Shown piece after piece: positions 1 to 64,000 of a stretch of DNA of 64,000 nt (positions are counted from its first letter, which is position 1; every line of letters starts with the position of its first letter). Where the stretch lies: assembly GCF_030505195.1 (NCBI RefSeq), contig NZ_CP129672.1, positions 5,242,501-5,306,500 of the forward strand. Reading direction: 5' to 3'. Under the pieces are notes generated by a model. It saw nothing but the letters and a program-made list of their open reading frames with translations. It did not search any database and was not told where the DNA came from. Origin of the DNA: Comamonas testosteroni. Lineage in GTDB: Bacteria; Pseudomonadota; Gammaproteobacteria; Burkholderiales; Burkholderiaceae_C. The position numbers and the translations under genes were made by a program.

Positions 1-1329
1 CTCACGGGCCGGGTGCGCCAGAACATCCCGCGCTTCACCATCTATCCCAGCAGCCACTATGTGACGCCGCGCGACAAGGTGCTGGCGGCCGTGGAGACCA
101 TCAAGCAAGAGCTGGCCGAGCGCCTCAAGCAACTGGTGGGCATGGGCAAGCTGGTGGAGGCGCAGCGCCTTGAGCAGCGCACGCGTTTCGATCTGGAAAT
201 GCTCAGCGAAGTGGGGCACTGCAAGGGCATCGAAAACTACACCCGCCATCTCTCGGCCTCCAAGCCCGGCGATCCGCCCAGCACGCTGACCGACTATCTG
301 CCGCGCGACTCCATCATGTTCCTGGACGAGAGCCATCAGATGATCGGCCAGCTCAACGCCATGTACAACGGCGACCGGGCGCGCAAGACCACGCTGGTGG
401 AATATGGCTTTCGCCTGCCGTCGGCGCTGGACAACCGTCCGCTCAAGTTCGAGGAGTTCGAGCAGCGCATGCGCCAGGTGGTCTTCGTCTCGGCCACGCC
501 CGCCGAATACGAAAAAACCCATGCCGGGCAGGTGGTCGAGCAGGTGGTGCGTCCCACGGGCCTGCTCGACCCCGAGATCGAAGTGCGTCCGGCCATTCAC
601 CAGGTCGACGATGTGCTGCAGGAAATCCGCCAGCGCGCTGAGCTGCAGGAGCGCGTGCTCATCACCACGCTGACCAAACGCATGGCCGAGCAACTGACCG
701 AATACCTGACCGACAACGGCGTGAAGGTGCGCTATCTGCACTCCGACGTGGATACGGTCGAGCGTGTGGAAATCATCCGCGACCTGCGTCTGGGCGCCTT
801 CGATGTGCTGGTCGGCATCAACCTGCTGCGCGAAGGCCTGGATATTCCCGAGGTCTCGCTGGTGGCGATTCTGGATGCCGACAAGGAAGGCTTTCTGCGT
901 GCCGAGCGCAGCCTGATCCAGACCATCGGCCGCGCGGCGCGCAACGTCAACGGCAAGGCGATCCTGTACGCGGACCGCATCACCGAGTCCATGAAGAAAG
1001 CCATCGGCGAAACCGAAAGACGCCGCGAAAAACAGATGGCTTTCAACGAAGCCAACGGAATCGTGCCCAAGCAGATTGTCAAGAGGGTGAAAGACCTGAT
1101 TGATGGCGTCTACAGCGAAAAGAGCGGCAAAGAGGCCGAACGCCTGCAAGAGCAGGCCCTACAACAGGCACGTGTCGAGGATATGTCGGAGAAAGACATT
1201 GCCAGGGAGATCAAGCGACTGGAGAAGCAAATGCTCGAGCACGCCAGGAACCTGGAATTCGAGCAGGCAGCGCGTGTGCGGGACCAGCTTTCGCTGCTCA
1301 AGCAGCAATTGTTCGGGGCGGCGCCGTAG
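1..1329 (+). CDS. uvrB: UvrABC excinuclease subunit B, C-terminal part (5' end outside window)
   Basis: This is the last ~442 residues of UvrB, the damage-verifying helicase-like subunit of nucleotide excision repair; the reading frame is open from base 1, so the gene starts upstream of the window. Visible are the DESH Walker B box (near base 325), the helicase motifs VFVSATP and [18 protein letters not shown], the [17 protein letters not shown] segment and the QTIGRAARN motif VI. The final ~40 residues are a UVR domain ([27 protein letters not shown]), the coiled-coil hairpin that contacts UvrC. A full UvrB is usually about 670-700 aa. The promoter, often SOS-controlled in other bacteria, is not in view. 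Confidence 0.97.
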
Positions 1330-1379
1330 GCATATTTCTTCGCAACTCTCAGGGTTATTACGTGAGTGCATGCTGTTAC

Positions 1380-1410
1380 CCGACAAAATTGATGGGGAAT
1401 GTGATATACT
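1380..1410 (+). promoter_or_regulatory. possible promoter of the isc operon
   Basis: A TATACT hexamer (1405-1410) lies about 150 bases upstream of iscR, with a weak CCGACA -35-like hexamer 19 bases before it (1380-1385). The long leader would leave room for IscR autoregulation, as known for isc operons, but I could not match an IscR operator with confidence. The assignment rests on hexamer similarity only. Confidence 0.3.
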
Positions 1411-1557
1411 CGCGTCAAACACTCAACAACAAACTTCCCTCACAGAAGGGCTCTGAACCTAATCACAGGACGGAGTAAGGGCGGAGACTGTGCTCGTCTA
1501 GGTACTGTGACCAGACGGGCGTTTCTGTAACGAACAATCCTGACTGAAGGAGCTCGT

Positions 1558-2094
1558 ATGCGTCTTACGACCAAAGGCCGCTTTGCGGTCACCGCGATGA
1601 TCGACCTGGCACTGCGCCAGAACAATGGCCCTGTAACGCTGGCTGCCATCAGCCAGCGTCAGCAGATTTCGCTGTCCTATCTGGAACAGTTGTTTGGCAA
1701 GCTGCGTCGCCACGAACTGGTGGAATCCACCCGTGGCCCCGGCGGCGGCTACACCCTGGCCCGAAAGGCGACAGACATCACCGTGGCCGACATCATCGTC
1801 TCGGTGGATGAACCCATCGATGCGACCCAGTGCGGTGGCAAGGAAAACTGTCTGGGCGAAGCCGGCCGCTGCATGACCCATGAACTGTGGGCCGCACTGA
1901 ACCAGCGCATGGTGGAATTCCTGGACTCCGTCACTCTGCAAAAGCTGGTGGACGAGCAACTGGCCAAGGGCATCCAGATCGAGGACAAGCCCGTGGTCCG
2001 CCGCGCCATCTCCACAGCACCCGTGGTCAAGCCCATCCGTGTGAACGCACCGAACTCGGTGTTCGCCCTGGGTAACGCCTTCGCGAAATCCTGA
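1558..2094 (+). CDS. iscR: Fe-S cluster-sensing Rrf2-family regulator IscR
   Basis: A 178-residue Rrf2-family winged-helix regulator, first gene of the isc operon. The N-terminal MRLTTKGRFAVTAMIDLA and the LSYLEQLFGKLR recognition region are typical of IscR. The cluster-binding residues are present: Cys92, Cys98 and Cys105, plus His108 nearby, matching the 3-Cys/1-His [2Fe-2S] ligation known for E. coli IscR. It starts with ATG behind a clear ribosome site (GAAGGAG). In known systems the holo form represses the isc operon, so levels of Fe-S assembly proteins follow cellular demand. The C-terminal tail after residue ~140 is less conserved and probably disordered. Confidence 0.95.
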   Translation: MRLTTKGRFAVTAMIDLALRQNNGPVTLAAISQRQQISLSYLEQLFGKLRRHELVESTRGPGGGYTLARKATDITVADIIVSVDEPIDATQCGGKENCLGEAGRCMTHELWAALNQRMVEFLDSVTLQKLVDEQLAKGIQIEDKPVVRRAISTAPVVKPIRVNAPNSVFALGNAFAKS

Positions 2095-2267
2095 TCCGGG
2101 GCCGCTTGAGCAGTGCTCGGGCGGCAACCAGATCCGCATGAAGCCCGACTCCGATAGTCAGGGCCTGGATGCATGCATGGCTGTGCGGCATGTTTCTTCG
2201 CCCTGATGGCACCACAAGGTGCATCGATTCCTCACGATTTGTCAGCCAAAAACAAGACGAGCCAGTC

Positions 2268-3488
2268 ATGGACATGACCCCGCACTTTCCCATTTATCTC
2301 GACTACGGTGCAACCACTCCGGTGGATCCCCGCGTGGCGGACGCCATGATTCCCTGGCTGCGTGAACATTTTGGCAATGCCGCATCGCGCAGCCATGCCT
2401 GGGGCTGGGAAGCCGAAGAAGCCGTCGAGAAGGCCCGCAAGCAGGTGGCTGATCTGATCGGCGCCGACCCGCGCGAAATCGTCTGGACCAGCGGTGCAAC
2501 CGAGTCCGACAACTTGGCCATCAAGGGTGCAGCGCATTTCTACCAAGGCAAGGGCAAGCACCTGATCACCGTGAAGACCGAGCACAAGGCTGTGCTGGAC
2601 ACCATGCGTGAGCTGGAGCGCCAGGGCTTTGAAGTCAGCTATCTGGACGTGCAGGAAAATGGTCTGCTGGATATCGAGGTGTTCAAGGCGGCGATCCGCC
2701 CCGACACCATCCTCGCCAGCGTGATGGCCGTGAACAACGAGATCGGTGTGGTTCAGGACCTGAACACCATCGGCGCTCTGTGCCGCGAAAAGGGCATCAT
2801 CTTCCACGTCGACGCAGCTCAGGCTTCGGGCAAGATGGATCTGGACATGCAGACCATGCCCATCGACCTGATGAGCCTGGCTTCGCACAAGACCTACGGC
2901 CCCAAGGGCATCGGTGCGCTGTACGTGCGCCGCAAGCCGCGCGTGCGCCTGGAAGCTCAGATGCACGGCGGCGGTCATGAGCGCGGCATGCGTTCGGGCA
3001 CGCTGGCAACCCACCAGATCGTGGGCATGGGCGAGGCCTTCCGCATCGCCAAGGAAGAGATGGCCAAGGATATGGCGCACGCCCGTGCGCTGCGCCAGCG
3101 CCTGCTCGACGGTCTGAAGGATCTGGAGCAGGTGTTCGTGAACGGCGATATGGACAACGGTGTTCCCCATTACCTGAACATGAGCTTCAACTTCGTCGAA
3201 GGCGAGTCGCTGATCATGGGTATCAAGGGCCTGGCCGTGTCCTCGGGCTCCGCTTGCACATCCGCCAGCCTGGAGCCCAGCTATGTGCTGCGTGCCCTGG
3301 GTCGCAGCGACGAGCTGGCGCACAGCTCTTTGCGCATGACCTTTGGTCGCTTCACGACGGAAGAAGAAATTGACTACGCGATCAAGTCGATCCGCGAAAA
3401 CGTGCTGAAGCTGCGCGAGCTGAGCCCGCTGTGGGAGATGTACAAAGACGGCATCGACCTCAGCACTATTCAATGGGCTGCACACTAA
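2268..3488 (+). CDS. iscS: cysteine desulfurase IscS
   Basis: A 406-residue PLP-dependent cysteine desulfurase that takes sulfur from L-cysteine for Fe-S clusters and tRNA thiolation. The PLP lysine is in [12 protein letters not shown] (Lys208). The persulfide-carrying cysteine is in [12 protein letters not shown] (Cys330). Both match E. coli IscS Lys206/Cys328. The frame is open about 100 bases further upstream, but the ATG at 2268 ([18 protein letters not shown]) gives the normal family length, so the longer frame is not used. It lies second in the iscRSUA-hscBA-fdx order, with iscU 34 bases downstream. Confidence 0.97.
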
Positions 3489-3522
3489 GCACAGATTACA
3501 AAGAGTTCAAGAGGTAGACACC

Positions 3523-3918
3523 ATGGCTTACTCCGAAAAAGTGGTTGACCACTACGAAAACCCCCGCAACGTTGGCTCGTTCGACAAGAGCGATGACTCC
3601 GTGGGCACGGGTATGGTGGGTGCGCCCGCCTGTGGCGACGTGATGAAGCTGCAGATCAAGGTCAATCCCGCCACCGGCGTGATCGAAGATGCACGCTTCA
3701 AGACCTATGGCTGCGGCTCTGCCATCGCCTCGTCTTCGCTGGTGACCGAATGGGTCAAGGGCAAGACGCTGGACGAGGCTGCGGCCCTGAAGAACAGCCA
3801 GATCGCTGAAGAGCTGGCGCTGCCGCCGGTCAAGGTTCACTGCTCCATCCTGGCTGAAGACGCCATCAAGGCTGCTGTGAACGACTACCGCGCAAAGCGC
3901 ACGGCAACGGAAGCCTAA
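3523..3918 (+). CDS. iscU: Fe-S cluster assembly scaffold IscU
   Basis: A 131-residue scaffold on which the [2Fe-2S] cluster is built before hand-over. The three conserved cysteines are Cys37 (GAPACGD), Cys64 (YGCGSA) and Cys107 ([11 protein letters not shown]). The LPPVK motif at residues 100-104, recognised by the HscA chaperone, is intact. All hallmarks of a catalytically competent IscU are present, and the length is normal. iscA starts only 4 bases after its stop, which suggests joint translation. Confidence 0.97.
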
Positions 3919-3922
3919 GGCC

Positions 3923-4246
3923 ATGGCCATTTCAATGACCGAGGCGGCTGCCCGTCATGTGAACCGCTATCTTTCACGTCGCGGCAAGGGCATTGGCGTG
4001 CGCCTCGGCGTGAAAACCACCGGCTGCTCCGGTCTGGCTTACAAGCTGGAGTATGTGGACGAGGTCCAGCCCGATGACGTGGTGTTTGAAGACCATGGCA
4101 TCAAGGTGCTGATCGACCCCAAGAGCCTGGCCTATATCGACGGCACGGAACTGGACTTTGTCCGCGAAGGCCTGAACGAAGGCTTCAAGTTCCACAACCC
4201 CAACGAGCGTGATCGCTGCGGTTGTGGTGAGAGCTTTAGAATCTGA
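3923..4246 (+). CDS. iscA: A-type Fe-S carrier protein IscA
   Basis: A 107-residue A-type carrier (HesB/IscA fold) that passes clusters or iron to targets. The conserved cysteines are Cys35 (TTGCSGLAY) and the C-terminal pair Cys99/Cys101 (RCGCGESF). The stop codon is followed two bases later by a structured repeat (4249-4328) and then by an intrinsic terminator before hscB, so the first four isc genes form a unit that can be expressed apart from the chaperone genes. Confidence 0.95.
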
Positions 4247-4328
4247 CTCCCCCTGAGCCGCTTTGCGGCTTCCCCCAGAGGGGGACGACACCTTCGCCGC
4301 AAGGCGGCTTTTGCTCGGTGTCTCTGGC
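4247..4328 (+). repeat. structured repeat element, copy 1 of 3
   Basis: This element begins CCCCCTGAG directly behind iscA. Its hairpins are GCCGC/GCGGC with a TTT loop (4257-4269), CCCCC/GGGGG with an AGA loop (4272-4284), and an outer stem GACACC (4287-4292) with GGTGTC (4317-4322). The outer stem encloses an inner GCCGC/GCGGC hairpin (4296-4308). Two further copies lie behind fdx (7227) and behind the oxidoreductase gene ending at 39975. In the first stem and the outer stem the bases differ between copies but the pairing is kept. All three copies follow the stop codon of the upstream gene in the same orientation. Confidence 0.85.
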
Positions 4329-4363
4329 CTCTTGGTCAGCTCCCTGGTTTTGAGTAAAGGAAG

Positions 4364-4393
4364 CCGCCTCAGCTTTGCTGCAGGCGGTTTTTT
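4364..4393 (+). terminator. intrinsic terminator between iscA and hscB
   Basis: CCGCCT pairs with AGGCGG, extended by CAGC/GCTG around a TTT loop, and is followed by six T residues (4388-4393). It sits 7 bases before the hscB start codon, so it would either end transcripts of iscRSUA or act as an attenuator that lowers hscBA-fdx expression. Confidence 0.75.
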
Positions 4394-4399
4394 AATGCC

Positions 4400-4918
4400 A
4401 TGAATCTGCAATCTGACGACTTTGAATTGTTTGGCCTGCCGCGGCAGTTTGCGCAGGAGCGCAGCCAGATCGATGCACGCTGGAAAGAGCTGCAGCGCGA
4501 AGCGCACCCCGACCGTTTTGCCGCTCAGGGCGCTGCCGCGCAGCGCGTGGCCATGCAATGGTCGGTACGCATCAACGAGGCCTATCAGCGTCTGAAGGAT
4601 CCGCTCAAGCGCGCCGCCTATCTCTGCGAGCTGGCAGGTGCGCCGGTGCGCGCCGAAGACAATACGGCCATGCCTGCGGCATTCCTGATGCAGCAGATGG
4701 AGTGGCGCGAAGCGCTGGAGGATGCAGCCAGCGAGCAGGAACTCGATGCCCTGGAGGCCGAGATGCTGGCCGCCAAGAAGCAGATGCTTGGCGAATGCGC
4801 GCGCCTGCTTGACGAGGCTGGCGATGCCGCAGCTGCCGTGCAGCAGGTGAGAGCCCTCATGTTTGTTGCGCGATTTGCGCAAGATGTGGATCGCCGTCGC
4901 GATCAACTGGGACAATAA
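4400..4918 (+). CDS. hscB: Fe-S assembly J-domain co-chaperone HscB
   Basis: A 172-residue DnaJ-like protein that delivers IscU to HscA and stimulates its ATPase. The J-domain covers roughly residues 8-75 with the HPD motif at residues 36-38 (REAHPDRF). The rest is a C-terminal helical domain that binds IscU in known homologues. The ATG at 4400 lies directly behind an intrinsic terminator, and no strong Shine-Dalgarno sequence is visible, so expression may be modest or may come from readthrough. Confidence 0.95.
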   Translation: MNLQSDDFELFGLPRQFAQERSQIDARWKELQREAHPDRFAAQGAAAQRVAMQWSVRINEAYQRLKDPLKRAAYLCELAGAPVRAEDNTAMPAAFLMQQMEWREALEDAASEQELDALEAEMLAAKKQMLGECARLLDEAGDAAAAVQQVRALMFVARFAQDVDRRRDQLGQ

Positions 4919-5012
4919 GACCCAGAGCAACGCTTTGCGCCCTTGGTGCTTGGCGTATCCATCTTGAGCGGGCCAGCCACGCTGGCCTCAGACGTTTCAA
5001 AAGAAGAATTTC

Positions 5013-6872
5013 ATGGCGCTTTTGCAGATTTCCGAGCCCGGCCAATCCCCCGACCCCCATCAGCGACGCATTGCCGTGGGTATCGACCTGGGCACCACGC
5101 ACTCTCTGGTCGCCGCCGTGCGCAATGGCGTGGCCGAATGCCTGCCTGACGATCAGGGGCGTGTGCTGCTGCCTTCGGTAGTGCGCTACATGGAAATGGG
5201 CCGCCGCCAGATTGGCTTCGATGCCAAGGCTGCGCAGGCTCAGGACGCCGTCAACACCATCAGCTCGGCCAAGCGCTTCATGGGGCGCAGCCTGGCCGAT
5301 ATCGAGTCGCCCGAAAAGCTGCCTTATCGCTTCGGTGCCGGGGACAGCAGCGTGATCTCCATCGAGACCGTGGACGGTGCCAAGACGCCCGTGGAAATCA
5401 GCGCCGAAATTCTGGCGACCCTGCGTTTTCGCGCCGAAGACACGTTTGACGACGAGCTCTATGGCGCCGTCATTACCGTGCCCGCGTATTTTGACGATGC
5501 CCAGCGCCAGGCCACCAAGGATGCGGCCAAGCTGGCCGGTATCAATTTGCTTCGCCTGATCAACGAACCCACGGCGGCAGCCATTGCCTATGGCCTGGAC
5601 AATGCGGCAGAGGGCGTCTACGCCGTCTACGATCTGGGCGGCGGCACCTTCGATATCTCGGTGCTGCGTCTTTCACAGGGCGTGTTCGAAGTGATCGCAA
5701 CCGGCGGCGACTCGGCCCTGGGCGGCGACGACTACGATGACGCGCTGGCGGCCTGGGTGGCAGAAAGGACCGGCACGCAGCTGGAGTCGGCGGCAGACAA
5801 GACCGCCTGGCGTATTGCCGCGCGCAATTGCAAGCAGGCCCTGACTGAATCAGAAGTTGTAGCGTTTACCGCTGATGTTTCCTCGGGTTCAGTGTCTTTT
5901 GATGTCAAGCGTGAGGATTTCATTGCGCTGACTGCTCACTTAACCAGTAAGAGCCTTGCGGCCGTGCGCCGCGCGCTCAAGGATGCAGACCTGAGCCGCG
6001 ATGAGGTGCAGGGCGTGGTCATGGTTGGCGGCTCCACCCGCATGCCTCAGATTCGCCAGGCTGTGGCCGACTTCTTCGGCAGCGAGCCGCTGACCAATCT
6101 CAATCCTGACGAAGTGGTGGCGCTGGGCGCTGCCATTCAGGCCAATCAGCTGGCCGGCAACAATACTGCCGGCGATTTGCTGCTGCTGGATGTGATCCCG
6201 CTGTCGCTGGGCGTGGAAACCATGGGCGGCCTGTCCGAGCGCATCATCACGCGCAACGAGACCATTCCCACGGCCCGCGCACAGGACTTCACGACCTACA
6301 AGGATGGCCAGACTGCTTTGGCCATTCACGTGGTGCAAGGCGAGCGTGACCTGGTGGCGGACTGCCGCAGCCTGGCGCGTTTCGAGCTGCGCGGCATTCC
6401 GCCCATGGCCGCTGGTGCGGCGCGCATCCGCGTGACCTTCACGGTCGACGCTGACGGTCTGCTGTCCGTCAGTGCCAAGGAGCAGACCAGCGGCGTCGAA
6501 GCGCATATCAACGTCAAGCCTTCGTACGGTCTTTCCGACGACCAGATCGCCCAGATGCTGCAGGACGGCTTTGCCACGGCACAGGAAGACATGAAGGCCC
6601 GCGCCCTGGTCGAGGCCCGCGTGGATGCCGATCGCATGCTGCTGGCCACACAGAGCGCGCTGGACGTGGATGGCGATGTGCTCAGCGCCGAGCAGCGCGA
6701 CAGCATCGACGGCCTGATGGCAGCGTTGCGCGCGGCCGTCGCCAGCGATGATCCTGCCGTCGTGGAAGGCGCAACGCAGGCCCTGGCCAAGGGAACCGAG
6801 TCGTTTGCGGCCGAACGCATGAATCGCAGCATCCAGCAGGCGCTGGCCGGCAAGAGTGTCAACACCATTTAA
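5013..6872 (+). CDS. hscA: Fe-S assembly Hsp70 chaperone HscA
   Basis: A 619-residue specialised Hsp70 that acts on IscU through its LPPVK motif to promote cluster transfer. The nucleotide-binding domain shows [12 protein letters not shown] near residue 24, the [11 protein letters not shown] phosphate-2 motif and the MVGGSTRMP adenosine motif. A substrate-binding beta domain follows ([25 protein letters not shown]) and then a helical lid. Length and context are those of HscA rather than DnaK. It starts at an ATG 94 bases after hscB and is followed 15 bases later by fdx. Confidence 0.96.
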
Positions 6873-6887
6873 TTCATAAACAGAACA

Positions 6888-7226
6888 ATGCCCATCATCA
6901 AAATTCTTCCTCACGCCGAGTACTGCCCCAACGGAACAGAAATCGAAGCTCCCGTCGGCACTTCGATCTGCGAAGCCATGCTGGACAACGGCATCAATAT
7001 CGAGCATGCCTGCGACATGAGCTGCGCCTGCACGACCTGTCATGTCATCGTCAAGGAGGGCTTCAACTCCCTGAACGAGGCCGAGGAAGAGGAAGAAGAC
7101 CTGCTGGACAAGGCCTGGGGCCTGCAGCCTCAGTCGCGCCTGTCCTGCCAGGCCATTCTGGCGCGCGAGAATGTGACGGTGGAGATCCCCAAGTACTCCA
7201 TCAATCACGCCAAGGAAAATCACTGA
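6888..7226 (+). CDS. fdx: ISC-type [2Fe-2S] ferredoxin
   Basis: A 112-residue adrenodoxin-like [2Fe-2S] ferredoxin that supplies electrons for cluster assembly. The ligand pattern is Cys42, Cys48, Cys51 (in ACDMSCACTTCHV) and Cys87 (SRLSCQA), identical in spacing to E. coli Fdx. A run of acidic residues (EAEEEEEDLLD) forms the usual docking face. It is the last isc gene; I see no iscX after it. The stop codon runs directly into a structured repeat copy. Confidence 0.96.
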   Translation: MPIIKILPHAEYCPNGTEIEAPVGTSICEAMLDNGINIEHACDMSCACTTCHVIVKEGFNSLNEAEEEEEDLLDKAWGLQPQSRLSCQAILARENVTVEIPKYSINHAKENH

Positions 7227-7316
7227 CCCCCTGAGCGGCTTTGCCGCTTCCCCCTCTCTCTTCGGGAGGGGGACGACAGCCTCGCTGCGCGGCGGCGCTT
7301 GCTTGCTGTCTCTGGT
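7227..7316 (+). repeat. structured repeat element, copy 2 of 3
   Basis: This copy starts at the fdx stop codon with CCCCCTGAG. Its stems are AGCGGC/GCCGCT with a TTT loop (7234-7248), CCCCCTC/GAGGGGG (7250-7272) and an outer stem GACAGC (7275-7280) with GCTGTC (7305-7310). An inner GCTGC/GCGGC pair lies inside the outer stem. Compared with copy 1 the outer stem has changed on both sides and still pairs, and the first stem has swapped strands. Confidence 0.85.
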
Positions 7317-7380
7317 GTGGTCGACGCCAGCTTTTGAAAATAGGGCGATGTGAGCGCCACAGCTAACGGAGAGAAATTGA

Positions 7381-8112
7381 ATGTCGCGCCAAATTGTTCT
7401 GGATACAGAAACCACCGGTCTGTCGGCCATTGATGGCGATCGCCTGATCGAGCTGGGCTGCGTGGAGCTGGTAAACCGAAAGCTCACCGGCAACAATCTG
7501 CATCTGTACTTCAATGCGGGTCGCGACAGCCACCCAGATGCCCTGCGCGTGCACGGCATCACGACCGAGTTCCTCAAGGACAAGCCGCGCTTTGAGGAAA
7601 AGATCGACGAGATCTGGGAGTATCTGCAAGGCGCAGAACTCATCATCCACAATGCACCGTTCGACCTGGGCTTTCTGAACAACGAGCTCAAGCTGGCCAA
7701 GCGTCCGCCGCTCAAGCAGTGCGTGGGGGGCGTCATTGACACTCTGGTCATGGCCAAGGAGATGTATCCGGGCAAGCGCAACTCGCTGGACTCGCTGTGT
7801 GATCGTCTGGGTGTCGACAACTCCAACCGTACGCTGCACGGCGCCTTGCTCGATGCGGAGCTGCTGGCGGATGTCTATATCAATCTGACGCGCGGGCAAG
7901 ATGCCTTGCTCATGACAGAGGAGCCTGCAGATGCCCCGGCGGCCGGGACGATGATTGTTGCCTCGGTGGACCTGAGCAGCTTCAAGCTGCCGGTGCTGCG
8001 TGCCAACGAGCAGGAGCAGGCGGCCCACGATGAGGTGCTCAAGCAGATGGATAAATCCAGCGGTGGCAAGACCGCTTGGCGAAACTTTGAAAATGTGAGC
8101 GCCAATCCCTGA
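7381..8112 (+). CDS. dnaQ: DNA polymerase III epsilon subunit (3'-5' proofreading exonuclease)
   Basis: A 243-residue DnaQ, the proofreading subunit of the replicative polymerase. The DEDDh exonuclease residues are visible: Asp8 and Glu10 (LDTETTG), Asp95 (HNAPFDLGF), and His153 with Asp158 (HGALLDAEL). Residues after ~185 form the linker and the C-terminal segment that binds the polymerase alpha subunit. The ATG at 7381 follows a GGAGAG ribosome site. The gene ends 16 bases before tRNA-Val, and readthrough into the tRNA is possible. Confidence 0.95.
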   Translation: MSRQIVLDTETTGLSAIDGDRLIELGCVELVNRKLTGNNLHLYFNAGRDSHPDALRVHGITTEFLKDKPRFEEKIDEIWEYLQGAELIIHNAPFDLGFLNNELKLAKRPPLKQCVGGVIDTLVMAKEMYPGKRNSLDSLCDRLGVDNSNRTLHGALLDAELLADVYINLTRGQDALLMTEEPADAPAAGTMIVASVDLSSFKLPVLRANEQEQAAHDEVLKQMDKSSGGKTAWRNFENVSANP

Positions 8113-8128
8113 TACAATAACGCTTATC

Positions 8129-8203
8129 GGGTGATTAGCTCAGCGGTAGAGCACTGCCTTCACACGGCAGGGGTCACATGTTCGATCCATGTATCACCCA
8201 CCA
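8129..8203 (+). tRNA. tRNA-Val (anticodon CAC)
   Basis: A 75-base tRNA with the CCA end encoded (8201-8203). The acceptor stem GGGTGAT (8129-8135) pairs with ATCACCC (8193-8199). The anticodon stem CTGCC/GGCAG encloses the loop TTCACAC with anticodon CAC at 8161-8163, which reads GTG (valine). The T-loop is TTCGATC between CATG and CATG-complementary arms. An intrinsic terminator follows. Confidence 0.96.
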
Positions 8204-8210
8204 GATATCA

Positions 8211-8245
8211 AACCCTCTTGAGTCAATGATTCAAGAGGGTTTTTT
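8211..8245 (+). terminator. intrinsic terminator after tRNA-Val
   Basis: AACCCTCTTGA pairs with TCAAGAGGGTT around a short loop and runs into T residues (to 8245). It ends the dnaQ/tRNA-Val transcript. The next genes are on the minus strand and converge on it from about 180 bases away. Confidence 0.85.
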
Positions 8246-8420
8246 GGTTTTGGGAATGCGTATCGCATTCGTCCCGTTGATGCATGCCGAGCTGCTCCAG
8301 ACCTGCGGTGTTCGGACTCGCGCCCGAGCCGTTGGGATCGGGCGGGCGCCGTGTGCTCAAAAGCATGGCTGCGTGGCAGAGCGCCTGCTCGGCATCGGCA
8401 GCGTGCGCAGGGCCAGGCCG

Positions 8421-9212
8421 TCAGTTGCCGGTGATGCGGCGCACGGCCGCGAAATACCAGGCATCGGGCAGGCAGCGCAGCAGACGCATCCAGCGTGTGA
8501 AGCGACGTGGAAAATTCATCTCGAAGCGTCCCTGGGCCCAGCCTTGCAGCATATGCTGGGCAGCCTCGTCGGCGTCGATCAGGGCCGGCATGCTGAAGCG
8601 GTTCTGCGCTGTCAGCGGCGTATCGACAAAGCCGGGGTTGATGATGGATACACCCAGGCCCCGGTCGTGCAGGTCCAGATAGAGGTTCTCGGCGAGGTTG
8701 TTGAGTGCCGCCTTGGTCGGGCCGTAGGCCAGGGACATCGGCAGCCCGCGATAGCCGGCCACCGAACCGACCAGTGCCAGATGGCCTTGCCCGGCGGCCA
8801 GCAGCATCGGAAGCACGGCATCGAGCAAATGCAGGGCGCCGCCATAGTTCACGGCCAGGTGTTGCTGCATCTCGGACAGCTCGAACTCCGTGGCGCGCTG
8901 GGGCTTGTAGCGGCCTGCACAATAGAGAATCAGGTCGGGAGCCTTGCCGCAATGAACTTGCACCGCCCGGGCTGCTGCAGTCAGGGCTGCAGCGTCGGTC
9001 ACGTCCAGCGGCAGGGCCAGACAGCCGTCGTGGCTGCGCACGAAATCCTGCAAGGCGTCGCCTTGGCGCGCAGAAACGATCACTCGGGCTCCTTGTTTGT
9101 GCAGTGCGTCGGCCGTGGCGTGGCCTATCCCCGACGAGGCTCCCAGAATCCAGGCCGAGCGACCCTGCCAGTCGCGCAGTGGAGGGTTCAGCCGTGCACA
9201 GAGCAGCGACAT
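8421..9212 (-). CDS. short-chain dehydrogenase/reductase (last gene of the lipid operon)
   Basis: A 263-residue classical SDR. The dinucleotide-binding motif GASSGIG is near residue 30 and the catalytic YxxxK is in AYGPTKAALNN, with the upstream serine in LVGSVAGY. The substrate is unknown. The start was set by the ribosome site: AAGGAG at 9226-9221 is eight bases from the ATG at 9212, while two further starts at 9221 (GTG) and 9218 (ATG) overlap or crowd that site. It is the last of seven minus-strand genes that begin with the flavin oxidoreductase at 15027, and similar SDR genes accompany Cfa-like and DUF3833 genes in other proteobacteria. Confidence 0.88.
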   Translation of the reverse strand: MSLLCARLNPPLRDWQGRSAWILGASSGIGHATADALHKQGARVIVSARQGDALQDFVRSHDGCLALPLDVTDAAALTAAARAVQVHCGKAPDLILYCAGRYKPQRATEFELSEMQQHLAVNYGGALHLLDAVLPMLLAAGQGHLALVGSVAGYRGLPMSLAYGPTKAALNNLAENLYLDLHDRGLGVSIINPGFVDTPLTAQNRFSMPALIDADEAAQHMLQGWAQGRFEMNFPRRFTRWMRLLRCLPDAWYFAAVRRITGN

Positions 9213-9217
9213 GATCA

Positions 9218-9778
9218 TCACTCCTTGACGATGGCAAGTGTCACATCGCCCAGGTGCAGGCCCAGCTTGCTCATGGCGGTGCGGTTGAGCAGGGTGCGTC
9301 CGTCGATCAGGTACATCCAGTCATCCATGCTGACATTCCAGACTCTTCCATTCACGGGCAGGGCGAGCACATAGCTCCAGTGGATGGCATTGCCTGCGCT
9401 CTGGCCCTGGGCTTCGCCCACCACGTCGTCGGCGCGGCCGCTGTAGCGCCCGTCGCCCAGGTGGCGCAGATGCCAGATGCGCTGCTGCGTGCTGCCGTCG
9501 CTGTAGACGAAGTGCTCGTCCAGCGTGCCCTCGTCGCCCTTCCAGCTGCCTGTCATGCGCACTGTGAAGCGCTTGACCACCTTGCCCGAGCGGTCCGTGA
9601 ACATGCCGTGCGCGGTCAGTGGCCCGTTGAAATACTGGCGCAGGTCCAGTTGCGGCTGCTCCCTGGCATAGTCCTGCACGGAAGGCCCGGCGCAGCCCGC
9701 AAGACTCAGTGCCAAGGCCGCGCCCAGGCAGGCGCGCCGCAGTGGCGAAAACGAGGTGGATCGGATGGTGTGGCTCAT
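9218..9778 (-). CDS. DUF3833 family lipoprotein
   Basis: A 186-residue protein with a lipoprotein signal: positively charged N-terminus, hydrophobic stretch, and LSLAGC lipobox with the acylated Cys at residue 29. The mature part resembles the DUF3833 family (YFNGPLTAHGMFTDRSGKVVKRFTVRMTG), whose function is unknown. The frame is open much further upstream, but the ATG at 9778 overlaps the stop of the preceding MFS gene by four bases (ATGA), which fixes the start. It is predicted to sit in the periplasm, attached to a membrane, and probably serves the same lipid-related process as its neighbours. Confidence 0.85.
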   Translation of the reverse strand: MSHTIRSTSFSPLRRACLGAALALSLAGCAGPSVQDYAREQPQLDLRQYFNGPLTAHGMFTDRSGKVVKRFTVRMTGSWKGDEGTLDEHFVYSDGSTQQRIWHLRHLGDGRYSGRADDVVGEAQGQSAGNAIHWSYVLALPVNGRVWNVSMDDWMYLIDGRTLLNRTAMSKLGLHLGDVTLAIVKE

Positions 9779-11064
9779 GTGTGCCTCCAGGAAGAATGCA
9801 GACGCTCGGCGCGCCAGAGCAGGGCCGCTGCTGCGAGCTTGAGCAGGCAAGGCAGGCCGCCATAGGCCCAAGCCAGCGCCTGCAGCCCAGCAGACTCGCT
9901 GGTACCGCTGCGATAGCCGGCTGCCGACAGCAGGGGCAGGGCCAGACCCGCAGCCAGGGCCAGATTGAGCTTGGTGGCGCAGGTCCACCAGCCCAGGTAG
10001 CGGCCTTCGCTGCGGCCGCCTGCGCCGGATTCGTGTATCACGCCCGTCAGCAATGCGCCCGGCAGGGCCAGATCCGCGCCCAGGGCCAGCCCGCTGGCCA
10101 GGCAGATCACGGCAAAAGCCATGCCGTCGCCTTCGCCCAGCCAGGGTGTGAAGCCAAAGGCCAGCACGCTGGCCAGCATGCCGGCCCGCCAGCTGGGTGC
10201 CAGACCCCAGCGTGAAACGGCTTTCACCCATAGCGGCAGGCCCAGGGCCGCAGCACCGAAAAAGCACAGCAGCAGCAACGGCTGCAGTTCCGAGGCCTGC
10301 AGCCGGTCTGCCACGAAGAAAGGCAGCAGGGTGGCGGGAATGGCGGCAGCCACCCCGTTGACCATGAAGATCGTCAGCAGCCGCCTGAAGCCTGCATTGG
10401 CCCATGGTGAGGGCGCAGGCCCGGTAACGGACTGCGGCGGCTGCTGTGCTGGAACCGGGGTCTTGAGCCGCAACAGGCCGGTCAGGCCCAGTGCCAGACC
10501 CAGAGCGAGAAAGCCTGTGGTCGCATCCAGTCCCAGCCAGGCCGGCAGCATGCTGGCCAGCAGCACACCCGTCAGACTGGCCCCCTCGCGCCAGGCCGTG
10601 ACACGCGCACGCCAGGCGGGCTCCCCGCCCCAGCGCGTGCCCCATGCCTGGTGAAGAATGGCGAGCACGCTATAGGCCAGCGTGCACACCAGCAGGCTGC
10701 AGGCAAGCCAGCCCAGCAGGCCCGTCGTGTCCTGAGAATCGAAAGGCGGATGCCATAGGGCACCGAAGCCCAGCGCCATCAGCAGGCTGGCCAGGGCAGC
10801 CGCACCTGCGGTGCAAACCACGCCCCGGTGCAGAAGCCGGTCGACCCAGCGGCCTATGGCTGGGTCGATCAGGGCATCGAAGGCCCTTGTGGCCAGCAGC
10901 ACGGCGCCCAGTCCCGCCAGCGGAGCGCCCGCCACGCTGGCGTAGTGGTAGGGGAGGTTCACATACAGCGGCAGGGAGGCGAAGGCCAGCGGCGCGGCCA
11001 GCGCGCCATACGCCAGCCCTGTGCGCCAAGGCAGGAGGGGGGCGGTGGCTGTATGCGAAGTCAT
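9775..11064 (-). CDS. MFS transporter, GPH (sugar/cation symporter)-like
   Basis: A 429-residue membrane protein with about twelve hydrophobic segments, starting MTSHTATAPLLPWRTGLAYGA. The N-terminal part (PLYVNLPYHYAS, followed by FDALIDPAIGRWVDR) has the arrangement of the GPH/MFS_2 group, where the aspartates in that loop bind the coupling cation. The cargo is unknown. It overlaps the DUF3833 gene by four bases and starts 18 bases after the chalcone-isomerase-like gene. In this operon a role in moving lipid or lipid precursors is possible, but that is inference from context only. Confidence 0.82.
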   Translation of the reverse strand: MTSHTATAPLLPWRTGLAYGALAAPLAFASLPLYVNLPYHYASVAGAPLAGLGAVLLATRAFDALIDPAIGRWVDRLLHRGVVCTAGAAALASLLMALGFGALWHPPFDSQDTTGLLGWLACSLLVCTLAYSVLAILHQAWGTRWGGEPAWRARVTAWREGASLTGVLLASMLPAWLGLDATTGFLALGLALGLTGLLRLKTPVPAQQPPQSVTGPAPSPWANAGFRRLLTIFMVNGVAAAIPATLLPFFVADRLQASELQPLLLLCFFGAAALGLPLWVKAVSRWGLAPSWRAGMLASVLAFGFTPWLGEGDGMAFAVICLASGLALGADLALPGALLTGVIHESGAGGRSEGRYLGWWTCATKLNLALAAGLALPLLSAAGYRSGTSESAGLQALAWAYGGLPCLLKLAAAALLWRAERLHSSWRHT

Positions 11065-11082
11065 GAGGTGCTCCGCTGGCGC

Positions 11083-11673
11083 TCAGCCCAGGCCCAGCAG
11101 TGAGCTGCGCATGGCAGGGGCTGACGTCTGAGGCGACAGCCAGATGCCGAAAAACAGGCGTGCATACTCAGCATCGCGCAGCTGCGCAGTCTGGCGGCCG
11201 TTGTGGAAAAAGCGCACTTCGCCCCGGCCGTCGTTCAGGCCCAGCAGCCGGTCCTGGGCCTGAACGTCGGGGAAGGCCTGTTTCATCAGCTCCAGCCATT
11301 GCCGGGCCTGCTCCTCGGTGAAGTTGCCCACTCTGCGCATTTCGGCGATAGAGCGCTCGGCAATGGCTGTGCCTTCGAGCTTGCGGTCATAGACCAGCTC
11401 CAGCGCAAACAGGTGCCGGGCGTAGTCTTCGGGAGGGAAGCCGGGGGCGGCCCAAAGCCGTGCCTCATAGACGCGCAGGCCGAAGAAGCGCAGCACGCTT
11501 TTGCCCACCAGGCGTCCGGCAGGCAGCGTGCTGCGCAGTTCGGTGGGCAGATCTGCTGTCGGGGTCATGGCGTGGATCAGGTTGGACATGGCGGTCAGTG
11601 AAGGGGCAAGAACGCAGGCTGCGCCCCAGGCCAAGGCCTGGCGGCGGTGCGCACGGGGTTGAGGGGCAGTCAT
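11083..11673 (-). CDS. chalcone-isomerase-like protein, exported
   Basis: A 196-residue protein with a twin-arginine-like or Sec signal at the N-terminus (RRQALAWGAACVLAPSLTA). The mature domain resembles the chalcone isomerase-like fold (LVGKSVLRFFGLRVYEARLWAAPGF; later FALELVYDRKLEGTAIAERSI). Such bacterial proteins usually lack proven isomerase activity, and some members of the fold bind fatty acids. The ATG at 11673 overlaps the stop of the Cfa-like gene by four bases. The frame continues further upstream but that part is antisense-like extension and is not used. Confidence 0.83.
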   Translation of the reverse strand: MTAPQPRAHRRQALAWGAACVLAPSLTAMSNLIHAMTPTADLPTELRSTLPAGRLVGKSVLRFFGLRVYEARLWAAPGFPPEDYARHLFALELVYDRKLEGTAIAERSIAEMRRVGNFTEEQARQWLELMKQAFPDVQAQDRLLGLNDGRGEVRFFHNGRQTAQLRDAEYARLFFGIWLSPQTSAPAMRSSLLGLG

Positions 11674-12944
11674 GGCAGGGGCCTGCGCAGCGTGAACTGG
11701 ACGACATCGGTGTTGCCGGTGTCGAAGGCCGCCTCGCAATAGGCAAGGTAGAAGCGCCAGATGCGTACAAAGCGCTCGTCAAAGCCCAGGGAGTGCACGG
11801 CGTCGAGTTGGTGCTCGAAGGACTGGCGCCAGCGGCGCAGCGTTTCCGCATAGTCGCGGCCGAAGGCCATATGCTGCTCGACCACTAGACCGGCACGCTG
11901 TGCTTCCTGCTCGAAGGCGGAAATACTGGGCAGCAGTCCGCCCGGGAAGATGTACTGCTGTATGAAGTCGGTGGACCGCAGATAGCGCGCGAACAGGTCT
12001 TCGCGCAGCGTGATGGTCTGTATGCAGGCCAGGCCCCCGGGCTTGAGACAGTCGCGCAGTGTCTGGAAGTAGCCGCGCCAGTATTCGCGGCCCACGGCCT
12101 CGAACATCTCGATGGAGACGATGGCATCGAAGGGCTGGCTGGCATGCAGAGCAGGCAGGTCACGGTAGTCCTGGTAGCGCAGCTCCACGGCATCGGCCAG
12201 ACCGGACTGCCGCATGCGCTGCTGCCCCCAGTTCAGCTGCTCGCGCGACAGCGTCACGCCCGTGACCCGGGCGCCGAAGTCGCGCGCTGCCGTCTCGGCC
12301 AGGCCACCCCAGCCGCAGCCGATCTCCAGCAGGCGCTGGCCGGGCTGCAGCCGTATTTCGTCCAGCGTGCGCCTGAACTTGGCCTGCTGGGCTGCCTGCA
12401 GGTCGGCTTGTTGCATCGACTCGCCCGTGCGGCCCTCGAACCAGGCAGCGCTGTAGCTCATGCCCGGGTCCAGCCACAGCTGGTAGAAGTCATTGCCCAG
12501 ATCGTAATGGGCATGGATGTTTCTGGCGCTGCCGGCCCGCGTATTGCGCTGCAGCAGGTGACGCAGGCGGTAGCCCAAGCGGCCCCACCAGCTGCCGTAG
12601 ATCAGGCTTTGCACATGGTCGCGGTTGGACATGCACAGCCGCAGCAGCGCAGCCAGGTCGGGGCTGTCCCATTCGCCGGCGATATAGCCCTCGGCCAGAC
12701 CGATATCGCCCGACTTCAGGGTTCGTTCCAGTGCCTGCCAGTCGTGCAGCACGCAATGTGCGTCAGCGAGGCCGGATGCCGAGCGCATCTGAGGCAGGTG
12801 CAGCAGGCGGCCGTCGGGCTGCTCCAGGTCCAGCTGTCCACGAGGCAGACGTTCGAGCAGGTTCAGCACCTGGCGTGCCCGCGCAGGCGTGCGGCGCGGC
12901 ACTGCGGCAGGGCGGCTCAGCAAAGGGGCGGCAGTGGTGTTCAT
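11670..12944 (-). CDS. Cfa-like SAM-dependent fatty-acid methyltransferase
   Basis: A 424-residue member of the cyclopropane-fatty-acyl-phospholipid synthase family. It has the family N-terminal region (GDIGLAEGYIAGEWDSPDL), the HYDLGNDFYQLWLD motif, the SAM-binding LLEIGCGWGGLAE motif and the SIEMFEAVG segment. Known relatives methylate or cyclopropanate unsaturated acyl chains of membrane phospholipids with S-adenosylmethionine. Next to a flavin oxidoreductase and DUF1365, a product other than a cyclopropane ring, such as a methylated or furan fatty acid, is possible. Its ATG overlaps the DUF1365 stop by four bases. Confidence 0.9.
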   Translation of the reverse strand: MNTTAAPLLSRPAAVPRRTPARARQVLNLLERLPRGQLDLEQPDGRLLHLPQMRSASGLADAHCVLHDWQALERTLKSGDIGLAEGYIAGEWDSPDLAALLRLCMSNRDHVQSLIYGSWWGRLGYRLRHLLQRNTRAGSARNIHAHYDLGNDFYQLWLDPGMSYSAAWFEGRTGESMQQADLQAAQQAKFRRTLDEIRLQPGQRLLEIGCGWGGLAETAARDFGARVTGVTLSREQLNWGQQRMRQSGLADAVELRYQDYRDLPALHASQPFDAIVSIEMFEAVGREYWRGYFQTLRDCLKPGGLACIQTITLREDLFARYLRSTDFIQQYIFPGGLLPSISAFEQEAQRAGLVVEQHMAFGRDYAETLRRWRQSFEHQLDAVHSLGFDERFVRIWRFYLAYCEAAFDTGNTDVVQFTLRRPLP

Positions 12945-13693
12945 CGTGTGACAAAGCGCTCGGGCGCTGTGGGTTTGCCATGGAAGGGCAGGCGCTTGGC
13001 CCATAGGCGCAGCGCCTGCCAGTGGATACGGGCGATCACGCCCAGCGTCATCAAAGGAGTGCCGAAGAAGGCGCGGCGCACGGTGGTCCGGTCCAGCGGA
13101 TGCAGCGTGCCGCCCACGCTGGTCTGCAGCAGCGGGCCGTTTTCGTCATGCAGGTCCACGCGCACCAGGGTGCGCTTGTCACTGCGCTCGAAGCGGAAGC
13201 GGTACTCGCCGCGCACTTCGCAGAACGGCGAGACATGGAATTGCTTGCGTGCCATCTGCTCGCGGCCCCAGGCCAGGTCCGGGCCGGCCAGCAGATAAGC
13301 ATGACGCTCGCCAAAAGTGTTGTTGACTTCAGCCAGCACGGCGGCCAGCGAGCCATCGCTGCGGTGGGCATACCAGAAGCTCACGGGCTTGAACACATAG
13401 CCCAGTACGCGCGGAAAGGTGTGTAGCCAGACTTCGCCGTCGGCATCGTCAATGCCTTCGCTGTGCAGCAGTTGCTCGAACCAGGCCAGGGCGTCGGCTC
13501 CACCCTCGCCGTGGTCGCTGTCGTGAAAGCTGATCCAGCCACGCCGGTTGCGCCGCAGCACGGCTTCCGGCTGCGTGCGCAAGCTGCGCAGTGGCAGCAT
13601 GAGGAAGTAACCGGAATATCGGAAGGCATGTTCGACGGGCCGCAGGCGGCGATGCCAGACCTGGCCGAAGCCGATGAGGGGGCGGGCGTTCAT
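12941..13693 (-). CDS. DUF1365 family protein
   Basis: A 250-residue DUF1365 protein (RPLIGFGQVWHRRLRPVEHAFRY, FPRVLGYVFKPVSFWYAH, EVNNTFGERHAYLL). The family is of unknown biochemical function and is found beside Cfa-like methyltransferases and flavin oxidoreductases. The ATG at 13693 overlaps the stop of the upstream flavin oxidoreductase by four bases. The frame is open for another 800 bases upstream, but this lies antisense to that oxidoreductase and is rejected. No signal peptide or clear membrane segment is visible; the several HxxxY/W patches could bind a metal, which is speculation. Confidence 0.87.
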   Translation of the reverse strand: MNARPLIGFGQVWHRRLRPVEHAFRYSGYFLMLPLRSLRTQPEAVLRRNRRGWISFHDSDHGEGGADALAWFEQLLHSEGIDDADGEVWLHTFPRVLGYVFKPVSFWYAHRSDGSLAAVLAEVNNTFGERHAYLLAGPDLAWGREQMARKQFHVSPFCEVRGEYRFRFERSDKRTLVRVDLHDENGPLLQTSVGGTLHPLDRTTVRRAFFGTPLMTLGVIARIHWQALRLWAKRLPFHGKPTAPERFVTR

Positions 13694-15027
13694 GCTGCCC
13701 CCCTGATGACAGGATTGACAGGCAGCTTGGGCAAGGCGTCCAGCAGAGCATCGGCCGCGTCCAGCCCCGAGCGCAGGCCGTCTTCGTGAAATCCGTAGCC
13801 GCACCAGGCACCGCAAAACCAGGTCCTGCGCAGACCCTGCAGAGCGCCCACCTGAGCCTGTGCCCTGATGGCCGCCAGGTCGAACACCGGGTGGCTGTAC
13901 TCTATGCGTGCGTGAACCTTGCTGTCGTCGATGGGACGCACCGGGTTCAACGAGACCATCACGGGCTGCTGCCATGGCAGAGGCTGCAGGCGGTTGATCA
14001 GATAGTGCAGGCATACACCTGTCTGATCGCGCCCCGCAGCGGCCGCGCGCTCGTAGTTCCAGGCTGCCCAGGCCGCCTTGCGACTCGGCAGCACGCTGGC
14101 ATCGGTGTGCAGCACGGCTTGGTTGGGCTGATAGCGTATGGCTGCCAGCACGCTGCGCTCCTGCGGCGTGGCATCGAGGCCCAGCAGGCGCAGGGCCTGG
14201 TCGCTGTGGCAGGCCAGCACCACGGCATCGAAGTGTTCCGTGCCATGCTCCATCTGCAGCAGCACGCCATGCGCCACGCGGCGCAGGCCCAGCACGGGCG
14301 CGTTCAGACGGGCCTCGTGGCTGCCATCTTGTTGCAGCGCGCTGAGCATGCGCCGCACATACTGGCGCGAGCCGCCGCGCACCGTGTGCCACTGCGGCCG
14401 GTTCGAGACCTGGATCAGGCCATGGTTGTGGCAAAAGCGAATCAGCGTGGCCACAGGAAAGCGCAGCATCTGGTCCGTTGGGCAGGACCAGATGCAACCC
14501 ATCATGGGCAGCAGGTAGTCCTGCCGGAAGGCGGTGCCAAAGCCGTGCTCATCCAGAAAGACTTCGATGGAGCTGTGCAGGCCGGCTTCGTCGCCTTCCC
14601 GGGCGATGTGTGTGGCCAGACGATTGAAGCGCAGGATCTCGGCCAGCATCTTCAGAAAACGGGGGCGCAGCAGATTGCTGCGCTGAGCGAAGACAGATCC
14701 CAGTGAGCTGCCACTCCATTCGAGGCCTTCACGTCCATCGGCCTGCGGTACCTGCACCGAGAACGACATTTCGGCGGCCGCTGTAGGCACTTGCAGCTCT
14801 TCGAACAGCTGCGTCAAAAGCGGATAGGTGCGGTGATTGAAGACCAGAAAGCCTGTGTCCACCCCCTGGCTCACACCATCCAGCGTCATATCCACGGTGT
14901 TGGCATGGCCTCCGAAATGGCCACCGGCCTCCAGCAGCGTCACGCGATGTCCACCCGGAGTTTCGGCCAGCCGCCGGGCAGCTGCCAGACCCGCAACCCC
15001 TGACCCTATGACTGCAATGCGATACAT
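13690..15027 (-). CDS. FAD/NAD(P)-dependent amine-oxidase-like oxidoreductase (COG2907 type)
   Basis: A 445-residue flavoprotein starting MYRIAVIGSGVAGLAAARRLAE, a Rossmann FAD-binding GxGxxG motif, with the LLEAGGHFGGHANT segment that follows in amine-oxidase-like enzymes and a C-terminal FAD contact (FCGAWCGYGFHEDGLRSG). COG2907-type proteins are found together with DUF1365 and Cfa-like genes and are thought to oxidise or desaturate modified acyl chains. It is the first gene of the seven-gene minus-strand operon and has an AGGAAAGG ribosome site. Its promoter lies in a 140-base region shared with a divergent TetR gene that contains several palindromes. Confidence 0.88.
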   Translation of the reverse strand: MYRIAVIGSGVAGLAAARRLAETPGGHRVTLLEAGGHFGGHANTVDMTLDGVSQGVDTGFLVFNHRTYPLLTQLFEELQVPTAAAEMSFSVQVPQADGREGLEWSGSSLGSVFAQRSNLLRPRFLKMLAEILRFNRLATHIAREGDEAGLHSSIEVFLDEHGFGTAFRQDYLLPMMGCIWSCPTDQMLRFPVATLIRFCHNHGLIQVSNRPQWHTVRGGSRQYVRRMLSALQQDGSHEARLNAPVLGLRRVAHGVLLQMEHGTEHFDAVVLACHSDQALRLLGLDATPQERSVLAAIRYQPNQAVLHTDASVLPSRKAAWAAWNYERAAAAGRDQTGVCLHYLINRLQPLPWQQPVMVSLNPVRPIDDSKVHARIEYSHPVFDLAAIRAQAQVGALQGLRRTWFCGAWCGYGFHEDGLRSGLDAADALLDALPKLPVNPVIRGAA

Positions 15028-15121
15028 GGGAATGCCTTTCCTGCTTTTGCCGCCAGTTTAGACCATAAAGGCCAAACTGTGAACTGATGAGTTCAAACTA
15101 TAAACCAAACATTTCTACTTT

Positions 15122-15135
15122 GTACTATCTAGTAC
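15122..15135. promoter_or_regulatory. candidate TetR operator in the divergent promoter
   Basis: GTACTA-TC-TAGTAC is a perfect 14-base inverted repeat between the flavin oxidoreductase (start 15027) and the TetR gene (start 15168). It overlaps a possible -35 region of the lipid operon. In the same interval GAACT/AGTTC form a second palindrome (15081-15094), and the 8-mer TTTAGACC (15057-15064) recurs inverted as GGTCTAAA (15152-15159), one near each gene start. A TAAAAT hexamer (15156-15161) six bases before the TetR ATG would give a nearly leaderless TetR message. Confidence 0.55.
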
Positions 15136-15167
15136 GAGGTGTGGCCTATCAGGTCTAAAATACGCAC

Positions 15168-15806
15168 ATGACAAGCCGCTCCTCCATCAAACAGCAGATA
15201 CAACGCGTGCGTGAGCAGGCCATCGTGGTAGCCGTCAACCGGCTGCTGGCCACCAAGGGCTATGACGCCATGACGGTGGATGAGGTCGCTGCCGAAGCCG
15301 GCATGGCCAAGGCCAGCCTCTACAAGCTGTTCACCTCCAAGGAGGAACTGGCGGGAGCCGCCATGGTCGGCGTGCTGGACCGTGCTCTGGCCTTCGTGGA
15401 GGGGCTGCGCGACGAGGCAAGTCAGGCGGCCGAGGCCGGTGCGCCCACGCGCCCGCTGGATCAGCTCAAGGCCGTGACGCGCTGGGCCATGCAGACGCAG
15501 CTGGAGGGGGAAATGCCTTCACTGCCGGCGCAGAACTCGAATCTCAGCGCCTCGTTGCAATCCAACGATGCCTACATGGACCGGCTGATTGCCCTGAGCA
15601 ATCGGCTCAGCATCTGGATCACGGAAGCCCAGACCAGCGGCCAACTGCAGCCCGCGCTGCCCCCCGAATTGGTGCTGTATACGCTGTTCGCACGAGCCTG
15701 CGATCCCGTCGTGGCCCTGCTCAAGGAATCGGGTCAGTACACGCAGGCGCAGATCATCGACTGGGTGACGAGCACCACGTTTGACGGGCTGGCGGTGGCG
15801 CGCTGA
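15168..15806 (+). CDS. TetR-family transcriptional regulator, divergent from the lipid operon
   Basis: A 212-residue TetR-type repressor. The N-terminal helix-turn-helix is clear (VNRLLATKGYDAMTVDEVAAEAGMAKASLYKLFTSKEEL, residues ~24-62); the rest is an all-helical ligand-binding and dimerisation domain of unknown ligand. Its divergent position and the palindromes in the shared promoter suggest that it represses the seven-gene lipid operon and possibly itself. A lipid or fatty-acyl inducer would fit the context but is inference. Confidence 0.88.
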   Translation: MTSRSSIKQQIQRVREQAIVVAVNRLLATKGYDAMTVDEVAAEAGMAKASLYKLFTSKEELAGAAMVGVLDRALAFVEGLRDEASQAAEAGAPTRPLDQLKAVTRWAMQTQLEGEMPSLPAQNSNLSASLQSNDAYMDRLIALSNRLSIWITEAQTSGQLQPALPPELVLYTLFARACDPVVALLKESGQYTQAQIIDWVTSTTFDGLAVAR

Positions 15807-15888
15807 GGAGCCAGCGCGGGCAGATACGCCCGCTCCTGGTGCTGCCCTGGCAACGGCTCGATCCGCTTGGCGGGAGTCTGTCGCTGCC

Positions 15889-16578
15889 TCAGGATTGCAT
15901 GACGACCGGTCCGCCCTTGCTCAAGGCTCGCTGGTATGCAGCACGCTCATGCATGCGCTGGCGATAGGCGATCAGATGAGGCCAGGCGTTCTCGTTTTCG
16001 CTGCGGACCAGAGCCGCTTCAACGGCAAAGCTCATCTGGAAGTCGGCCATGCTCAAATGCTCGCCGGCAAACCAGCGATGCTCTACCAAGTGGCGGTCCA
16101 TGAAGGCCAACGCTGTCTGTACATTGGGCGCAATGAGTTTTTGCTGCACCCGCTTGCACAGAGCACGGGCGATGGGGCGCACGAAAAACGGCATGGGCTG
16201 GCGCGCGATGGTGTCGAAGACCAGTTTCATCACCAGCCAGTTCATCAGCGAACCCTCGGCATAGTGCATCCAGAAGCGGCACTCACGGTATTCTTTGGTG
16301 CCTCGCAGGGGCTCAAGGTGCGAAAGCTCGGAAGGCGGCTGATGGCCGTAGCGCTCAACCAGATATTCGATGATCGCGCCTGATTCGGCGACGACGATGC
16401 CACCATCGCTGATCACCGGCGATTTGCCCAGCGGATGCACGCGCTTGAGCTCTGGCGGTGCCAGGCGAGTTCCGGGATCGCGCTGGTAGCAACGCAATTC
16501 GTAAGGAACACCGAGCTCCTCAAGCAACCAGAGTATGCGCTGCGAGCGCGAAGTTTCAAGGTGATGAACGGTGAGCAT
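15889..16578 (-). CDS. glutathione S-transferase family protein
   Basis: A 229-residue GST-like protein. The thioredoxin-fold N-terminus (MLTVHHLETSRSQRILWLLEELGVPYELRCY) carries the family SR.QR glutathione-site pattern, and VVAESGAIIEYLVERYG is the typical GSH gamma-glutamyl contact. A helical C-terminal domain follows. Substrate unknown. It overlaps the upstream NTF2-like gene by about 23 bases, so the two are probably translated from one mRNA. A detoxification role for reactive lipid or electrophile products would match the neighbourhood, but this is not shown by the sequence. Confidence 0.87.
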   Translation of the reverse strand: MLTVHHLETSRSQRILWLLEELGVPYELRCYQRDPGTRLAPPELKRVHPLGKSPVISDGGIVVAESGAIIEYLVERYGHQPPSELSHLEPLRGTKEYRECRFWMHYAEGSLMNWLVMKLVFDTIARQPMPFFVRPIARALCKRVQQKLIAPNVQTALAFMDRHLVEHRWFAGEHLSMADFQMSFAVEAALVRSENENAWPHLIAYRQRMHERAAYQRALSKGGPVVMQS

Positions 16579-17050
16579 GGGGCGTTTTCCTGGAAGCGGA
16601 ACCTGCTTTGCGCAGCCAGCGCATCAAGATTCCAAGCAAAGGCAGCTTCTCATAAAGTTCTTCAGCCGCATCCCAGTAATCACGATGCTGGCAGACAAGA
16701 CCTTGTGCATCAAAGTGCAGCAGGCTGGCACCGCGAATGCATTGCTCGGAACCGGGGCGCCAGCGCCGCAGGCGAAAGCGAAATTCCCAGGCCAGAAAGG
16801 CCTGCCTCTCCTGTACCAGCCGCTCGGTGACGACAAAACGCGGCTCTTGCAGCGTGTCGAACATATGGGCGAAGATGCCGGCGATTGCGGTCACGCCGCG
16901 CACCTCGTTGAATGGATCCTTGAAGTGCGCATCGCTCGCGTAATAGCTGTCGAGTCGCTGCAAATGGTCAGGAGCCAGTTGTTCGTAGAGCTGGACGAGC
17001 CGCTCCACTGCGGCACCCGTATTGGTTGAGGAGGAGGGGCTTTGCTGCAT
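16556..17050 (-). CDS. NTF2-like (SnoaL-like) protein
   Basis: A 164-residue protein with the cone-shaped NTF2-like fold signature: a first helical part (VERLVQLYEQLAPDHLQRLDSYYASDAHFKDPFNEVRG), then strands with FRFRLRRWRPGSEQCIRGASLLHFDAQGLVCQHRDYWD. The HRDYWD ending is shared by SnoaL-like proteins found near COG2907/DUF1365/Cfa clusters. Here it is separated from that operon by the TetR gene but shares its strand. It may be an accessory binding or isomerase-type protein. Function unknown. Confidence 0.8.
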   Translation of the reverse strand: MQQSPSSSTNTGAAVERLVQLYEQLAPDHLQRLDSYYASDAHFKDPFNEVRGVTAIAGIFAHMFDTLQEPRFVVTERLVQERQAFLAWEFRFRLRRWRPGSEQCIRGASLLHFDAQGLVCQHRDYWDAAEELYEKLPLLGILMRWLRKAGSASRKTPHAHRSSP

Positions 17051-17146
17051 GCATCAAATTGTAGGCAAACTGCTCTGCATCGCCCGTGGCGGGTGCGCCA
17101 CGGCTGTCCTTCAGACTAGCCCTGTCAGGCTTGCAGTGTCGGACTG

Positions 17147-17896
17147 CTACGGATGCGCTTTCTTGGTCAGCACCGGATCGCTCCGGTAGCGGTCTGGGAA
17201 GAGGCGCTTGAGGTTGTTCACCTTGGGCAGATCATTGAAGACGATATAGGGGTGACGCGGGTTTTCGGTCATGAAGTCCTGATGGTAGAGCTCGGCCGGA
17301 TAGAAGCTGGCCTTGCCTTCGAGGCGGGTGACGATGGGCTTCGGATACAGGTGTGCCGCGTCAAGCTGCGCGACATAGGCCTGTGCCGTCTTGAGTTGCT
17401 CGGGACTGGTCGCGAAAATGGCCGACCGGTACTGCGTGCCGGTGTCAGGCCCCTGCCGGTTGAGCTGGGTGGGGTCATGGACGACCGAGAAAAATATCTG
17501 CAGCAGCGCTCCGTAGCTGACCTGGGACGGATCGAAGGTGACTTCTACCGATTCGGCATGGCCGGTGTTACCCCGGCTGACCAGCTCATAGGACGCGTTG
17601 GAGGCCGCGCCTCCGCTATAGCCCGAGACAGCACGTTGCACGCCTTTGACATGCTGGAAAACGCCCTGCACTCCCCAGAAGCAGCCGCCGGCAAAGATGG
17701 CACGTTGTGGGGATTGCCCTGCGGCTGGAAGATCCGCGGCTGGTGCAGGAATGCGAACTGCATCCTCGGCCGAGAAGGCGGTTGGCTGCCATAGCAGTCC
17801 GCTGCCCAGCAAAACGATGCTGCTTGCCATGGTCTGGAGCAGGCTACGTCGGTTCGAGACAGTCGCTGAGGTGAGGCTGGTGTTCATGATGGTCAT
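17147..17896 (-). CDS. msrA: peptide methionine (S)-S-oxide reductase MsrA, exported
   Basis: A 249-residue MsrA with an N-terminal export signal (NRRSLLQTMASSIVLLGSGLLW) and the catalytic GCFWG motif with Cys72. It reduces the S-epimer of methionine sulfoxide in proteins. It is translationally coupled to the upstream thiol-disulfide gene (four-base ATGA overlap at 17893-17896), and msrB lies on the far side of that gene. The signal peptide places the repair in the cell envelope, where the adjacent DsbD/thioredoxin-like protein would supply electrons. A second in-frame ATG at 17887 is a possible start. Confidence 0.92.
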   Translation of the reverse strand: MTIMNTSLTSATVSNRRSLLQTMASSIVLLGSGLLWQPTAFSAEDAVRIPAPAADLPAAGQSPQRAIFAGGCFWGVQGVFQHVKGVQRAVSGYSGGAASNASYELVSRGNTGHAESVEVTFDPSQVSYGALLQIFFSVVHDPTQLNRQGPDTGTQYRSAIFATSPEQLKTAQAYVAQLDAAHLYPKPIVTRLEGKASFYPAELYHQDFMTENPRHPYIVFNDLPKVNNLKRLFPDRYRSDPVLTKKAHP

Positions 17897-19725
17897 CCGA
17901 AGGTGAAGGCATAGGCGGAAACGCCGCTGTCAAGGAATTCGATGCTGAAGGTGTGCTCGGCAACGGCACCAGACTGGCGCACCAGCTGATACAGTCGCTG
18001 TCCGGTAACGGTTCCGCTACCGTTGCTCGCCACGTCCACGCCGTGGGCATCGCCGGGCGGTTTGCCGTCGATGCTGACCTTGAAGCGCACGGGTTTTCCG
18101 TCTGGGCCGGGGCTCAGCACCAGATGCAGGTCACGCGCCTTGAAGCGGTAGACGATGCGGCCCGAAGCGCCGGTCAGCAAGGCACTTTCCGCCCCCACCA
18201 TCCATTGACCGGCCAGGCCCCAGGTGTTCAGCCTGGGCTCTTGTGGCTCCAGATACGTGGTCGTTCTGTCGTGCACGGCTTGGGGAATAGAGGTGAAGTT
18301 CTCGGCGCGCTCATAGCCCAGATAGGTTTCGGGCGAGGCGACCTCATCCATGCTGGCGGCCGACTGCACACCTGCCGCATCCACCTGCGTCAGGCCCATG
18401 GCCGAACGGGTGCTGCCTGCTTCCTTGAGAAGCTGCTGTATCACCCGTTCAGACTCTGCATAGCCGCCCTCGCCGAAGTGGTGGTGGCGTATGCGTCCCG
18501 TGGCATCGATGAAGTAGTGAGCAGGCCAGTACTGGTTGCGGAAGGCGCGCCAGATCGCATACTGGTTGTCCACGGCCACCGGATAGCTGATGCCCAGATC
18601 TTTCATGGCCTTGCTCACGTTGCCGATGTCGCGTTCAAAGGCGAACTCGGGAGCATGCACGCCGATCACGATCAGGCCCTGGTCGCGGTATTTTTCGGCC
18701 CAGGCCTTCACATAGGGCAGGGTGCGCAGACAGTTGATGCAGGAGTAGGTCCAGAAATCCACCAACACCACCTTGCCTCTCAGGTCCTGCTCGCCCAGAG
18801 GCTTGGAGTTGAGCCATTGGGTCGCACCGTCAAGGGGCGGCGCGATGCCTTCGTCGGGCAGGGCCTGAGTTGTGCTGGACGGCCCGCTCATGCGCATGGC
18901 CGCTCCCGTAGCCATCATGGCAGCCCCGTCAGCAGGTGCAAGGGATGGTGCCTGCATCATCGTGCCCGGGTTGCCACGCATGGCCAGCTGGTCGTCGCTC
19001 TGCGGCTGGTTCAGGTGCTCGACCAGTTGCTGCTCCAGGCCGCCGGTGGATGCCGTTGACAGTCGGGCCAGCACGCCGGTGTCGATTCCCAGTGCGATGG
19101 CTGCAACGCCTGCGAGCATGGCAGCCCCAAGGCCGCGTCGCAGCCATTCACCGGCACCCAGCGAGCGCTTGAGCGCGGCAAATACCCGGCCCCCCAGCAG
19201 CAAAGCCGCAGCCATGGAGGTCGCTGCCCCGGCGGCATAGGCCAGCAGCAGCAAGCTTGAGGTCGTGTTGGCGCCCTGCAAGGCGGCACCGGTCAGTATC
19301 AGTCCCAGGATGGGACCGGCGCATGGAGCCCACAGCAGCCCCGTCGCGACTCCCAGCAATACGGAGGAGGCCATCTTCGGTGTGCCGTCTTGCTGCACCG
19401 ACTCGGACAGGCGCGATCCGGCAGTCACCAATGGACGGGTCAGCCGCTGCGACAGATGCGGCAGCAACAGGGTCAGCCCGAAAACGGCCACCAGCGCCAG
19501 AGCCAGCCAGCGGCCATATTGATTGGCAGCCACCACCCAGCCGCCGCCTACGGCCGCGAGAGAGGCAACGACCGCAAAGGTCAGCGCCATGCCTGCCAGC
19601 AATGGCAGGCCGCTGCGCACAAAGGGCTGATTCGCGCGAGAGAACACGAAGGGCAGCACGGGCAGGATGCAGGGACTGACGATGGTCAGCACGCCGCCCA
19701 GATAGGCAAGGACGATCAGCAGCAT
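17893..19725 (-). CDS. dipZ: DipZ-like thiol-disulfide protein (CcdA/DsbD membrane domain plus thioredoxin-like domain)
   Basis: A 610-residue fusion. Residues 1-~225 form a CcdA/DsbD-like membrane domain with cysteines in SPCILP (Cys19) and APCAGP (Cys135), the pair that carries electrons across the inner membrane. A linker leads to a TlpA/AhpC-like thioredoxin domain with the CINC motif (Cys329, Cys332). The last ~150 residues form a beta-rich domain typical of long DipZ proteins (LNTWGLAGQWMVGAESALL). It lies between msrB and msrA, so it is probably the electron donor for the two exported reductases. The start follows a GAGGAG ribosome site. Confidence 0.88.
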   Translation of the reverse strand: MLLIVLAYLGGVLTIVSPCILPVLPFVFSRANQPFVRSGLPLLAGMALTFAVVASLAAVGGGWVVAANQYGRWLALALVAVFGLTLLLPHLSQRLTRPLVTAGSRLSESVQQDGTPKMASSVLLGVATGLLWAPCAGPILGLILTGAALQGANTTSSLLLLAYAAGAATSMAAALLLGGRVFAALKRSLGAGEWLRRGLGAAMLAGVAAIALGIDTGVLARLSTASTGGLEQQLVEHLNQPQSDDQLAMRGNPGTMMQAPSLAPADGAAMMATGAAMRMSGPSSTTQALPDEGIAPPLDGATQWLNSKPLGEQDLRGKVVLVDFWTYSCINCLRTLPYVKAWAEKYRDQGLIVIGVHAPEFAFERDIGNVSKAMKDLGISYPVAVDNQYAIWRAFRNQYWPAHYFIDATGRIRHHHFGEGGYAESERVIQQLLKEAGSTRSAMGLTQVDAAGVQSAASMDEVASPETYLGYERAENFTSIPQAVHDRTTTYLEPQEPRLNTWGLAGQWMVGAESALLTGASGRIVYRFKARDLHLVLSPGPDGKPVRFKVSIDGKPPGDAHGVDVASNGSGTVTGQRLYQLVRQSGAVAEHTFSIEFLDSGVSAYAFTFG

Positions 19726-19738
19726 GACCTGTTTCTCC

Positions 19739-20230
19739 TCAAGCGGGCTTGGGCGTGAAAGTCAGCGCAAGACCGTTCATGCAGTAGCGCAGGCCTGTCG
19801 GAGGCGGCCCGTCCTCGAAGACGTGGCCAAGGTGACCGCCGCAGCGTCGGCAGTGGGCCTCGATGCGCACCATGCCGTAGCTCCGATCCTTGCGGGTGGC
19901 GACGGCATTGTCCAGGGGCTTCCAGAAGCTCGGCCAGCCGGTACCGCTTTCGAACTTGGTGGTGGAGGCAAACAAGGGCAAGGAGCAGCCGGCGCAGGAA
20001 AAGATACCCGGGCGGTGCTCCTTGTTGAGCGGACTGCTGCCCGGAGACTCCGTGGCCTCCTGACGAAGCACGGCATATTGCTGGGGACTGAGCCGGGCAC
20101 GCCATTGGGCGTCGGTGTAGCTGATTTCGAAGGACTCGGTCGCAGCAGTGGCGCGGCGGTTGAACGTTGCGGCGCAGAGCGCAGCGGCGGAGGCTGCGGC
20201 GCCCAGCAGCATGTGGCGTCGGGTGGTCAT
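19739..20230 (-). CDS. msrB: peptide methionine (R)-S-oxide reductase MsrB, exported
   Basis: A 163-residue MsrB. The N-terminus TTRRHMLLGAAASAAALC is a twin-arginine-like or Sec export signal. Zinc-binding cysteines are in CAGC (79, 82) and CRRCGG (127, 130), and the catalytic Cys150 is in RYCMNG, so it is a Cys- rather than Sec-type enzyme. It reduces the R-epimer, complementing msrA in the same operon. It is the first gene of the operon and is divergent from a two-component system 173 bases away. Confidence 0.92.
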   Translation of the reverse strand: MTTRRHMLLGAAASAAALCAATFNRRATAATESFEISYTDAQWRARLSPQQYAVLRQEATESPGSSPLNKEHRPGIFSCAGCSLPLFASTTKFESGTGWPSFWKPLDNAVATRKDRSYGMVRIEAHCRRCGGHLGHVFEDGPPPTGLRYCMNGLALTFTPKPA

Positions 20231-20255
20231 GGCATCGGCTTTCAGGGTTCGATGG

Positions 20256-20285
20256 CTTCGAGCTTAGGAAGTGCGGGTCTCGAAG
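20256..20285. promoter_or_regulatory. candidate operator between msrB and the response regulator gene
   Basis: CTTCGAG (20256-20262) recurs inverted as CTCGAAG (20279-20285) in the divergent intergenic region, 26-55 bases upstream of the msrB start. A site of this kind could bind the adjacent response regulator, but the arms are only seven bases and 16 bases apart, so chance is not excluded. Confidence 0.3.
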
Positions 20286-20403
20286 TCCTCACGCAAAGTT
20301 AAAAAAAACGTGATAACTCCCCGCCTGCAGTTTGAGCACAATGTGAAATCAGGCGGCACTGCGCCGCCGTGCTGCATCAACTGCCCCGGAGACCTGATTA
20401 CCC

Positions 20404-21120
20404 ATGACCATTGCCCGTCGCATTTTGCTGGTCGAGGACGACGCCCATATCGCCGATCTGCTTTCGCTTCACCTGCGCGATGAGGGGCTGGAGGTCGTGC
20501 ATTGCGCCCGCGGTGACGACGGGCTGGCGCATCTGGAGCGCGGCGGCTGGGATGCGCTGGTACTGGATCTGATGCTGCCTGGCGTGGACGGCCTGGAGAT
20601 CTGCAGACGTGCGCGCGCCATGACGCGCTACACGCCGATCATCATCATCAGTGCCCGCTCCAGCGAGGTGCATCGCATTCTGGGACTGGAGATCGGCGCG
20701 GACGACTATCTGGCCAAGCCGTTTTCCGTGCTGGAACTCGTGGCACGGGTCAAGGCTTTGCTGCGCCGCGTCGACGCGCTGGCCCAGAGCGCGCGCCTGG
20801 AGTCGGGCAGCCTGTCGGTCAACGGGCTGGTCATGGATCCGGTCGCCAGGGATGCCAGTCTGAACGGACGTCATCTCGACCTCACACCCCGGGAATTCGA
20901 TCTTCTGTATTTCTTTGCTCGCCAGTCGGGCAAGGTGTTTTCGCGCATGGACCTGCTCAATGCGGTCTGGGGCTATCAGCACGAGGGCTACGAGCACACC
21001 GTCAACACCCATATCAACCGGCTGCGTGCCAAGGTGGAGCTCAACCCTGCGCAGCCCACGCGAATTCTCACGGTCTGGGGACGCGGCTACAAGTTTGCCG
21101 AAGCCGGGGAGCGCGAATGA
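20404..21120 (+). CDS. OmpR/PhoB-family response regulator
   Basis: A 238-residue response regulator. The receiver domain has the acidic pocket (VEDD, residues 10-13), the phosphorylated Asp55 (LVLDLMLPGVDG) and the conserved lysine in YLAKPF. The C-terminal winged-helix OmpR-type domain ends with HTVNTHINRLRAKVE and ILTVWGRGYKF. It overlaps the histidine kinase gene by four bases (ATGA). Its divergent position next to the msrB-dipZ-msrA operon suggests control of exported methionine-sulfoxide repair, similar in logic to the E. coli system that controls msrPQ. This is inference from context. Confidence 0.93.
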   Translation: MTIARRILLVEDDAHIADLLSLHLRDEGLEVVHCARGDDGLAHLERGGWDALVLDLMLPGVDGLEICRRARAMTRYTPIIIISARSSEVHRILGLEIGADDYLAKPFSVLELVARVKALLRRVDALAQSARLESGSLSVNGLVMDPVARDASLNGRHLDLTPREFDLLYFFARQSGKVFSRMDLLNAVWGYQHEGYEHTVNTHINRLRAKVELNPAQPTRILTVWGRGYKFAEAGERE

Positions 21121-22586
21121 ACCTCACCCTGACTCAGCGGCTGGCGATCGTGTTTGCCCTGCTGCTGCTGGTCTGCAGCGGCACTTCCGCCTGGCTGCAG
21201 CTTCGCTCCAACCGCATGCATGAACTGGAGGTGGTGCAGGCCTTGTCCCGCGACGTTGCCGAGAGCATTGCCCGTGATGCCCAGTTGACGGACGCGAACG
21301 GCTTGATGCCGAACGCGGTGCGCAATCTGTTCAACCAGCTGATGATGGTGAACCCGAGTGTCGAGGTCTACTTGCTGGAGCCCGATGGGCGCATTGCGGG
21401 TCATGCGGCTCCCGAAGGGCGTTTGCGCCGCGACCGGGTTGACCTGGAGCCGGTTCATCGATTTATCGATGGTCATATGCTGCCCATCCTGGGCGACGAT
21501 CCGCGCAGCCGAGATGGCCGCAAGGTCTTCAGCGCAGCCCCCTTGAGCGTGAACGGCAGGGAGGTCGGCTTCATCTATGTGGTGTTGCTGGGCGAGGCCC
21601 ATGATCTGCTTGCCGCCAGAGGCTCCGCAGACGCGGTGCTGAAGACCGCATTGCTGTCGATCGGCATGGTGGGACTGCTATGCCTGGCAGCCGGTCTTTT
21701 CGCCTTCACCTTGATCACACGCCCCTTGCGGCGACTGACCGAATCGGTGCGGCAGTTCGACATGCATGGCGTTCCACCTGAGGTGCCGGCGCGATCTTCG
21801 GAGGGGGCCGAGCACAGCCGCGACGAGATCGCCGTGCTGGACTCGGCCTATAGGCAGATGGTGCTGCGCATCAGCGAGCAATGGCAGGCTCTGAGGCAAC
21901 AGGATCAGGAGCGACGGGAGTTGATCGCGAATGTTTCCCATGATCTGCGCACGCCGTTGTCGTCCTTGCATGGGTATCTGGAGACCTTGCTGCTCAAGGA
22001 TGCAAGCCTGGAGCCCGCAGAGCGCAGGCGCTATCTGGGCATTGCGCTCGACCAGAGCCAAAGAGTGGGTGCGTTGTCCCAAAGCCTGTTCGAGCTGGCG
22101 AGGCTGGAGTATGGCTTTGTGCAGCCCGAGTTCGAATCGTTCTCGCTGCGGGATCTGGTGCAGGACGTTTTTCAGAAGTTCGAGCTTGCCGCGGAGTCGC
22201 GCCATATCTCCCTGCAGGCGGATCTGGCCCCGCAGTTGCCGGCGGTTCGTGCAGACCTGGGGATGATGGAGCGAGTCCTGAGCAACCTGCTCGACAACGC
22301 CTTGCGCTATACCCCTGAAGGCGGGTCGATCAGGGTAGACATCCGAGGTGTGGGCCAGGAACTGGAGTTGACGGTCAGCGACACCGGCCCAGGCATTCCG
22401 CCGGAGTTGCGCGAAGGTCTGTTCAGGCGTCCGTTCACGGTCGGCGGCGCCCGCCGCGACGGAGGGCTTGGCTTGAGAATCGTGCACCAGATGCTGGAGC
22501 TGCACGGGGTCAGAATCCATCTGGTCGAGGGTGACGGCGGGGGCGCTGCGTTCCGGTTTTCTCTGCCACGTGCTCCAGATGCCTGA
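21117..22586 (+). CDS. sensor histidine kinase, cognate to the upstream response regulator
   Basis: A 489-residue membrane kinase. The first hydrophobic segment (residues ~8-25) and a second one (~178-200) enclose a periplasmic sensor domain of about 150 residues of unknown ligand. A HAMP-like linker follows, then a HisKA domain with phospho-acceptor His275 (NVSHDLRTPLSSL) and an HATPase_c domain with N, G1 and G2 boxes (LLDNALRYTP, DTGPGIP, GLGLRIV). It is translationally coupled to the response regulator. A periplasmic sensor fits the detection of an envelope oxidative signal. Confidence 0.92.
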   Translation: MNLTLTQRLAIVFALLLLVCSGTSAWLQLRSNRMHELEVVQALSRDVAESIARDAQLTDANGLMPNAVRNLFNQLMMVNPSVEVYLLEPDGRIAGHAAPEGRLRRDRVDLEPVHRFIDGHMLPILGDDPRSRDGRKVFSAAPLSVNGREVGFIYVVLLGEAHDLLAARGSADAVLKTALLSIGMVGLLCLAAGLFAFTLITRPLRRLTESVRQFDMHGVPPEVPARSSEGAEHSRDEIAVLDSAYRQMVLRISEQWQALRQQDQERRELIANVSHDLRTPLSSLHGYLETLLLKDASLEPAERRRYLGIALDQSQRVGALSQSLFELARLEYGFVQPEFESFSLRDLVQDVFQKFELAAESRHISLQADLAPQLPAVRADLGMMERVLSNLLDNALRYTPEGGSIRVDIRGVGQELELTVSDTGPGIPPELREGLFRRPFTVGGARRDGGLGLRIVHQMLELHGVRIHLVEGDGGGAAFRFSLPRAPDA

Positions 22587-22869
22587 TGCACAGCAAAGCT
22601 GCTGGCAGGCGTTTCCTGAGCCACGCAGGCTATCCCTGCGGTCGGTATCGCCTTGAGTTCGGCCCCGCTGCGGGCTGTGTTTGGCGACTTGGCAATCGCC
22701 TTCACGCACTGGCCCGCTTTCTGCGCAAGGGCTGGGGCAATCAGGCTTCGGATGTGAGCGAAAGCCAGGTCAGCAAGGTGCGCAAGCATGTGCGAGCCGC
22801 AGCTGCTTTGCAGTGAGCCCAGTAAATAGCACGAACATCCGCCAGGTGTCTTGCGCACCAGGCGGAAGC

Positions 22870-22901
22870 CCGGCCCGATGGAAATCCGGCTGGGTTTTTT
22901 C
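22870..22901 (+). terminator. intrinsic terminator downstream of the two-component system
   Basis: CCCGGCC (22870-22876) pairs with GGCTGGG (22889-22895), one G-T pair included, followed by six T residues (22896-22901). It lies about 280 bases after the kinase stop. A second hairpin with CCGCC/GGCGG arms precedes it. Confidence 0.6.
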
Positions 22902-22943
22902 ATGCAGCCGCTCATGGCCCAGGCGATGGATCCGTCCAAAAAT

Positions 22944-22984
22944 CAACAGGCCGCATCACTGTGCTTGAGTGATGCGGCCTGTTG
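22944..22984. repeat. 17-base-pair perfect hairpin
   Basis: CAACAGGCCGCATCACT (22944-22960) and its exact complement AGTGATGCGGCCTGTTG (22968-22984) enclose a 7-base loop. There is no T-run on the plus side; on the minus strand the hairpin is followed by ATTTTTGG, so it would work as a terminator for leftward transcription, yet no minus-strand gene lies to its right. Confidence 0.8.
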
Positions 22985-23141
22985 CGTGTGCGTGCTGCGG
23001 ATCAACCAACCGGATGCTGACGGTAAACGGCGCGGTATGTTGAATGGTTTTGCTGCGTCGGTAAACGTGCTTCCATGGACTCAAGTGTGCATGTTGCGCT
23101 GCAGAAAATGTTGCTCCAAATTCTGTGAATACAGTGTTGCT

Positions 23142-23158
23142 ACAGAAAAATTTTCTGT
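23142..23158. promoter_or_regulatory. candidate autoregulatory site of the Lrp-type regulator
   Basis: ACAGAAAA-A-TTTTCTGT is a perfect 17-base AT-rich palindrome 30 bases upstream of the regulator start. A related but looser pair CAGAA/TTCTG (23102-23125) lies about 37 bases further upstream. Repeated AT-rich palindromes are usual for Lrp/AsnC proteins that control their own gene. Confidence 0.5.
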
Positions 23159-23188
23159 TTTTAATTAAATAGCGGTAAATTCACGGAT

Positions 23189-23644
23189 ATGGATACCTTG
23201 GATAAAAAGATTCTTGCTGCCTTGCAGGCCAATGCGCGCGCCAGCCTGCAGGACATTGGCGCGGCCGTGGGCCTGAGCGCATCGCCATGCTGGGCGCGTA
23301 TCAAGAAGATGGAAGAGGCCGGCGTGATCGAGGGCTATACGGTGCGTCTGAACCCCCAGGCTTTGGGGTTGGCTGATTCGGTTCTGGTGATGGTCACGCT
23401 GGACAGCCATTCGGACAACACGCTGGAAAAGTTCGGCGAGGTGCTGGCCACCATTCCCGAAGTCGTGGAAGCGCATCTGGTATCGGGCGAGTACGACTAT
23501 CTGTTGCGTATCGTCGTCAAGGACACGCGCGACTACGAGCGTCTGCTGCGCGAGAAGCTCTACAAGATCAAGGGCATACGCCACAGCCAGTCCAGCTTTG
23601 TGCTGCGCACGTTGAAGAAAGCTGACCTGCCTCTTGGGGTGTGA
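23189..23644 (+). CDS. Lrp/AsnC-family transcriptional regulator
   Basis: A 151-residue Lrp/AsnC regulator. The N-terminal helix-turn-helix is clear (LDKKILAALQANARASLQDIGAAVGLSASPCWARIKKMEEAGVI). The C-terminal ligand-binding RAM domain includes GEVLATIPEVVEAHLVSGEYDYLLRIVVKD. Members bind amino acids and form octamers. The target is not evident: the nearest genes are convergent, so the site at 23142 suggests autoregulation. Target genes elsewhere are likely. Confidence 0.92.
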   Translation: MDTLDKKILAALQANARASLQDIGAAVGLSASPCWARIKKMEEAGVIEGYTVRLNPQALGLADSVLVMVTLDSHSDNTLEKFGEVLATIPEVVEAHLVSGEYDYLLRIVVKDTRDYERLLREKLYKIKGIRHSQSSFVLRTLKKADLPLGV

Positions 23645-23840
23645 AGCGGCATCGCTCTTCGCGGTGCGATCAGTCGCGGCGCGGAGCCGGTGTGGCTGAA
23701 GTCATTCAGACTTCAGCCCTCATCGAACCTGGATGCAGGCTGGGCCGCTGCCAGCGCTGGCCCATCGGAGGCGGCTGCGTAGCGGATTGGCGGGGGAGCT
23801 GATGAAGCTGACGCGGAGCCGGGGGCACCGCGCAGCCGTC

Positions 23841-25415
23841 TCAACGCATGGCGCGGCGCAGGCCGGCGCTGCTCCAGTCCACGGCAATGCTCAGCAAGAG
23901 CATGGCCATGATCACGGTGCTGGCCTGGGCATAGTGGAACAGCGACAGCTCGAAGTACAGCAACTGGCCCAGTCCGCCAGCTCCCACAAAGCCCAGAATC
24001 GCCGCCATGCGGATATTCATTTCCCAGCGGTACAGCGTGTATGCCAGCAACTGCGGCGCTGCGCCTGGCAGGGTGCCGTAGCAAAATGCCAGCAGGCGAT
24101 TGCTGCCGCTGAGCCTGAGGGCATTCGCGGGAGCTACCGGGGTGTTCTGCAAGGCCTCGGCAAACAGGCGGCCCAGCACACCCGTGGTATGCATGGCCAG
24201 GGCCAGGGCACCGGCAAATGGGCCCAGGCCCACGGCTAGCGCGGTGATCGTGGCCCAGACCAGCTCGGGCACGGACCGCAGCACGTTGAGCACCACATTC
24301 CACGGCGCACGCCAGCGCGGCAGGGCCAGCAGCAGGCCCCCGATCGCAGCCAGCAAGGTGCCGACGATGGAGATGGCCAGAGTCTCCCAGATGCCTTGCA
24401 GCACCTTGAGCAGCCAGGGCTGGCTCAGATCAGGCGGGAAAAAGCCGCGTACAAAGTCGCCCATGCTGGCGGCCGCATCTGCCGTGAACAGCGCCGAGAA
24501 ATCAATATCCAGAAGCCGCAGGCTGGCCCATAGCGCCGCGCAGGCAGCCAGCAGAAATGTGCCGGTTCGCCAGCCGAAGGGCAAGGCGCGCGCGGCAGGC
24601 GCGGTGTCGAGCGCGCGACGCAGCCACCAGGAGAGCAGATCGGCCGCTGCCACCAGCAGCATGAAGGCCAGCAAAATGCTGGCGGCTTCGCCGCCGTTGA
24701 GCATCTTCATGGCCTGGTCCATGAGCTGGCCCAGGCCTCCCGCACCGACAAAGCCCATGACCACCGAGGCGCGGACTGCGCATTCCCAGCGGTAGACGGT
24801 GTAGGAGGTCAGCTCCTTGGCGGCCTGGGGCAGCAGGCCATAGAGCAGGGCCTGGATACGGCCGGCACCGCAAGCGCGCAGGGCGCGGGCCGGCGCCGGA
24901 TCGGTGGATTCGAGAATTTCGGCATAGACCTTGGCCAGCATGCCGCCATAGGTCAGGCCCAGGGCCAGAACGCCGGCTGCGGGGCCCAGGCCAAAGACAC
25001 GCACAAATACCAGAGCCCACACCAGCTCGGGAATGCCGCGCAAGACGGTGAGCATGCTTCGGGCGATGGGGTTGAGTGTGATCCTCTCGCGTGCCGCGCC
25101 CGTGGACAGATAGGCCATGGGCACGGCAATCACAAAAGCCAGCGCCATGCCGGCTGTGGCGATGGCCAGGGTCTCCAGCGTGGCCTGAGCCAGGTAGGCC
25201 AGGAACTCCCCACTGGTTTCGGGCGGCAGAAATTGCGCGAGAAAGCCGCCTATGACCTTGAGATTGTCGGCATCGAACAGCGGTTTGAGCGAGAAGCCCG
25301 AGGTCTGCAGCATGGGCCAGAGCACGACCAGGGCCAGGATCAGCCCGCTCAGGCGGCCGCGAGCGGAGGGATCGCGGCTCGATGGACGGGCTGGCTCGGC
25401 CATGTCTACCGGCAT
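23841..25415 (-). CDS. phnE: PhnE-type ABC transporter permease, double-length fusion
   Basis: A 524-residue membrane protein made of two PhnE-like permease halves. Each half carries an EAA-like cytoplasmic loop ([23 protein letters not shown] in the first, [21 protein letters not shown] in the second) and a [11 protein letters not shown] ending. Most PhnE proteins are single-domain and work as dimers; here the dimer is encoded in one chain. It overlaps the upstream ATPase gene by 10 bases. The family imports phosphonate, phosphite or similar oxyanions. No C-P lyase or phosphite oxidation genes are in the window, so the substrate stays open. Confidence 0.88.
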
Positions 25416-26248
25416 GCGTTCACCTGGATGGGAGTGGGCGCGGCGCTGGCGAGATCGCGCTGAGCCAGGCGGTTGTGCAGCGTGGGCAGCTCGGCCGGGC
25501 GGCCATCGGCATGGGCATAGAGGGCTTGCAGCTGGGCATCGCTGACCTGCGCGGCCGGCAGGTCAAAGGCTAGGCGGCCATTGCGCACGCCGACGATGCG
25601 GGTGAAGTTGGCCAGCGCCAGATCGACGGCATGCAGGCTGGCCACCAGCGTGGCCTGGCGCGCGGCGGCTTCCCGCACCAGCAACTGCACCGTGGCCTGC
25701 GAGAGCGCGGGGTCCAGGGCCGAGACCGGCTCGTCGGCCAGAATCAGCTCGGCCTGCTGGTAGAGCACGCGGGCAATGCCCACACGCTGCAGCTGACCGC
25801 CCGAGAGCTGGTCGCAGCGTGCAAACAGCTTGTCGTCAAGCTGCACGCGGGCCAGGGCTTCGCGCGCGCCCGCAATGTCCTGCGGATAGGCCAGCGATGC
25901 CAGCGCCTTCCACATCGGCCACTGGCCCAGCTTGCCGGCCAGCACGGCCGTGACCACGCGCTGGCGCAGCGGAATGGGGGCGGCCTGGTGCACGGTGCCG
26001 ATGCGGCTGCGCAGGGCCTTGATCTCGCGGGCGGCGGATTGCGCAGACGCGGCCCGGCCCAGCACCTGCAGGCGGCCTGCCGTGGGCAGATAGGCCGTTC
26101 CGATGGTGCTCAGCAGAGAAGTCTTGCCGGCGCCCGAGGGCCCGATGAGCGCAATGCTCTCGCCCTGTGTGGCGGACAAGGAGATATGGGACAGGGCGGT
26201 AAAGCCGTTGCTGTGGGTCAGGCCCACATCGTCCAGCATGAAGCTCAT
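25406..26248 (-). CDS. phnC: PhnC-type ABC transporter ATP-binding protein
   Basis: A 280-residue ABC ATPase. Walker A is GPSGAGKTS, the signature is [13 protein letters not shown], Walker B is [14 protein letters not shown], and a switch histidine is in [10 protein letters not shown]. The family energises oxyanion import together with the PhnE-like permease whose gene overlaps its end. A perfect hairpin (26274-26304) separates it from the binding-protein gene upstream. Confidence 0.92.
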
Positions 26249-26273
26249 GAGACGAACACTCTGAAAACAATAG

Positions 26274-26304
26274 CTGCCAACGCTTTATGCATAAGCGTTG
26301 GCAG
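26274..26304. repeat. intercistronic hairpin between binding-protein and ATPase genes
   Basis: CTGCCAACGCTT (26274-26285) and AAGCGTTGGCAG (26293-26304) form a perfect 12-base-pair stem with loop TATGCAT. It lies behind the binding-protein stop codon, a common place for hairpins that stabilise the upstream message and lower the level of the downstream subunits. The flanking AATAGCTGC resembles a dispersed Comamonadaceae repeat also hinted at 30786, 38917 and 50836. Confidence 0.75.
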
Positions 26305-26322
26305 TCAAAAAAGCTGAATTTT

Positions 26323-27201
26323 TTACTTCAGCAAACCGGCGGACTTGGCGGCGGCTTCAATGCCGTCGTAGTTCTTGGAGTCGGTGGCGATGAACTTGGA
26401 GGCGCGCTGCAGGTCCATGATGGCCTTGTGCTCTGGCTTGCTGGGGTCCAGTGCCAGGAAGGCAGCGGTCAGCTTCTTGACGATGGTCGGGTCCAGGTCG
26501 CCGCGCACCGTCCAGTTGTAGTCAAAGTAGGTGGGCGTCGTGGCGAACACGCGTACCTTGCTGGTGTCCACCTTCTTGGATTCGACCAGCTTGTCCCACA
26601 CCGAGGTATTGAGCACGCCGGCCTCGGCCTTGCCTGCGGCCACAAAGGCCACTGTGGCGTCATGCGCGCCCGAGTAGGCCACGGTCTTGAAGTCTTTTTC
26701 GGGATTCAGGCCGTCCTGCTGCAGGAAGAAGCGCGGCATCAGGCTGCCCGAAGTGGATGAAGGGGCGCCGAAGGCAAAGGTCTTGCCCTTGAGGTCGGCC
26801 AGCGACTTGATGGCAGGGTCGGCCGTGATGAACTTGCTGGTGAAGACTGCATCCTCGGCTCGCTGCACGATAGGGATGGCCGTGCCATTGGTGCGGATCT
26901 TGGCCTGCACATAGGTGAAGCCGCCCAGCCAGGCCAGGTCCAGCTTGCGGGTGGCCAGAGACTCGACCACGGCCGCGTAGTCGGAGACGGGGGTGAAGAC
27001 CACCTTCATGCCGGTGGCTTGCGAGAGGTATTCGCCCAGGGGCTTGAACTTGCGCTGCAGCTCGGTCGGTGCCTCGTCAGGAATGGCCGAGACGCGCAGC
27101 ACGGCGGGGGTGTCTGCATGCGCTGCGGACAGCAAGGAGGAGGCGAGAGCTGCCACGGCCAAGCCGCGCAGCGCCTGGCGGCGAGCGAAAGAGTGCGTCA
27201 T
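26323..27201 (-). CDS. PhnD-like ABC transporter substrate-binding protein (phosphonate or selenate type)
   Basis: A 292-residue periplasmic binding protein. The signal peptide runs MTHSFARRQALRGLAVAALASSLLSAAHA with cleavage near residue 29, possibly twin-arginine. The mature part (AVLRVSAIPDEAPTELQRKFKPLGEYLSQ, then DLAWLGGFTYVQAK) belongs to the PhnD/SsuA/TauA-like group. The APDE/IPDEAPTEL beginning reminds me of the subgroup annotated as putative selenate-binding proteins, so phosphonate is not the only candidate. It is first in the phnD-phnC-phnE operon, as is usual. Confidence 0.85.
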   Translation of the reverse strand: MTHSFARRQALRGLAVAALASSLLSAAHADTPAVLRVSAIPDEAPTELQRKFKPLGEYLSQATGMKVVFTPVSDYAAVVESLATRKLDLAWLGGFTYVQAKIRTNGTAIPIVQRAEDAVFTSKFITADPAIKSLADLKGKTFAFGAPSSTSGSLMPRFFLQQDGLNPEKDFKTVAYSGAHDATVAFVAAGKAEAGVLNTSVWDKLVESKKVDTSKVRVFATTPTYFDYNWTVRGDLDPTIVKKLTAAFLALDPSKPEHKAIMDLQRASKFIATDSKNYDGIEAAAKSAGLLK

Positions 27202-27370
27202 TAAGTGCTCCGTTCAAAAAGCCACCGCCGTCCGGATACACGGCGGTTTAGTAGGTCGCAAGCGTTTGGCTTGCGGCGAATGGGAACCCATAGGCGGTAC
27301 ACCGACCGCTGGCGCTTATTGTTACGTAATTGAGAAACCCTGGGCGCAGTCTTTGCTTGATTTAAATAGC

Positions 27371-27395
27371 AAAAAGCCCCGTGGGGACGGGGCTT
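27371..27395 (-). terminator. intrinsic terminator of the choice-of-anchor-I gene
   Basis: AAGCCCCGT (27374-27382) and ACGGGGCTT (27387-27395) pair around a GGGG loop. Read leftward, the stem is followed by a TTTTT run (27375-27371). It closes the minus-strand gene that ends at 27426 and insulates the ABC operon. Confidence 0.85.
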
Positions 27396-27425
27396 GGCAT
27401 GAAAGCGACTGCTTGTCTGCAGGTT

Positions 27426-29402
27426 TCAATATTGCACATTGAGCTGGTAGATGGCCGTGGTGCCGCTGACCTCGTTGCCCACCATCAGTAGCGGCTTGCC
27501 GTTGGGCGACTTGGCTGCGGAAATGAAGTGCAGGCCTTCGGGGCCCAGATCACCCACATCGCTCAGAGCAGTGCCTGTCACCGGAGACTTGCTGTCAAAG
27601 CTGGCCGTCCAGTTCTCGCGAGTGTTCAGATAGTCGATCTGCTTGGGTGCCTTGGGATCGGTGATGTCGAACACTAGAATGCCGCCCATGCGTTCCAGGC
27701 CCACAAAGACAAAGGTCTTGGTGCCGATCTGGCCCACGGTCAGGCCTTCGGGCTCGGGACCCTTGGCGCTGCTGCGCGCATCGAGCCTGGCCGTTTCGTC
27801 ATGACCGGTGTTGAAGTAGGTGGCGCAGGCAATGTCACGTTTGGCGCCCAGCTTGCATTCGGGGCTGGCGATGAATTTTTCGATGGCCGCGCCAGAGTCC
27901 CAGACCTGCTTGCCCTTGGCATCCCAGATGGAGATGGAGCGACCTCCATAGGCATAGATCCTGTCATAGGTCAGATATCCCTTGCCGTCCTTGACGGGGT
28001 TGCCGCTGCTGTCTGTCTGGTAGCCCATGGTCCAGGTGACCTTGAGGCGGCCCAGTTTGTCGTCGTCGCGGCAGGTCTTGGGATCTGCGCCAACAGCGCC
28101 GCACCAGGCAAAGTTGGCGCCATTCAGATAGGCGCCGCTGGCCAGCCTGGCCAGATGGGCGGGCAGGTCGTCGCCCGCACGGCGCAGAAAGCCGTCCTTG
28201 TGCACCAGATGCTTGATGCGCCACTCTTCCACAAAACCCTTGGTCACATCGCCTGCCGAAGCCGGGGTGCCGTTCGTCTTGTCGGCGGCCGTGCCGAAAT
28301 AGCTCTTGTTGCCTTCACCCCAGGCGCGTGCATCGCCTTCATTGGCCGTGACCAGATAGGTTGCCCCGTCGGCGGCCTTGTAGGCGGCGATGGAGTCAGG
28401 CTGGAACATGCCGAAGACGTTGGGGGCCTGGGCGATGTCGATGACCGGGCTCTTGCCGTCACTGTCAGCGAAGTCCAGCTCGTTGCCAATGGCGCCATGA
28501 TCCTTGTAGCCCAGTGCCACCACATCGGTCACGGTGGCGCTGGCAATGTCCACAATCGCCAGCGCATTGTTTTCCTGCAGTGTCACCCAGGCCGTCTTGC
28601 CGTCGGGGGCCACGGCGATGTATTCGGGCTCCAGGTCGTTGGCCACTGCGGCCGTTCCCAGGCCGTCTGCGGTCGGGCCGAAGATGCGCACGCCCTTGGC
28701 CAGCAACTGCGCCTTCTGGCTGTTGAAGGCCTTGAAGTCGGCAGTGCGAGCCACAGGCTTGGCGGGCGCGCTCACGTCGATCACACTGATCGAGCCTTCG
28801 GGGTCCATCTGGTAGTCATCGCTGGGCTCGCCCTCGTTGGCGACCACAATGGTCTTGCCGTCGGGGGTGAAGGTCAGCATATCGGGCAGGGCGCCCACGG
28901 GCACTTCGGCGATCACGCCGAGCTTGTCGGCGTCATAGATGACGACCATGCCCTTGTCCGTCTTGACCGATGCCTGCACGGCTGCAGCCACCAGGCCTCC
29001 ATGCACGGCCACGCTGTTGATCGAGGCCCCCGCACCCAGCGATAGCTTGGTGGCGTCCAGGCTGGCGAGCATGCGCGGTGCGGCAGGGTTGCTCATGTCC
29101 AGCACATCCAGCGCACCTTTCTGGGCGTTGACCACAAAGCCACGCTTGGTGACGGGATCGAAAGCCGTAATTTCAGCGGCGCTCTGCAAGAAGATGCCCG
29201 ACTGATAGCTGCCGATCTTTTCAAGCAGGAGCGAGACAGGCGTCTTCTCGGGTTCGGGGGCCGGTGTCGGGACTTCGGGGTTCGGAGCAGGCGCTGGGGT
29301 GGTGCTGTTCGTGTTGTTGTCGTCACCACCGCAGGCGGCCAGGGCGGCGGCTGCGATCAGGGAAATCAGAAGAGGTTGGCGCAAGGCAAGTGCAGATGTC
29401 AT
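27426..29402 (-). CDS. choice-of-anchor I family lipoprotein (beta-propeller-like)
   Basis: A 658-residue exported protein. The lipoprotein signal is PLLISLIAAAALAACGGDD, with the acylated Cys in LAAC at residue 24. A Pro/Thr-rich linker (TTPAPAPNPEVPTPAPEPE) follows. The remainder has WD/YVTN-like repeats (TFTPDGKTIVVANEGEPSDDYQMDPEGSISVIDV; YIAVAPDGKTAWVTLQENNALAIVDI; GPEPEGLTVGQIGTKTFVFVGLERMGGILVFDI), matching the choice-of-anchor I / surface glycoprotein family. Its function is unknown; some relatives are linked to phosphatase activity. The start was chosen for the lipoprotein signal; the frame extends 30 codons upstream. It is followed by an intrinsic terminator and is transcribed alone. 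Confidence 0.85.
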   Translation of the reverse strand: MTSALALRQPLLISLIAAAALAACGGDDNNTNSTTPAPAPNPEVPTPAPEPEKTPVSLLLEKIGSYQSGIFLQSAAEITAFDPVTKRGFVVNAQKGALDVLDMSNPAAPRMLASLDATKLSLGAGASINSVAVHGGLVAAAVQASVKTDKGMVVIYDADKLGVIAEVPVGALPDMLTFTPDGKTIVVANEGEPSDDYQMDPEGSISVIDVSAPAKPVARTADFKAFNSQKAQLLAKGVRIFGPTADGLGTAAVANDLEPEYIAVAPDGKTAWVTLQENNALAIVDIASATVTDVVALGYKDHGAIGNELDFADSDGKSPVIDIAQAPNVFGMFQPDSIAAYKAADGATYLVTANEGDARAWGEGNKSYFGTAADKTNGTPASAGDVTKGFVEEWRIKHLVHKDGFLRRAGDDLPAHLARLASGAYLNGANFAWCGAVGADPKTCRDDDKLGRLKVTWTMGYQTDSSGNPVKDGKGYLTYDRIYAYGGRSISIWDAKGKQVWDSGAAIEKFIASPECKLGAKRDIACATYFNTGHDETARLDARSSAKGPEPEGLTVGQIGTKTFVFVGLERMGGILVFDITDPKAPKQIDYLNTRENWTASFDSKSPVTGTALSDVGDLGPEGLHFISAAKSPNGKPLLMVGNEVSGTTAIYQLNVQY

Positions 29403-29934
29403 TGAGAGTTTGGCAGGTGCAGGAAGAAAACTACGATTTGTAACCAGCCTGTGTTTCATCGCTGTGAAACCGATTCGTGGTCTTTGCACCACAGGCCCTG
29501 CAAACCGCTTGGCAGTTGCTATACCAAGCCAATAAACTCGCCAGCCTTTACCCCACTTGCGTTATCCGCTCTCATTTTCGAGGTGCACCATGTCCTGCCA
29601 GATTCGTTTGCGCTAAACGACTTCGCCACACGCTGATCTTTCAGGTGTGCGCTGCGGTATGGACTTATCGGCCCCCTGAGGCGCATGGCCCGGGTGGCCT
29701 GCCGCCCCAAAGGGGCATTTCTTCACGATGGGCAAGCCCTTGCCCGGCGTTTGCGATCGGGCTCGAGCCCCGGTCCCGCGCTTTTCCACTCTCTGAATCC
29801 CGGCCTGCCCTTTGCTCGGCGGCCAGGTGCTTTTGTCTTCGCCCGATGGTGGCGGCGAGTGCCGCTTTCGTTGTCCTTGGTTTGTCTGCCACGTCTTTTG
29901 GCGCGTGGCTTATTCCCTTTTTGGAAAGCACAAC
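29403..29934. other. 532-base intergenic region with inverted repeats upstream of the RNA repair genes
   Basis: No convincing gene. From 29672 it contains CCCCCTGAGGCGC, the same opening as the three-copy structured repeat, and then three GC-rich inverted repeats: GCCCC/GGGGC with AAA loop (29704-29716), GGGCAAG/CTTGCCC (29730-29745) and GGGCTCGAGCCC (29759-29770). It may be a diverged, longer relative of the repeat. It also has to hold the promoters of the divergent lipoprotein and RNA ligase genes, which I could not pin down. Confidence 0.5.
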
Positions 29935-30771
29935 ATGACTACTTCCCATTTATTCAATCTGGAGATTCTCAAATATCCGCGCACGCCGCATCTGCGTGGC
30001 TCGCGGCTGCAGGTCGGTGATCAGGCCGATGCCGTGTCCTATGAAGCACTGGCCGGCCGGCATATCGTGGTCGAGGAAAAGCTCGACGGCGCCAATGCGG
30101 CGCTGAGCTTTGGCGCCGACGGCAGTTTGCTGCTGCAGTCGCGCGGCCACTATCTGCAAGCCGATCAGATGGGCGGGCGCGAGCGTCAGTTCAACGCCTG
30201 CAAGCAATGGGCCCGAGCCCATGAAAGCGCGCTGATGGCGCTGCTGGACGATCGCTATGTGATGTATGGCGAATGGCTGTATGCCAAGCACTCGCTGTAC
30301 TACGACGCGTTGCCGCACTGGTTTTGCGAGTTCGACATCTGGGACCGCGTGGCGCAGCAGTTTCTGGATACGCCGCAGCGTCATGCGCTGCTGGACAGTG
30401 TGCCCGTGGTGTCCGTGCCTGTGCTCTACGCCGGTATCGCACCGAGACGCATGCAGGATTTGCTGGCATTGCTGGCACCGTCCCTGGGGCGAAGCGCTCG
30501 CTGGAAGGCGGTGTTCGAGGATCAGGTGCAAAGGCAGAAGCTGGATCTGCCGCTGGCTTGGCGCCAGACCGACAGATCCGAACTTGCCGAAGGTCTGTAT
30601 ATCAAGGTCGAGGAGAACGGCCAGACCGTGGAGCGTTACAAGTTCGTGCGCTCCGACTTTGTGCAGGTGATCCTGGAATCGGGCTCGCACCACAGCGAGC
30701 GGCCCATCGTCGCCAACGGTCTGCGTGCAGGTGTCGATATCTTTGCCAGCAAGATTCAAAAAAGCTGGTGA
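29935..30771 (+). CDS. ATP-dependent RNA ligase (T4 Rnl2-like nucleotidyltransferase)
   Basis: A 278-residue covalent nucleotidyltransferase of the RNA ligase type. Motif I is EKLDG with the predicted AMP-accepting Lys49; motif III is YGEWLYA (111-117), IIIa is FCEFDIWD (130-137), motif IV is EGLYIK (219-224) and motif V is YKFVRSDF (235-242). No OB-fold or DNA-ligase zinc or BRCT domain is present, which argues for RNA rather than DNA ligation. The ATG at 29935 is chosen because the upstream open part has no motifs. The next gene, an end-healing HD-Pnk-like enzyme, makes a break-sealing pair. Confidence 0.88.
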   Translation: MTTSHLFNLEILKYPRTPHLRGSRLQVGDQADAVSYEALAGRHIVVEEKLDGANAALSFGADGSLLLQSRGHYLQADQMGGRERQFNACKQWARAHESALMALLDDRYVMYGEWLYAKHSLYYDALPHWFCEFDIWDRVAQQFLDTPQRHALLDSVPVVSVPVLYAGIAPRRMQDLLALLAPSLGRSARWKAVFEDQVQRQKLDLPLAWRQTDRSELAEGLYIKVEENGQTVERYKFVRSDFVQVILESGSHHSERPIVANGLRAGVDIFASKIQKSW

Positions 30772-30785
30772 GGCTTGTCCAACAA

Positions 30786-30803
30786 GCGCTGATAGCTATC
30801 AAA
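30786..30803. repeat. 18-base repeat shared with 38917-38934
   Basis: GCGCTGATAGCTATCAAA occurs here and again at 38917-38934. Both copies lie 24-41 bases upstream of a start codon, downstream of another gene on the same strand. TGATAGCTATCA inside it is a 12-base palindrome. Confidence 0.8.
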
Positions 30804-30844
30804 GCCGTGGCTTTCATGAAGAGGCTGCGGTGAAAGGAGAACTT

Positions 30845-31990
30845 ATGTGGAGTTGGAAACAGATCGCGGCCCTGGTGCCGCATTCCACTCACGACTCGGT
30901 GGACTGGGCGGCCTGCCTGGACGCCTTCCCGCAACTGGAGCTGGCCAAGACCACGCCGCAAGACCCTGTCTACCATGCCGAAGGCGATGTCTGGACGCAT
31001 ACGCAGATGGTGGTGAGCGAACTGCTGCAGGATGGCGACTATACGGGGCTCACCAACGAGGAGCGCGAGACGGTCTTTCTGGCCGCGCTGCTGCACGATG
31101 TCGCCAAGTGCTCGACCACGCAGATCGCCGACGACGGCCGCATCTCGCAACCGGGCCACTCACGTCGGGGGGCGCTGGATGCGCGGCTCATGCTCTGGGA
31201 GGCTGGCACGCCCGTGTCCCTGCGCGAGGCGGTCTGCCGCCTGATTGCAGTGCATCAGGTGCCGTTCTTTGCCTTTGCCGATTCGCGCCGAGGCGTCTCG
31301 CCCGAGTTCATGGTCAGAGAGCTGTCCTGGCAGGTCGATCTGCATTTGCTGGTGCTACTGGCTCGTGCCGATATTCGCGGCCGCATCTGTCCCGATGTGG
31401 GCAATGTGCTGGTGAATATCGAGCTGTTCAGGGAGCTGGCGCTGGAAGAGGGCTGTTTGCGCAAGCCGCGAAGCTTTGCTTCGGCCGAGACGGCAGTGCG
31501 CTATTTCCGCGGTGCCGAGCTGCACCCGGACTACGCCTTGCACGAAGAGCCGGGCTCGCGCGTCATCGTCATGTGCGGTCTGCCAGCATCGGGCAAGAAC
31601 CACTGGGTGGTGCAGCATCATCCGGGCTTGCCCGTGGTGTCGTTTGACGATGCGCGCGCCGAGCTGGGCTTGCGCCATGGCGAGAACGAGGGCGCTGCTG
31701 CCCACCGAGCCGTGGACAAGGCCAAGAGCCTGCTGCGCGCCAAGGCTGCCTTCGTCTGGAACGCCACGCACCTGTCCAGGCAGATGCGTGGCAAGACGTT
31801 GGAGCTGTGCCTGGCCTATGGCGCACAGGTGGGGTTGGTGCATCTGGAGGCGAGCAGGCCCACTTTGCTGGCGCGCAACAGCAAGCGCGACACCACACTC
31901 GGCAATGCCGCATTGCTGGGCATGTTGCACCGATGGGAGGTGCCCTTGCCGACCGAGGCGCATGGGCTGCAACTGCTGGTCAACGAGTAG
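30845..31990 (+). CDS. HD-Pnk-type RNA end-healing enzyme: HD phosphoesterase plus P-loop polynucleotide kinase
   Basis: A 381-residue two-domain protein. Residues ~45-180 are an HD phosphohydrolase domain with His52, His84-Asp85 (LLHDVAK), His105 (GHSRRGA), His137 (HQVPFF) and Asp176 (RADIRG). Residues ~238-381 are a P-loop kinase of the AAA_33/Pnk type: CGLPASGKN (Lys251; the usual Ser/Thr after Lys is Asn), the acidic pair in VVSFDDAR, and the NATHLSRQMR motif. This order matches HD-Pnk enzymes known to remove 2',3'-cyclic phosphate and to phosphorylate 5'-OH ends. AAAGGAGAAC gives the ATG at 30845. It follows the RNA ligase by 73 bases. Confidence 0.87.
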   Translation: MWSWKQIAALVPHSTHDSVDWAACLDAFPQLELAKTTPQDPVYHAEGDVWTHTQMVVSELLQDGDYTGLTNEERETVFLAALLHDVAKCSTTQIADDGRISQPGHSRRGALDARLMLWEAGTPVSLREAVCRLIAVHQVPFFAFADSRRGVSPEFMVRELSWQVDLHLLVLLARADIRGRICPDVGNVLVNIELFRELALEEGCLRKPRSFASAETAVRYFRGAELHPDYALHEEPGSRVIVMCGLPASGKNHWVVQHHPGLPVVSFDDARAELGLRHGENEGAAAHRAVDKAKSLLRAKAAFVWNATHLSRQMRGKTLELCLAYGAQVGLVHLEASRPTLLARNSKRDTTLGNAALLGMLHRWEVPLPTEAHGLQLLVNE

Positions 31991-32003
31991 CTCAAGCCAA
32001 AAC

Positions 32004-32035
32004 AAAAAGGGCCTGGAAATTTCCAGGCCCTTTTT
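32004..32035. terminator. strong bidirectional intrinsic terminator
   Basis: AAAAAGGGCCTGGAAA (32004-32019) is exactly complementary to TTTCCAGGCCCTTTTT (32020-32035), a perfect 32-base palindrome with T-runs on both strands. It separates the HD-Pnk gene from the convergent MFS gene. Confidence 0.92.
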
Positions 32036-32053
32036 TGTCGCGAGATGGCGGAT

Positions 32054-33292
32054 TCATGGCCGCTGCATGGCTTGCTGGTAGCCCTTGGGATTGAAGCGTG
32101 TCACCAGCAGGCAGACCAGTGCGGCTACGCCGGCCTGATAGAGCCAGCCGGCCGTCCAGTTGCCGCTGATCTGGTGCAGTTGCGCCATGACCAGAGGGGC
32201 CAGTGCTGCAAGGATGAAGCCGCCGCCCTGCATCAGCGAGTTCAGCGCGCCGGCCTGTGTGGGTGAAGGCAGATGGTCCAATGCCACCAGCATGAAGAGC
32301 GAAAAGCAGCCTCCCAGGCCCAGGCCCAGCACGATGGCATTGAGTGTGGGCATGGCGTCGGGCCAGAGCCCGAGGCCCGCAAAGCCGATGATCTGCAGTA
32401 GCAAGGCCAGCATGAGCCAGCGGCGACGGTCCAGGCTGCGGCGCGCGAGAGCGGGCATGGCCAGTGCCGATGCGGCCTGCGCAATGGACAGAATGGCCAG
32501 CAGCGAGCCGCTTTGCGTGGCCGTCCAGCCATGGGTTTGATAGAACGGAGCGAGCCAGGCAACGGTGGAGCCATAACCGCCGTTCATCAGGCCAAAGCTG
32601 ATCAGCAGCAGCCAGGTGCGGCCACGGCGCAGCAGCCAGCCGGTGTCGCTGTCGCTGTTGGCCTGTACCAGGGGCGCGGAGGGCATACGGGCAACGGGCT
32701 CGTGCATCAGGGTCAGCGCATGCCAAGCCAGCGGCAATGCCAGCAGCACCGGAATGGCCCAGATGGCCAGCGAAGCCTGCCAGCTCAGACCCAGCTGCAT
32801 GGCCACGGGCGAAAGCTGGGCGCTGAGCGCGCCGCCGCCCATGAGTGCAGCCGAATACAGGCCCATCATGGGCGCCACGTTGTGGGGAGACTGGCGCTTG
32901 ATGAGTCCCGGCAGAATGCTTTGCGCCAGCGCCACGCCCGCGCCGCACAGGCCGGCCGTGACGATCAGCAGACTGCCGGTGGCGGCACCTGCAGGCGTCA
33001 GGCGCAGGGCGCAGCCCAGCGCAATCAGCAGCAGCGATGCGCAGATGGCGGCGCGCGCGCCCCAGCGTCGCAGGGCCGTGGGAGCAAGCCAGCCGCCAAT
33101 GCCCATCAGCGCCATGGGTAGCAGCGTGAGCCAGGAAAAGCTGCGCAAATCCATGCCCGTGGCCTGTTGTATGGTCGGGGCCAAGGGGCCTGGAGCCGTC
33201 AGAAAAGGACGCAGATTGATGGTGACCAGTATCACCACGCCCAGCCACAACAATGGCGGCATGCGGTGCGTTCGGGAAGATGTCGATGTCAT
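32054..33292 (-). CDS. CynX/NimT-family MFS transporter
   Basis: A 412-residue membrane protein with about twelve hydrophobic segments. The ILVTINLRPFLTAPGPLAPTIQ segment near residue 22, with asparagine-leucine-arginine-proline, is characteristic of the CynX/NimT (YeaN) group, which includes exporters of nitroimidazoles and possibly cyanate importers. The start ATG at 33292 gives the usual length. Substrate unknown; the deaminase gene upstream on the same strand is 66 bases away and could be co-transcribed. Confidence 0.85.
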   Translation of the reverse strand: MTSTSSRTHRMPPLLWLGVVILVTINLRPFLTAPGPLAPTIQQATGMDLRSFSWLTLLPMALMGIGGWLAPTALRRWGARAAICASLLLIALGCALRLTPAGAATGSLLIVTAGLCGAGVALAQSILPGLIKRQSPHNVAPMMGLYSAALMGGGALSAQLSPVAMQLGLSWQASLAIWAIPVLLALPLAWHALTLMHEPVARMPSAPLVQANSDSDTGWLLRRGRTWLLLISFGLMNGGYGSTVAWLAPFYQTHGWTATQSGSLLAILSIAQAASALAMPALARRSLDRRRWLMLALLLQIIGFAGLGLWPDAMPTLNAIVLGLGLGGCFSLFMLVALDHLPSPTQAGALNSLMQGGGFILAALAPLVMAQLHQISGNWTAGWLYQAGVAALVCLLVTRFNPKGYQQAMQRP

Positions 33293-33358
33293 GAAGCTCG
33301 GGGGCTGGCTGCGCTGCGGCGCGCCGGTGTGTTGTTATGGCTTTGGCGGCAACGAGGA

Positions 33359-33832
33359 TCAGGCGGCGGGCCAGGCCTCATCCCCATAGAGCTGGGCCGC
33401 GCGGATGCCTGTGTCGATGCGGGTGATGGGCAGCGGCGGCGGCGTCAGCGACAGGCGCAGGCGCTGGTACGTGCTCTCGCTGGATAGACCATAGGGCGCT
33501 GCGTCTTGGTTGTCGAAGGCGAAGAACACCTGCTCGGCACCATTCATGACCAGGGCTGCCAGGCACATGGGGCAGGGGTGGCCGCTGGCATAGATGGACA
33601 TGCCCGCCAGGCTGGGGTTGGCGCGCTGCTGCGTGCCCGAGCGTATGGCCTGCATTTCGGCATGGGTGCTGGGGTCGTGGCTGGCCATGATTTCGTTGAC
33701 GCCGGTGGCAACGACTTCATTTCCCTGGGCGAGCACGGCGCCGAATGGACGGCCGCCGTTGAGGCGGTTGGCATGGGCCAGGTCCACGGCCAGGCGCATC
33801 AGTTGTTGTGGGGTGGCGGAAGTTGGGCTCAT
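33359..33832 (-). CDS. nucleobase/nucleoside deaminase (guanine/cytosine type)
   Basis: A 157-residue zinc-dependent deaminase of the CDA fold. The zinc site is His57 with proton-shuttling Glu59 (THAEMQAI) and Cys87/Cys90 (GHPCPMCLAAL). The N-terminal LMRLAVDLAHANRLNGGRPFGAVLA is typical of guanine deaminase-like members rather than tRNA-specific TadA, which has a different C-terminal part. The SLTPPPLPITRIDTG tail is shared by guanine-deaminase-type enzymes. Exact substrate not certain. Confidence 0.86.
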   Translation of the reverse strand: MSPTSATPQQLMRLAVDLAHANRLNGGRPFGAVLAQGNEVVATGVNEIMASHDPSTHAEMQAIRSGTQQRANPSLAGMSIYASGHPCPMCLAALVMNGAEQVFFAFDNQDAAPYGLSSESTYQRLRLSLTPPPLPITRIDTGIRAAQLYGDEAWPAA

Positions 33833-33972
33833 GACTATGAAAGATATGGCGGCGAGCGCTGGATGCTTGAGGCATCAGCGTCGAGGTATTGCGTTTGAAA
33901 GGCGCGGCGGCGCACGGCGCCGTGCAGCGTACACCCGCAGGGCCATGCAGCTACCTGTCTGGAGAGCAAAGC

Positions 33973-34974
33973 TTATTTGCTCTGAGGGCGTTGGCGGCCT
34001 ATTAGTTCCGCCCAGGCCGAGCAGGCAAGCTCGACCTGCTGGCGTGCCGCCGGGCTGGCAGCCAGCATGCGCGCAAAGCCGTGGACCATCGCCGGGGCGC
34101 GCAAAAGCTGCAGTGGTGCGCCCAGTGCCTGGGCCGCATGGGCAAAGGCTTCGGCCTCGTCGCGCAGAATATCGTGGCTGGCTGTCATCAAAAGTGTAGG
34201 CGGCAGATGGGCAATGGCTGCGCTGCAGCGGCCCGGCGTCAGCCATTGCGCGGCCTGGCCCTCGGGCCGGCCCAGTTCCTGCCAGTAGCGCTGCATGGCG
34301 GCGGGGGTGAGCCCGAAGCCTGTGGCAAAGCGGCGCATGCTCTCGTTGTCCTGATCGGGCTGCAGCGGCGGGTAGAGCAGCAGCAGGCCTGCGATGCGGG
34401 AGGCATCGGTGGGTTGCTGAATCTGGCGCACGGCCGCTGCCAGTGCCAGATGGGCGCCAGCGCTATCGCCTCCGAGCAGGACCTGCTCAGCCGCAAAAGG
34501 CAGCAGCCCGCGCATATCGCTCAGCCATTGCAGCACGGCCATCACATCGTCCAGCGGCGCGGGAAAGCGGCTCTCCGGCGTGCGACGGTAATGGACGGAC
34601 AGCACCACATGGCCAGTGAACTGGGCCAGATGCTCGCACAGGTCGTCATGGGTGTTGAGATCGCCCACCATCCAGCCGCCACCATGCAGCCAGACCAGCG
34701 TCCGGCCGCTGCCCGCGCCTTGTCGGCGATAGCTGCGCACGCAGATCTCGCGGCCCTCGGCCGCTACAAAATGCTCGGCCCTGGAAATGCCGGGCAGGGA
34801 CGAGCGAATCAGCCCGGCCTGAAGCTCGCTGAGCAGGCGCCGGCGTTGCACATAGTCGAGCTGTGGGGTCGGCGTGTCCGCATCGAGCCGGGCAAAGCGC
34901 TTCAGCGTGGCTGCCAGAGCCGGGTCCAGGGGTTGTAGAGGCAGGCTGCGGCCCTGATCTGAGCCCTCGCTCAT
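33973..34974 (-). CDS. alpha/beta hydrolase (HSL-like esterase)
   Basis: A 333-residue hydrolase of the hormone-sensitive-lipase family. The oxyanion motif HGGGW is in TLVWLHGGGWMVGD, the nucleophile Ser in GGDSAGAHLALA, and the acid and base residues in MTASHDILRDEAEAF and MVHGFARM. It probably cleaves small esters. The ATG at 34974 overlaps the stop of the upstream methyltransferase by four bases (34971-34974), which fixes the start; the further open frame is not used. The link of an esterase to an RNA-type methyltransferase in one coupled pair is not explained by the sequence. Confidence 0.87.
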   Translation of the reverse strand: MSEGSDQGRSLPLQPLDPALAATLKRFARLDADTPTPQLDYVQRRRLLSELQAGLIRSSLPGISRAEHFVAAEGREICVRSYRRQGAGSGRTLVWLHGGGWMVGDLNTHDDLCEHLAQFTGHVVLSVHYRRTPESRFPAPLDDVMAVLQWLSDMRGLLPFAAEQVLLGGDSAGAHLALAAAVRQIQQPTDASRIAGLLLLYPPLQPDQDNESMRRFATGFGLTPAAMQRYWQELGRPEGQAAQWLTPGRCSAAIAHLPPTLLMTASHDILRDEAEAFAHAAQALGAPLQLLRAPAMVHGFARMLAASPAARQQVELACSAWAELIGRQRPQSK

Positions 34975-35927
34975 GGCTGCTGGGCCTCTGTCAGCGCAGG
35001 TGCGCGATAGACCAGCACCTTCAGGCTTCGCTCCTCGTCCACATCGGCAAATACGGCCGGGTTGGCCAGGCGTTCCACGAACTGCAGCTCGGGAGCGATT
35101 TCCGCCATCTGCTCGCGCAGAAAGTCGGTGCCGAGTTCGGGTGCGTTCAGGCACAGCAGGACCTGGCCGCCCGGCACCAGCAGATCGGGCAGGCGGCGCA
35201 TCAGGCGCGCATAGTCCTTGGTGGCGATGAAGCTGCCTTTCTGGTAGCTGGGTGGGTCCACGACGATCAGGTCGTACGGCCCGCTGCGGTTGATCTTGCC
35301 CCAGCTGCTGAAAATATCGTGGGCGGCAAAGCTGGCGCCGGCCTTGACGCCGTTGAGCTGATGGTTGTGCTGACCCGTGGCCAGAGCGCTCTTGCTCATG
35401 TCCATATTGAGAATCTGACCGGCACCGGCCAGCTTCGCTACGACCGAGAACGCGCAGGTGTAGGCAAACAGATTGAGCACCTTCATGCGCGCGGGCCGCT
35501 CATGGGCCAGCACCTGTCGGCGCACCCAGTCGCGGCCGGCGGCCATGTCGAGGAACAGGCCGTGGTTCTGCCCGCGTGCGATATGGATCAGATAGCGGGC
35601 GCCGTTCTCGGTCACCACATGCGGCTCGGGCAACTCGCCGGCCATGACGCGGGTTTCGACCTTGCCGCCGCTTTCGCGGCTCTGGAAGGCCCAGGTCAGA
35701 GGCAGCCCGGCCGGGGCGATCTGCTGCCAGCGCTGCTCAAGTGCCTGACCGATCTGGCTCAGCTGGGCTTCCTCCATGGGGGCAAAGCTGGTCAGCACGA
35801 TGACGGGTGCAAAGGCATCCAGCGAGATCTGCTCGCAGCCCGGATACCGCCCGCCGCGGCCATGAAAGATGCGCTGGGCATCGGTAGGAAAAGGCATCTG
35901 GGCAATGGCGTCGAGCAGGGCTTGCAT
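34971..35927 (-). CDS. class I SAM-dependent methyltransferase, RlmI/YccW-like
   Basis: A 318-residue methyltransferase of the COG1092 group. The SAM-binding motif is VLNLFAYTCAFSVVA, motif IV is DPPSYQKGSF, and the RGQNHGLFLDMAAGRDWVR segment before the SAM motif is typical of RlmI-like rRNA m5C methyltransferases. It lacks the N-terminal PUA domain of E. coli RlmI, so it belongs to the short variant; its target is not proven. It is coupled by a four-base overlap to the alpha/beta hydrolase gene. Confidence 0.85.
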   Translation of the reverse strand: MQALLDAIAQMPFPTDAQRIFHGRGGRYPGCEQISLDAFAPVIVLTSFAPMEEAQLSQIGQALEQRWQQIAPAGLPLTWAFQSRESGGKVETRVMAGELPEPHVVTENGARYLIHIARGQNHGLFLDMAAGRDWVRRQVLAHERPARMKVLNLFAYTCAFSVVAKLAGAGQILNMDMSKSALATGQHNHQLNGVKAGASFAAHDIFSSWGKINRSGPYDLIVVDPPSYQKGSFIATKDYARLMRRLPDLLVPGGQVLLCLNAPELGTDFLREQMAEIAPELQFVERLANPAVFADVDEERSLKVLVYRAPALTEAQQP

Positions 35928-36077
35928 GGAGAGAAAACAGTCACACGGTCAAACAGGCCGCCAGTGTAGGCAATGCAGCGAGCTCCGGTTGCCGGGGCGG
36001 CACATGCCCCTTGCAATGGTTGGCGGCCCGGGCAGCAGCAAATCGTCCAGGGGCTCGCGCGGCCCGTGGCCGTTCAC

Positions 36078-36383
36078 TCAGTGGTAGACGCGCCGCACAT
36101 CGAAGAAACAGCTTTCGGTGCCGCCAATGCCTTGCAAAGCGGCTTCAGCTGCGGCGCGGGCGGCTTTCATCCAGAGCTGGAATGTGAGCTTGGCGTCGTC
36201 GGTGATTTCTTCGGGCGGGGTGTCCTCCAGGCCCTGCACCAGAGACAGGGCTTCGCCGACCTGTTCTTCCCCGCCCAGCTGGCGGGCCAGCACGCGGGCA
36301 TAACGCGCCTCGGCCTGCTGGCGCTTGTCCTCGGGCAGCTCGGGGTAGTCGCACAGAGAGACGGTGAAATGGGCTTCTTGCAT
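36078..36383 (-). CDS. small unknown protein behind a LexA-type box
   Basis: A 101-residue acidic protein that I do not recognise. It starts MQEAHFTVSLCDYPELPEDKRQQAEARYA, is rich in Ala, Glu and Leu, is mostly predicted helical, has no signal peptide or membrane segment and ends ESCFFDVRRVYH. The ATG at 36383 is followed by a normal-looking coding region; the frame extends 39 codons upstream, but those lie in an AT-rich promoter with LexA-type boxes and are not used. It is divergent from an ogt-type alkyltransferase gene. It could be an SOS- or damage-inducible protein; this rests on the promoter only. Confidence 0.7.
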   Translation of the reverse strand: MQEAHFTVSLCDYPELPEDKRQQAEARYARVLARQLGGEEQVGEALSLVQGLEDTPPEEITDDAKLTFQLWMKAARAAAEAALQGIGGTESCFFDVRRVYH

Positions 36384-36407
36384 GTCCGTATATCCACAGT
36401 GTTTTGA

Positions 36408-36423
36408 CTGTGTAAATATACAG
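36408..36423. promoter_or_regulatory. LexA-type SOS box (perfect half-sites)
   Basis: CTGT-GTAAATAT-ACAG matches the CTGT-N8-ACAG LexA consensus in all eight fixed positions and has an AT-rich centre. It lies 24 bases upstream of the small unknown gene (minus strand) and inside a possible TTGACT (36405-36410) promoter spacer for ogt on the plus strand, so one repressor could cover both. Confidence 0.75.
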
Positions 36424-36430
36424 TAATTAA

Positions 36431-36446
36431 CTGTTTTTGTATCCAG
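36431..36446. promoter_or_regulatory. second, imperfect LexA-type box
   Basis: CTGT-TTTTGTAT-CCAG keeps seven of eight fixed LexA positions. It is offset from the first box by 23 bases, about two helical turns, which is common for tandem LexA sites. The site is 52 bases before the ogt start. Confidence 0.5.
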
Positions 36447-36498
36447 TCTTTTAAAAATTTTTGCGTGGGTCCAAAGACGGCGTTTGTAGACTGTGTGC

Positions 36499-37215
36499 AT
36501 GAATCACGCTGCTTCGCTGCCATTTCCCGGCCATGCCTTGTTTGTCACACGCATCGGTGCATGCGGGCTGGCCTGGAATGCCAGTGCCATCTGTGCCGTG
36601 CAGCTGCCCGAGGCCAGCTGGGGCGAAACCCGGGAGCGCATGCTGCTGGGCCTGTCCAAGCGCCATGCGCTGCAGCGCCAGCGCGGGCCTGCGGCCTATG
36701 GCGCCGTGACCTCCGTCTCCGCTGTTCCGGGCTTTGCCGTGCAGGCCATGGCCGGGGTGCAGTGTCTGCTGGCTGGCGTGAACTCGCAAAGCGAGCAGGG
36801 CTGGGCGCAGCTCGGCGCAGAGGCTGCGGTGGTCGGCGTGCTGGGCGATATGCGGCAGGCCTTTGCGCATGGGCCGGGCGGCGTTCTGCCTGACCTGCTG
36901 GAGATTGCGCTCGATGAATTTGCCGTCCCTGCATTTCACAGCCGGGTCTATGCCTTCACGCGCGCCCTGGCGCCGGGACGGACCAGCACCTATGGAGAAG
37001 TTGCCTCAGCGCTGGGCGAGCCCGGTGCGGCGCGCGCCGTGGGTCAGGCGCTGGGAGCCAATCCGTTTGCGCCGATTGTTCCCTGTCACAGGGTACTGGC
37101 CGCAGGGCGGTCGCCGGGCGGGTTTTCGGGCGGACAGGGCGCTTTGACCAAGCTGCGCATGCTGGAGATAGAGGGTGGGGCCTGGGGCGGCACACAATCG
37201 CTGTTTGCCGATTGA
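36499..37215 (+). CDS. ogt: methylated-DNA-[protein]-cysteine S-methyltransferase (Ogt/MGMT type)
   Basis: A 238-residue suicide alkyltransferase that removes O6-alkyl groups from guanine. The C-terminal domain carries the active site PCHRVL with acceptor Cys196 preceded by PIV, the helix-turn-helix region TSTYGEVASALGEPGAARAVGQALG, and the closing GFSGGQGALTKLRMLEIEGG. It is longer than E. coli Ogt (about 170 aa), mainly because of an extended N-terminal domain. ATG at 36499 was preferred over an upstream GTG. The shared promoter with LexA-type boxes suggests damage control. Confidence 0.92.
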   Translation: MNHAASLPFPGHALFVTRIGACGLAWNASAICAVQLPEASWGETRERMLLGLSKRHALQRQRGPAAYGAVTSVSAVPGFAVQAMAGVQCLLAGVNSQSEQGWAQLGAEAAVVGVLGDMRQAFAHGPGGVLPDLLEIALDEFAVPAFHSRVYAFTRALAPGRTSTYGEVASALGEPGAARAVGQALGANPFAPIVPCHRVLAAGRSPGGFSGGQGALTKLRMLEIEGGAWGGTQSLFAD

Positions 37216-37485
37216 AAGCGGTGGACACGATTTTCACTGCTTCGGCACATCGCCTGGTCACAGCTTTTGTGCTGTCGGCAACTGCGTGCCCGCTCCCAAA
37301 GCCGTGACCAGCGGGTTCTGAAAACGACTGCCGCGATGGGCCTGCCACCTGCGGGACAGCGTCGACACGCAGGTGACAACACAGGGCCTAAGGCGCCCGC
37401 ACAATTCATGCAGCTTTTGACGGGCAGGCCTTGCAAGGCGCTGCGGACCCGGTTTGAACCTTGATAACAAACAGGAGACATGAGA
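37216..37485. other. 270-base intergenic region
   Basis: No gene or clear terminator seen. The last bases hold the ribosome site of the SDR gene: AGGAG at 37473-37477 is two bases from an ATG at 37480 and eight bases from the ATG at 37486. Confidence 0.5.
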
Positions 37486-38277
37486 ATGACACGTACGGTG
37501 CAGCAACTTTTCGATCTCTCGGGCAAGACGGCCCTGGTGACCGGCGGCTCGCGTGGCCTGGGTCTGCAGATGGCGCATGCGCTGGGCGAGGCAGGCGCGA
37601 AGATTTTGCTGAGCTCGCGCAAGGCCAAGGATCTGGAAGAGGCCGCAGCCGAGCTCAAGGCCGCAGGCATAGAAGCCGACTGGATTGCGGCCGACTGCTC
37701 GGACGAGGCCGACATCGCCCGTCTGGCCAAGGAGGCCGTGCAGCGCCTCGGCCATGTGGACATTCTGATCAACAATGCCGGAGCCAGCTGGGGCGCCCCG
37801 GCAGAGGAGCACCCGACGGCGGCCTGGGACAAGGTGATGAACCTGAATGTGCGCGGCTATTTTCTGCTGAGCCAGCAGATTGCCCGCCTGTCCATGCTGG
37901 AGCGCAAGAGCGGCCGCATCATCAATCTGGCATCGATCGCCGGCCTGGGCGGTAATCCCTCGGGCATGAAGACCATTGCCTACAACACCTCCAAGGGCGC
38001 GGTCATCAATTTCACACGCGCGCTGGCCGGCGAGTGGGGCGAGCATGGCATCACCGTCAACGCCATCTGCCCGGGCTTTTTCAAGACCAAGATGGCGGCC
38101 GTGCTCATCGAGACGCTGGGTGAGGACGAAATGCGCTCTCATGCCCCGCTGCGCCGCCTGGGTGACGATGAGGATCTCAAGGGCCTGACGCTGCTTTATG
38201 CCAGCGACGCCGGCAAGCACATCACCGGTCAGTGGATGGCGGTGGATGGTGGCGTGAGCGCTCTGGTCGGTGGTTGA
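37486..38277 (+). CDS. short-chain dehydrogenase/reductase (FabG-like)
   Basis: A 263-residue classical SDR. The NAD(P) motif TGGSRGLGLQMA is near residue 20, the NNAG motif in ILINNAGASWG, and the catalytic tetrad Ser and YxxxK in NLASIAGLGG and AYNTSKGAVINF. The ending GQWMAVDGGVSALVGG is typical of the FabG/gluconate dehydrogenase type. Spacing from AGGAG favours the second ATG at 37486 over the first at 37480. It is followed by a thioesterase and an MDR oxidoreductase on the same strand, which suggests a role in acyl or short-chain carbonyl catabolism. Confidence 0.88.
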   Translation: MTRTVQQLFDLSGKTALVTGGSRGLGLQMAHALGEAGAKILLSSRKAKDLEEAAAELKAAGIEADWIAADCSDEADIARLAKEAVQRLGHVDILINNAGASWGAPAEEHPTAAWDKVMNLNVRGYFLLSQQIARLSMLERKSGRIINLASIAGLGGNPSGMKTIAYNTSKGAVINFTRALAGEWGEHGITVNAICPGFFKTKMAAVLIETLGEDEMRSHAPLRRLGDDEDLKGLTLLYASDAGKHITGQWMAVDGGVSALVGG

Positions 38278-38403
38278 TAGTGGCGCATGAAGGGTGAGTC
38301 ATGTTTTTTGTGCGGCGCAGCATTTTGAGGTTGTCCGCCGCGCTTACATTCACGGTTCAGCTGCTGCGGTCTGAGGCGCATCACTCTTCTGAAAGGTCTC
38401 GCG

Positions 38404-38826
38404 GTGTTGTCATTTGGTCCTGAAATTCCCTTTGTGCATGAGCTGGGCTTCACCCTCCACAAGATGGAGGACGGTGAGTCCGAGCTGCACTTCACACCGC
38501 GTCCCGAACATCTGAATTCCTTTGGCGTCACCCATGGCGGAGCCTCGATGACGCTGATGGATGTGACCATGGCCGTGGCTGCGCGCAGCGTGGATTTCGA
38601 TCTGGGCGTGGTCACCATCGAGATGAAAACCTCGTTCATGCAGGCGGCCAACGGCCCGCTGGTGGGCAAGGGCGTGCTGCTGCATCGCACGGGCACCATG
38701 GCTTTTACCGAAGGCCGCATCTACGATGCGCAGGGCCGACTTTGCGTACATGCCACGGGCACTTTCAAGTACATGAAGCGCAAGCCCAAGGCGGACGGCG
38801 AACTGCAGGCTCTGGCCACAGATTGA
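38404..38826 (+). CDS. PaaI-type hotdog-fold thioesterase
   Basis: A 140-residue thioesterase with the hotdog signature NSFGVTHGGASMTLMDVTMAVAA, whose Asp/Glu and Gly-Gly positions form the acyl-CoA pocket of PaaI/YbgC-like enzymes. It hydrolyses an acyl-CoA of unknown chain. The start is GTG at 38404 (GTG-TTG-TCA), with AAAGG about ten bases upstream. It is 126 bases behind the SDR gene and 132 bases before an MDR gene on the same strand. Confidence 0.86.
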   Translation: MLSFGPEIPFVHELGFTLHKMEDGESELHFTPRPEHLNSFGVTHGGASMTLMDVTMAVAARSVDFDLGVVTIEMKTSFMQAANGPLVGKGVLLHRTGTMAFTEGRIYDAQGRLCVHATGTFKYMKRKPKADGELQALATD

Positions 38827-38916
38827 GATAGACAGGTTGCTACTGTTTTATGAGCTAGTAGCGCCCGTTCAGTATGTGTTTTAGGTAGAAAATGCTGTCA
38901 AAGTCTTTGAGGTAAG

Positions 38917-38934
38917 GCGCTGATAGCTATCAAA
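38917..38934. repeat. 18-base repeat shared with 30786-30803
   Basis: An exact second copy of GCGCTGATAGCTATCAAA, 24 bases upstream of the MDR oxidoreductase start. A loose hairpin GCTACT/AGTAGC lies about 60 bases before it. Confidence 0.8.
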
Positions 38935-38958
38935 TTGAAGTTCTAACAGGAGACAGAT

Positions 38959-39975
38959 ATGACGGTCAATCAGCAGATCCTTTTGGACAACCGCCCCCAG
39001 GGTGAGGCGGTGGAGAGCAATTTCAAGCTGGTGCAGTCGCCGCTGCCCACGGTGGGCGAGGGCCAGGTGCTGGTGCGCCACCACTATCTGAGCCTGGACC
39101 CCTATATGCGCGGCCGCATGAACGACTCCAAGAGCTATGCCCAGCCCCAGCCGCTGGGCGAAGTCATGCAGGGCGGCACGGTGGGCGAGATTATCGAGAG
39201 CCGCCACCCCAAGTTCAAGGCCGGCGACAAGGTGGTCGGCATGGGCGGTTGGCAGGAGTACTCGCTGCTCGATCCCAGCGTGCCCGGAGCGCTGCGCAAG
39301 GTCGACACCACCCATGTGCCGCTGTCCTACTACCTGGGTGCGGTGGGCATGCCGGGCGTGACAGCCTGGTACGGCCTGGTCAAGATCATCAACCCCAAGG
39401 CCGGTGAAACCGTGGTCGTCAGCGCCGCGACCGGTGCCGTGGGCAGCGCCTTTGTGGCGCTGGCCAAGGCGCGCGGCTGCCGCGTGGTGGGGATTGCGGG
39501 CGGCGGCGAGAAATGCCGTTACGCCGTGCATGAGCTGGGCTTTGACGCCTGCATCGACTACCGCGAGCACCCCGATGTCAAGACCATGGCCAAGGCCTTG
39601 AAGGACGCTTGCCCCAACGGCATCGACGGCTATTTCGAGAACGTGGGCGGCTATATCTTCGATGCCGTGCTGCTGCGCACCAATGCCTTTGCGCGTGTGG
39701 CCCTGTGCGGAATGATTGCCGGCTATGACGGCCAGCCCCTGCCGCTGGCCAACCCGGCGCTGCTGCTGGTCAATCGCATCAAACTCGAAGGCTTTATCGT
39801 CAGCGAGCACATGGAAGTCTGGGGCGAGGCCCTGACTGAGCTGGGCGGCCTGGTGGCTGCCGGCAAGCTCAAGCCGCGCGAGACGATTTCCCAAGGTCTG
39901 GCCTCGGCGCCCGGCGCGTTTCTGGGCCTGCTCAAGGGCAAGAACTTCGGCAAGCAGCTGGTAAAACTGATTTAA
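38959..39975 (+). CDS. zinc-independent MDR NADP-dependent oxidoreductase (CurA/leukotriene-B4 dehydrogenase-like)
   Basis: A 338-residue medium-chain reductase. Beginning MTVNQQILLDNRPQGEAVESNF, it lacks the zinc-binding residues of alcohol dehydrogenases; the nucleotide motif is AATGAVGSAFVALAKARGCRVVGIAGG. It belongs to the group that includes curcumin reductase and 2-alkenal reductases, so it probably reduces double bonds of alpha,beta-unsaturated carbonyls with NADPH. A GGAGACAG site precedes the ATG. The stop codon is directly followed by the third structured repeat. Confidence 0.9.
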   Translation: MTVNQQILLDNRPQGEAVESNFKLVQSPLPTVGEGQVLVRHHYLSLDPYMRGRMNDSKSYAQPQPLGEVMQGGTVGEIIESRHPKFKAGDKVVGMGGWQEYSLLDPSVPGALRKVDTTHVPLSYYLGAVGMPGVTAWYGLVKIINPKAGETVVVSAATGAVGSAFVALAKARGCRVVGIAGGGEKCRYAVHELGFDACIDYREHPDVKTMAKALKDACPNGIDGYFENVGGYIFDAVLLRTNAFARVALCGMIAGYDGQPLPLANPALLLVNRIKLEGFIVSEHMEVWGEALTELGGLVAAGKLKPRETISQGLASAPGAFLGLLKGKNFGKQLVKLI

Positions 39976-40110
39976 CCCCCTGAGGCTGAAAAAAAATCAC
40001 CCCCTGAGGCGCTTTGCGCCTTCCCCCTCTCTCGCTTCGCTGGAGGGGGACGATGCCTTCGCCGGGGCGGCCCCGCCGCGAGGCGGCTCTTGCTTGGCAT
40101 CTCTGATCTG
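39976..40110 (+). repeat. structured repeat element, copy 3 of 3
   Basis: Starts at the oxidoreductase stop with an abortive CCCCCTGAGGC (39976-39986), then an A-run, then the full element. Stems: AGGCGC/GCGCCT with TTT loop (40007-40021), CCCCCTC/GAGGGGG (40023-40049), and the outer stem GATGCC (40052-40057) with GGCATC (40096-40101). The inner part is expanded by GC-rich hairpins. Outer stem and first stem again differ from copies 1 and 2 on both strands but keep pairing. Confidence 0.85.
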
Positions 40111-40163
40111 GAGTGCGCCAGTTGCAGGCGCTATTTCCATTTTAAAAATATCCGGAGACAAGA

Positions 40164-41069
40164 ATGATCACGAATTTCAAGGGCAAGACGGCAGTTTTGA
40201 CGGGTGCGGGCTCGGGCTTCGGGCTGGAATGCGCGCGCATTGGAGCTGCCAGGGGCATGAATCTGGTGCTGGTCGATGTGCAGCAGGAGGCGCTGGACAA
40301 GGCCGAGGCCGAGCTCAAGGCCGCCGGAGCCAAGGTGCTGGCGCGCAGGGTCGATGTGTCGGATGCGGCCCAGATGGAGCGACTGGCTGCCGAAGTCAAG
40401 GAGACCTTTGGTGCGCCGCACTTTGTCTTCAACAACGCGGGCGTCGGCGCGGGCGGCCTGGTCTGGGAAAACACGGTGGCCGACTGGCAATGGGTGCTGG
40501 GCGTCAATGTCTGGGGCGTGATCCATGGCGTGCGCCTGTTCACGCCCATGATGCTGGAGGCCGCCAAGGCCGATCCCGCCTATGAAGGCCATATTGTCAA
40601 CACCGCGAGCATGGCCGGTCTGCTGGCGCCGCCGAACATGGGTATCTACAACGTCAGCAAGCACGCGGTGGTGTCGCTGACCGAGACGCTGTACCAGGAC
40701 CTGGCCCTGGTCTCGGACCAGGTCAGCGCCAGTCTGCTGTGCCCCTTCTTTGTGCCCACGGGCATAGGTCACAGCGAGCGCAACCGTCCCCAGGGCCTGG
40801 AGGCGCAGCCTTTGACGGCCAGCCAGAAGATAGGCCAGGCCATGACCGACAAGGCGGTGGGCTCGGGCAAGGTCACGGCAGCCGAGGTGGCGAAGAAGGT
40901 GTTCGATGCCATTGCCTCGGGCCAGTTCTATATCTACAGCCACCCGCAGGCCCTGGGCTCGGTGCAGGTGCGTCTGGAGGATGTGGTGCAGGGCCGCAAC
41001 CCGACCGATCCGTTTGCGCACAAGCCCGAACTGGGCGAGAGCCTCAAGGCGGCGCTGCGCGCTGGCTGA
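40164..41069 (+). CDS. short-chain dehydrogenase/reductase
   Basis: A 301-residue SDR. The nucleotide motif is LTGAGSGFGLECARIGAA near residue 12, NNAG is in FVFNNAGVGAGG, and the active-site Ser and YxxxK are in NTASMAGLL and IYNVSKHAVVSLTETL. The longer C-terminal part (ITAGQFYIYSHPQAL-like: SGQFYIYSHPQALGS) resembles SDR family members that process hydroxy or keto compounds. Substrate unknown. GGAGACAAGA precedes the ATG. It is separated from the MDR gene by the structured repeat and is closed by a bidirectional terminator. Confidence 0.88.
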   Translation: MITNFKGKTAVLTGAGSGFGLECARIGAARGMNLVLVDVQQEALDKAEAELKAAGAKVLARRVDVSDAAQMERLAAEVKETFGAPHFVFNNAGVGAGGLVWENTVADWQWVLGVNVWGVIHGVRLFTPMMLEAAKADPAYEGHIVNTASMAGLLAPPNMGIYNVSKHAVVSLTETLYQDLALVSDQVSASLLCPFFVPTGIGHSERNRPQGLEAQPLTASQKIGQAMTDKAVGSGKVTAAEVAKKVFDAIASGQFYIYSHPQALGSVQVRLEDVVQGRNPTDPFAHKPELGESLKAALRAG

Positions 41070-41083
41070 GCGTGGGGGACTTG

Positions 41084-41116
41084 AAAAGGCCTTGCCGTAG
41101 CGGCAAGGCCTTTTTT
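41084..41116. terminator. bidirectional intrinsic terminator
   Basis: AAAAGGCCTTGCCG (41084-41097) pairs with CGGCAAGGCCTTTT (41101-41114) around TAG, followed by T residues. It serves the SDR gene and the convergent DUF1566 gene, whose stop codon overlaps its end. Confidence 0.9.
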
Positions 41117-41739
41117 CATGGTGCGCTTGAAGTCTGGGGGCCGAGCTCGGCTTCGGTGGCCGGACGCACCAGGCGAAGCAGCAAGGCATTGCCCTTGCCC
41201 ATATCGGGCACCGCCTGCAGCGTCTCGGTGTTGACCGCCCAGGCCTGCTGGGCCGAGAGGCCGGAGAGGCTGCTGGATTTGTCCACCTGGGCGTAGTTAT
41301 AGCTGTTCAGACGCTGGGCATTCACGGCGGCCGTGCCCGTCCAGTGCCAGTCGCGTGGCGCGTTGGGAAAGAGTTCGGGGTTCAGACCCTGGGGCTTGCT
41401 GCTGCGGTCCAGCAGGCGCTTGAGCTCATTGACGCGCGGCAGGCGCCAGCGCAGGTTTTCGGCCTTGCTGCGTTCTGCGGCATGGCTCATGGCCTGTTTG
41501 TAGCTGAAGACCTCGGCGCTGCCGGCACAGGCTTTGCCATTCCAGCTCATGCCCTCGACGCAGCGCGGCCAGGCCAGCTTGGCACGGGTGTCTATCACCA
41601 TGCTGGCGTCTGGCGAGAGCTGAAAGGCGGGCAAGGGCGCTGCCGTCTGGGCGCTGGCGGTGTGAGTCAGCATGCAGAGCGTGGCCAGAGCGGGCAGCGA
41701 GAGGGAAAAGAGTCGGGTGGAGGAACTTGCAGCAATCAC
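41116..41739 (-). CDS. exported DUF1566 (Lcl C-terminal-like) protein
   Basis: A ~207-residue exported protein with a DUF1566/Lcl-like domain: SMVIDTRAKLAWPRCVEGMSWNGKACAG, then WRLPRVNELKRLLDRS and the repeated W..GT and SYNYAQVD strands. The family is secreted and often of unknown role; two cysteines (CVEG...KACAG) could form a disulfide. The start is uncertain: GTG at 41739 gives a good signal peptide (TRLFSLSLPALATLCMLTHTASAQ), while an ATG at 41865 would add 42 unlikely residues. Neither has a clear ribosome site. Confidence 0.72.
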   Translation of the reverse strand: MIAASSSTRLFSLSLPALATLCMLTHTASAQTAAPLPAFQLSPDASMVIDTRAKLAWPRCVEGMSWNGKACAGSAEVFSYKQAMSHAAERSKAENLRWRLPRVNELKRLLDRSSKPQGLNPELFPNAPRDWHWTGTAAVNAQRLNSYNYAQVDKSSSLSGLSAQQAWAVNTETLQAVPDMGKGNALLLRLVRPATEAELGPQTSSAP

Positions 41740-41919
41740 GGCAGGATCAGGGAAGGTTCGCAGTAGCTCGATTGTGCGAGCTGCTGGCGCAATCGTTGCG
41801 CCGATGACTGGGCGGAAAGCAGCGCTATTGGTGGCGCTGTACTCTGAGCCTGCGCTGCTATGCATGAAAACAGCGCTCGCCCAGCAAATAAATCAAGTTA
41901 CCACGACAATCAGTCCCCT

Positions 41920-43128
41920 ATGCAAGCTTCTGTTTCCCTGCGTCTGGTGTTGATTCTGGGCCTGTTGTCGGCCATCGGTCCCTTTGCCATTGATATGTAT
42001 TTGCCCGCGCTGCCGCAAATCGGCGCCAGCCTGGGTGCCGAAGTCGGCGCTGTTCAAGCCAGCCTGACGGCGTTTTTTCTCTCGATCGGCGTCGGTCAGC
42101 TGCTCTACGGCCCGGTCTCCGACATGGTGGGCCGCAAGCCGCCGTTGTATTTCGGTCTGACGGTATTTGCAATTGCCAGCGTGGGCTGTGCGCTGGCCCC
42201 CAATATCGAGATACTGGTGGCTTTTCGCTTTATGCAGGGCCTGGGCGCTGCCGCTGGCATGGCCGTGCCGCGTGCCGTGGTGCGTGACTTGCATACCGGC
42301 CATGCCGCTGCGCGCATGATGTCGCTGCTGATGCTGGTCTTCAGCGTCTCGCCCATTCTGGCGCCGCTGGCTGGCAGCGGCGTGATTGCGGCGGCAGGCT
42401 GGCGTGCCGTGTTCTGGGTGGTTGCAGCCGCCGCCTTGCTGGGTTTGATTGCCACCTGGCGCGGTGTGGAGGAGACCCGCACGGCCGAGGCGCGGCTGGA
42501 CAGCAGCCTTGGAGGCGCGCTCAAGGCCTATCTGAGCCTGCTGCGCGACTGGCATTACCTGGGTCTGGTGTTTATCGGTGGTTGCGCCATGGCGGGCTTT
42601 TTTGTCTATCTGGCAGGCTCGCCTTTTGTGCTGATCAACTATTACGGCCTGTCGTCCACGCAGTACAGCATGGCGTTTGCTTTTAATGCCATTGCCTTTA
42701 TCGGGGCATCGCAGCTGACGGGGCGGCTAGGTCAGCGCTTTGGCCTGGTCAATGTGGTCAAGGCAGCGGCGTCGGCTTCGGGCTTCACCATGGCGGCCTT
42801 GCTGGCCTACTACCTCATGGGTGGCGAGCAACTGGTAGTGCTGATCGTGCTGTACTTCATCGCCAGTGCCTTCATGGGACTGGTGATTCCCACCACCTCG
42901 GTGCTGGCGCTGGAAGAGCATGGTGAGATTGCCGGTACGGCCTCGGCCCTGCTGGGCACGCTGCAGATGCTCAGCGGCGCGGCGGCCATGCAGATCGTGG
43001 GGCATTTTTCCAACGGCAAGCCCCTGCCCATGGTGGTTGGCATGGCAGCCGGAGCGCTGGTAGGCGTGGCGCTGACCTGGATAACGCTGGGCAAGTTGGC
43101 CGGTGCAAAGCGAGCCGCCCATGACTGA
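41920..43128 (+). CDS. Bcr/CflA-family multidrug efflux MFS transporter
   Basis: A 402-residue membrane protein with twelve segments. The first segment ends FAIDMYLPALPQIGASL, the Bcr/CflA signature, and motif A is GPVSDMVGRKPPLYFG. The family exports drugs such as bicyclomycin or chloramphenicol, and some members export sulfonamides. The ATG at 41920 was chosen because the 20 upstream codons are not conserved-looking. It overlaps the next transporter gene by eight bases, so both are probably co-expressed. Confidence 0.88.
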   Translation: MQASVSLRLVLILGLLSAIGPFAIDMYLPALPQIGASLGAEVGAVQASLTAFFLSIGVGQLLYGPVSDMVGRKPPLYFGLTVFAIASVGCALAPNIEILVAFRFMQGLGAAAGMAVPRAVVRDLHTGHAAARMMSLLMLVFSVSPILAPLAGSGVIAAAGWRAVFWVVAAAALLGLIATWRGVEETRTAEARLDSSLGGALKAYLSLLRDWHYLGLVFIGGCAMAGFFVYLAGSPFVLINYYGLSSTQYSMAFAFNAIAFIGASQLTGRLGQRFGLVNVVKAAASASGFTMAALLAYYLMGGEQLVVLIVLYFIASAFMGLVIPTTSVLALEEHGEIAGTASALLGTLQMLSGAAAMQIVGHFSNGKPLPMVVGMAAGALVGVALTWITLGKLAGAKRAAHD

Positions 43129-44566
43129 GCCCGCGAATGAAGCTGGGCTCAAAGCTCCTGCGGCTTATGACGGACTGCCCGATGGCGCGCGTGGCCGCGC
43201 CATGTTGGTCATTATTCTGGGTCTCACCCTGTCGGTGCTGGACAGCAGCATCGTCAACCTGGCCTTGCCCGCCATTGCGCGCGAGCTGCAGGCCAGCTCG
43301 GCCCTGACGCTGTGGGTGGTCAACGCCTATCAGCTCGCCGGTCTGGTGCTGCTGCTGCCGCTGGCGGCGCTGGGTGAGCGCCTGGGCTACCGGCGCATCT
43401 ATCTGCTGGGCATGACGGTGTTTGTCATTGCATCGGTGGCGGCCACGCTGGCCAGCTCGCTGGCCACTCTGATTGCGGCGCGCGTGTTTCAAGGCATGGG
43501 TGCGGCCGGCATCATGAGCGTGAATGCGGCGCTGGTGCGATTGACCTATCCGCGCGCCATGCTGGGACGCGGCATGGCCATCAACTCGCTGGTGGTGGCG
43601 ACTTCGTCCATGGCCGGGCCTTCGGTGGCCGCTGCCATCTTGTCGGTCGCCAGCTGGCCCTGGCTGTTTGCCATCAATGTGCCGCTGGGCTTGATGACCT
43701 TGTGGATGGGGCGCAAGGCGCTGCCGTCCAATCCCGTGGTGCGCAAGGATGGCGAGCCGATAGCGGCGCTTGACGTATTGCTCAATATCCTGATGTTCAC
43801 TCTGCTTTTTCTGGGCGGTGAGCAATTGGGCGTGCGCATGGGGCAGGATCAGGGCGCTGCGGGCAGCTCGCTGATGGCTTCGGGCTGGTGGTTGCTGGGC
43901 GCCGGGCTGATGGTCGGATATGTCTATCTGCGCCGCCAGTGGCACAAGGCGGCTCCTTTGTTTCCGGTCGATCTGCTGCGCATTCCCGTGTTCCGGCTGT
44001 CGATGTGCGGCTCGGTCTCTGCCTTTTGCGCGCAGATGCTGTCCTATCTGGCCCTGCCATTTCTGCTGCTGGAGGCGCGCGGTCTGTCACCCATGGAGGC
44101 AGGCATGCTGATCACGGCCTGGCCGCTGGCCACCGTGCTGACGGCGCCAGTGGCCGGGCGCCTGATCGGCAAGTATCCCGACGGACTGCTGGGCGGCATC
44201 GGCATGGCCATGTTTGCCTGCGGACTGTGGCTGCTGGCGGCCATGCCGGTTGATGTGGCGCACTGGGACATGGTCTGGCGCATGCTGCTGGCGGGCAGCG
44301 GCTTCGCGCTCTACCAGTCGCCCAACAATCACACCATCGTGACCTCGGCCCCCATGTCGCGCAGCGGTGCAGCAGGCGGTATGCTGAGTTCGGCCCGAAT
44401 GACCGGGCAGACGCTGGGTGCCGTGGTGCTGGCCACCATCTTTGCCATCTCGGGCGGGCATGGCGGCAATGCCGAACTGCTGGCGCTGGCTGTGGCCGGC
44501 TGTTTTGCGGCGCTGGCCGGAGTTTTCAGCATCTTGCGTGTACGCACGGGCAAGCCGCAGCATTGA
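43121..44566 (+). CDS. DHA2 (EmrB-like) MFS drug transporter
   Basis: A 481-residue protein of the 14-segment DHA2 group: LTLSVLDSSIVNLALPAIARELQ, then WVVNAYQLAGLVLLLPLAALGERLGYRR, with motif A, and motif C-like GAAGIMSVNAALVRL. It starts with ATG at 43121, overlapping the previous transporter by eight bases; an upstream in-frame ATG at 43103 lies inside that gene. Such proteins are proton-driven drug exporters. A weak GCAGCC/GGCTGC hairpin (44775-44789) with T-rich tail lies behind it. Confidence 0.87.
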   Translation: MTEPANEAGLKAPAAYDGLPDGARGRAMLVIILGLTLSVLDSSIVNLALPAIARELQASSALTLWVVNAYQLAGLVLLLPLAALGERLGYRRIYLLGMTVFVIASVAATLASSLATLIAARVFQGMGAAGIMSVNAALVRLTYPRAMLGRGMAINSLVVATSSMAGPSVAAAILSVASWPWLFAINVPLGLMTLWMGRKALPSNPVVRKDGEPIAALDVLLNILMFTLLFLGGEQLGVRMGQDQGAAGSSLMASGWWLLGAGLMVGYVYLRRQWHKAAPLFPVDLLRIPVFRLSMCGSVSAFCAQMLSYLALPFLLLEARGLSPMEAGMLITAWPLATVLTAPVAGRLIGKYPDGLLGGIGMAMFACGLWLLAAMPVDVAHWDMVWRMLLAGSGFALYQSPNNHTIVTSAPMSRSGAAGGMLSSARMTGQTLGAVVLATIFAISGGHGGNAELLALAVAGCFAALAGVFSILRVRTGKPQH

Positions 44567-44819
44567 TTTGGCAGCAAGAGGGGCTTCTGTCCTGATATTG
44601 AGAGCGCAGCCAGTTGCCAATTTCGGAGTTTTGCGGGTGCTGGCTCTAGTCCGTTATGACGAGGAGCCTTGCTGCCAAGGTTTTCTACAGTGGTGTCTCA
44701 ACCCAGAGAGCGCTGCGGCGCCGCGGGCCCACTTGACAGGAGACTGGCAGGCAGGTGATTGCCGGCATGTCATTGCAGCCTTTGGCTGCTTTACATTTTA
44801 TTAATATTGTCGGCGCACA

Positions 44820-46154
44820 ATGTTGACAAGTTCCTTAGTTCAGACCGTTCCACGTATGAAGATTGACCAGCCCGCTTCGCCGAGACCGCGCCGAGAGGCG
44901 CATTTTTCTTGCCTCCCCGGGGCAGGCCGGCAGGGTCATCACCAGCAGCGCTGGACGCTGGCTGTGGGGGCCATGCTGATCGCCGCAGCGCTGGCGGGCT
45001 GCTCCAAGCCCGAGGCGGAGCAAAAAGGCCCGGCCAAGTCCGACCCCAAGGTCGGCGTGCTCACCTTGCAGTCGCAAAGCCAGCAGCTGGATGCCAGCCT
45101 GCCAGGGCGTACCCGCGCCTTCATGACGGCCGAAGTACGCCCCCAGGTTTCGGGCATCATTCAGCAGCGTTTGTTCACCGAAGGCGCTCAGGTCAAGCAG
45201 GGTCAGCAGCTCTATCAGATCGATGCCGCATCGTTGAAGGCTGCCGAGGCCAGCGCCGCAGCCGCCGTGGCCAAGGCCGAAGCCAGCCAGCGCACGCTGG
45301 CGGCAACGGCGCGGCGCAATGCCGAGCTGGTCAAGATCGACGCGATCAGCAAGCAGGCCTTTGACGAAAGCCAGGCGGCGGCCGCCCAGTCCGCTTCGGA
45401 CGTGGCCGTGGCCAAGGCCAATCTGGAAACAGCACGCATCAATCTCAAGTACAGCCGCATCGAGGCTCCCATCGGCGGCCGCATCGCGCTGTCTACCGTC
45501 ACGCCGGGCGCGCTGGTCACGGCCAATCAGGCCACGGCGCTCACCACCATCGTGCAGCTCGACCCCATGTATGTGGACTTCACCCAGTCCAGCACCGATC
45601 TGATGCAGCTCAAGCGTGATCTGGAGTCCGGCCGCTACCAGAAGGTGGAGGGCAACAAGATTCCCGTGCGCATCCAGCTCGACGACGGCAGCGACTACCC
45701 GCATCAGGGCAAGCTGGCCTTTGCGGGCGTGATCGTCAACGACACGACCGGCACGCTGACCCTGCGCGCCGAGGTGCCCAATCCCGACGGCATGCTCATG
45801 CCCGGCATGTATGTGAAGGCCTTGCTGCCGACGGCTCTGGCACCCGATGCCTTGCTGGTGCCGCAGCAGTCGGTGACCCGCGACCTGACCGGACGTGCCA
45901 ATGTCATGGTCGTCAAGGACGGCGATGTGGTTGAAAAGCGCGATGTCGAACTCGATCGCGCCGTGGGTGCTTTCTGGTTGCTCAAGACGGGCCTGAAAGC
46001 CGGCGAGCGTGTGATGGTGGATGGCTTTCAGCGCATCAAGCCCGGCGACAAGGTCCAGACCGTGGAGGTGGATCTGAAGGCCAAGGCCGAGCGCAAGAGC
46101 CAGCGTGGCGAGCCGCCTGTCCAGGCCGCTGCCGATGCGCCTGCCAAGAAGTAA
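44820..46154 (+). CDS. RND efflux membrane fusion protein (AcrA/MexA-like)
   Basis: A 444-residue periplasmic adaptor. An N-terminal lipoprotein signal (LIAAALAGC, lipobox near residue 61) is preceded by a long positively charged stretch, so an internal start such as the ATG at 44856 is also possible. The core has the two lipoyl halves (VRPQVSGIIQQRLFTEGAQVKQGQQLYQID and ISLKYSRIEAPIGGRI-like NLKYSRIEAPIGGRI), the alpha hairpin and the beta-barrel (PNPDGMLMPGMYVKAL). It links the inner-membrane pump and outer-membrane channel encoded next. Confidence 0.92.
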   Translation: MLTSSLVQTVPRMKIDQPASPRPRREAHFSCLPGAGRQGHHQQRWTLAVGAMLIAAALAGCSKPEAEQKGPAKSDPKVGVLTLQSQSQQLDASLPGRTRAFMTAEVRPQVSGIIQQRLFTEGAQVKQGQQLYQIDAASLKAAEASAAAAVAKAEASQRTLAATARRNAELVKIDAISKQAFDESQAAAAQSASDVAVAKANLETARINLKYSRIEAPIGGRIALSTVTPGALVTANQATALTTIVQLDPMYVDFTQSSTDLMQLKRDLESGRYQKVEGNKIPVRIQLDDGSDYPHQGKLAFAGVIVNDTTGTLTLRAEVPNPDGMLMPGMYVKALLPTALAPDALLVPQQSVTRDLTGRANVMVVKDGDVVEKRDVELDRAVGAFWLLKTGLKAGERVMVDGFQRIKPGDKVQTVEVDLKAKAERKSQRGEPPVQAAADAPAKK

Positions 46155-46172
46155 GCAAGGCAGGCGACATAC

Positions 46173-49100
46173 ATGGCTCAGTTCTTCATCAACCGGCCCA
46201 TCTTCGCGTGGGTCATCGCCATCATCATCATGCTGGCCGGGGCTTTGTCGATCAAGCTGCTGCCACTGGAGCAGTACCCCGAGATCGCTCCGCCCCGCGT
46301 GACCATCGGCGCCCAGTACACGGGTGCTTCGGCCGAGACGGTCGAAAACTCGGTGACGCAGATCATCGAGCAGCAGATCAAGGGCATCGACAACATGCTC
46401 TACATGAGCTCGACCAGCAATGCGTCGGGTCAGGCTCGCATCACGCTGACCTTTGCTCCGGGCACCAATGTCGACGTGGCGCAGGTGCAGGTGCAAAACA
46501 AGATTCAGGGCGCGGTCAACCGCCTGCCGGACTCCGTGAAGACGCGCGGCGTCTTCATCAACAAGGGCGGCCAGGATTTTCTGGTCACCTACAGCTTTTA
46601 TTCGCCCGATGAAGATGTGACCGCCGTGGACATCGGCGACTACATCAACAGCAATCTGGTGGACATCATCGGGCGCATCGAAGGTGTCGGTGACATCAAC
46701 GTCTTCGGCACGCCCTATGCGATGCGCATCTGGATGGACCCGGCCAAGATGGAGAAGTACGGGCTGATTCCCTCCGATCTGAGCAATGCGCTCAACGCGC
46801 AAAATGCCCAGGTATCCGCAGGTCAGCTGGGAGCCTTGCCTGCGGTGCAGAACCAGCAGCTGAATGCCACCATCACGGCGCGCACCAAGCTCAAGACCGT
46901 GGAGCAGTTCGAGAGCATCGTGCTCAAATCTTCGAATGACGGCTCTGTCGTCACCATCAAGGACGTGGCCCGGGTGGAACTGGGCGCCGACAATCTGTCC
47001 ATCCAGGCCAAGCTCAACGGCATGCCGGGCGCAGGCATGGGCATCATCCTGGCCGACGGTGCCAATGCCATGGCGGTGTCGGATGCAGTGGCGGCCAAGC
47101 TGGCCGAGCTCAAGCCCTTCTTTCCCAACCAGATCGACTATTTCGTGAGTTCGGACTCCACGCCCTTTGTGCGGGCCTCGATCAGCGAAGTGGTGCATGC
47201 GTTGGGCGAGGCCATGGTGCTGGTGGTGATTGTGATGTTCGTGTTCCTGCAGAACTTCCGCGCCACGCTGATCCCCGCCATTGCCGTGCCGGTGGTTCTG
47301 CTGGGCACCTTCGGCGTGCTTTCCGTGGCGGGCTTCTCCATCAATACCCTGACCATGTTTGCCATGGTGCTGGCCATCGGCCTGCTGGTGGACGATGCCA
47401 TCGTGGTGGTCGAGAACGTGGAGCGGGTGATGCACGAGACAGGCAAGTCTCCCAAGGAGGCGACGCGCCAGTCCATGAAGGAAATCACGCCTGCGCTGGT
47501 CGGCATCGGGGTCACGCTGTCGGCGGTGTTCGTGCCCATGGCCTTTTTTGGCGGCTCCACGGGTGTGATCTATCGCCAGTTCTCCATCACCATCGTGGCG
47601 GCCATGGCGCTGTCCGTGTTCGTGGCGCTGACGCTGACGCCGGCGCTGTGCGCGACGCTTCTGAAGGCCCCGGATCTCGGTCACGGAGATAGCCACGAGC
47701 GTCCCATACGCTCCGGGGTTCTGGGTATCAACGACCGGTTCTTCCGCTGGTTCAACCGCAATTTCGATGCGGCTGCCAACCGCTACCAGAGCACGGTGGC
47801 CTTCAGTCTGGGCCGGGCCAAGCGCATGATGCTGATCTTCCTGGCCGTGCTGGCCGCAGTCTGGTTGCTGATGGCCAAGCTGCCCACCTCGTTTCTGCCT
47901 GACGAGGACCAGGGCTTTGTCTATGTCAACGTCAATCTGCCGTCTGGCGCTTCGGACGCCCGTCTGCAGGAGGTCCTGGACCAGGTGCGCGAATACCTGG
48001 CCAAGCAGCCGGATGTGATCAGTTTCAACCAGGTTTCCGGCCTCAACGGCGACCAGAGTTCTGCGCGCGGCTTCATTCGCCTGAAGCCCTGGAGCATGCG
48101 GCCTCTGCCTTCGCAATCGGCCGCTGCCATTGCGAACAAGGCGACCCGGGAGCTGGCCGGCATCCGCGATGCCCGTGTGCAAGTGGTGCTGCCGCCTGCA
48201 GTGCGCGGCCTGGGTTCGAGCTCGGGCTACAACTTCATGATCAAGGACATCAACGGTGTGGGCCATGAAGCGCTGCTCGCCGCGCGTGATCAGGTACTTG
48301 GCGAAATGCGTGCCAGCAATCTGCTGACGGCTGTGCGCACCACCAATCTGGAAGACGCCAGCGAGCTGCGCGTGGATGTGGATGACCGCAAGGCTGCCGC
48401 TCTGGGGCTGGCGTACACCGATATCAACAGCGTGCTCTCCAGCGCCATGGGCGGCACCTATGTGAACGACTTCCTGAACAACGGTCGCGTCAAGCGTGTC
48501 TACATCATGGGCGATGCGCAGTACCGCATGCTGCCCAGCGATATTGCCAAATGGACGGTGCGCAACAACAAGGGCGAGATGGTGCCTTTCGGAGCCTTCT
48601 CCAAAACCTACTGGGCCTACGGCTCGCCCCAACTGCTGCGCTATAACGGCAGCCCGGCCTATGAGTTTGAAGGCCGTGCTGCAGCGGGTATCAGCTCTGG
48701 TACCGCTATGGCGACGGTGGAAGACATCCTGAAGAAGCTGCCCAACGGCATTGCCTACGAATGGACGGGGGCTTCCTTGCAGGAGCGCCAGTCCGGTGCG
48801 CAGGCGCCCATGCTGTATGCCATCTCGATTCTGTTCGTCTTCCTGTGCCTGGCCGCACTCTATGAAAGCTGGACGGTGCCGCTGTCGGTGATGCTGGCTG
48901 TGCCGCTGGGCGTGGTGGGCGCGCTGCTGGCGACCTATACGCGCGGCCTGACCAACGACGTGTATTTCCAGGTCGGCCTGCTCACCACCGTAGGTCTCGC
49001 GGCAAAGAACGCGATCCTGATCGTGGAGTTTGCGGTGCAGCTGCAGGAGCAAGGCAAGAAGCTGTTCGATGCGACGGTGGAAGCCGTGCGTCTGCGTCTG

Positions 49101-49340
49101 CGTCCCATCCTGATGACTTCTCTGGCCTTTGGTTTCGGTGTGATTCCGCTGGCCATCGGCACCGGCGCAGGTGCTGGTGGCCGCAATGCCATCGGCACGG
49201 CCGTGCTGGGCGGCATGGTGGCATCGACGGTGCTGGGCATCTTCCTCGTGCCGGTGTTCTTCCTGCTGGTGCGCAGCTGGTTCAAGAGCCACTCGCGCAG
49301 CGATGAGGCGCATGACGTCAACAAGGAGAGCGCAGCATGA
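46173..49340 (+). CDS. RND efflux pump permease (HAE1 type, AcrB/MexB-like)
   Basis: A 1055-residue proton-driven pump. It starts MAQFFINRPIFAWVIAIIIMLAG, the HAE1 hallmark, and has twelve membrane segments with two large periplasmic loops. The proton-relay pair Asp-Asp is in IGLLVDDAIVVVENVERVM. The porter domain (DFLVTYSFYSPDEDVTAVD, KTVEQFESIVLKSSNDG) is complete, so it is probably functional. Expected substrates are amphiphilic drugs, solvents or bile-salt-like compounds. The stop overlaps the outer-membrane gene by four bases (ATGA). Confidence 0.94.
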   Translation: MAQFFINRPIFAWVIAIIIMLAGALSIKLLPLEQYPEIAPPRVTIGAQYTGASAETVENSVTQIIEQQIKGIDNMLYMSSTSNASGQARITLTFAPGTNVDVAQVQVQNKIQGAVNRLPDSVKTRGVFINKGGQDFLVTYSFYSPDEDVTAVDIGDYINSNLVDIIGRIEGVGDINVFGTPYAMRIWMDPAKMEKYGLIPSDLSNALNAQNAQVSAGQLGALPAVQNQQLNATITARTKLKTVEQFESIVLKSSNDGSVVTIKDVARVELGADNLSIQAKLNGMPGAGMGIILADGANAMAVSDAVAAKLAELKPFFPNQIDYFVSSDSTPFVRASISEVVHALGEAMVLVVIVMFVFLQNFRATLIPAIAVPVVLLGTFGVLSVAGFSINTLTMFAMVLAIGLLVDDAIVVVENVERVMHETGKSPKEATRQSMKEITPALVGIGVTLSAVFVPMAFFGGSTGVIYRQFSITIVAAMALSVFVALTLTPALCATLLKAPDLGHGDSHERPIRSGVLGINDRFFRWFNRNFDAAANRYQSTVAFSLGRAKRMMLIFLAVLAAVWLLMAKLPTSFLPDEDQGFVYVNVNLPSGASDARLQEVLDQVREYLAKQPDVISFNQVSGLNGDQSSARGFIRLKPWSMRPLPSQSAAAIANKATRELAGIRDARVQVVLPPAVRGLGSSSGYNFMIKDINGVGHEALLAARDQVLGEMRASNLLTAVRTTNLEDASELRVDVDDRKAAALGLAYTDINSVLSSAMGGTYVNDFLNNGRVKRVYIMGDAQYRMLPSDIAKWTVRNNKGEMVPFGAFSKTYWAYGSPQLLRYNGSPAYEFEGRAAAGISSGTAMATVEDILKKLPNGIAYEWTGASLQERQSGAQAPMLYAISILFVFLCLAALYESWTVPLSVMLAVPLGVVGALLATYTRGLTNDVYFQVGLLTTVGLAAKNAILIVEFAVQLQEQGKKLFDATVEAVRLRLRPILMTSLAFGFGVIPLAIGTGAGAGGRNAIGTAVLGGMVASTVLGIFLVPVFFLLVRSWFKSHSRSDEAHDVNKESAA

Positions 49341-50776
49341 GGCGCCTGAGCATGAAATTTTCGACCATGGCGGCCGCTGCGGTGACGGCCTTGCTGGCGG
49401 GATGCAATCTGGCGCCGGTCTATAAAACGCCTGATCTGCCCGTGCCCGAGACCGTCTCCGGCAATGCCATCCCGGCCCAGGCCAGCGAGGCGGCGCTGCA
49501 ACAGGCCCAGGCGCTGCAATGGCTGCAGTCGCCGCAGCTGCGCGAGGTGGTGGCGCTGGCGCTGAGCAACAATCGCGATCTGCGCGTTGCGCTGGAAAAC
49601 ATCGAGAAGGCCCGGGCCCAGTACGGCATCACCAGAGCCGACCTGCTGCCGGGCATCACGGCCCAGGCGCAGAGCAATCGCACGCGCACCGCAGGCGATC
49701 TGACGACGGCCGGGCGTTCCAGCATCACCGAGCAATACACGGCCCAACTGGGTTTTGCCAGCTACGAGCTGGACCTGTGGGGGCGCATCCGCAATCTGAG
49801 CGAAGCCTCGTTGCAGCAGTTTCTGCAAAGCCAGGACAACCAGCGCAATGTGCAGATCGCTCTGGTGGCCGATGTGGTCAATGCCTGGCTGACGCTGGCT
49901 GCCGATCAGGCGCGCCTGCAGCTGGCCAAGGACACACTGGACAGCCGCATCAAGGCTTTCGAGCTGACAAGGCGCATGTATGAGCTGGGCTCGACCTCCG
50001 GCCTGGTGCTGGCCCAGAACCAGACCACGGTCGATACGGCGCGCGGTGATGTGGCCGGTTATACCTCTCAGGTCGACAGAGATCGCAATGCCCTGCAACT
50101 GCTGGTGGGCGGCCCGGTGCCTGCGCAACTGCTGCCCACCGCCCAGACCCTGACGGGCGCGGCAGACACGGCAGCTCTCAAGGTTGTGCCTGTGCCTCTG
50201 CCCTCATCGGTACTGCTCAAGCGCCCGGATGTGCAGGCTGCGGAGCGCAATCTGCAGGCCATGAATGCCAATATAGGCGCAGCCAGAGCGGCGCTGTTTC
50301 CCAGCATCACGCTCACCGGCAGCGTCGGCTCTGGAAGCAACGAGCTGGACCGCCTGTTCGGCAACAACAACAGCACCTGGAGTTTCATCCCTCTGGTCAA
50401 GCTGCCGATTTTTGATGGCGGGCGCAACCGCGCCAATGTACAAGTGGCCGAGAGCAATCAGCGCATTGCGCTGAGTCAGTACGAGAAGTCCGTGCAGACC
50501 GCCTTCAAGGAGGTGGCGGATGTGCTGGCCGACCGCGCCCAGTGGGATGAGCGGCTGGCCGCCCAGACCAGCATGGTGGCCAATACGCAAAAAGCCTTCG
50601 ATTTGTCGAATGCTCGCTTCCAGGCCGGCGTGGACAACTATCTGACAGTGCTGGATGCGCAGCGCAGCCTTTATACCGCGCAGCAGACCTTGATAGGCCT
50701 GCGCCTGTCGGAGCAACTCAACCGGGTGACCTTGTGGAAGGCATTGGGTGGGGAAGAGGCCGCACAGCCGGTTTGA
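49337..50776 (+). CDS. outer-membrane efflux channel (OprM/NodT family)
   Basis: A 479-residue channel protein. A lipoprotein signal is visible (AAAAVTALLAGCNLAPVYKTPDLPVPE), with NodT-type APxYxxP following the lipobox. Two TolC-like repeats include SYELDLWGRIRNLSEASLQQFLQS and LLKRPDVQAAERNLQAMNANIGAARAALFPSITLTGSVG. It completes the tripartite pump with the adaptor and permease, to which it is translationally coupled. A strong terminator closes the operon 20 bases downstream. Confidence 0.93.
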   Translation: MRRLSMKFSTMAAAAVTALLAGCNLAPVYKTPDLPVPETVSGNAIPAQASEAALQQAQALQWLQSPQLREVVALALSNNRDLRVALENIEKARAQYGITRADLLPGITAQAQSNRTRTAGDLTTAGRSSITEQYTAQLGFASYELDLWGRIRNLSEASLQQFLQSQDNQRNVQIALVADVVNAWLTLAADQARLQLAKDTLDSRIKAFELTRRMYELGSTSGLVLAQNQTTVDTARGDVAGYTSQVDRDRNALQLLVGGPVPAQLLPTAQTLTGAADTAALKVVPVPLPSSVLLKRPDVQAAERNLQAMNANIGAARAALFPSITLTGSVGSGSNELDRLFGNNNSTWSFIPLVKLPIFDGGRNRANVQVAESNQRIALSQYEKSVQTAFKEVADVLADRAQWDERLAAQTSMVANTQKAFDLSNARFQAGVDNYLTVLDAQRSLYTAQQTLIGLRLSEQLNRVTLWKALGGEEAAQPV

Positions 50777-50795
50777 TGGAGGGAGCTCGCTCCAG

Positions 50796-50834
50796 AAACA
50801 AAGCCGCAGTCCGAAAGACTGCGGCTTTGTTTTT
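50796..50834 (+). terminator. intrinsic terminator of the RND operon
   Basis: AAACAAAGCCGCAGTC (50796-50811) pairs exactly with GACTGCGGCTTTGTTT (50817-50832) around CGAAA; T residues follow on the plus strand and the mirrored A-run would serve the convergent TetR gene too. Confidence 0.92.
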
Positions 50835-50835
50835 G

Positions 50836-50871
50836 ATAGCTACTATCGCTTTGCCAGTAAGCGATTAGGCC
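50836..50871. repeat. small hairpin of the AGCTA/AAGCG dispersed type
   Basis: ATCGCTT and AAGCGAT form a 7-base-pair stem (around 50845-50866), flanked by GATAGCTA. The sequence resembles the hairpin at 26274 and the 18-base repeat at 30786 and 38917, so these may be one small repeat family. The relation is loose. Confidence 0.4.
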
Positions 50872-50902
50872 GGATTTCATTGAAATTCCGGCGCGCCAAC
50901 TC

Positions 50903-51541
50903 TCAAGGCATCTTGAACAGCAGAGCCACCTGAAGCCGGAACAGGGTCCCGGCATTCATGGGAACTTCGGGGTGAATCACGGTGTTGTTCATCATGGCCA
51001 GCCACAGAGGCGCGAGCAGCAATTCCGGATGCTGCACCAGCTCGGGTGCCTTGAGCTCGTTGCGTTGGGCGGCCAGTTGCGCGAGCCGGGTGAAATGCTC
51101 GAGCAAGGCGTCGTGGACGTAGCGGCGATACATCTGCGCCAGCAGCGGAAACTCCAGGCCTTCGGCGACGACCAGTCTGGCCGTGGCAGAGCGGCCGCTG
51201 CTGTCAATGACCTCCGCCGCAGCGCCCACGGTGCGCAGAAGATACTCGCCCACCGATTCATGCTCGTGCATCGGGCTGGATTGCAAGGCCACGGCGGCCG
51301 AGGCGATATGTGTCTGGATGACGGCTTCGAACAGGGCTTCCTTGCTGTCGAAATAGCGAAACAGCGTGACCTTTGACAGTCCCGCGCGCTGTGCCACCGA
51401 AGCCGTGGTGCCACGCGCATAGCCGTGTTCCAGAAATTCTGCAAACGCAGCCGCCACGATGGAGCGGCGCGTGGCCTGAGTCTTTTGCGGACTGGGGCCG
51501 CGAGGCGTGCGCTTGGGACGTGCGGTGTCTGGTTCAATCAT
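50903..51541 (-). CDS. TetR-family regulator downstream of the RND operon
   Basis: A 212-residue TetR regulator: SIVAAAFAEFLEHGYARGTTASVAQRAGLSKVTLFRYFDSKEALFEAVI is the helix-turn-helix region. It lies convergent to the RND operon and far from its promoter; control of the pump is possible but not shown. It may instead control the flavodoxin-like gene or itself. It shares its promoter-side region (51542-51711) with no divergent gene. Confidence 0.86.
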   Translation of the reverse strand: MIEPDTARPKRTPRGPSPQKTQATRRSIVAAAFAEFLEHGYARGTTASVAQRAGLSKVTLFRYFDSKEALFEAVIQTHIASAAVALQSSPMHEHESVGEYLLRTVGAAAEVIDSSGRSATARLVVAEGLEFPLLAQMYRRYVHDALLEHFTRLAQLAAQRNELKAPELVQHPELLLAPLWLAMMNNTVIHPEVPMNAGTLFRLQVALLFKMP

Positions 51542-51711
51542 GGACGCAAGAGCTGGTGAAGTCGCAGACTATGCCTGCTTGGGGGCGCGCATCGGGGAAA
51601 AGCATGCGCGCGCAATGATGGCACATTTATACAAGCCGATTCGAAGGTCCCATTCTTGCCCTTGTCTGGAGCCTCTCCTGTCCAGAATGATGCGGGCAAA
51701 CCCTTGTTTTT

Positions 51712-52212
51712 CTAGAAAATGCCCAAGGCCAGCCCCGTGGCCAGTGATTGCCCCAATTCTTCGCAGCGCTGCAAATCGGCGGCCTGTATCTGTTTGGGGG
51801 CGAGTATGGCCTCCGGTGTCTGGGCATGGGTGCAGACGATGAGCGGCTCTGCCACGGCCTTCAGACGCCAGCCGGTGGCAATGCGTTCCATCTGCCTAGC
51901 TGCGTTATGACCGTCACTGCCCGCACAGACCAGACTGGCATAGGGGCGGCCCTGTATCCGGTCGAGCACGCCGTAATAGCTTCGGTCGAAAAAATCCTTC
52001 ATCAGGCCGCTGATGGCGGCCAGATTCTCCGGAGTCGCAAACAGGTAACCCTGGGCTTGCAGCAGGTCTTGAGGGCCGGCATCAGTCGCGTGCAGCAAGC
52101 GGACCTGGACGGATGCTTCCTGGCGCGCACCAGCACTGGCTGCTTCGACCATCTGGAGTGTGCCGCCCGTCAGGGAGTGGTAGACGATCAACAGGGTTGG
52201 GCGTTGGGGCAT
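51712..52212 (-). CDS. flavodoxin-like NAD(P)H-dependent oxidoreductase
   Basis: A 166-residue flavodoxin-fold protein. The FMN-phosphate loop is TLLIVYHSLTGGTLQMVE, and GYLFATPENLAAISGLMKDFFDRSYYGVLD resembles the second FMN contact region of NAD(P)H:quinone reductases. The exact acceptor is unknown. The ATG at 52212 fits the family start better than one eight codons upstream (52236). It stands alone on the minus strand. Confidence 0.8.
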   Translation of the reverse strand: MPQRPTLLIVYHSLTGGTLQMVEAASAGARQEASVQVRLLHATDAGPQDLLQAQGYLFATPENLAAISGLMKDFFDRSYYGVLDRIQGRPYASLVCAGSDGHNAARQMERIATGWRLKAVAEPLIVCTHAQTPEAILAPKQIQAADLQRCEELGQSLATGLALGIF

Positions 52213-52635
52213 GGTTGCTTTGTTGCCGGTGGACAAACCACAGGCGCCTGCACGCGGGAATAACCGGGTAGGGCGCTGTGGTTTTGCGTAATTGTTGCTA
52301 AAAAGATACGGATTGTCGTGGTTTGTAATGCGGCCTGAATGGGACTAAGCTTCGACAAATATTGACATTTGTCAATTTTGCGACCCAAGGTTGCTCTTGA
52401 TTTTGCAGCGCTTTGTATTGGATATACAAGCTTATGCCTATGATTTGATCTAAATCTAGACGCAATCATGCCAAGCCTTTCAGGGTAATCACTTGGTGTG
52501 AATGTTCTTTGGATGTAGGTTTGCTCCTACAAACTATGTCGATCCTCATGTTGGCTCATGGTGCTGCAGCCTTTGCTGAAAGGCGCCTGTGCCGACTGGA
52601 GCCATCTCGCAACTCAGTAATCTTGTGTTTTTTGC
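52213..52635. other. ~420-base AT-richer intergenic region with overlapping palindromes
   Basis: No gene seen. It contains GACAAAT/ATTTGTC (52354-52373) and, overlapping it, ATTGACA-TT-TGTCAAT (52361-52376), two nested perfect inverted repeats. This region separates the flavodoxin-like gene from the GGDEF/EAL gene and is lower in GC than its surroundings. Confidence 0.6.
52354..52376. promoter_or_regulatory. overlapping palindromes, candidate operator
   Basis: GACAAAT-ATTGAC-ATTTGTC has perfect 7-base arms, and ATTGACA-TT-TGTCAAT adds a second register over the same bases. It includes a TTGACA hexamer. Such nested symmetry is typical of operators for dimeric regulators. Which gene it serves is not clear; the regions are 140 bases from the flavodoxin-like start and 260 bases from the GGDEF/EAL start. 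Confidence 0.45.
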
Positions 52636-55600
52636 ATGTCGCAATTCGCAACTCAGCCAGTGATGAAAGTGCGTAAACCCTGGTTGGCGCTGCTGGCATT
52701 GGGTTTTGGAGTTTCCTGTGGCGGTTTGGGGGGCTGGATGCTCCATCAGCGTCAGGAGTCGCGCATGCAACAGCGCTTGCAGCTCAGTGCCGATATGGCG
52801 ATACGAGCTCTGGAGCAACGCCTGGGTAGCTATGACCGTTTGCTCGTCAAGCTCGCCGAGCAGATGGGCGGCAATGCGGATGCGGGCCAGCAGGTGTTTG
52901 CCCAACATGCCCATGCGCTGCTCAGTCAGGATAGTCTGGTGGGGCTGCAGGCCCTGAGTCTGACCCGTGCAGTGGCTGCGGAACTGCACACCGATCTTGC
53001 GCGTGATTCACAGGCCTTCGAGGTTTCCTACGTCTGGCCGCTGATAGGCAACGAGGCACTGGCGGGAAGCAACGCGCGTCAGCCGGCGGCGGCATTTCAT
53101 TCCTTGATGCAGGCATGGAACTCTCGCCAGATGTCGATATCGGCTCCATTTCGCTTTCTGCAACTGCCCGATAGCCCCAAGGGCGTGGTGTTGCGGGCTC
53201 CGTTTTGGGCCGCAGCAGAGGAGGGGGGCGCCGCCGCTATCGGGGAATCTTCCGGAAAGCCGCTCGGAACGCTCAATGCACGGATCCGTCTGGGCGAATT
53301 TGCAAGGGGACTGGTTCCGGCCAACCTCTACCCTCAGGTAGCCTTCAAGCTGGTGGATCTCAGCCCAGCCGACCCATCGCCAAAGGCCGGTGGGGACCAC
53401 AAGAGACTGAGCACGCCGCTGTCGATGCTTGCCGGCGGTTCGGAGATTTTATTCACTGGCTCGTTGTGGGCGGAGGCGGAAACCCATCCTGAATTTGCCT
53501 TGATCAAGCCGCTGGAGCGGCAGATACAGGTGTATGACCGCATCTGGTCGCTGCAGTTCAAGCCCGCGCTCAGCACTCAGAGACGGCTTGAGCGGTATCT
53601 GCCCTGGCTGGTATTGGGCCTGGGCCTGCTGGCGGGGCTGCTGCTGGCTGCCTGGGTCTCGGGCTGGTGGCAAAGCCGCTGGAGCTGGAGCCGGCGTCTC
53701 AAGTTCAGTGCTCAGGCAAGGCAGGAGAGTGATGCGCGCTTTCATGCCATGTGCGAGCAGGCGGCCATGGGCGTGCTCGAGCTCGATATCGCCACGCGCA
53801 GCGTACTCAAGGTCAACCAGCATTTCTGTCGGTTGCTGGGCTATGAGGCCCAGGAAATTCACAGACGCAGCGTGCTCGAGCTGGTCATGCCAGAAGACCA
53901 GGCGCACTGTGCGCAACTGCTTGAAGGACTGGACTTGCAGCAGTTCCAGCACAACGCGGGCGAGTATTGCCTGCGTTCCAAGGATGGCGCGCCAGTCTGG
54001 GTTGAACTCAATGCGTTTCTGACCGGACGTCATGAATCCCGGCGTCTGCAGGTGCTGGTGCAGGACATCAGCGGGCGCAAGCGCCTCGAGCAGATGGAGC
54101 GGCTGGGTCATCAGCAGTTGCGCAATCTCATGCAAAGACTTCCGGTGGGTCTGGTCATGGAGGATCTGGATGGGCGCCTGGTCTACTGGAACGAAGAGTT
54201 TCTGCGTCTGGCAGGCCATGGGGGCAAGCCCAGCGTATCAACCCAGCAGTGGTGGGAGCGCATGTTTCCCGATGCCGCTGAGCGCGAGCGCGTCATCCAG
54301 CGCTGGGAAGTCGCCAGGGCTCAGGCTCGCCGGACGTTGCTGCTGAGCCAATCCGAGCGTGTCGACGGTGTGCAGGCTCAGTGGGACGAGCTCGCCACCG
54401 AGGCGTCGGCTTGCATGGTGTCTGCGCAGACATTGATGCTCAGGGGGATAGACGGTCTGCGACGTCCGGTTGCGGTTAGTGCAGTGTTGCAAGCCGAGGG
54501 GTGCTTGATGGTGCTGCAGGATCAGAGCCAGCGTATGGCGGCCGAGCAGGAGGTCCGCCGTCTGGCCTTCTATGACGCCTTGACTGGTCTGCCCAATCGG
54601 CGCCTGCTGGCTGATCGGCTGCAACAGGCTCTGGCCGTGGCGCAACGCAAGGCGCATTTTGGTGGTGTGGTGCTGCTGGATATCGATAACTTCAAAGCCT
54701 TCAACGAGACCTATGGTCTGGATCAGGGCGATTTGCTGCTGCAGTCGATGAGTCAGCGCATCCGTGGTCTGCTTCCTTCAGGGGCCACGATTGCTCGCCA
54801 GGGCGGCGATGATTTTGTACTGCTGATCGAGGACCTGGGCAGCGATTCCGTCGCGGCTGCCGCCAGGCTGGAGCAGCAGGCCGACCAGTGGCTGAGTCGA
54901 TTGCGTGAGCCCATAGAGATCGTCGGTATTCCGCGCTCCATCACCGTCAGCATGGGCCTGAGCCTGTTTGGCGAGGCAGAACTGACGGGTGAAGAGGTAC
55001 AGCGCCGCGCTGAAATGGCCATGTACCAGGCCAAGAGTCAGGGGCGCAATGTCAGTTGCTTCTTTGACCCACAACTGCAATCGGCGCTGCAGGAGCGCCG
55101 TACGCTTGAGCAGGACATGCGTGCCGGTCTGCAGGCCGGTGAGTTCGAGCTGTTCTATCAACCCCAGGTGGAGATGGGCAAGGTGATTGGCGCCGAAGGA
55201 CTGCTGCGCTGGAAGCATCCTGAAAAAGGCTTCGTCCCCCCTGCACATTTCATTCCGCTGGCCGAGGAAACCGGCGTCATCCTGCCCCTGGGCGACTGGG
55301 TGCTGCAGGCCGCCTGCCAGCAACTGGCGAAATGGGCCAAGCACCCCCGCTATGCGCAACTGGTGCTCTCGGTCAACGTCAGTCCCAAGCAGTTCCATCA
55401 AAGCGGATTTGTCGAGCAGGTGCTCAAGGCGCTTGCCGAGCATGGGGCCGATGCGCGTCGGCTCAAGCTGGAGCTGACCGAAGGCATGCTGGTCTCCGAC
55501 GTGGACGACACCATCGCCAAGATGATGCGTCTGAAGTCCTACGGCATCGGATTTTCGCTGGACGACTTTGGCACCGGCTACTCCTCGCTGTCCTATCTGA

Positions 55601-55905
55601 AACGGCTGCCGCTGGATCAGCTCAAGATCGATCGCAGCTTTGTGCGTGACGTGCTGACCGATCCCAATGACGCGGCCATTGCCCGCACCATTGTGGCTCT
55701 GGCCAAGAGCCTGAGTCTGCATGTGATCGCCGAAGGCGTGGAGACCCAGGCGCAGTGTCGTTTTCTCGAAGGCATACGCTGCTATGCGTGGCAAGGCTAT
55801 CTGATGAGTCCGCCCGTGCCGGTCAGCGAGTTCGAGAGTCTGGTCACCAATGGCAATGTGCCGGGATCTCCGATGCCAGCTCTCAGTCCGGTGTCCATGC
55901 GTTGA
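52636..55905 (+). CDS. membrane CHASE-PAS-PAS-GGDEF-EAL protein with altered motifs
   Basis: A 1089-residue cyclic-di-GMP-type protein. An N-terminal segment (LALLALGFGVSCGGLGGWML) and a second one near residue 330 (YLPWLVLGLGLLAGLLLAAWVSGWW) enclose a CHASE-like periplasmic sensor. Two PAS regions follow (FHAMCEQAAMGVLELDIATR; LMQRLPVGLVMEDLDGRLVYWNEEFLRL), then GGDEF and EAL domains. The cyclase motif reads GGDDF, with Asp where Glu normally is. The EAL motif reads EGL (IGAEGLLRW), while DDFGTGYSSL and KIDRSFV are normal. The cyclase may be weak or inactive. Confidence 0.9.
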   Translation: MSQFATQPVMKVRKPWLALLALGFGVSCGGLGGWMLHQRQESRMQQRLQLSADMAIRALEQRLGSYDRLLVKLAEQMGGNADAGQQVFAQHAHALLSQDSLVGLQALSLTRAVAAELHTDLARDSQAFEVSYVWPLIGNEALAGSNARQPAAAFHSLMQAWNSRQMSISAPFRFLQLPDSPKGVVLRAPFWAAAEEGGAAAIGESSGKPLGTLNARIRLGEFARGLVPANLYPQVAFKLVDLSPADPSPKAGGDHKRLSTPLSMLAGGSEILFTGSLWAEAETHPEFALIKPLERQIQVYDRIWSLQFKPALSTQRRLERYLPWLVLGLGLLAGLLLAAWVSGWWQSRWSWSRRLKFSAQARQESDARFHAMCEQAAMGVLELDIATRSVLKVNQHFCRLLGYEAQEIHRRSVLELVMPEDQAHCAQLLEGLDLQQFQHNAGEYCLRSKDGAPVWVELNAFLTGRHESRRLQVLVQDISGRKRLEQMERLGHQQLRNLMQRLPVGLVMEDLDGRLVYWNEEFLRLAGHGGKPSVSTQQWWERMFPDAAERERVIQRWEVARAQARRTLLLSQSERVDGVQAQWDELATEASACMVSAQTLMLRGIDGLRRPVAVSAVLQAEGCLMVLQDQSQRMAAEQEVRRLAFYDALTGLPNRRLLADRLQQALAVAQRKAHFGGVVLLDIDNFKAFNETYGLDQGDLLLQSMSQRIRGLLPSGATIARQGGDDFVLLIEDLGSDSVAAAARLEQQADQWLSRLREPIEIVGIPRSITVSMGLSLFGEAELTGEEVQRRAEMAMYQAKSQGRNVSCFFDPQLQSALQERRTLEQDMRAGLQAGEFELFYQPQVEMGKVIGAEGLLRWKHPEKGFVPPAHFIPLAEETGVILPLGDWVLQAACQQLAKWAKHPRYAQLVLSVNVSPKQFHQSGFVEQVLKALAEHGADARRLKLELTEGMLVSDVDDTIAKMMRLKSYGIGFSLDDFGTGYSSLSYLKRLPLDQLKIDRSFVRDVLTDPNDAAIARTIVALAKSLSLHVIAEGVETQAQCRFLEGIRCYAWQGYLMSPPVPVSEFESLVTNGNVPGSPMPALSPVSMR

Positions 55906-55956
55906 GGCAGTTCATGCTCTCTACAATGCCCGCATTTCGCTGTGTGAGAGATTGAA

Positions 55957-56286
55957 TTGCCTGAAATCAAGACCCTGCTGCTATTTGTCCTGACCGCCGT
56001 GGCGGAGATTGTGGGCTGCTACTTGCCCTGGCTCTGGCTCAAGCAAGGCGGCAGTGGCTGGCTGCTGCTGCCCGCTGCGGTCAGCCTGGCCTTGTTTGTC
56101 TGGCTGCTGACTTTGCATCCCTCGGCCTCTGGTCGTATCTACGCGGCCTACGGCGGCATCTACATCAGCGTGGCGCTTCTGTGGCTGTGGCTGGTGGATG
56201 GCATCAAACCCAGCGCCTGGGATATGGCTGGGGTGGCCGTCTGTCTGCTGGGGGCGGGCCTGATCGCTTTTCAGCCGCGCGCTTGA
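55957..56286 (+). CDS. ynfA: YnfA/UPF0060 family small membrane protein
   Basis: A 109-residue inner-membrane protein with four hydrophobic segments. It shows the family marks [32 protein letters not shown] and WLVDGIKP. The family is related to small multidrug resistance pumps, but the transport role in most members is not established. The start is TTG at 55957 (TTG-CCT-GAA). It is not part of an evident operon. Confidence 0.86.
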
Positions 56287-56537
56287 GGCGCTCGCTGCTC
56301 TCTTATCGGATCAGAATCACTCCAATCCCTTGCCAATCCAGCGCAGGCAGCTATGGTTTGCGTGTATGCAGCAATCTTGGCTGACGAGGGGGCAGGCCGC
56401 GTTATGATTCCCGTCTGTTGACGGTTGCGAGCAAGAACAGGGCTTTTTCAAGTTTTGCGTTTGTGCAACCGCTTTTGCCGTTTTTCTTTCCCAATCACAA
56501 GCCTTTGCTGGCCAGCCTCTAGACCGACACCGACACC

Positions 56538-59500
56538 GTGCGCCTGAATTCCATCAAGCTCTCCGGCTTCAAATCCTTTGCCGAGCCCACCAATTTCATT
56601 TTGCCGGGGCAGATGGTCGGCGTGGTGGGGCCCAACGGTTGCGGCAAGTCCAACATCATGGATGCGGTGCGTTGGGTGCTGGGGGAGAGCAAGGCCAGCG
56701 AGCTGCGTGGCGAGTCCATGCAGGATGTGATCTTCAACGGCACCACCCATCGCAAACCTTCCAGTCGCGCCAGCGTGGAGCTGACCTTCGACAACAGCGA
56801 TCACCGTGCGGGCGGTCAGTGGGGGCAGTTTGGCGAGATCGCCGTCAAGCGCGTGCTCACGCGCGAGGGCAACAGCAGCTACTTCATCAACAACCAGCCC
56901 GTGCGTCGTCGCGACGTTCAGGACGTGTTTCTGGGGACGGGGCTGGGGCCGCGTGCCTACGCCATCATCGGCCAGGGCACGATCAGCCGCATCATCGAGT
57001 CGCGCCCCGAAGAGCTGCGCCTGTTCCTCGAAGAAGCGGCCGGGGTTTCCAAGTACAAGGAGCGTCGTCGTGAGACGGAAAACCGCCTCTCGGCCACGAC
57101 CGAGAACCTCACCCGTGTGGAAGACATTCTGCGCGAGCTCAATGCCAATCTGGACAAGCTGGAAAAGCAGGCCGAAGTTGCGGCCAAGTACAACGGCCTG
57201 AACGCTCAGGTCACGCTCAAGCAGCACCAATTGTGGTTCATGAAGCGGGCTGATGCCGAGGCCGAGCAGGACCGCGTGCGCATCGAAGGCCTCAAAGTCG
57301 TCAACGAGCTTGAAGAGCGCATGGCCGATATCCGCAACAACGAGAGCGGACTCGAGACGCTGCGCCAGTCGCACTACGACGCCAGCGATCAGGTCAACCA
57401 GGCGCAGAGCAAGCTCTACGAAGCCACCGCCGAGGTCGGCAAGCTGGAGGCCGAAATCCGCTATGTGGTCGAAGGCCGCCAGCGCGTGCAACTGCGTCTG
57501 CAGCAACTGGCCGAGCAACTGCTGCTGTGGAGCAGCCGCAGCGAAGAGGCACAGGGCGAGATCGAGAACATCGAAGGCGCGGGCATGGATGCCGAAGAGC
57601 AGGCCGAGATGCTGGCTGCCCAGCTCGAGGAGCAAAGCACCCGCCTGCCTGATCTGGAGGATTCTCTGCACAAGGCGCAGAAAGCCGATGCAGACCAGCG
57701 CAACTCGGTGGTGCAGGTGCAGCAGCAGATTCAGGTGTTGGCCGCCGAGCAGCGCAGTCTCGATGAGCAGCGCCGCCAGTTTGAAACCCGTTATGAACGT
57801 TTGCGGGCCGACCGCAATGCACTGGAAACGCCGGACGAAGCGCGTCTGAACAATCTGCAGGTACAACTGGCCGAGGCGCAGGAGCTGGCCGAGATGGCCG
57901 ATGCTGTCCTCAATGAGTTGCAGGACAGCGTGCCGCAACTCGACGAGGACAGGCGCGCACGCCAGCAGGCCGTGAATGCCGAAAACAGTCGTCACGCCGA
58001 TCTGTCTGCGCGGCTGGATGCGCTCAAGGCCTTGCAGGAAAAGGTCAAGACCGATGGCAAGCTTCAGCCCTGGCTGGCCAAGCATGGGTTGGACGGCATG
58101 CAAGGTCTGTGGAGCCGCATCGCCATCGAGTCGGGCTGGGAAAATGCGCTGGAAGCCGCACTGCGCGAACGTCTGGGTGCGCTGGAAGTGGGGCGCCTCG
58201 ACATGGTGCGCGGTTTTCTGGGCTCGGGGGGGCTGGACGCTCCGCCGGCCCGGCTGGCCTTCTTTAGCCAGGCTCAGGCAGCCGGTGCTCCGTCAGCTGC
58301 GCGCTTTGCGCGTCTCAGTGATCTGCTCAAGATCAATGACGCCGGCCTGTGCGCCGTGCTGGTGGACTGGCTGACGGGCTGCTATAGCGCGCCCACGCTC
58401 GACGAGGCCCTGGCCAAGCGTGCCGATCTGCAGGCCGGCGAGACCATTTATGTGCCCACTGGTCATGCGGTGACCGCGCACAGCGTGACCTTTTATGCGC
58501 AGGACTCCGAGCAATCGGGGCTGCTGGCGCGGGCGCAGGAAATCGAGCACCTGGAAAAGGAAGTCCGCGCCCAGGCGCTGATTGCCGATGAATCGCGTTC
58601 GGCTCTGGTGCGCGCCGAAAGCGCTTATGCAGATGCCTCGCAGCGTCTGGTGTCCGTACGTCGCGAAGCGAGCGAGTCGCAAAGCCGTGCCCATGAGCTG
58701 CAGGTCGAGACCTTGCGCCTGTCTCAACTGGCCGAGCAGGCGCGGGCACGCAACGCGCAAATTGCGGCGGATTTGTCCGAAGTCGAAACCCAACTCTCCG
58801 ATATCGAAGAGCGCAAGGTCGCCGCCGAGGCCCGCTTTGAAGAGCTGGATATGCAGCTGGCCGACAGTCAGGAGCGCCATGCCCAGCTGGGCGATCGCGT
58901 GCTGGAGGCCGAGCGCCGCCTGAACGAATCGCGCGAGCAGTTGCGCAGCCTGGAGCGTCAGGCCCAGGAGGCGACCTTCTCGCAGCGCACGCTGCACGCG
59001 CGTCGCGCCGAGCTGTCGCGTACCATCGAAACCGCCAGCCAGCAGGCCAAGTCCCTGGCCGAGGAGCAGCAACGCGCTCAGGACGAACTGGCAAGGCTGT
59101 CTGACGCCGCGGCGCAGGGCGGTCTGCAGGATGCACTGGATCTGAAGATGCAGCGCGAAAAAGAGGTTGCCGAGCGCCGCAGCGAATATGAGGATCTGAC
59201 CAACAAGCTGCGTGCCAGCGACGAGCGCCGCCAGAGCCTGGAAAAGGCACTGGATCCGCTGCGTCAGCGCATCACAGAATTCCAGCTCAAGGAACAGGCC
59301 GCGCGTCTGGGTCTGGAGCAGTACAGCAATCTGCTGACCGAAGCCGAGGCTGATCTGGCTGCTGTGGCTCAGTCGATTGCCGAAGGCAATGTGCGCATGC
59401 ACGGCCTGCAAGGTGAAATCGACCGCCTGCACCGAGAAATTCAGGCCCTGGGGGCCGTGAATCTCGCCGCACTGGATGAGTTGACCCTGGCGCGTGAGCG

Positions 59501-60065
59501 CAAGACCTTCCTCGATGCGCAGATGGACGATCTGACCAAGGCCATGAACACTTTGGAAGAAGCCATTCGCAAGATCGATGCCGAGACGCGGGATTTGCTG
59601 ACCGGCACCTTCGACATCGTCAATCGCCATTTTGGCCGCATGTTTCCCGAGCTTTTCGGTGGCGGTCAGGCCAAGCTGGTGATCACCGGCGACGAAATTC
59701 TCGATGCCGGGGTACAGGTGATTGCCCAGCCGCCCGGCAAGAAGAACCAGACCATTCACCTGCTCTCGGGCGGCGAGAAGGCGCTGACCGCGATTGCGCT
59801 GGTGTTTGCCATCTTCCAGCTCAACCCAGCGCCATTTTGTCTGCTGGACGAGGTGGATGCGCCGCTGGACGACGCCAATACCGAACGTTATGCCAAGCTG
59901 GTTTACAGCATGAGCAAGGGAACCCAGTTCCTGTTCATCAGTCACAACAAGATTGCCATGGAGATGGCCGAACAGCTGATTGGTGTGACCATGCAGGAAC
60001 AGGGCGTTTCACGAATTGTTGCGGTGGACATGGAGTCCGCCCTCTCCATGGCTGAGCTATCCTGA
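56538..60065 (+). CDS. smc: chromosome segregation ATPase SMC
   Basis: A 1175-residue SMC protein. The N-terminal head has Walker A GPNGCGKSN (residues 31-39) and QGTISRI; long coiled coils surround a hinge at about residues 500-680 (LDGMQGLWSRIAIESGWENALEAALRERLGALEVG and CSTPTLDEALA-like YSAPTLDEAL). The C-terminal head has the LSGGEKALTAIAL signature and the LLDEVDAPLDDAN Walker B. It starts at a GTG (56538). In known bacteria it organises and resolves replicated chromosomes. It is followed by zipA after 36 bases. Confidence 0.94.
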   Translation: MRLNSIKLSGFKSFAEPTNFILPGQMVGVVGPNGCGKSNIMDAVRWVLGESKASELRGESMQDVIFNGTTHRKPSSRASVELTFDNSDHRAGGQWGQFGEIAVKRVLTREGNSSYFINNQPVRRRDVQDVFLGTGLGPRAYAIIGQGTISRIIESRPEELRLFLEEAAGVSKYKERRRETENRLSATTENLTRVEDILRELNANLDKLEKQAEVAAKYNGLNAQVTLKQHQLWFMKRADAEAEQDRVRIEGLKVVNELEERMADIRNNESGLETLRQSHYDASDQVNQAQSKLYEATAEVGKLEAEIRYVVEGRQRVQLRLQQLAEQLLLWSSRSEEAQGEIENIEGAGMDAEEQAEMLAAQLEEQSTRLPDLEDSLHKAQKADADQRNSVVQVQQQIQVLAAEQRSLDEQRRQFETRYERLRADRNALETPDEARLNNLQVQLAEAQELAEMADAVLNELQDSVPQLDEDRRARQQAVNAENSRHADLSARLDALKALQEKVKTDGKLQPWLAKHGLDGMQGLWSRIAIESGWENALEAALRERLGALEVGRLDMVRGFLGSGGLDAPPARLAFFSQAQAAGAPSAARFARLSDLLKINDAGLCAVLVDWLTGCYSAPTLDEALAKRADLQAGETIYVPTGHAVTAHSVTFYAQDSEQSGLLARAQEIEHLEKEVRAQALIADESRSALVRAESAYADASQRLVSVRREASESQSRAHELQVETLRLSQLAEQARARNAQIAADLSEVETQLSDIEERKVAAEARFEELDMQLADSQERHAQLGDRVLEAERRLNESREQLRSLERQAQEATFSQRTLHARRAELSRTIETASQQAKSLAEEQQRAQDELARLSDAAAQGGLQDALDLKMQREKEVAERRSEYEDLTNKLRASDERRQSLEKALDPLRQRITEFQLKEQAARLGLEQYSNLLTEAEADLAAVAQSIAEGNVRMHGLQGEIDRLHREIQALGAVNLAALDELTLARERKTFLDAQMDDLTKAMNTLEEAIRKIDAETRDLLTGTFDIVNRHFGRMFPELFGGGQAKLVITGDEILDAGVQVIAQPPGKKNQTIHLLSGGEKALTAIALVFAIFQLNPAPFCLLDEVDAPLDDANTERYAKLVYSMSKGTQFLFISHNKIAMEMAEQLIGVTMQEQGVSRIVAVDMESALSMAELS

Positions 60066-60101
60066 GCCCGGTCATCCCCTATTGAAGAACCGTTTTCTCA
60101 C

Positions 60102-61442
60102 ATGAGTAACTTGCAAATCAGTCTGGCCGTCCTGGGAGTGGTGCTGTTGGCGCTGATCGTTGCCTACAACTCCTGGACTGCGCGCCGCAATGCGCCCAGG
60201 CGGGCCGAGCCTGAGGAAGAAAGCACAGATCCTCAGCGCCTCGAGCCCGGAATGAACACCGTCGGTCATGGTGCGGACCTGACCAAATACCAGCATGAGC
60301 CCGTGCTGGGGGATTTCGGCAAGGCCATTCCCGGCACCGAGCCCCTGCAGTTGCCCGAGTCCGCAGGTCGCTTTGCCGAAGCCGATGCCGAGCTGGCCCG
60401 TCTGGTAGCGCGCGAAGCCCATGAGGAAGCGCAGCGCCAGGAAGCCCTGGCGGCCGCCCAGCACAAAGCCGAGGCGACCGAGGCTGTGCAAGAGGTGACC
60501 GCTCAGCGCACGGATGCAGGCATTGCTGCCGTGACTGAGCAGGCTACGCAAGCAGTGGAGCCCGTGCTGACGGATGCTCCTTTGGCAGCGTCGATTCCTC
60601 CCGCCCCGTCCGTGGAGCGTCGCGGTCATCTGGATGCGTTGATCGATGCGATTGCTCCGATTACCGTGGCCCAGATTGTTCCTGGTGAAGTGGCCTTGCA
60701 GGCCCAGCCCAGCACCCGCCGTGCCGGCAACAAGCCCTTTGCCATTGAAGGCATGAACCAGGACAGCAAGCTGTGGGAGCCGTTGCAGACCGGCCAGCGC
60801 TATCTGGGCTTTCAGGCCGGTGTCCAGCTGGCCAACCGTACCGGTGCACTCAACGAGATAGAGTTTTCGGAATTCGTCACCAAGGTGCAGCGCTTTGCCG
60901 ATGCGCTGGGAGCCATGGCCGACGTGCCCAATATGCTCAATGAGGTCTCGCGGGCACGCGAGCTCGATCAGTTCGCCAGCGAGCATGATGCGCAGCTGAG
61001 TTTTATGCTGCGTGCGCGTCAGGCATCCTGGAGTGCTGGTTATGTCCAGCAAAATGCCCAGCGCCTGGGCTTTGTCATCACGCCCATGCCGGGCCGCATG
61101 GTGCTTGCCTCGCCCATCCAGGGCCTGCCGCCGGTGCTGGTGCTGAACTACGATCCCCAGGCCGCCATGGGCGATGATCTGGATCAGTCAGTCGTGCGCG
61201 AATTCCTGCTCAGCCTGGATGTAGCCCAGGTGCCGCGTGGACAGCAGCCGTTTGCGCACCTGCGTCAGGTGGCGGAGCAACTGTGCCAGACCATGGATGG
61301 TGTGCTCTGCGACCAGAACGGCTATCTGCTGCCGGTCTCGGCGCTGGACCCGATTCAGCACGATCTGGAGCTGCTCTACGACAAGCTGGACAGCGCGGAG
61401 CTGTCGGCCGGCTCACTTCTCGCCAGAAGGCTTTTCAGCTAA
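60102..61442 (+). CDS. zipA: cell division protein ZipA-like FtsZ-binding protein
   Basis: A 446-residue protein with an N-terminal membrane anchor (MSNLQISLAVLGVVLLALIVAYNSW), a long Ala/Glu/Pro-rich middle that is probably disordered, and a C-terminal ZipA-like domain (SEFVTKVQRFADALGAMADVPNML; LSFMLRARQASWSAGYVQQNAQRLGFVITPMPGRMVLAS). Known ZipA anchors FtsZ to the membrane. The order smc-zipA-ligA supports the call. A terminator lies ten bases behind it. Confidence 0.85.
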   Translation: MSNLQISLAVLGVVLLALIVAYNSWTARRNAPRRAEPEEESTDPQRLEPGMNTVGHGADLTKYQHEPVLGDFGKAIPGTEPLQLPESAGRFAEADAELARLVAREAHEEAQRQEALAAAQHKAEATEAVQEVTAQRTDAGIAAVTEQATQAVEPVLTDAPLAASIPPAPSVERRGHLDALIDAIAPITVAQIVPGEVALQAQPSTRRAGNKPFAIEGMNQDSKLWEPLQTGQRYLGFQAGVQLANRTGALNEIEFSEFVTKVQRFADALGAMADVPNMLNEVSRARELDQFASEHDAQLSFMLRARQASWSAGYVQQNAQRLGFVITPMPGRMVLASPIQGLPPVLVLNYDPQAAMGDDLDQSVVREFLLSLDVAQVPRGQQPFAHLRQVAEQLCQTMDGVLCDQNGYLLPVSALDPIQHDLELLYDKLDSAELSAGSLLARRLFS

Positions 61443-61451
61443 AACAAACAG

Positions 61452-61474
61452 GGCCAACAATGTTGGCCTTTTTT
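61452..61474 (+). terminator. intrinsic terminator between zipA and ligA
   Basis: GGCCAAC (61452-61458) pairs with GTTGGCC (61462-61468) around AAT, followed by six T residues. It ends 32 bases before the ligA start, so ligA is probably partly uncoupled from smc-zipA despite their constant neighbourhood. Confidence 0.85.
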
Positions 61475-61488
61475 ATCTCAGACCTTGA

Positions 61489-63633
<2,145 letters not shown>

Positions 63634-63663
63634 GTCGACTGTAGAAGCAGCAAGGAGGGCCAC

Positions 63664-64000
63664 ATGAACAAATTGCGACGCAAACCCGTTGTGGGCCTGG
63701 CCCTGGGCAGCGGCTCCGCAAGAGGCTGGGCGCATTTTGGTGTGCTGCGCGCGCTGCGCGAGGCTGGTGTCAGCCCCGACGTCATCTGCGGCACTTCCAT
63801 TGGCTCATTGGTCGGTGCAACCTATGCGGCCGGAGAAATGGATGCCTTCGAGAGCTGGGTGCTGGGCCTGGGCAAACGCAAGGTCTTCGGCTTCATGGAC
63901 TTCAATCTGGGCGGCGGATTGCTCAAGGGCGAGAAGATCCTCGAGTTCTGGCGCGAGAATTTCGTCCAGGAAACCGTGGAGCAACTGAGCACTCCGTTCG
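63664..64000 (+). CDS. patatin-like phospholipase family protein (3' end outside window)
   Basis: The first 112 residues of a patatin-like lipase, cut by the window end. The oxyanion loop is LALGSGSARGWAHFGVLRALREAG and the nucleophile elbow is CGTSIGSLVG, the GxSxG serine of the catalytic dyad. It starts with ATG at 63664 behind AAGGAGG. The catalytic aspartate lies beyond the window. It is 30 bases behind ligA and may be read from the same message. Confidence 0.9.
   Translation, partial: MNKLRRKPVVGLALGSGSARGWAHFGVLRALREAGVSPDVICGTSIGSLVGATYAAGEMDAFESWVLGLGKRKVFGFMDFNLGGGLLKGEKILEFWRENFVQETVEQLSTPF

Follow-up and report, generated by a model that had tools for sequence, protein, structure and literature searches.

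A co-inherited RNA ligase-family/HD-Pnk gene pair of Comamonas testosteroni lies behind a conserved upstream-ORF leader and may repair RNA when translation fails

A ligase gene next to a gene for an enzyme predicted to heal broken nucleic-acid ends raises the question of when the two act and which breaks they mend. Such a pair lies in the window, the 64,000-nucleotide stretch of Comamonas testosteroni DNA analysed here. The original prediction, a cassette of an RNA ligase and an HD-Pnk enzyme, is borne out: both ORFs sit exactly at 29935–31990, each frame running from an ATG to its stop codon, and the quoted motifs are found (Table 1). That prediction held no regulatory clue. A conserved leader with an upstream ORF (uORF) is found 5′ of the ligase; if it reads the state of translation, it would answer when HD-Pnk and ligase act and would point to tRNA or rRNA breaks. 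We place slightly on the probable side the view that the cassette performs RNA repair gated by failing translation, for which we infer both the enzymatic activities and the switch.

Table 1. Features of the cassette and its leader in the window
Feature	Coordinates	Strand	Basis
Putative sigma-70 promoter TTGGCA-18-TAAACT	29509..29538	+	2 promoter-like sites found vs 0.6 expected
Shine-Dalgarno GAGGTG of leader uORF	29580..29585	+	position kept in close relatives
8-codon upstream ORF, MSCQIRLR*	29590..29616	+	pattern search, shuffles, reading
Segment 1, CGAC segment right after uORF stop (ACGACTTCGCCACACGC); 3′ part opens hairpin H1	29617..29633	+	
Hairpin H1 (CACACGC..GGTGTG), then conserved GCGCTGCGG	29627..29659	+	
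Segment 2 region: candidate 5′ arms (GCTTTC / GTTGT) for a hairpin across the ligase start, inner stem GCCACG..CGTGGC	29858..29909	+	
Segment 3: ligase Shine-Dalgarno GGAAAG + CACAAC before start codon	29923..29934	+	
Minimal nucleotidyltransferase of the ATP-dependent RNA ligase family (PF09414), 278 aa	29935..30771	+	ORF, Pfam, fold, alignment
HD-Pnk: N-terminal HD phosphoesterase + C-terminal P-loop polynucleotide kinase, 381 aa	30845..31990	+	ORF, Pfam, fold, alignment
Bidirectional intrinsic-terminator-like hairpin, between pair and convergent ORF 32054-33292	32004..32035	.	terminator scoring

The ligase matches RNA_ligase (E 7e-36) as its only Pfam domain. Pfam, fold search and alignment locate the nucleotidyltransferase motifs conventionally named I, III, IIIa, IV and V, and K49, D51, G52, G112, E113, E219, G220, K224 and K236 are invariant in an 18-sequence alignment. 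In a PDB fold search with the ligase model, Naegleria Rnl, T4 Rnl2 and TbREL1 rank above DNA ligases. The description as Rnl2-like holds for the catalytic domain, whose motifs and fold are common to the T4 RNA ligase 2 family; it does not extend to the C-terminal domain of that family, which is not found.

HD-Pnk comprises an HD domain (PF01966, residues 52–141) and an AAA_33 domain (PF13671, residues 240–362). Its predicted model (pLDDT 93) has polynucleotide kinases as top fold matches, and PFKFB-type and seryl-tRNA kinases also rank high. The HD-domain residues H52, H84, D85, H105, H137 and D176, among which the metal ligands are assigned from HD proteins in general, are invariant in 18/18 aligned sequences, as are the kinase residues D268 and R348. 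The position equivalent to R271 holds R in 49, K in 7 and C in 1 of 57 sequences. These equivalents are mostly assigned from the roles of the Asp/Arg and Arg126 residues of T4 Pnk, whose alignment with HD-Pnk (1ly1) has an E of 1. The P-loop reads GLPASGKN (codons 31577–31600), which had been taken as an oddity. Among 54 unique relatives, the residue after GK is N in 33, D in 18 and S in 3, so that N or D, present in 51, is normal for the subfamily; GK[N/D] is a subfamily trait, and the reading as a degenerate P-loop is rejected since the motif runs through the whole subfamily. To our knowledge, a canonical GK[S/T] Walker A is not a defining HD-Pnk feature. A coupling of the N/D residue with the R271 position was also considered and found not strict.

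The assignment of end healing and sealing to the two genes has good support from the protein families, the predicted folds, the invariant catalytic residues and the joint inheritance of the genes. The pair belongs to a known kind, and HD-Pnk is already published; enzymes of the Runella slithyformis type have an N-terminal HD and a C-terminal Pnk domain and are often encoded beside an ATP-dependent ligase. The uORF leader and the GKN/GKD P-loop, in place of the GKS of Deinococcus radiodurans, set the pair apart from these enzymes.

The suggested linkage of the two genes extends to related genomes: HD-Pnk occurs in 13 of 250 family genomes, and all 13 also carry the ligase. A profile scan of genome contigs places a ligase match upstream of HD-Pnk at 27/27 loci, at most 80 nt away in 26, a pairing far beyond chance. 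Because of this co-occurrence in 13/13 genomes, and because the flanking genes differ between genera, we conclude that the pair travels as one unit. A larger operon is rejected: flanking genes are common to at most 7 of 26 loci, and across all 26 only the pair recurs, with ORFs overlapping it. A phylum-wide scan was discarded, its 90/398 matches being mostly HD-only proteins, probably CCA-adding enzymes. The strong terminator claimed behind the pair corresponds to a strong bidirectional terminator-like hairpin, scored on the minus strand and symmetrical in its stem. A blastn search for the leader DNA in plasmids gave no match; the pair of a P. aeruginosa plasmid (L074) carries the uORF. On pMPPla107 and pBASL58 the uORF leader was not seen before the HD-Pnk genes, and the gene preceding each matches no Pfam family.

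The uORF is short and has a Shine-Dalgarno sequence at a conserved position, as in a ribosome-gated attenuator, and its translation is predicted. From 76 upstream regions, 51 differing in their last 250 nt were retained, of which 7 belong to lone-ligase relatives and were counted apart, leaving 44. The full-feature pattern, a 7–8-codon uORF with its own ribosome site and a stop just before a CGAC segment, was written after the leaders had been read and occurs in 36/44 regions versus 0/2200 shuffles; a looser definition gives 38/44 versus 201/2200. The uORF is absent in the lone-ligase relatives (0/7). The strict pattern fails in L003, L012, L043, L050, L077, L078, L079 and L083. In L043, L050 and L083 the uORF is recovered by the looser pattern or by reading, and in L003 it is split off; L012 and the Variovorax, Bosea and cyanobacterial plasmid pairs have no such uORF. 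In a set of 40 kept leaders, mostly pattern-selected (37 by pattern, with L043, L083 and L124 added by reading and L125 and L126 read but left out), 37 have a uORF of exactly 8 codons, 38 have CGC or TGC as its third codon, CGAC lies 1–5 nt behind the stop, and the distance from uORF to ligase ranges from 111 to 339 nt. Since the leaders are homologous, the loci are not independent.

A leader model matches 20 of the 24 HD-Pnk genomes of the genus, directly upstream of the pair, at least 9 of these 20 having supplied sequences to the model; 3 further HD-Pnk genomes carry the uORF by reading. It also matches 1 of 29 others, in which a ligase sits where the contig ends. In leaders of other genera, reading reveals a similar −10 element with GC-rich DNA behind it, again upstream of the uORF. 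Segment 1 occurs exactly once in the genome. Known RNA families over cut-off at 15 loci are confined to a P15 sRNA in L049, outside the leader, and at E up to 1 the region 29300–32200 has two weak matches, both on the terminator.

Segment 2 could pair alternatively with segment 1 or with segment 3. Over 24 representative leaders in hand-made clades, pairing 1:2 is as low in 20/2000 cross-clade swaps and 0/300 composition shuffles, and pairing 2:3 in 0/2000 and 5/300, respectively. The swaps favour 2:3 and the shuffles favour 1:2; both pairings beat both controls over the 24 leaders, unevenly and not leader by leader. In the window itself, the start-site hairpin formed by 2:3 does not stand out from its controls (rank 0.52 among swaps, 0.80 among shuffles), and that of several other leaders, Pseudomonas included, is not above shuffles (ranks 0.59–0.80). 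In the Comamonas/Delftia clade, segment 1 is no better a partner of segment 2 than other stretches of the same leader. The hairpin alignment has a two-sided change at 1 of 14 predicted pairs, and the whole-leader fold is no better than shuffles (z −1.1). Compared with control ORFs, the ribosome site of the ligase shows no reduction in predicted accessibility (median 0.38 versus 0.43, p 0.09).

These features suggest a self-contained, horizontally moving RNA-repair cassette that would comprise its own promoter, the 8-codon uORF leader, ligase, HD-Pnk and terminator. By analogy with their families, HD-Pnk would strip a 2′,3′-cyclic or 3′ phosphate and phosphorylate the 5′-OH end, and the ligase would adenylate the 5′ phosphate and then seal. 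The leader would act as a ribosome-gated switch. In the off state, a hairpin would lie over the ligase ribosome site as long as ribosomes translating the uORF reach its stop codon and mask the CGAC segment just behind it. A cut tRNA, a damaged ribosome or failed initiation may leave the uORF incomplete; the uncovered CGAC segment would then pair with the 5′ arm of the hairpin and free the ligase ribosome site. In this way, damage to the translation machinery would itself switch on the enzymes that mend it.

Transcription attenuation is no less possible than translation attenuation: the same uORF might gate a terminator against an antiterminator, as proposed for armZ, a precedent described as transcription attenuation. 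U-rich stretches follow the stem in several leaders (GCCACG..CGTGGC then TTATTCCC in the window; GTCGTCGGTTTTTCCC in Pseudomonas), and composition shuffles are beaten more clearly by pairing 1:2 than by 2:3. However, the terminator-like sites in the window's leader are weak, with 5–9 pairs, and we regard this reading as rather unlikely. The locus might also be a plain pair of the known kind, as the Runella HD-Pnk paper reportedly describes, with the uORF as an unregulated leader gene that raises expression or marks the translation start. The variable uORF-to-ligase distance, the negative accessibility test and the weak start-site hairpin of many leaders fit this reading, as does a hypothesis, stated in the accessible part of its source, that leader genes raise expression. 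The constant 8 codons and the near-fixed stop-to-CGAC distance of the pattern-selected leaders, together with segment complementarity above controls, are nevertheless more than a plain enhancer explains, which makes it doubtful.

As to the substrate, RNA appears favoured, as originally claimed, because RNA ligases are the best PDB matches, LexA-like sites are not enriched and the leader points to translation. On the other side stands a DNA role published, in the portion of the literature accessible to us, for the HD-Pnk of D. radiodurans. Both proteins are homologous to products of its operon DRB0098–DRB0100. DRB0098 likewise has an N-terminal HD and a C-terminal Pnk domain (32% identity over residues 37–375), whereas its P-loop is GKS and DRB0099 lies between ligase and HD-Pnk, where the window has no gene. 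DRB0100, a minimal ATP-dependent ligase of 210 aa, shares a similar core and a C-terminal H..P..N.L motif (hhalign probability 98.4); the window's ligase has a longer middle part. The kinase of the Deinococcus enzyme acts on a DNA oligonucleotide, and the accessible text links the protein to resistance to radiation and mitomycin C. In published assays, its partner ligase DRB0100 failed to seal either DNA or RNA. Within the 480 nt upstream, LexA-like sites occur no more often than in shuffles, and SOS control is therefore rejected: the best matches in 44 regions have 0 mismatches in 1 (L005), 1 in 3, 2 in 30 and 3 in 10, versus 0.6%, 11%, 70% and 18% of shuffles, and the window's best has 3. 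With RNA ligases first in the fold search, DRB0100 sealing no DNA, LexA-like sites at shuffle frequency and a leader that resembles a ribosome sensor, the role proposed for the Deinococcus operon, healing of DNA ends broken by radiation or crosslinks, is improbable here. The conserved leader makes the choice between RNA and DNA repair open to a simple reporter test. A search of the genome for PrrC/RloC-family anticodon nucleases found none over cut-off. Defence-system families were also considered; apart from Cas3 at E 0.011, there was no PADLOC match.

Other RNA-repair systems offer partial parallels. The Pnkp1-Rnl-Hen1 complex repairs ribotoxin-cleaved RNA, according to the accessible part of its description. 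It has the Hen1 methyltransferase as a third partner, whereas no third gene recurs with the window's pair across all 26 loci. The phosphatase of Pnkp1 is of a type different from the HD domain of HD-Pnk. The closest published logic is that of armZ, an RtcB-like gene preceded by the leader peptide PA5471.1 and induced by ribosome trouble. RtcB2-PrfH/ArmZ is also an RNA-ligase-family operon with a short uORF about 200–250 nt upstream, although its ligase family is unrelated; RtcB2-PrfH counters colicin E3, as far as the accessible text states. Because both RNA-ligase systems of the genus are headed by a short uORF, we propose that each acquired such a leader. The full proposal, which we hold to be evenly balanced, is that the Rnl/HD-Pnk pair of Comamonadaceae and Pseudomonas stands under a ribosome-gated leader whose 8-codon uORF, when left unfinished by the ribosome, releases the ligase start, that Rnl/HD-Pnk and RtcB2 each acquired a short-uORF leader, and that the substrate is RNA of the translation machinery. 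If true, unrelated RNA-repair operons would share one control principle. In this genus, the RtcB2-like gene is preceded by a uORF conserved at 16/19 loci; this uORF has 13 codons and a conserved peptide (PFA), whereas the Rnl/HD-Pnk uORF has 8 codons and a loose peptide.

The host resembles Comamonas testosteroni and has a 6.08 Mb genome, with the window at positions 5242501–5306500 of contig 1; the nearest named loci in a scan of named-genome contigs belong to C. testosteroni (94–95% identity in HD-Pnk). The ligase of the pair is the sole PF09414 match in the whole genome, and its partner combines an HD domain with a P-loop kinase domain. The terminator-like hairpin found 3' of the pair agrees with the original prediction that a terminator closes it. 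The ligase and HD-Pnk genes are separated by the first copy of an element with an internal palindrome, AGCGCTGATAGCTATCAAA (30785–30803 and 38916–38934), which has seven genome-wide copies with at most one mismatch, against 0 for the control.

Features of the RNA-ligase loci in the host genome
Feature	Position	Strand	Basis or remark
Short upstream ORF (uORF), MSCQIRLR	29590-29616		window leader
RNA_ligase protein (PF09414), 278 aa	29935-30771	+	Pfam match
HD-Pnk, 381 aa	30845-31990	+	Pfam domain search
Terminator-like hairpin	32004-32035		hairpin scan
RtcB2-like gene (L120 / L128)	G000:C1:4472909-4474063	minus	uORF 200 nt upstream

AlphaFold2 models of both proteins were built from 18-sequence alignments. 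The top four PDB matches of the ligase model (mean pLDDT 77) are all from Naegleria RNA ligase, T4 Rnl2, and T. brucei RNA editing ligase 1, with low TM-scores of 0.41–0.50. The HD-Pnk model (pLDDT 93) first matches the C. thermocellum and mammalian polynucleotide kinases, then PFKFB-type kinases and O-phosphoseryl-tRNA kinase at lower ranks, and from rank 31 onward a tRNA-processing enzyme, presumably through the HD half. A weak match (E 1) aligns the functional residues Asp35, Arg38, and Arg126 of T4 Pnk with D268, R271, and R348 of HD-Pnk. D268 and R348 are kept in 18 of 18 aligned sequences, and the R271 position holds Arg in 49, Lys in 7, and Cys in 1 of 57. Arg126 of T4 Pnk is also covered in PMC1997131. 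Among 54 unique HD-Pnk sequences, the final P-loop residue is Asn in 33, Asp in 18, and Ser in 3, of which two are from Deinococcus and the third is a remote relative. The GKN motif, previously singled out as a departure from GKS/T, is therefore present as the mark of a subfamily rather than an oddity, since Asn or Asp occupies this position in 51 of the 54. GKD-type HD-Pnk relatives occur on large plasmids of other phyla (L081, Miltoncostaea oceani; L079, a cyanobacterium) and in a 462 kb record of an uncultured phage (L082).

The gene pair is of a known kind, since relatives have been described in Deinococcus and Runella. A putative ATP-dependent ligase reportedly lies in the same operon as the Runella HD-Pnk. 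Over residues 37–375, D. radiodurans DRB0098 shares 32% identity with the present HD-Pnk, and its operon partner DRB0100 is a homolog of the ligase, both pMP1 genes being assigned from position and annotation. In PMC1997131, DRB0098 is a kinase on 5'-OH DNA ends with an unproven 3'-phosphatase, and DRB0100 self-adenylates but did not seal DNA or RNA; a title in the reference list of PMC9146567 links the Deinococcus radiodurans HD-Pnk to resistance against radiation and mitomycin C. The enzymes described here are a new member of this HD-Pnk/ligase kind, with a P-loop of the subfamily type.

HD-Pnk is present in 13 of 250 family genomes and in 24 of 53 genomes of the genus Comamonas. The ligase is found in 21 of the family genomes, eight of which lack HD-Pnk and give partial matches (38–43%); the remainder are all 13 HD-Pnk genomes, so that the pair sought in related genomes by the original prediction is indeed conserved. 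The conserved neighbors sought alongside it did not emerge: only the pair, with ORFs overlapping it, is common to all 26 longer loci, and true neighbor genes are common to at most seven. In the named-genome scan, a ligase match lies upstream of HD-Pnk in 27 of 27 loci, within 80 nt in 26. Since the ligase accompanies HD-Pnk while true neighbors recur so rarely, the pair moves as a cassette. Not every HD-Pnk follows this arrangement: on plasmids pMPPla107 and pBASL58, the preceding gene gives no Pfam family match. On a Variovorax plasmid (L077), a small gene annotated as hypothetical (7612–7956) separates the two genes, and no uORF leader was seen upstream of this pair.

Ligase upstream regions with differing flanks share, by reading, a common layout, in which a promoter-like site is followed by a very short ORF preceded by a separate Shine-Dalgarno sequence (SD), a CGAC segment soon after its stop (segment 1), a variable stretch, and an arm near the ligase start (segment 2) predicted to pair alternatively with the CGAC segment or the ligase ribosome site (segment 3). 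A strict pattern set after reading the leaders (7–8 codons, SD, M[SPFH][RC] or MCC, CGAC no more than 12 nt away, located 100 nt or more upstream) is matched by 36 of 44 pair upstream regions, 0 of 7 ligase relatives without HD-Pnk, and 0 of 2200 dinucleotide shuffles. A loose pattern, accepting any ORF of 7–8 codons that has an SD and lies 100 nt or more upstream, is matched by 38 of 44 pair regions versus 201 of 2200 shuffles. In the 40 leaders kept for statistics, selected mostly by pattern, the uORF has eight codons in 37, codon 3 is CGC in 22, TGC in 16, and TGT and TTT in one each, the stop lies 1–5 nt from CGAC, and 32 different peptides are encoded. Because length, frame, and stop position are constant while residues vary, these sequences suggest that ribosome placement counts for more than the peptide. 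Comparison of the leaders supports well their reading as a conserved element. To our knowledge, the leader of an Rnl/HD-Pnk pair is undescribed; no description was found in literature searches (among the top matches where these were many), which is weak evidence of absence since subscription papers lay mostly outside their coverage.

A covariance model of the uORF and the hairpin following it (H1) matches 22 of 53 Comamonas genomes. The match lies about 1.1–1.3 kb upstream of HD-Pnk in 20 of the 24 HD-Pnk genomes; at least nine of these 20 supplied model sequences and are therefore bound to match. The uORF MSRLFVT[CR] is present in a further three (G270, G272, and G290), which the model missed. 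In the 24th (G128), the match lies 25 kb from the cassette: promoter and uORF adjoin a transposase gene (Pfam DDE_Tnp_1; locus L123, G128:C1:1931500-1935500), and the cassette (L003; C. testosteroni-like genome) begins at the old uORF stop, after a stretch that also matches this transposase. Among the 29 genomes lacking an HD-Pnk match, one (G277) has a leader match, which precedes a ligase at a contig end. In Pseudomonas sp. MRCP1333 (L049), an Rfam P15 sRNA (2245–2364, minus) is located upstream, about 4.8 kb from the ligase.

Pairing was evaluated in 24 representatives against 2000 cross-clade swaps and 300 own-segment shuffles. Segments 1 and 2 pair at a native mean of -14.74 kcal/mol, compared with -13.56 (sd 0.47) for swaps, as low in 20/2000, and -11.22 (sd 0.53) for shuffles, as low in 0/300. 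The corresponding values for segments 3 and 2 are -14.16 native, -12.40 (sd 0.48; 0/2000) for swaps, and -13.11 (sd 0.50; 5/300) for shuffles. Both pairings hold across the set, because mean native energies lie below those of swaps and shuffles. The start-site hairpin formed by segments 3 and 2 is strong in some clades only (loci L047, L051, L058, L084, L009, and L124); it is not strong in the window (rank 0.52 for swaps, 0.80 for shuffles) or in Pseudomonas (0.59–0.80). In an 11-sequence alignment, one of 14 predicted pairs changes on both sides (U-A in 6, C-G in 5). Other results weigh against these structures. Compared with other windows of its own leader, segment 1 scores at or below 0.1 as the segment 2 partner in 10 of 38, mainly Pseudomonas and a few others, and is no outstanding partner within Comamonas or Delftia leaders. 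Ligase ribosome-site accessibility does not differ from that of 146 control ORFs, and the full leader folds with a z of -1.1.

Overall, the leader has moderate support as a switch, whose working may be as follows. Once the uORF is read to its end, the ribosome would sit on the CGAC segment right behind the stop, so that segment 2 stays free to pair across the ligase ribosome site (off). When the uORF is not completed, the CGAC segment would capture segment 2 and free the ligase ribosome site (on). It is equally possible that the same leader works by transcription attenuation.

A precedent is provided by P. aeruginosa armZ (PA5471, RtcB-like). Its leader peptide of 13 aa, PA5471.1, is encoded about 250 bp upstream, and induction is described with ribosome-targeting antibiotics and, through codons 3–4, in a cca mutant (PMC3516279, PMC12057347, and PMC13041342). 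RtcB matches occur at three loci in the host genome, one of which we read as RtcB2-like. Its 13-codon uORF, MSQTTNPFAVVYA, is likely the counterpart of PA5471.1. Three of 19 RtcB2-like loci of the genus lack such a uORF, one being cut at 19 nt upstream and two being the most remote, with the start codon unplaced; the other 16 carry it in the pattern MS[QRH]xxxPFAxxxA. With one uORF before the Rnl/HD-Pnk pair and another before the RtcB2-like gene, a short uORF leader thus occurs in each of two RNA-ligase systems of this genus that are unrelated to one another.
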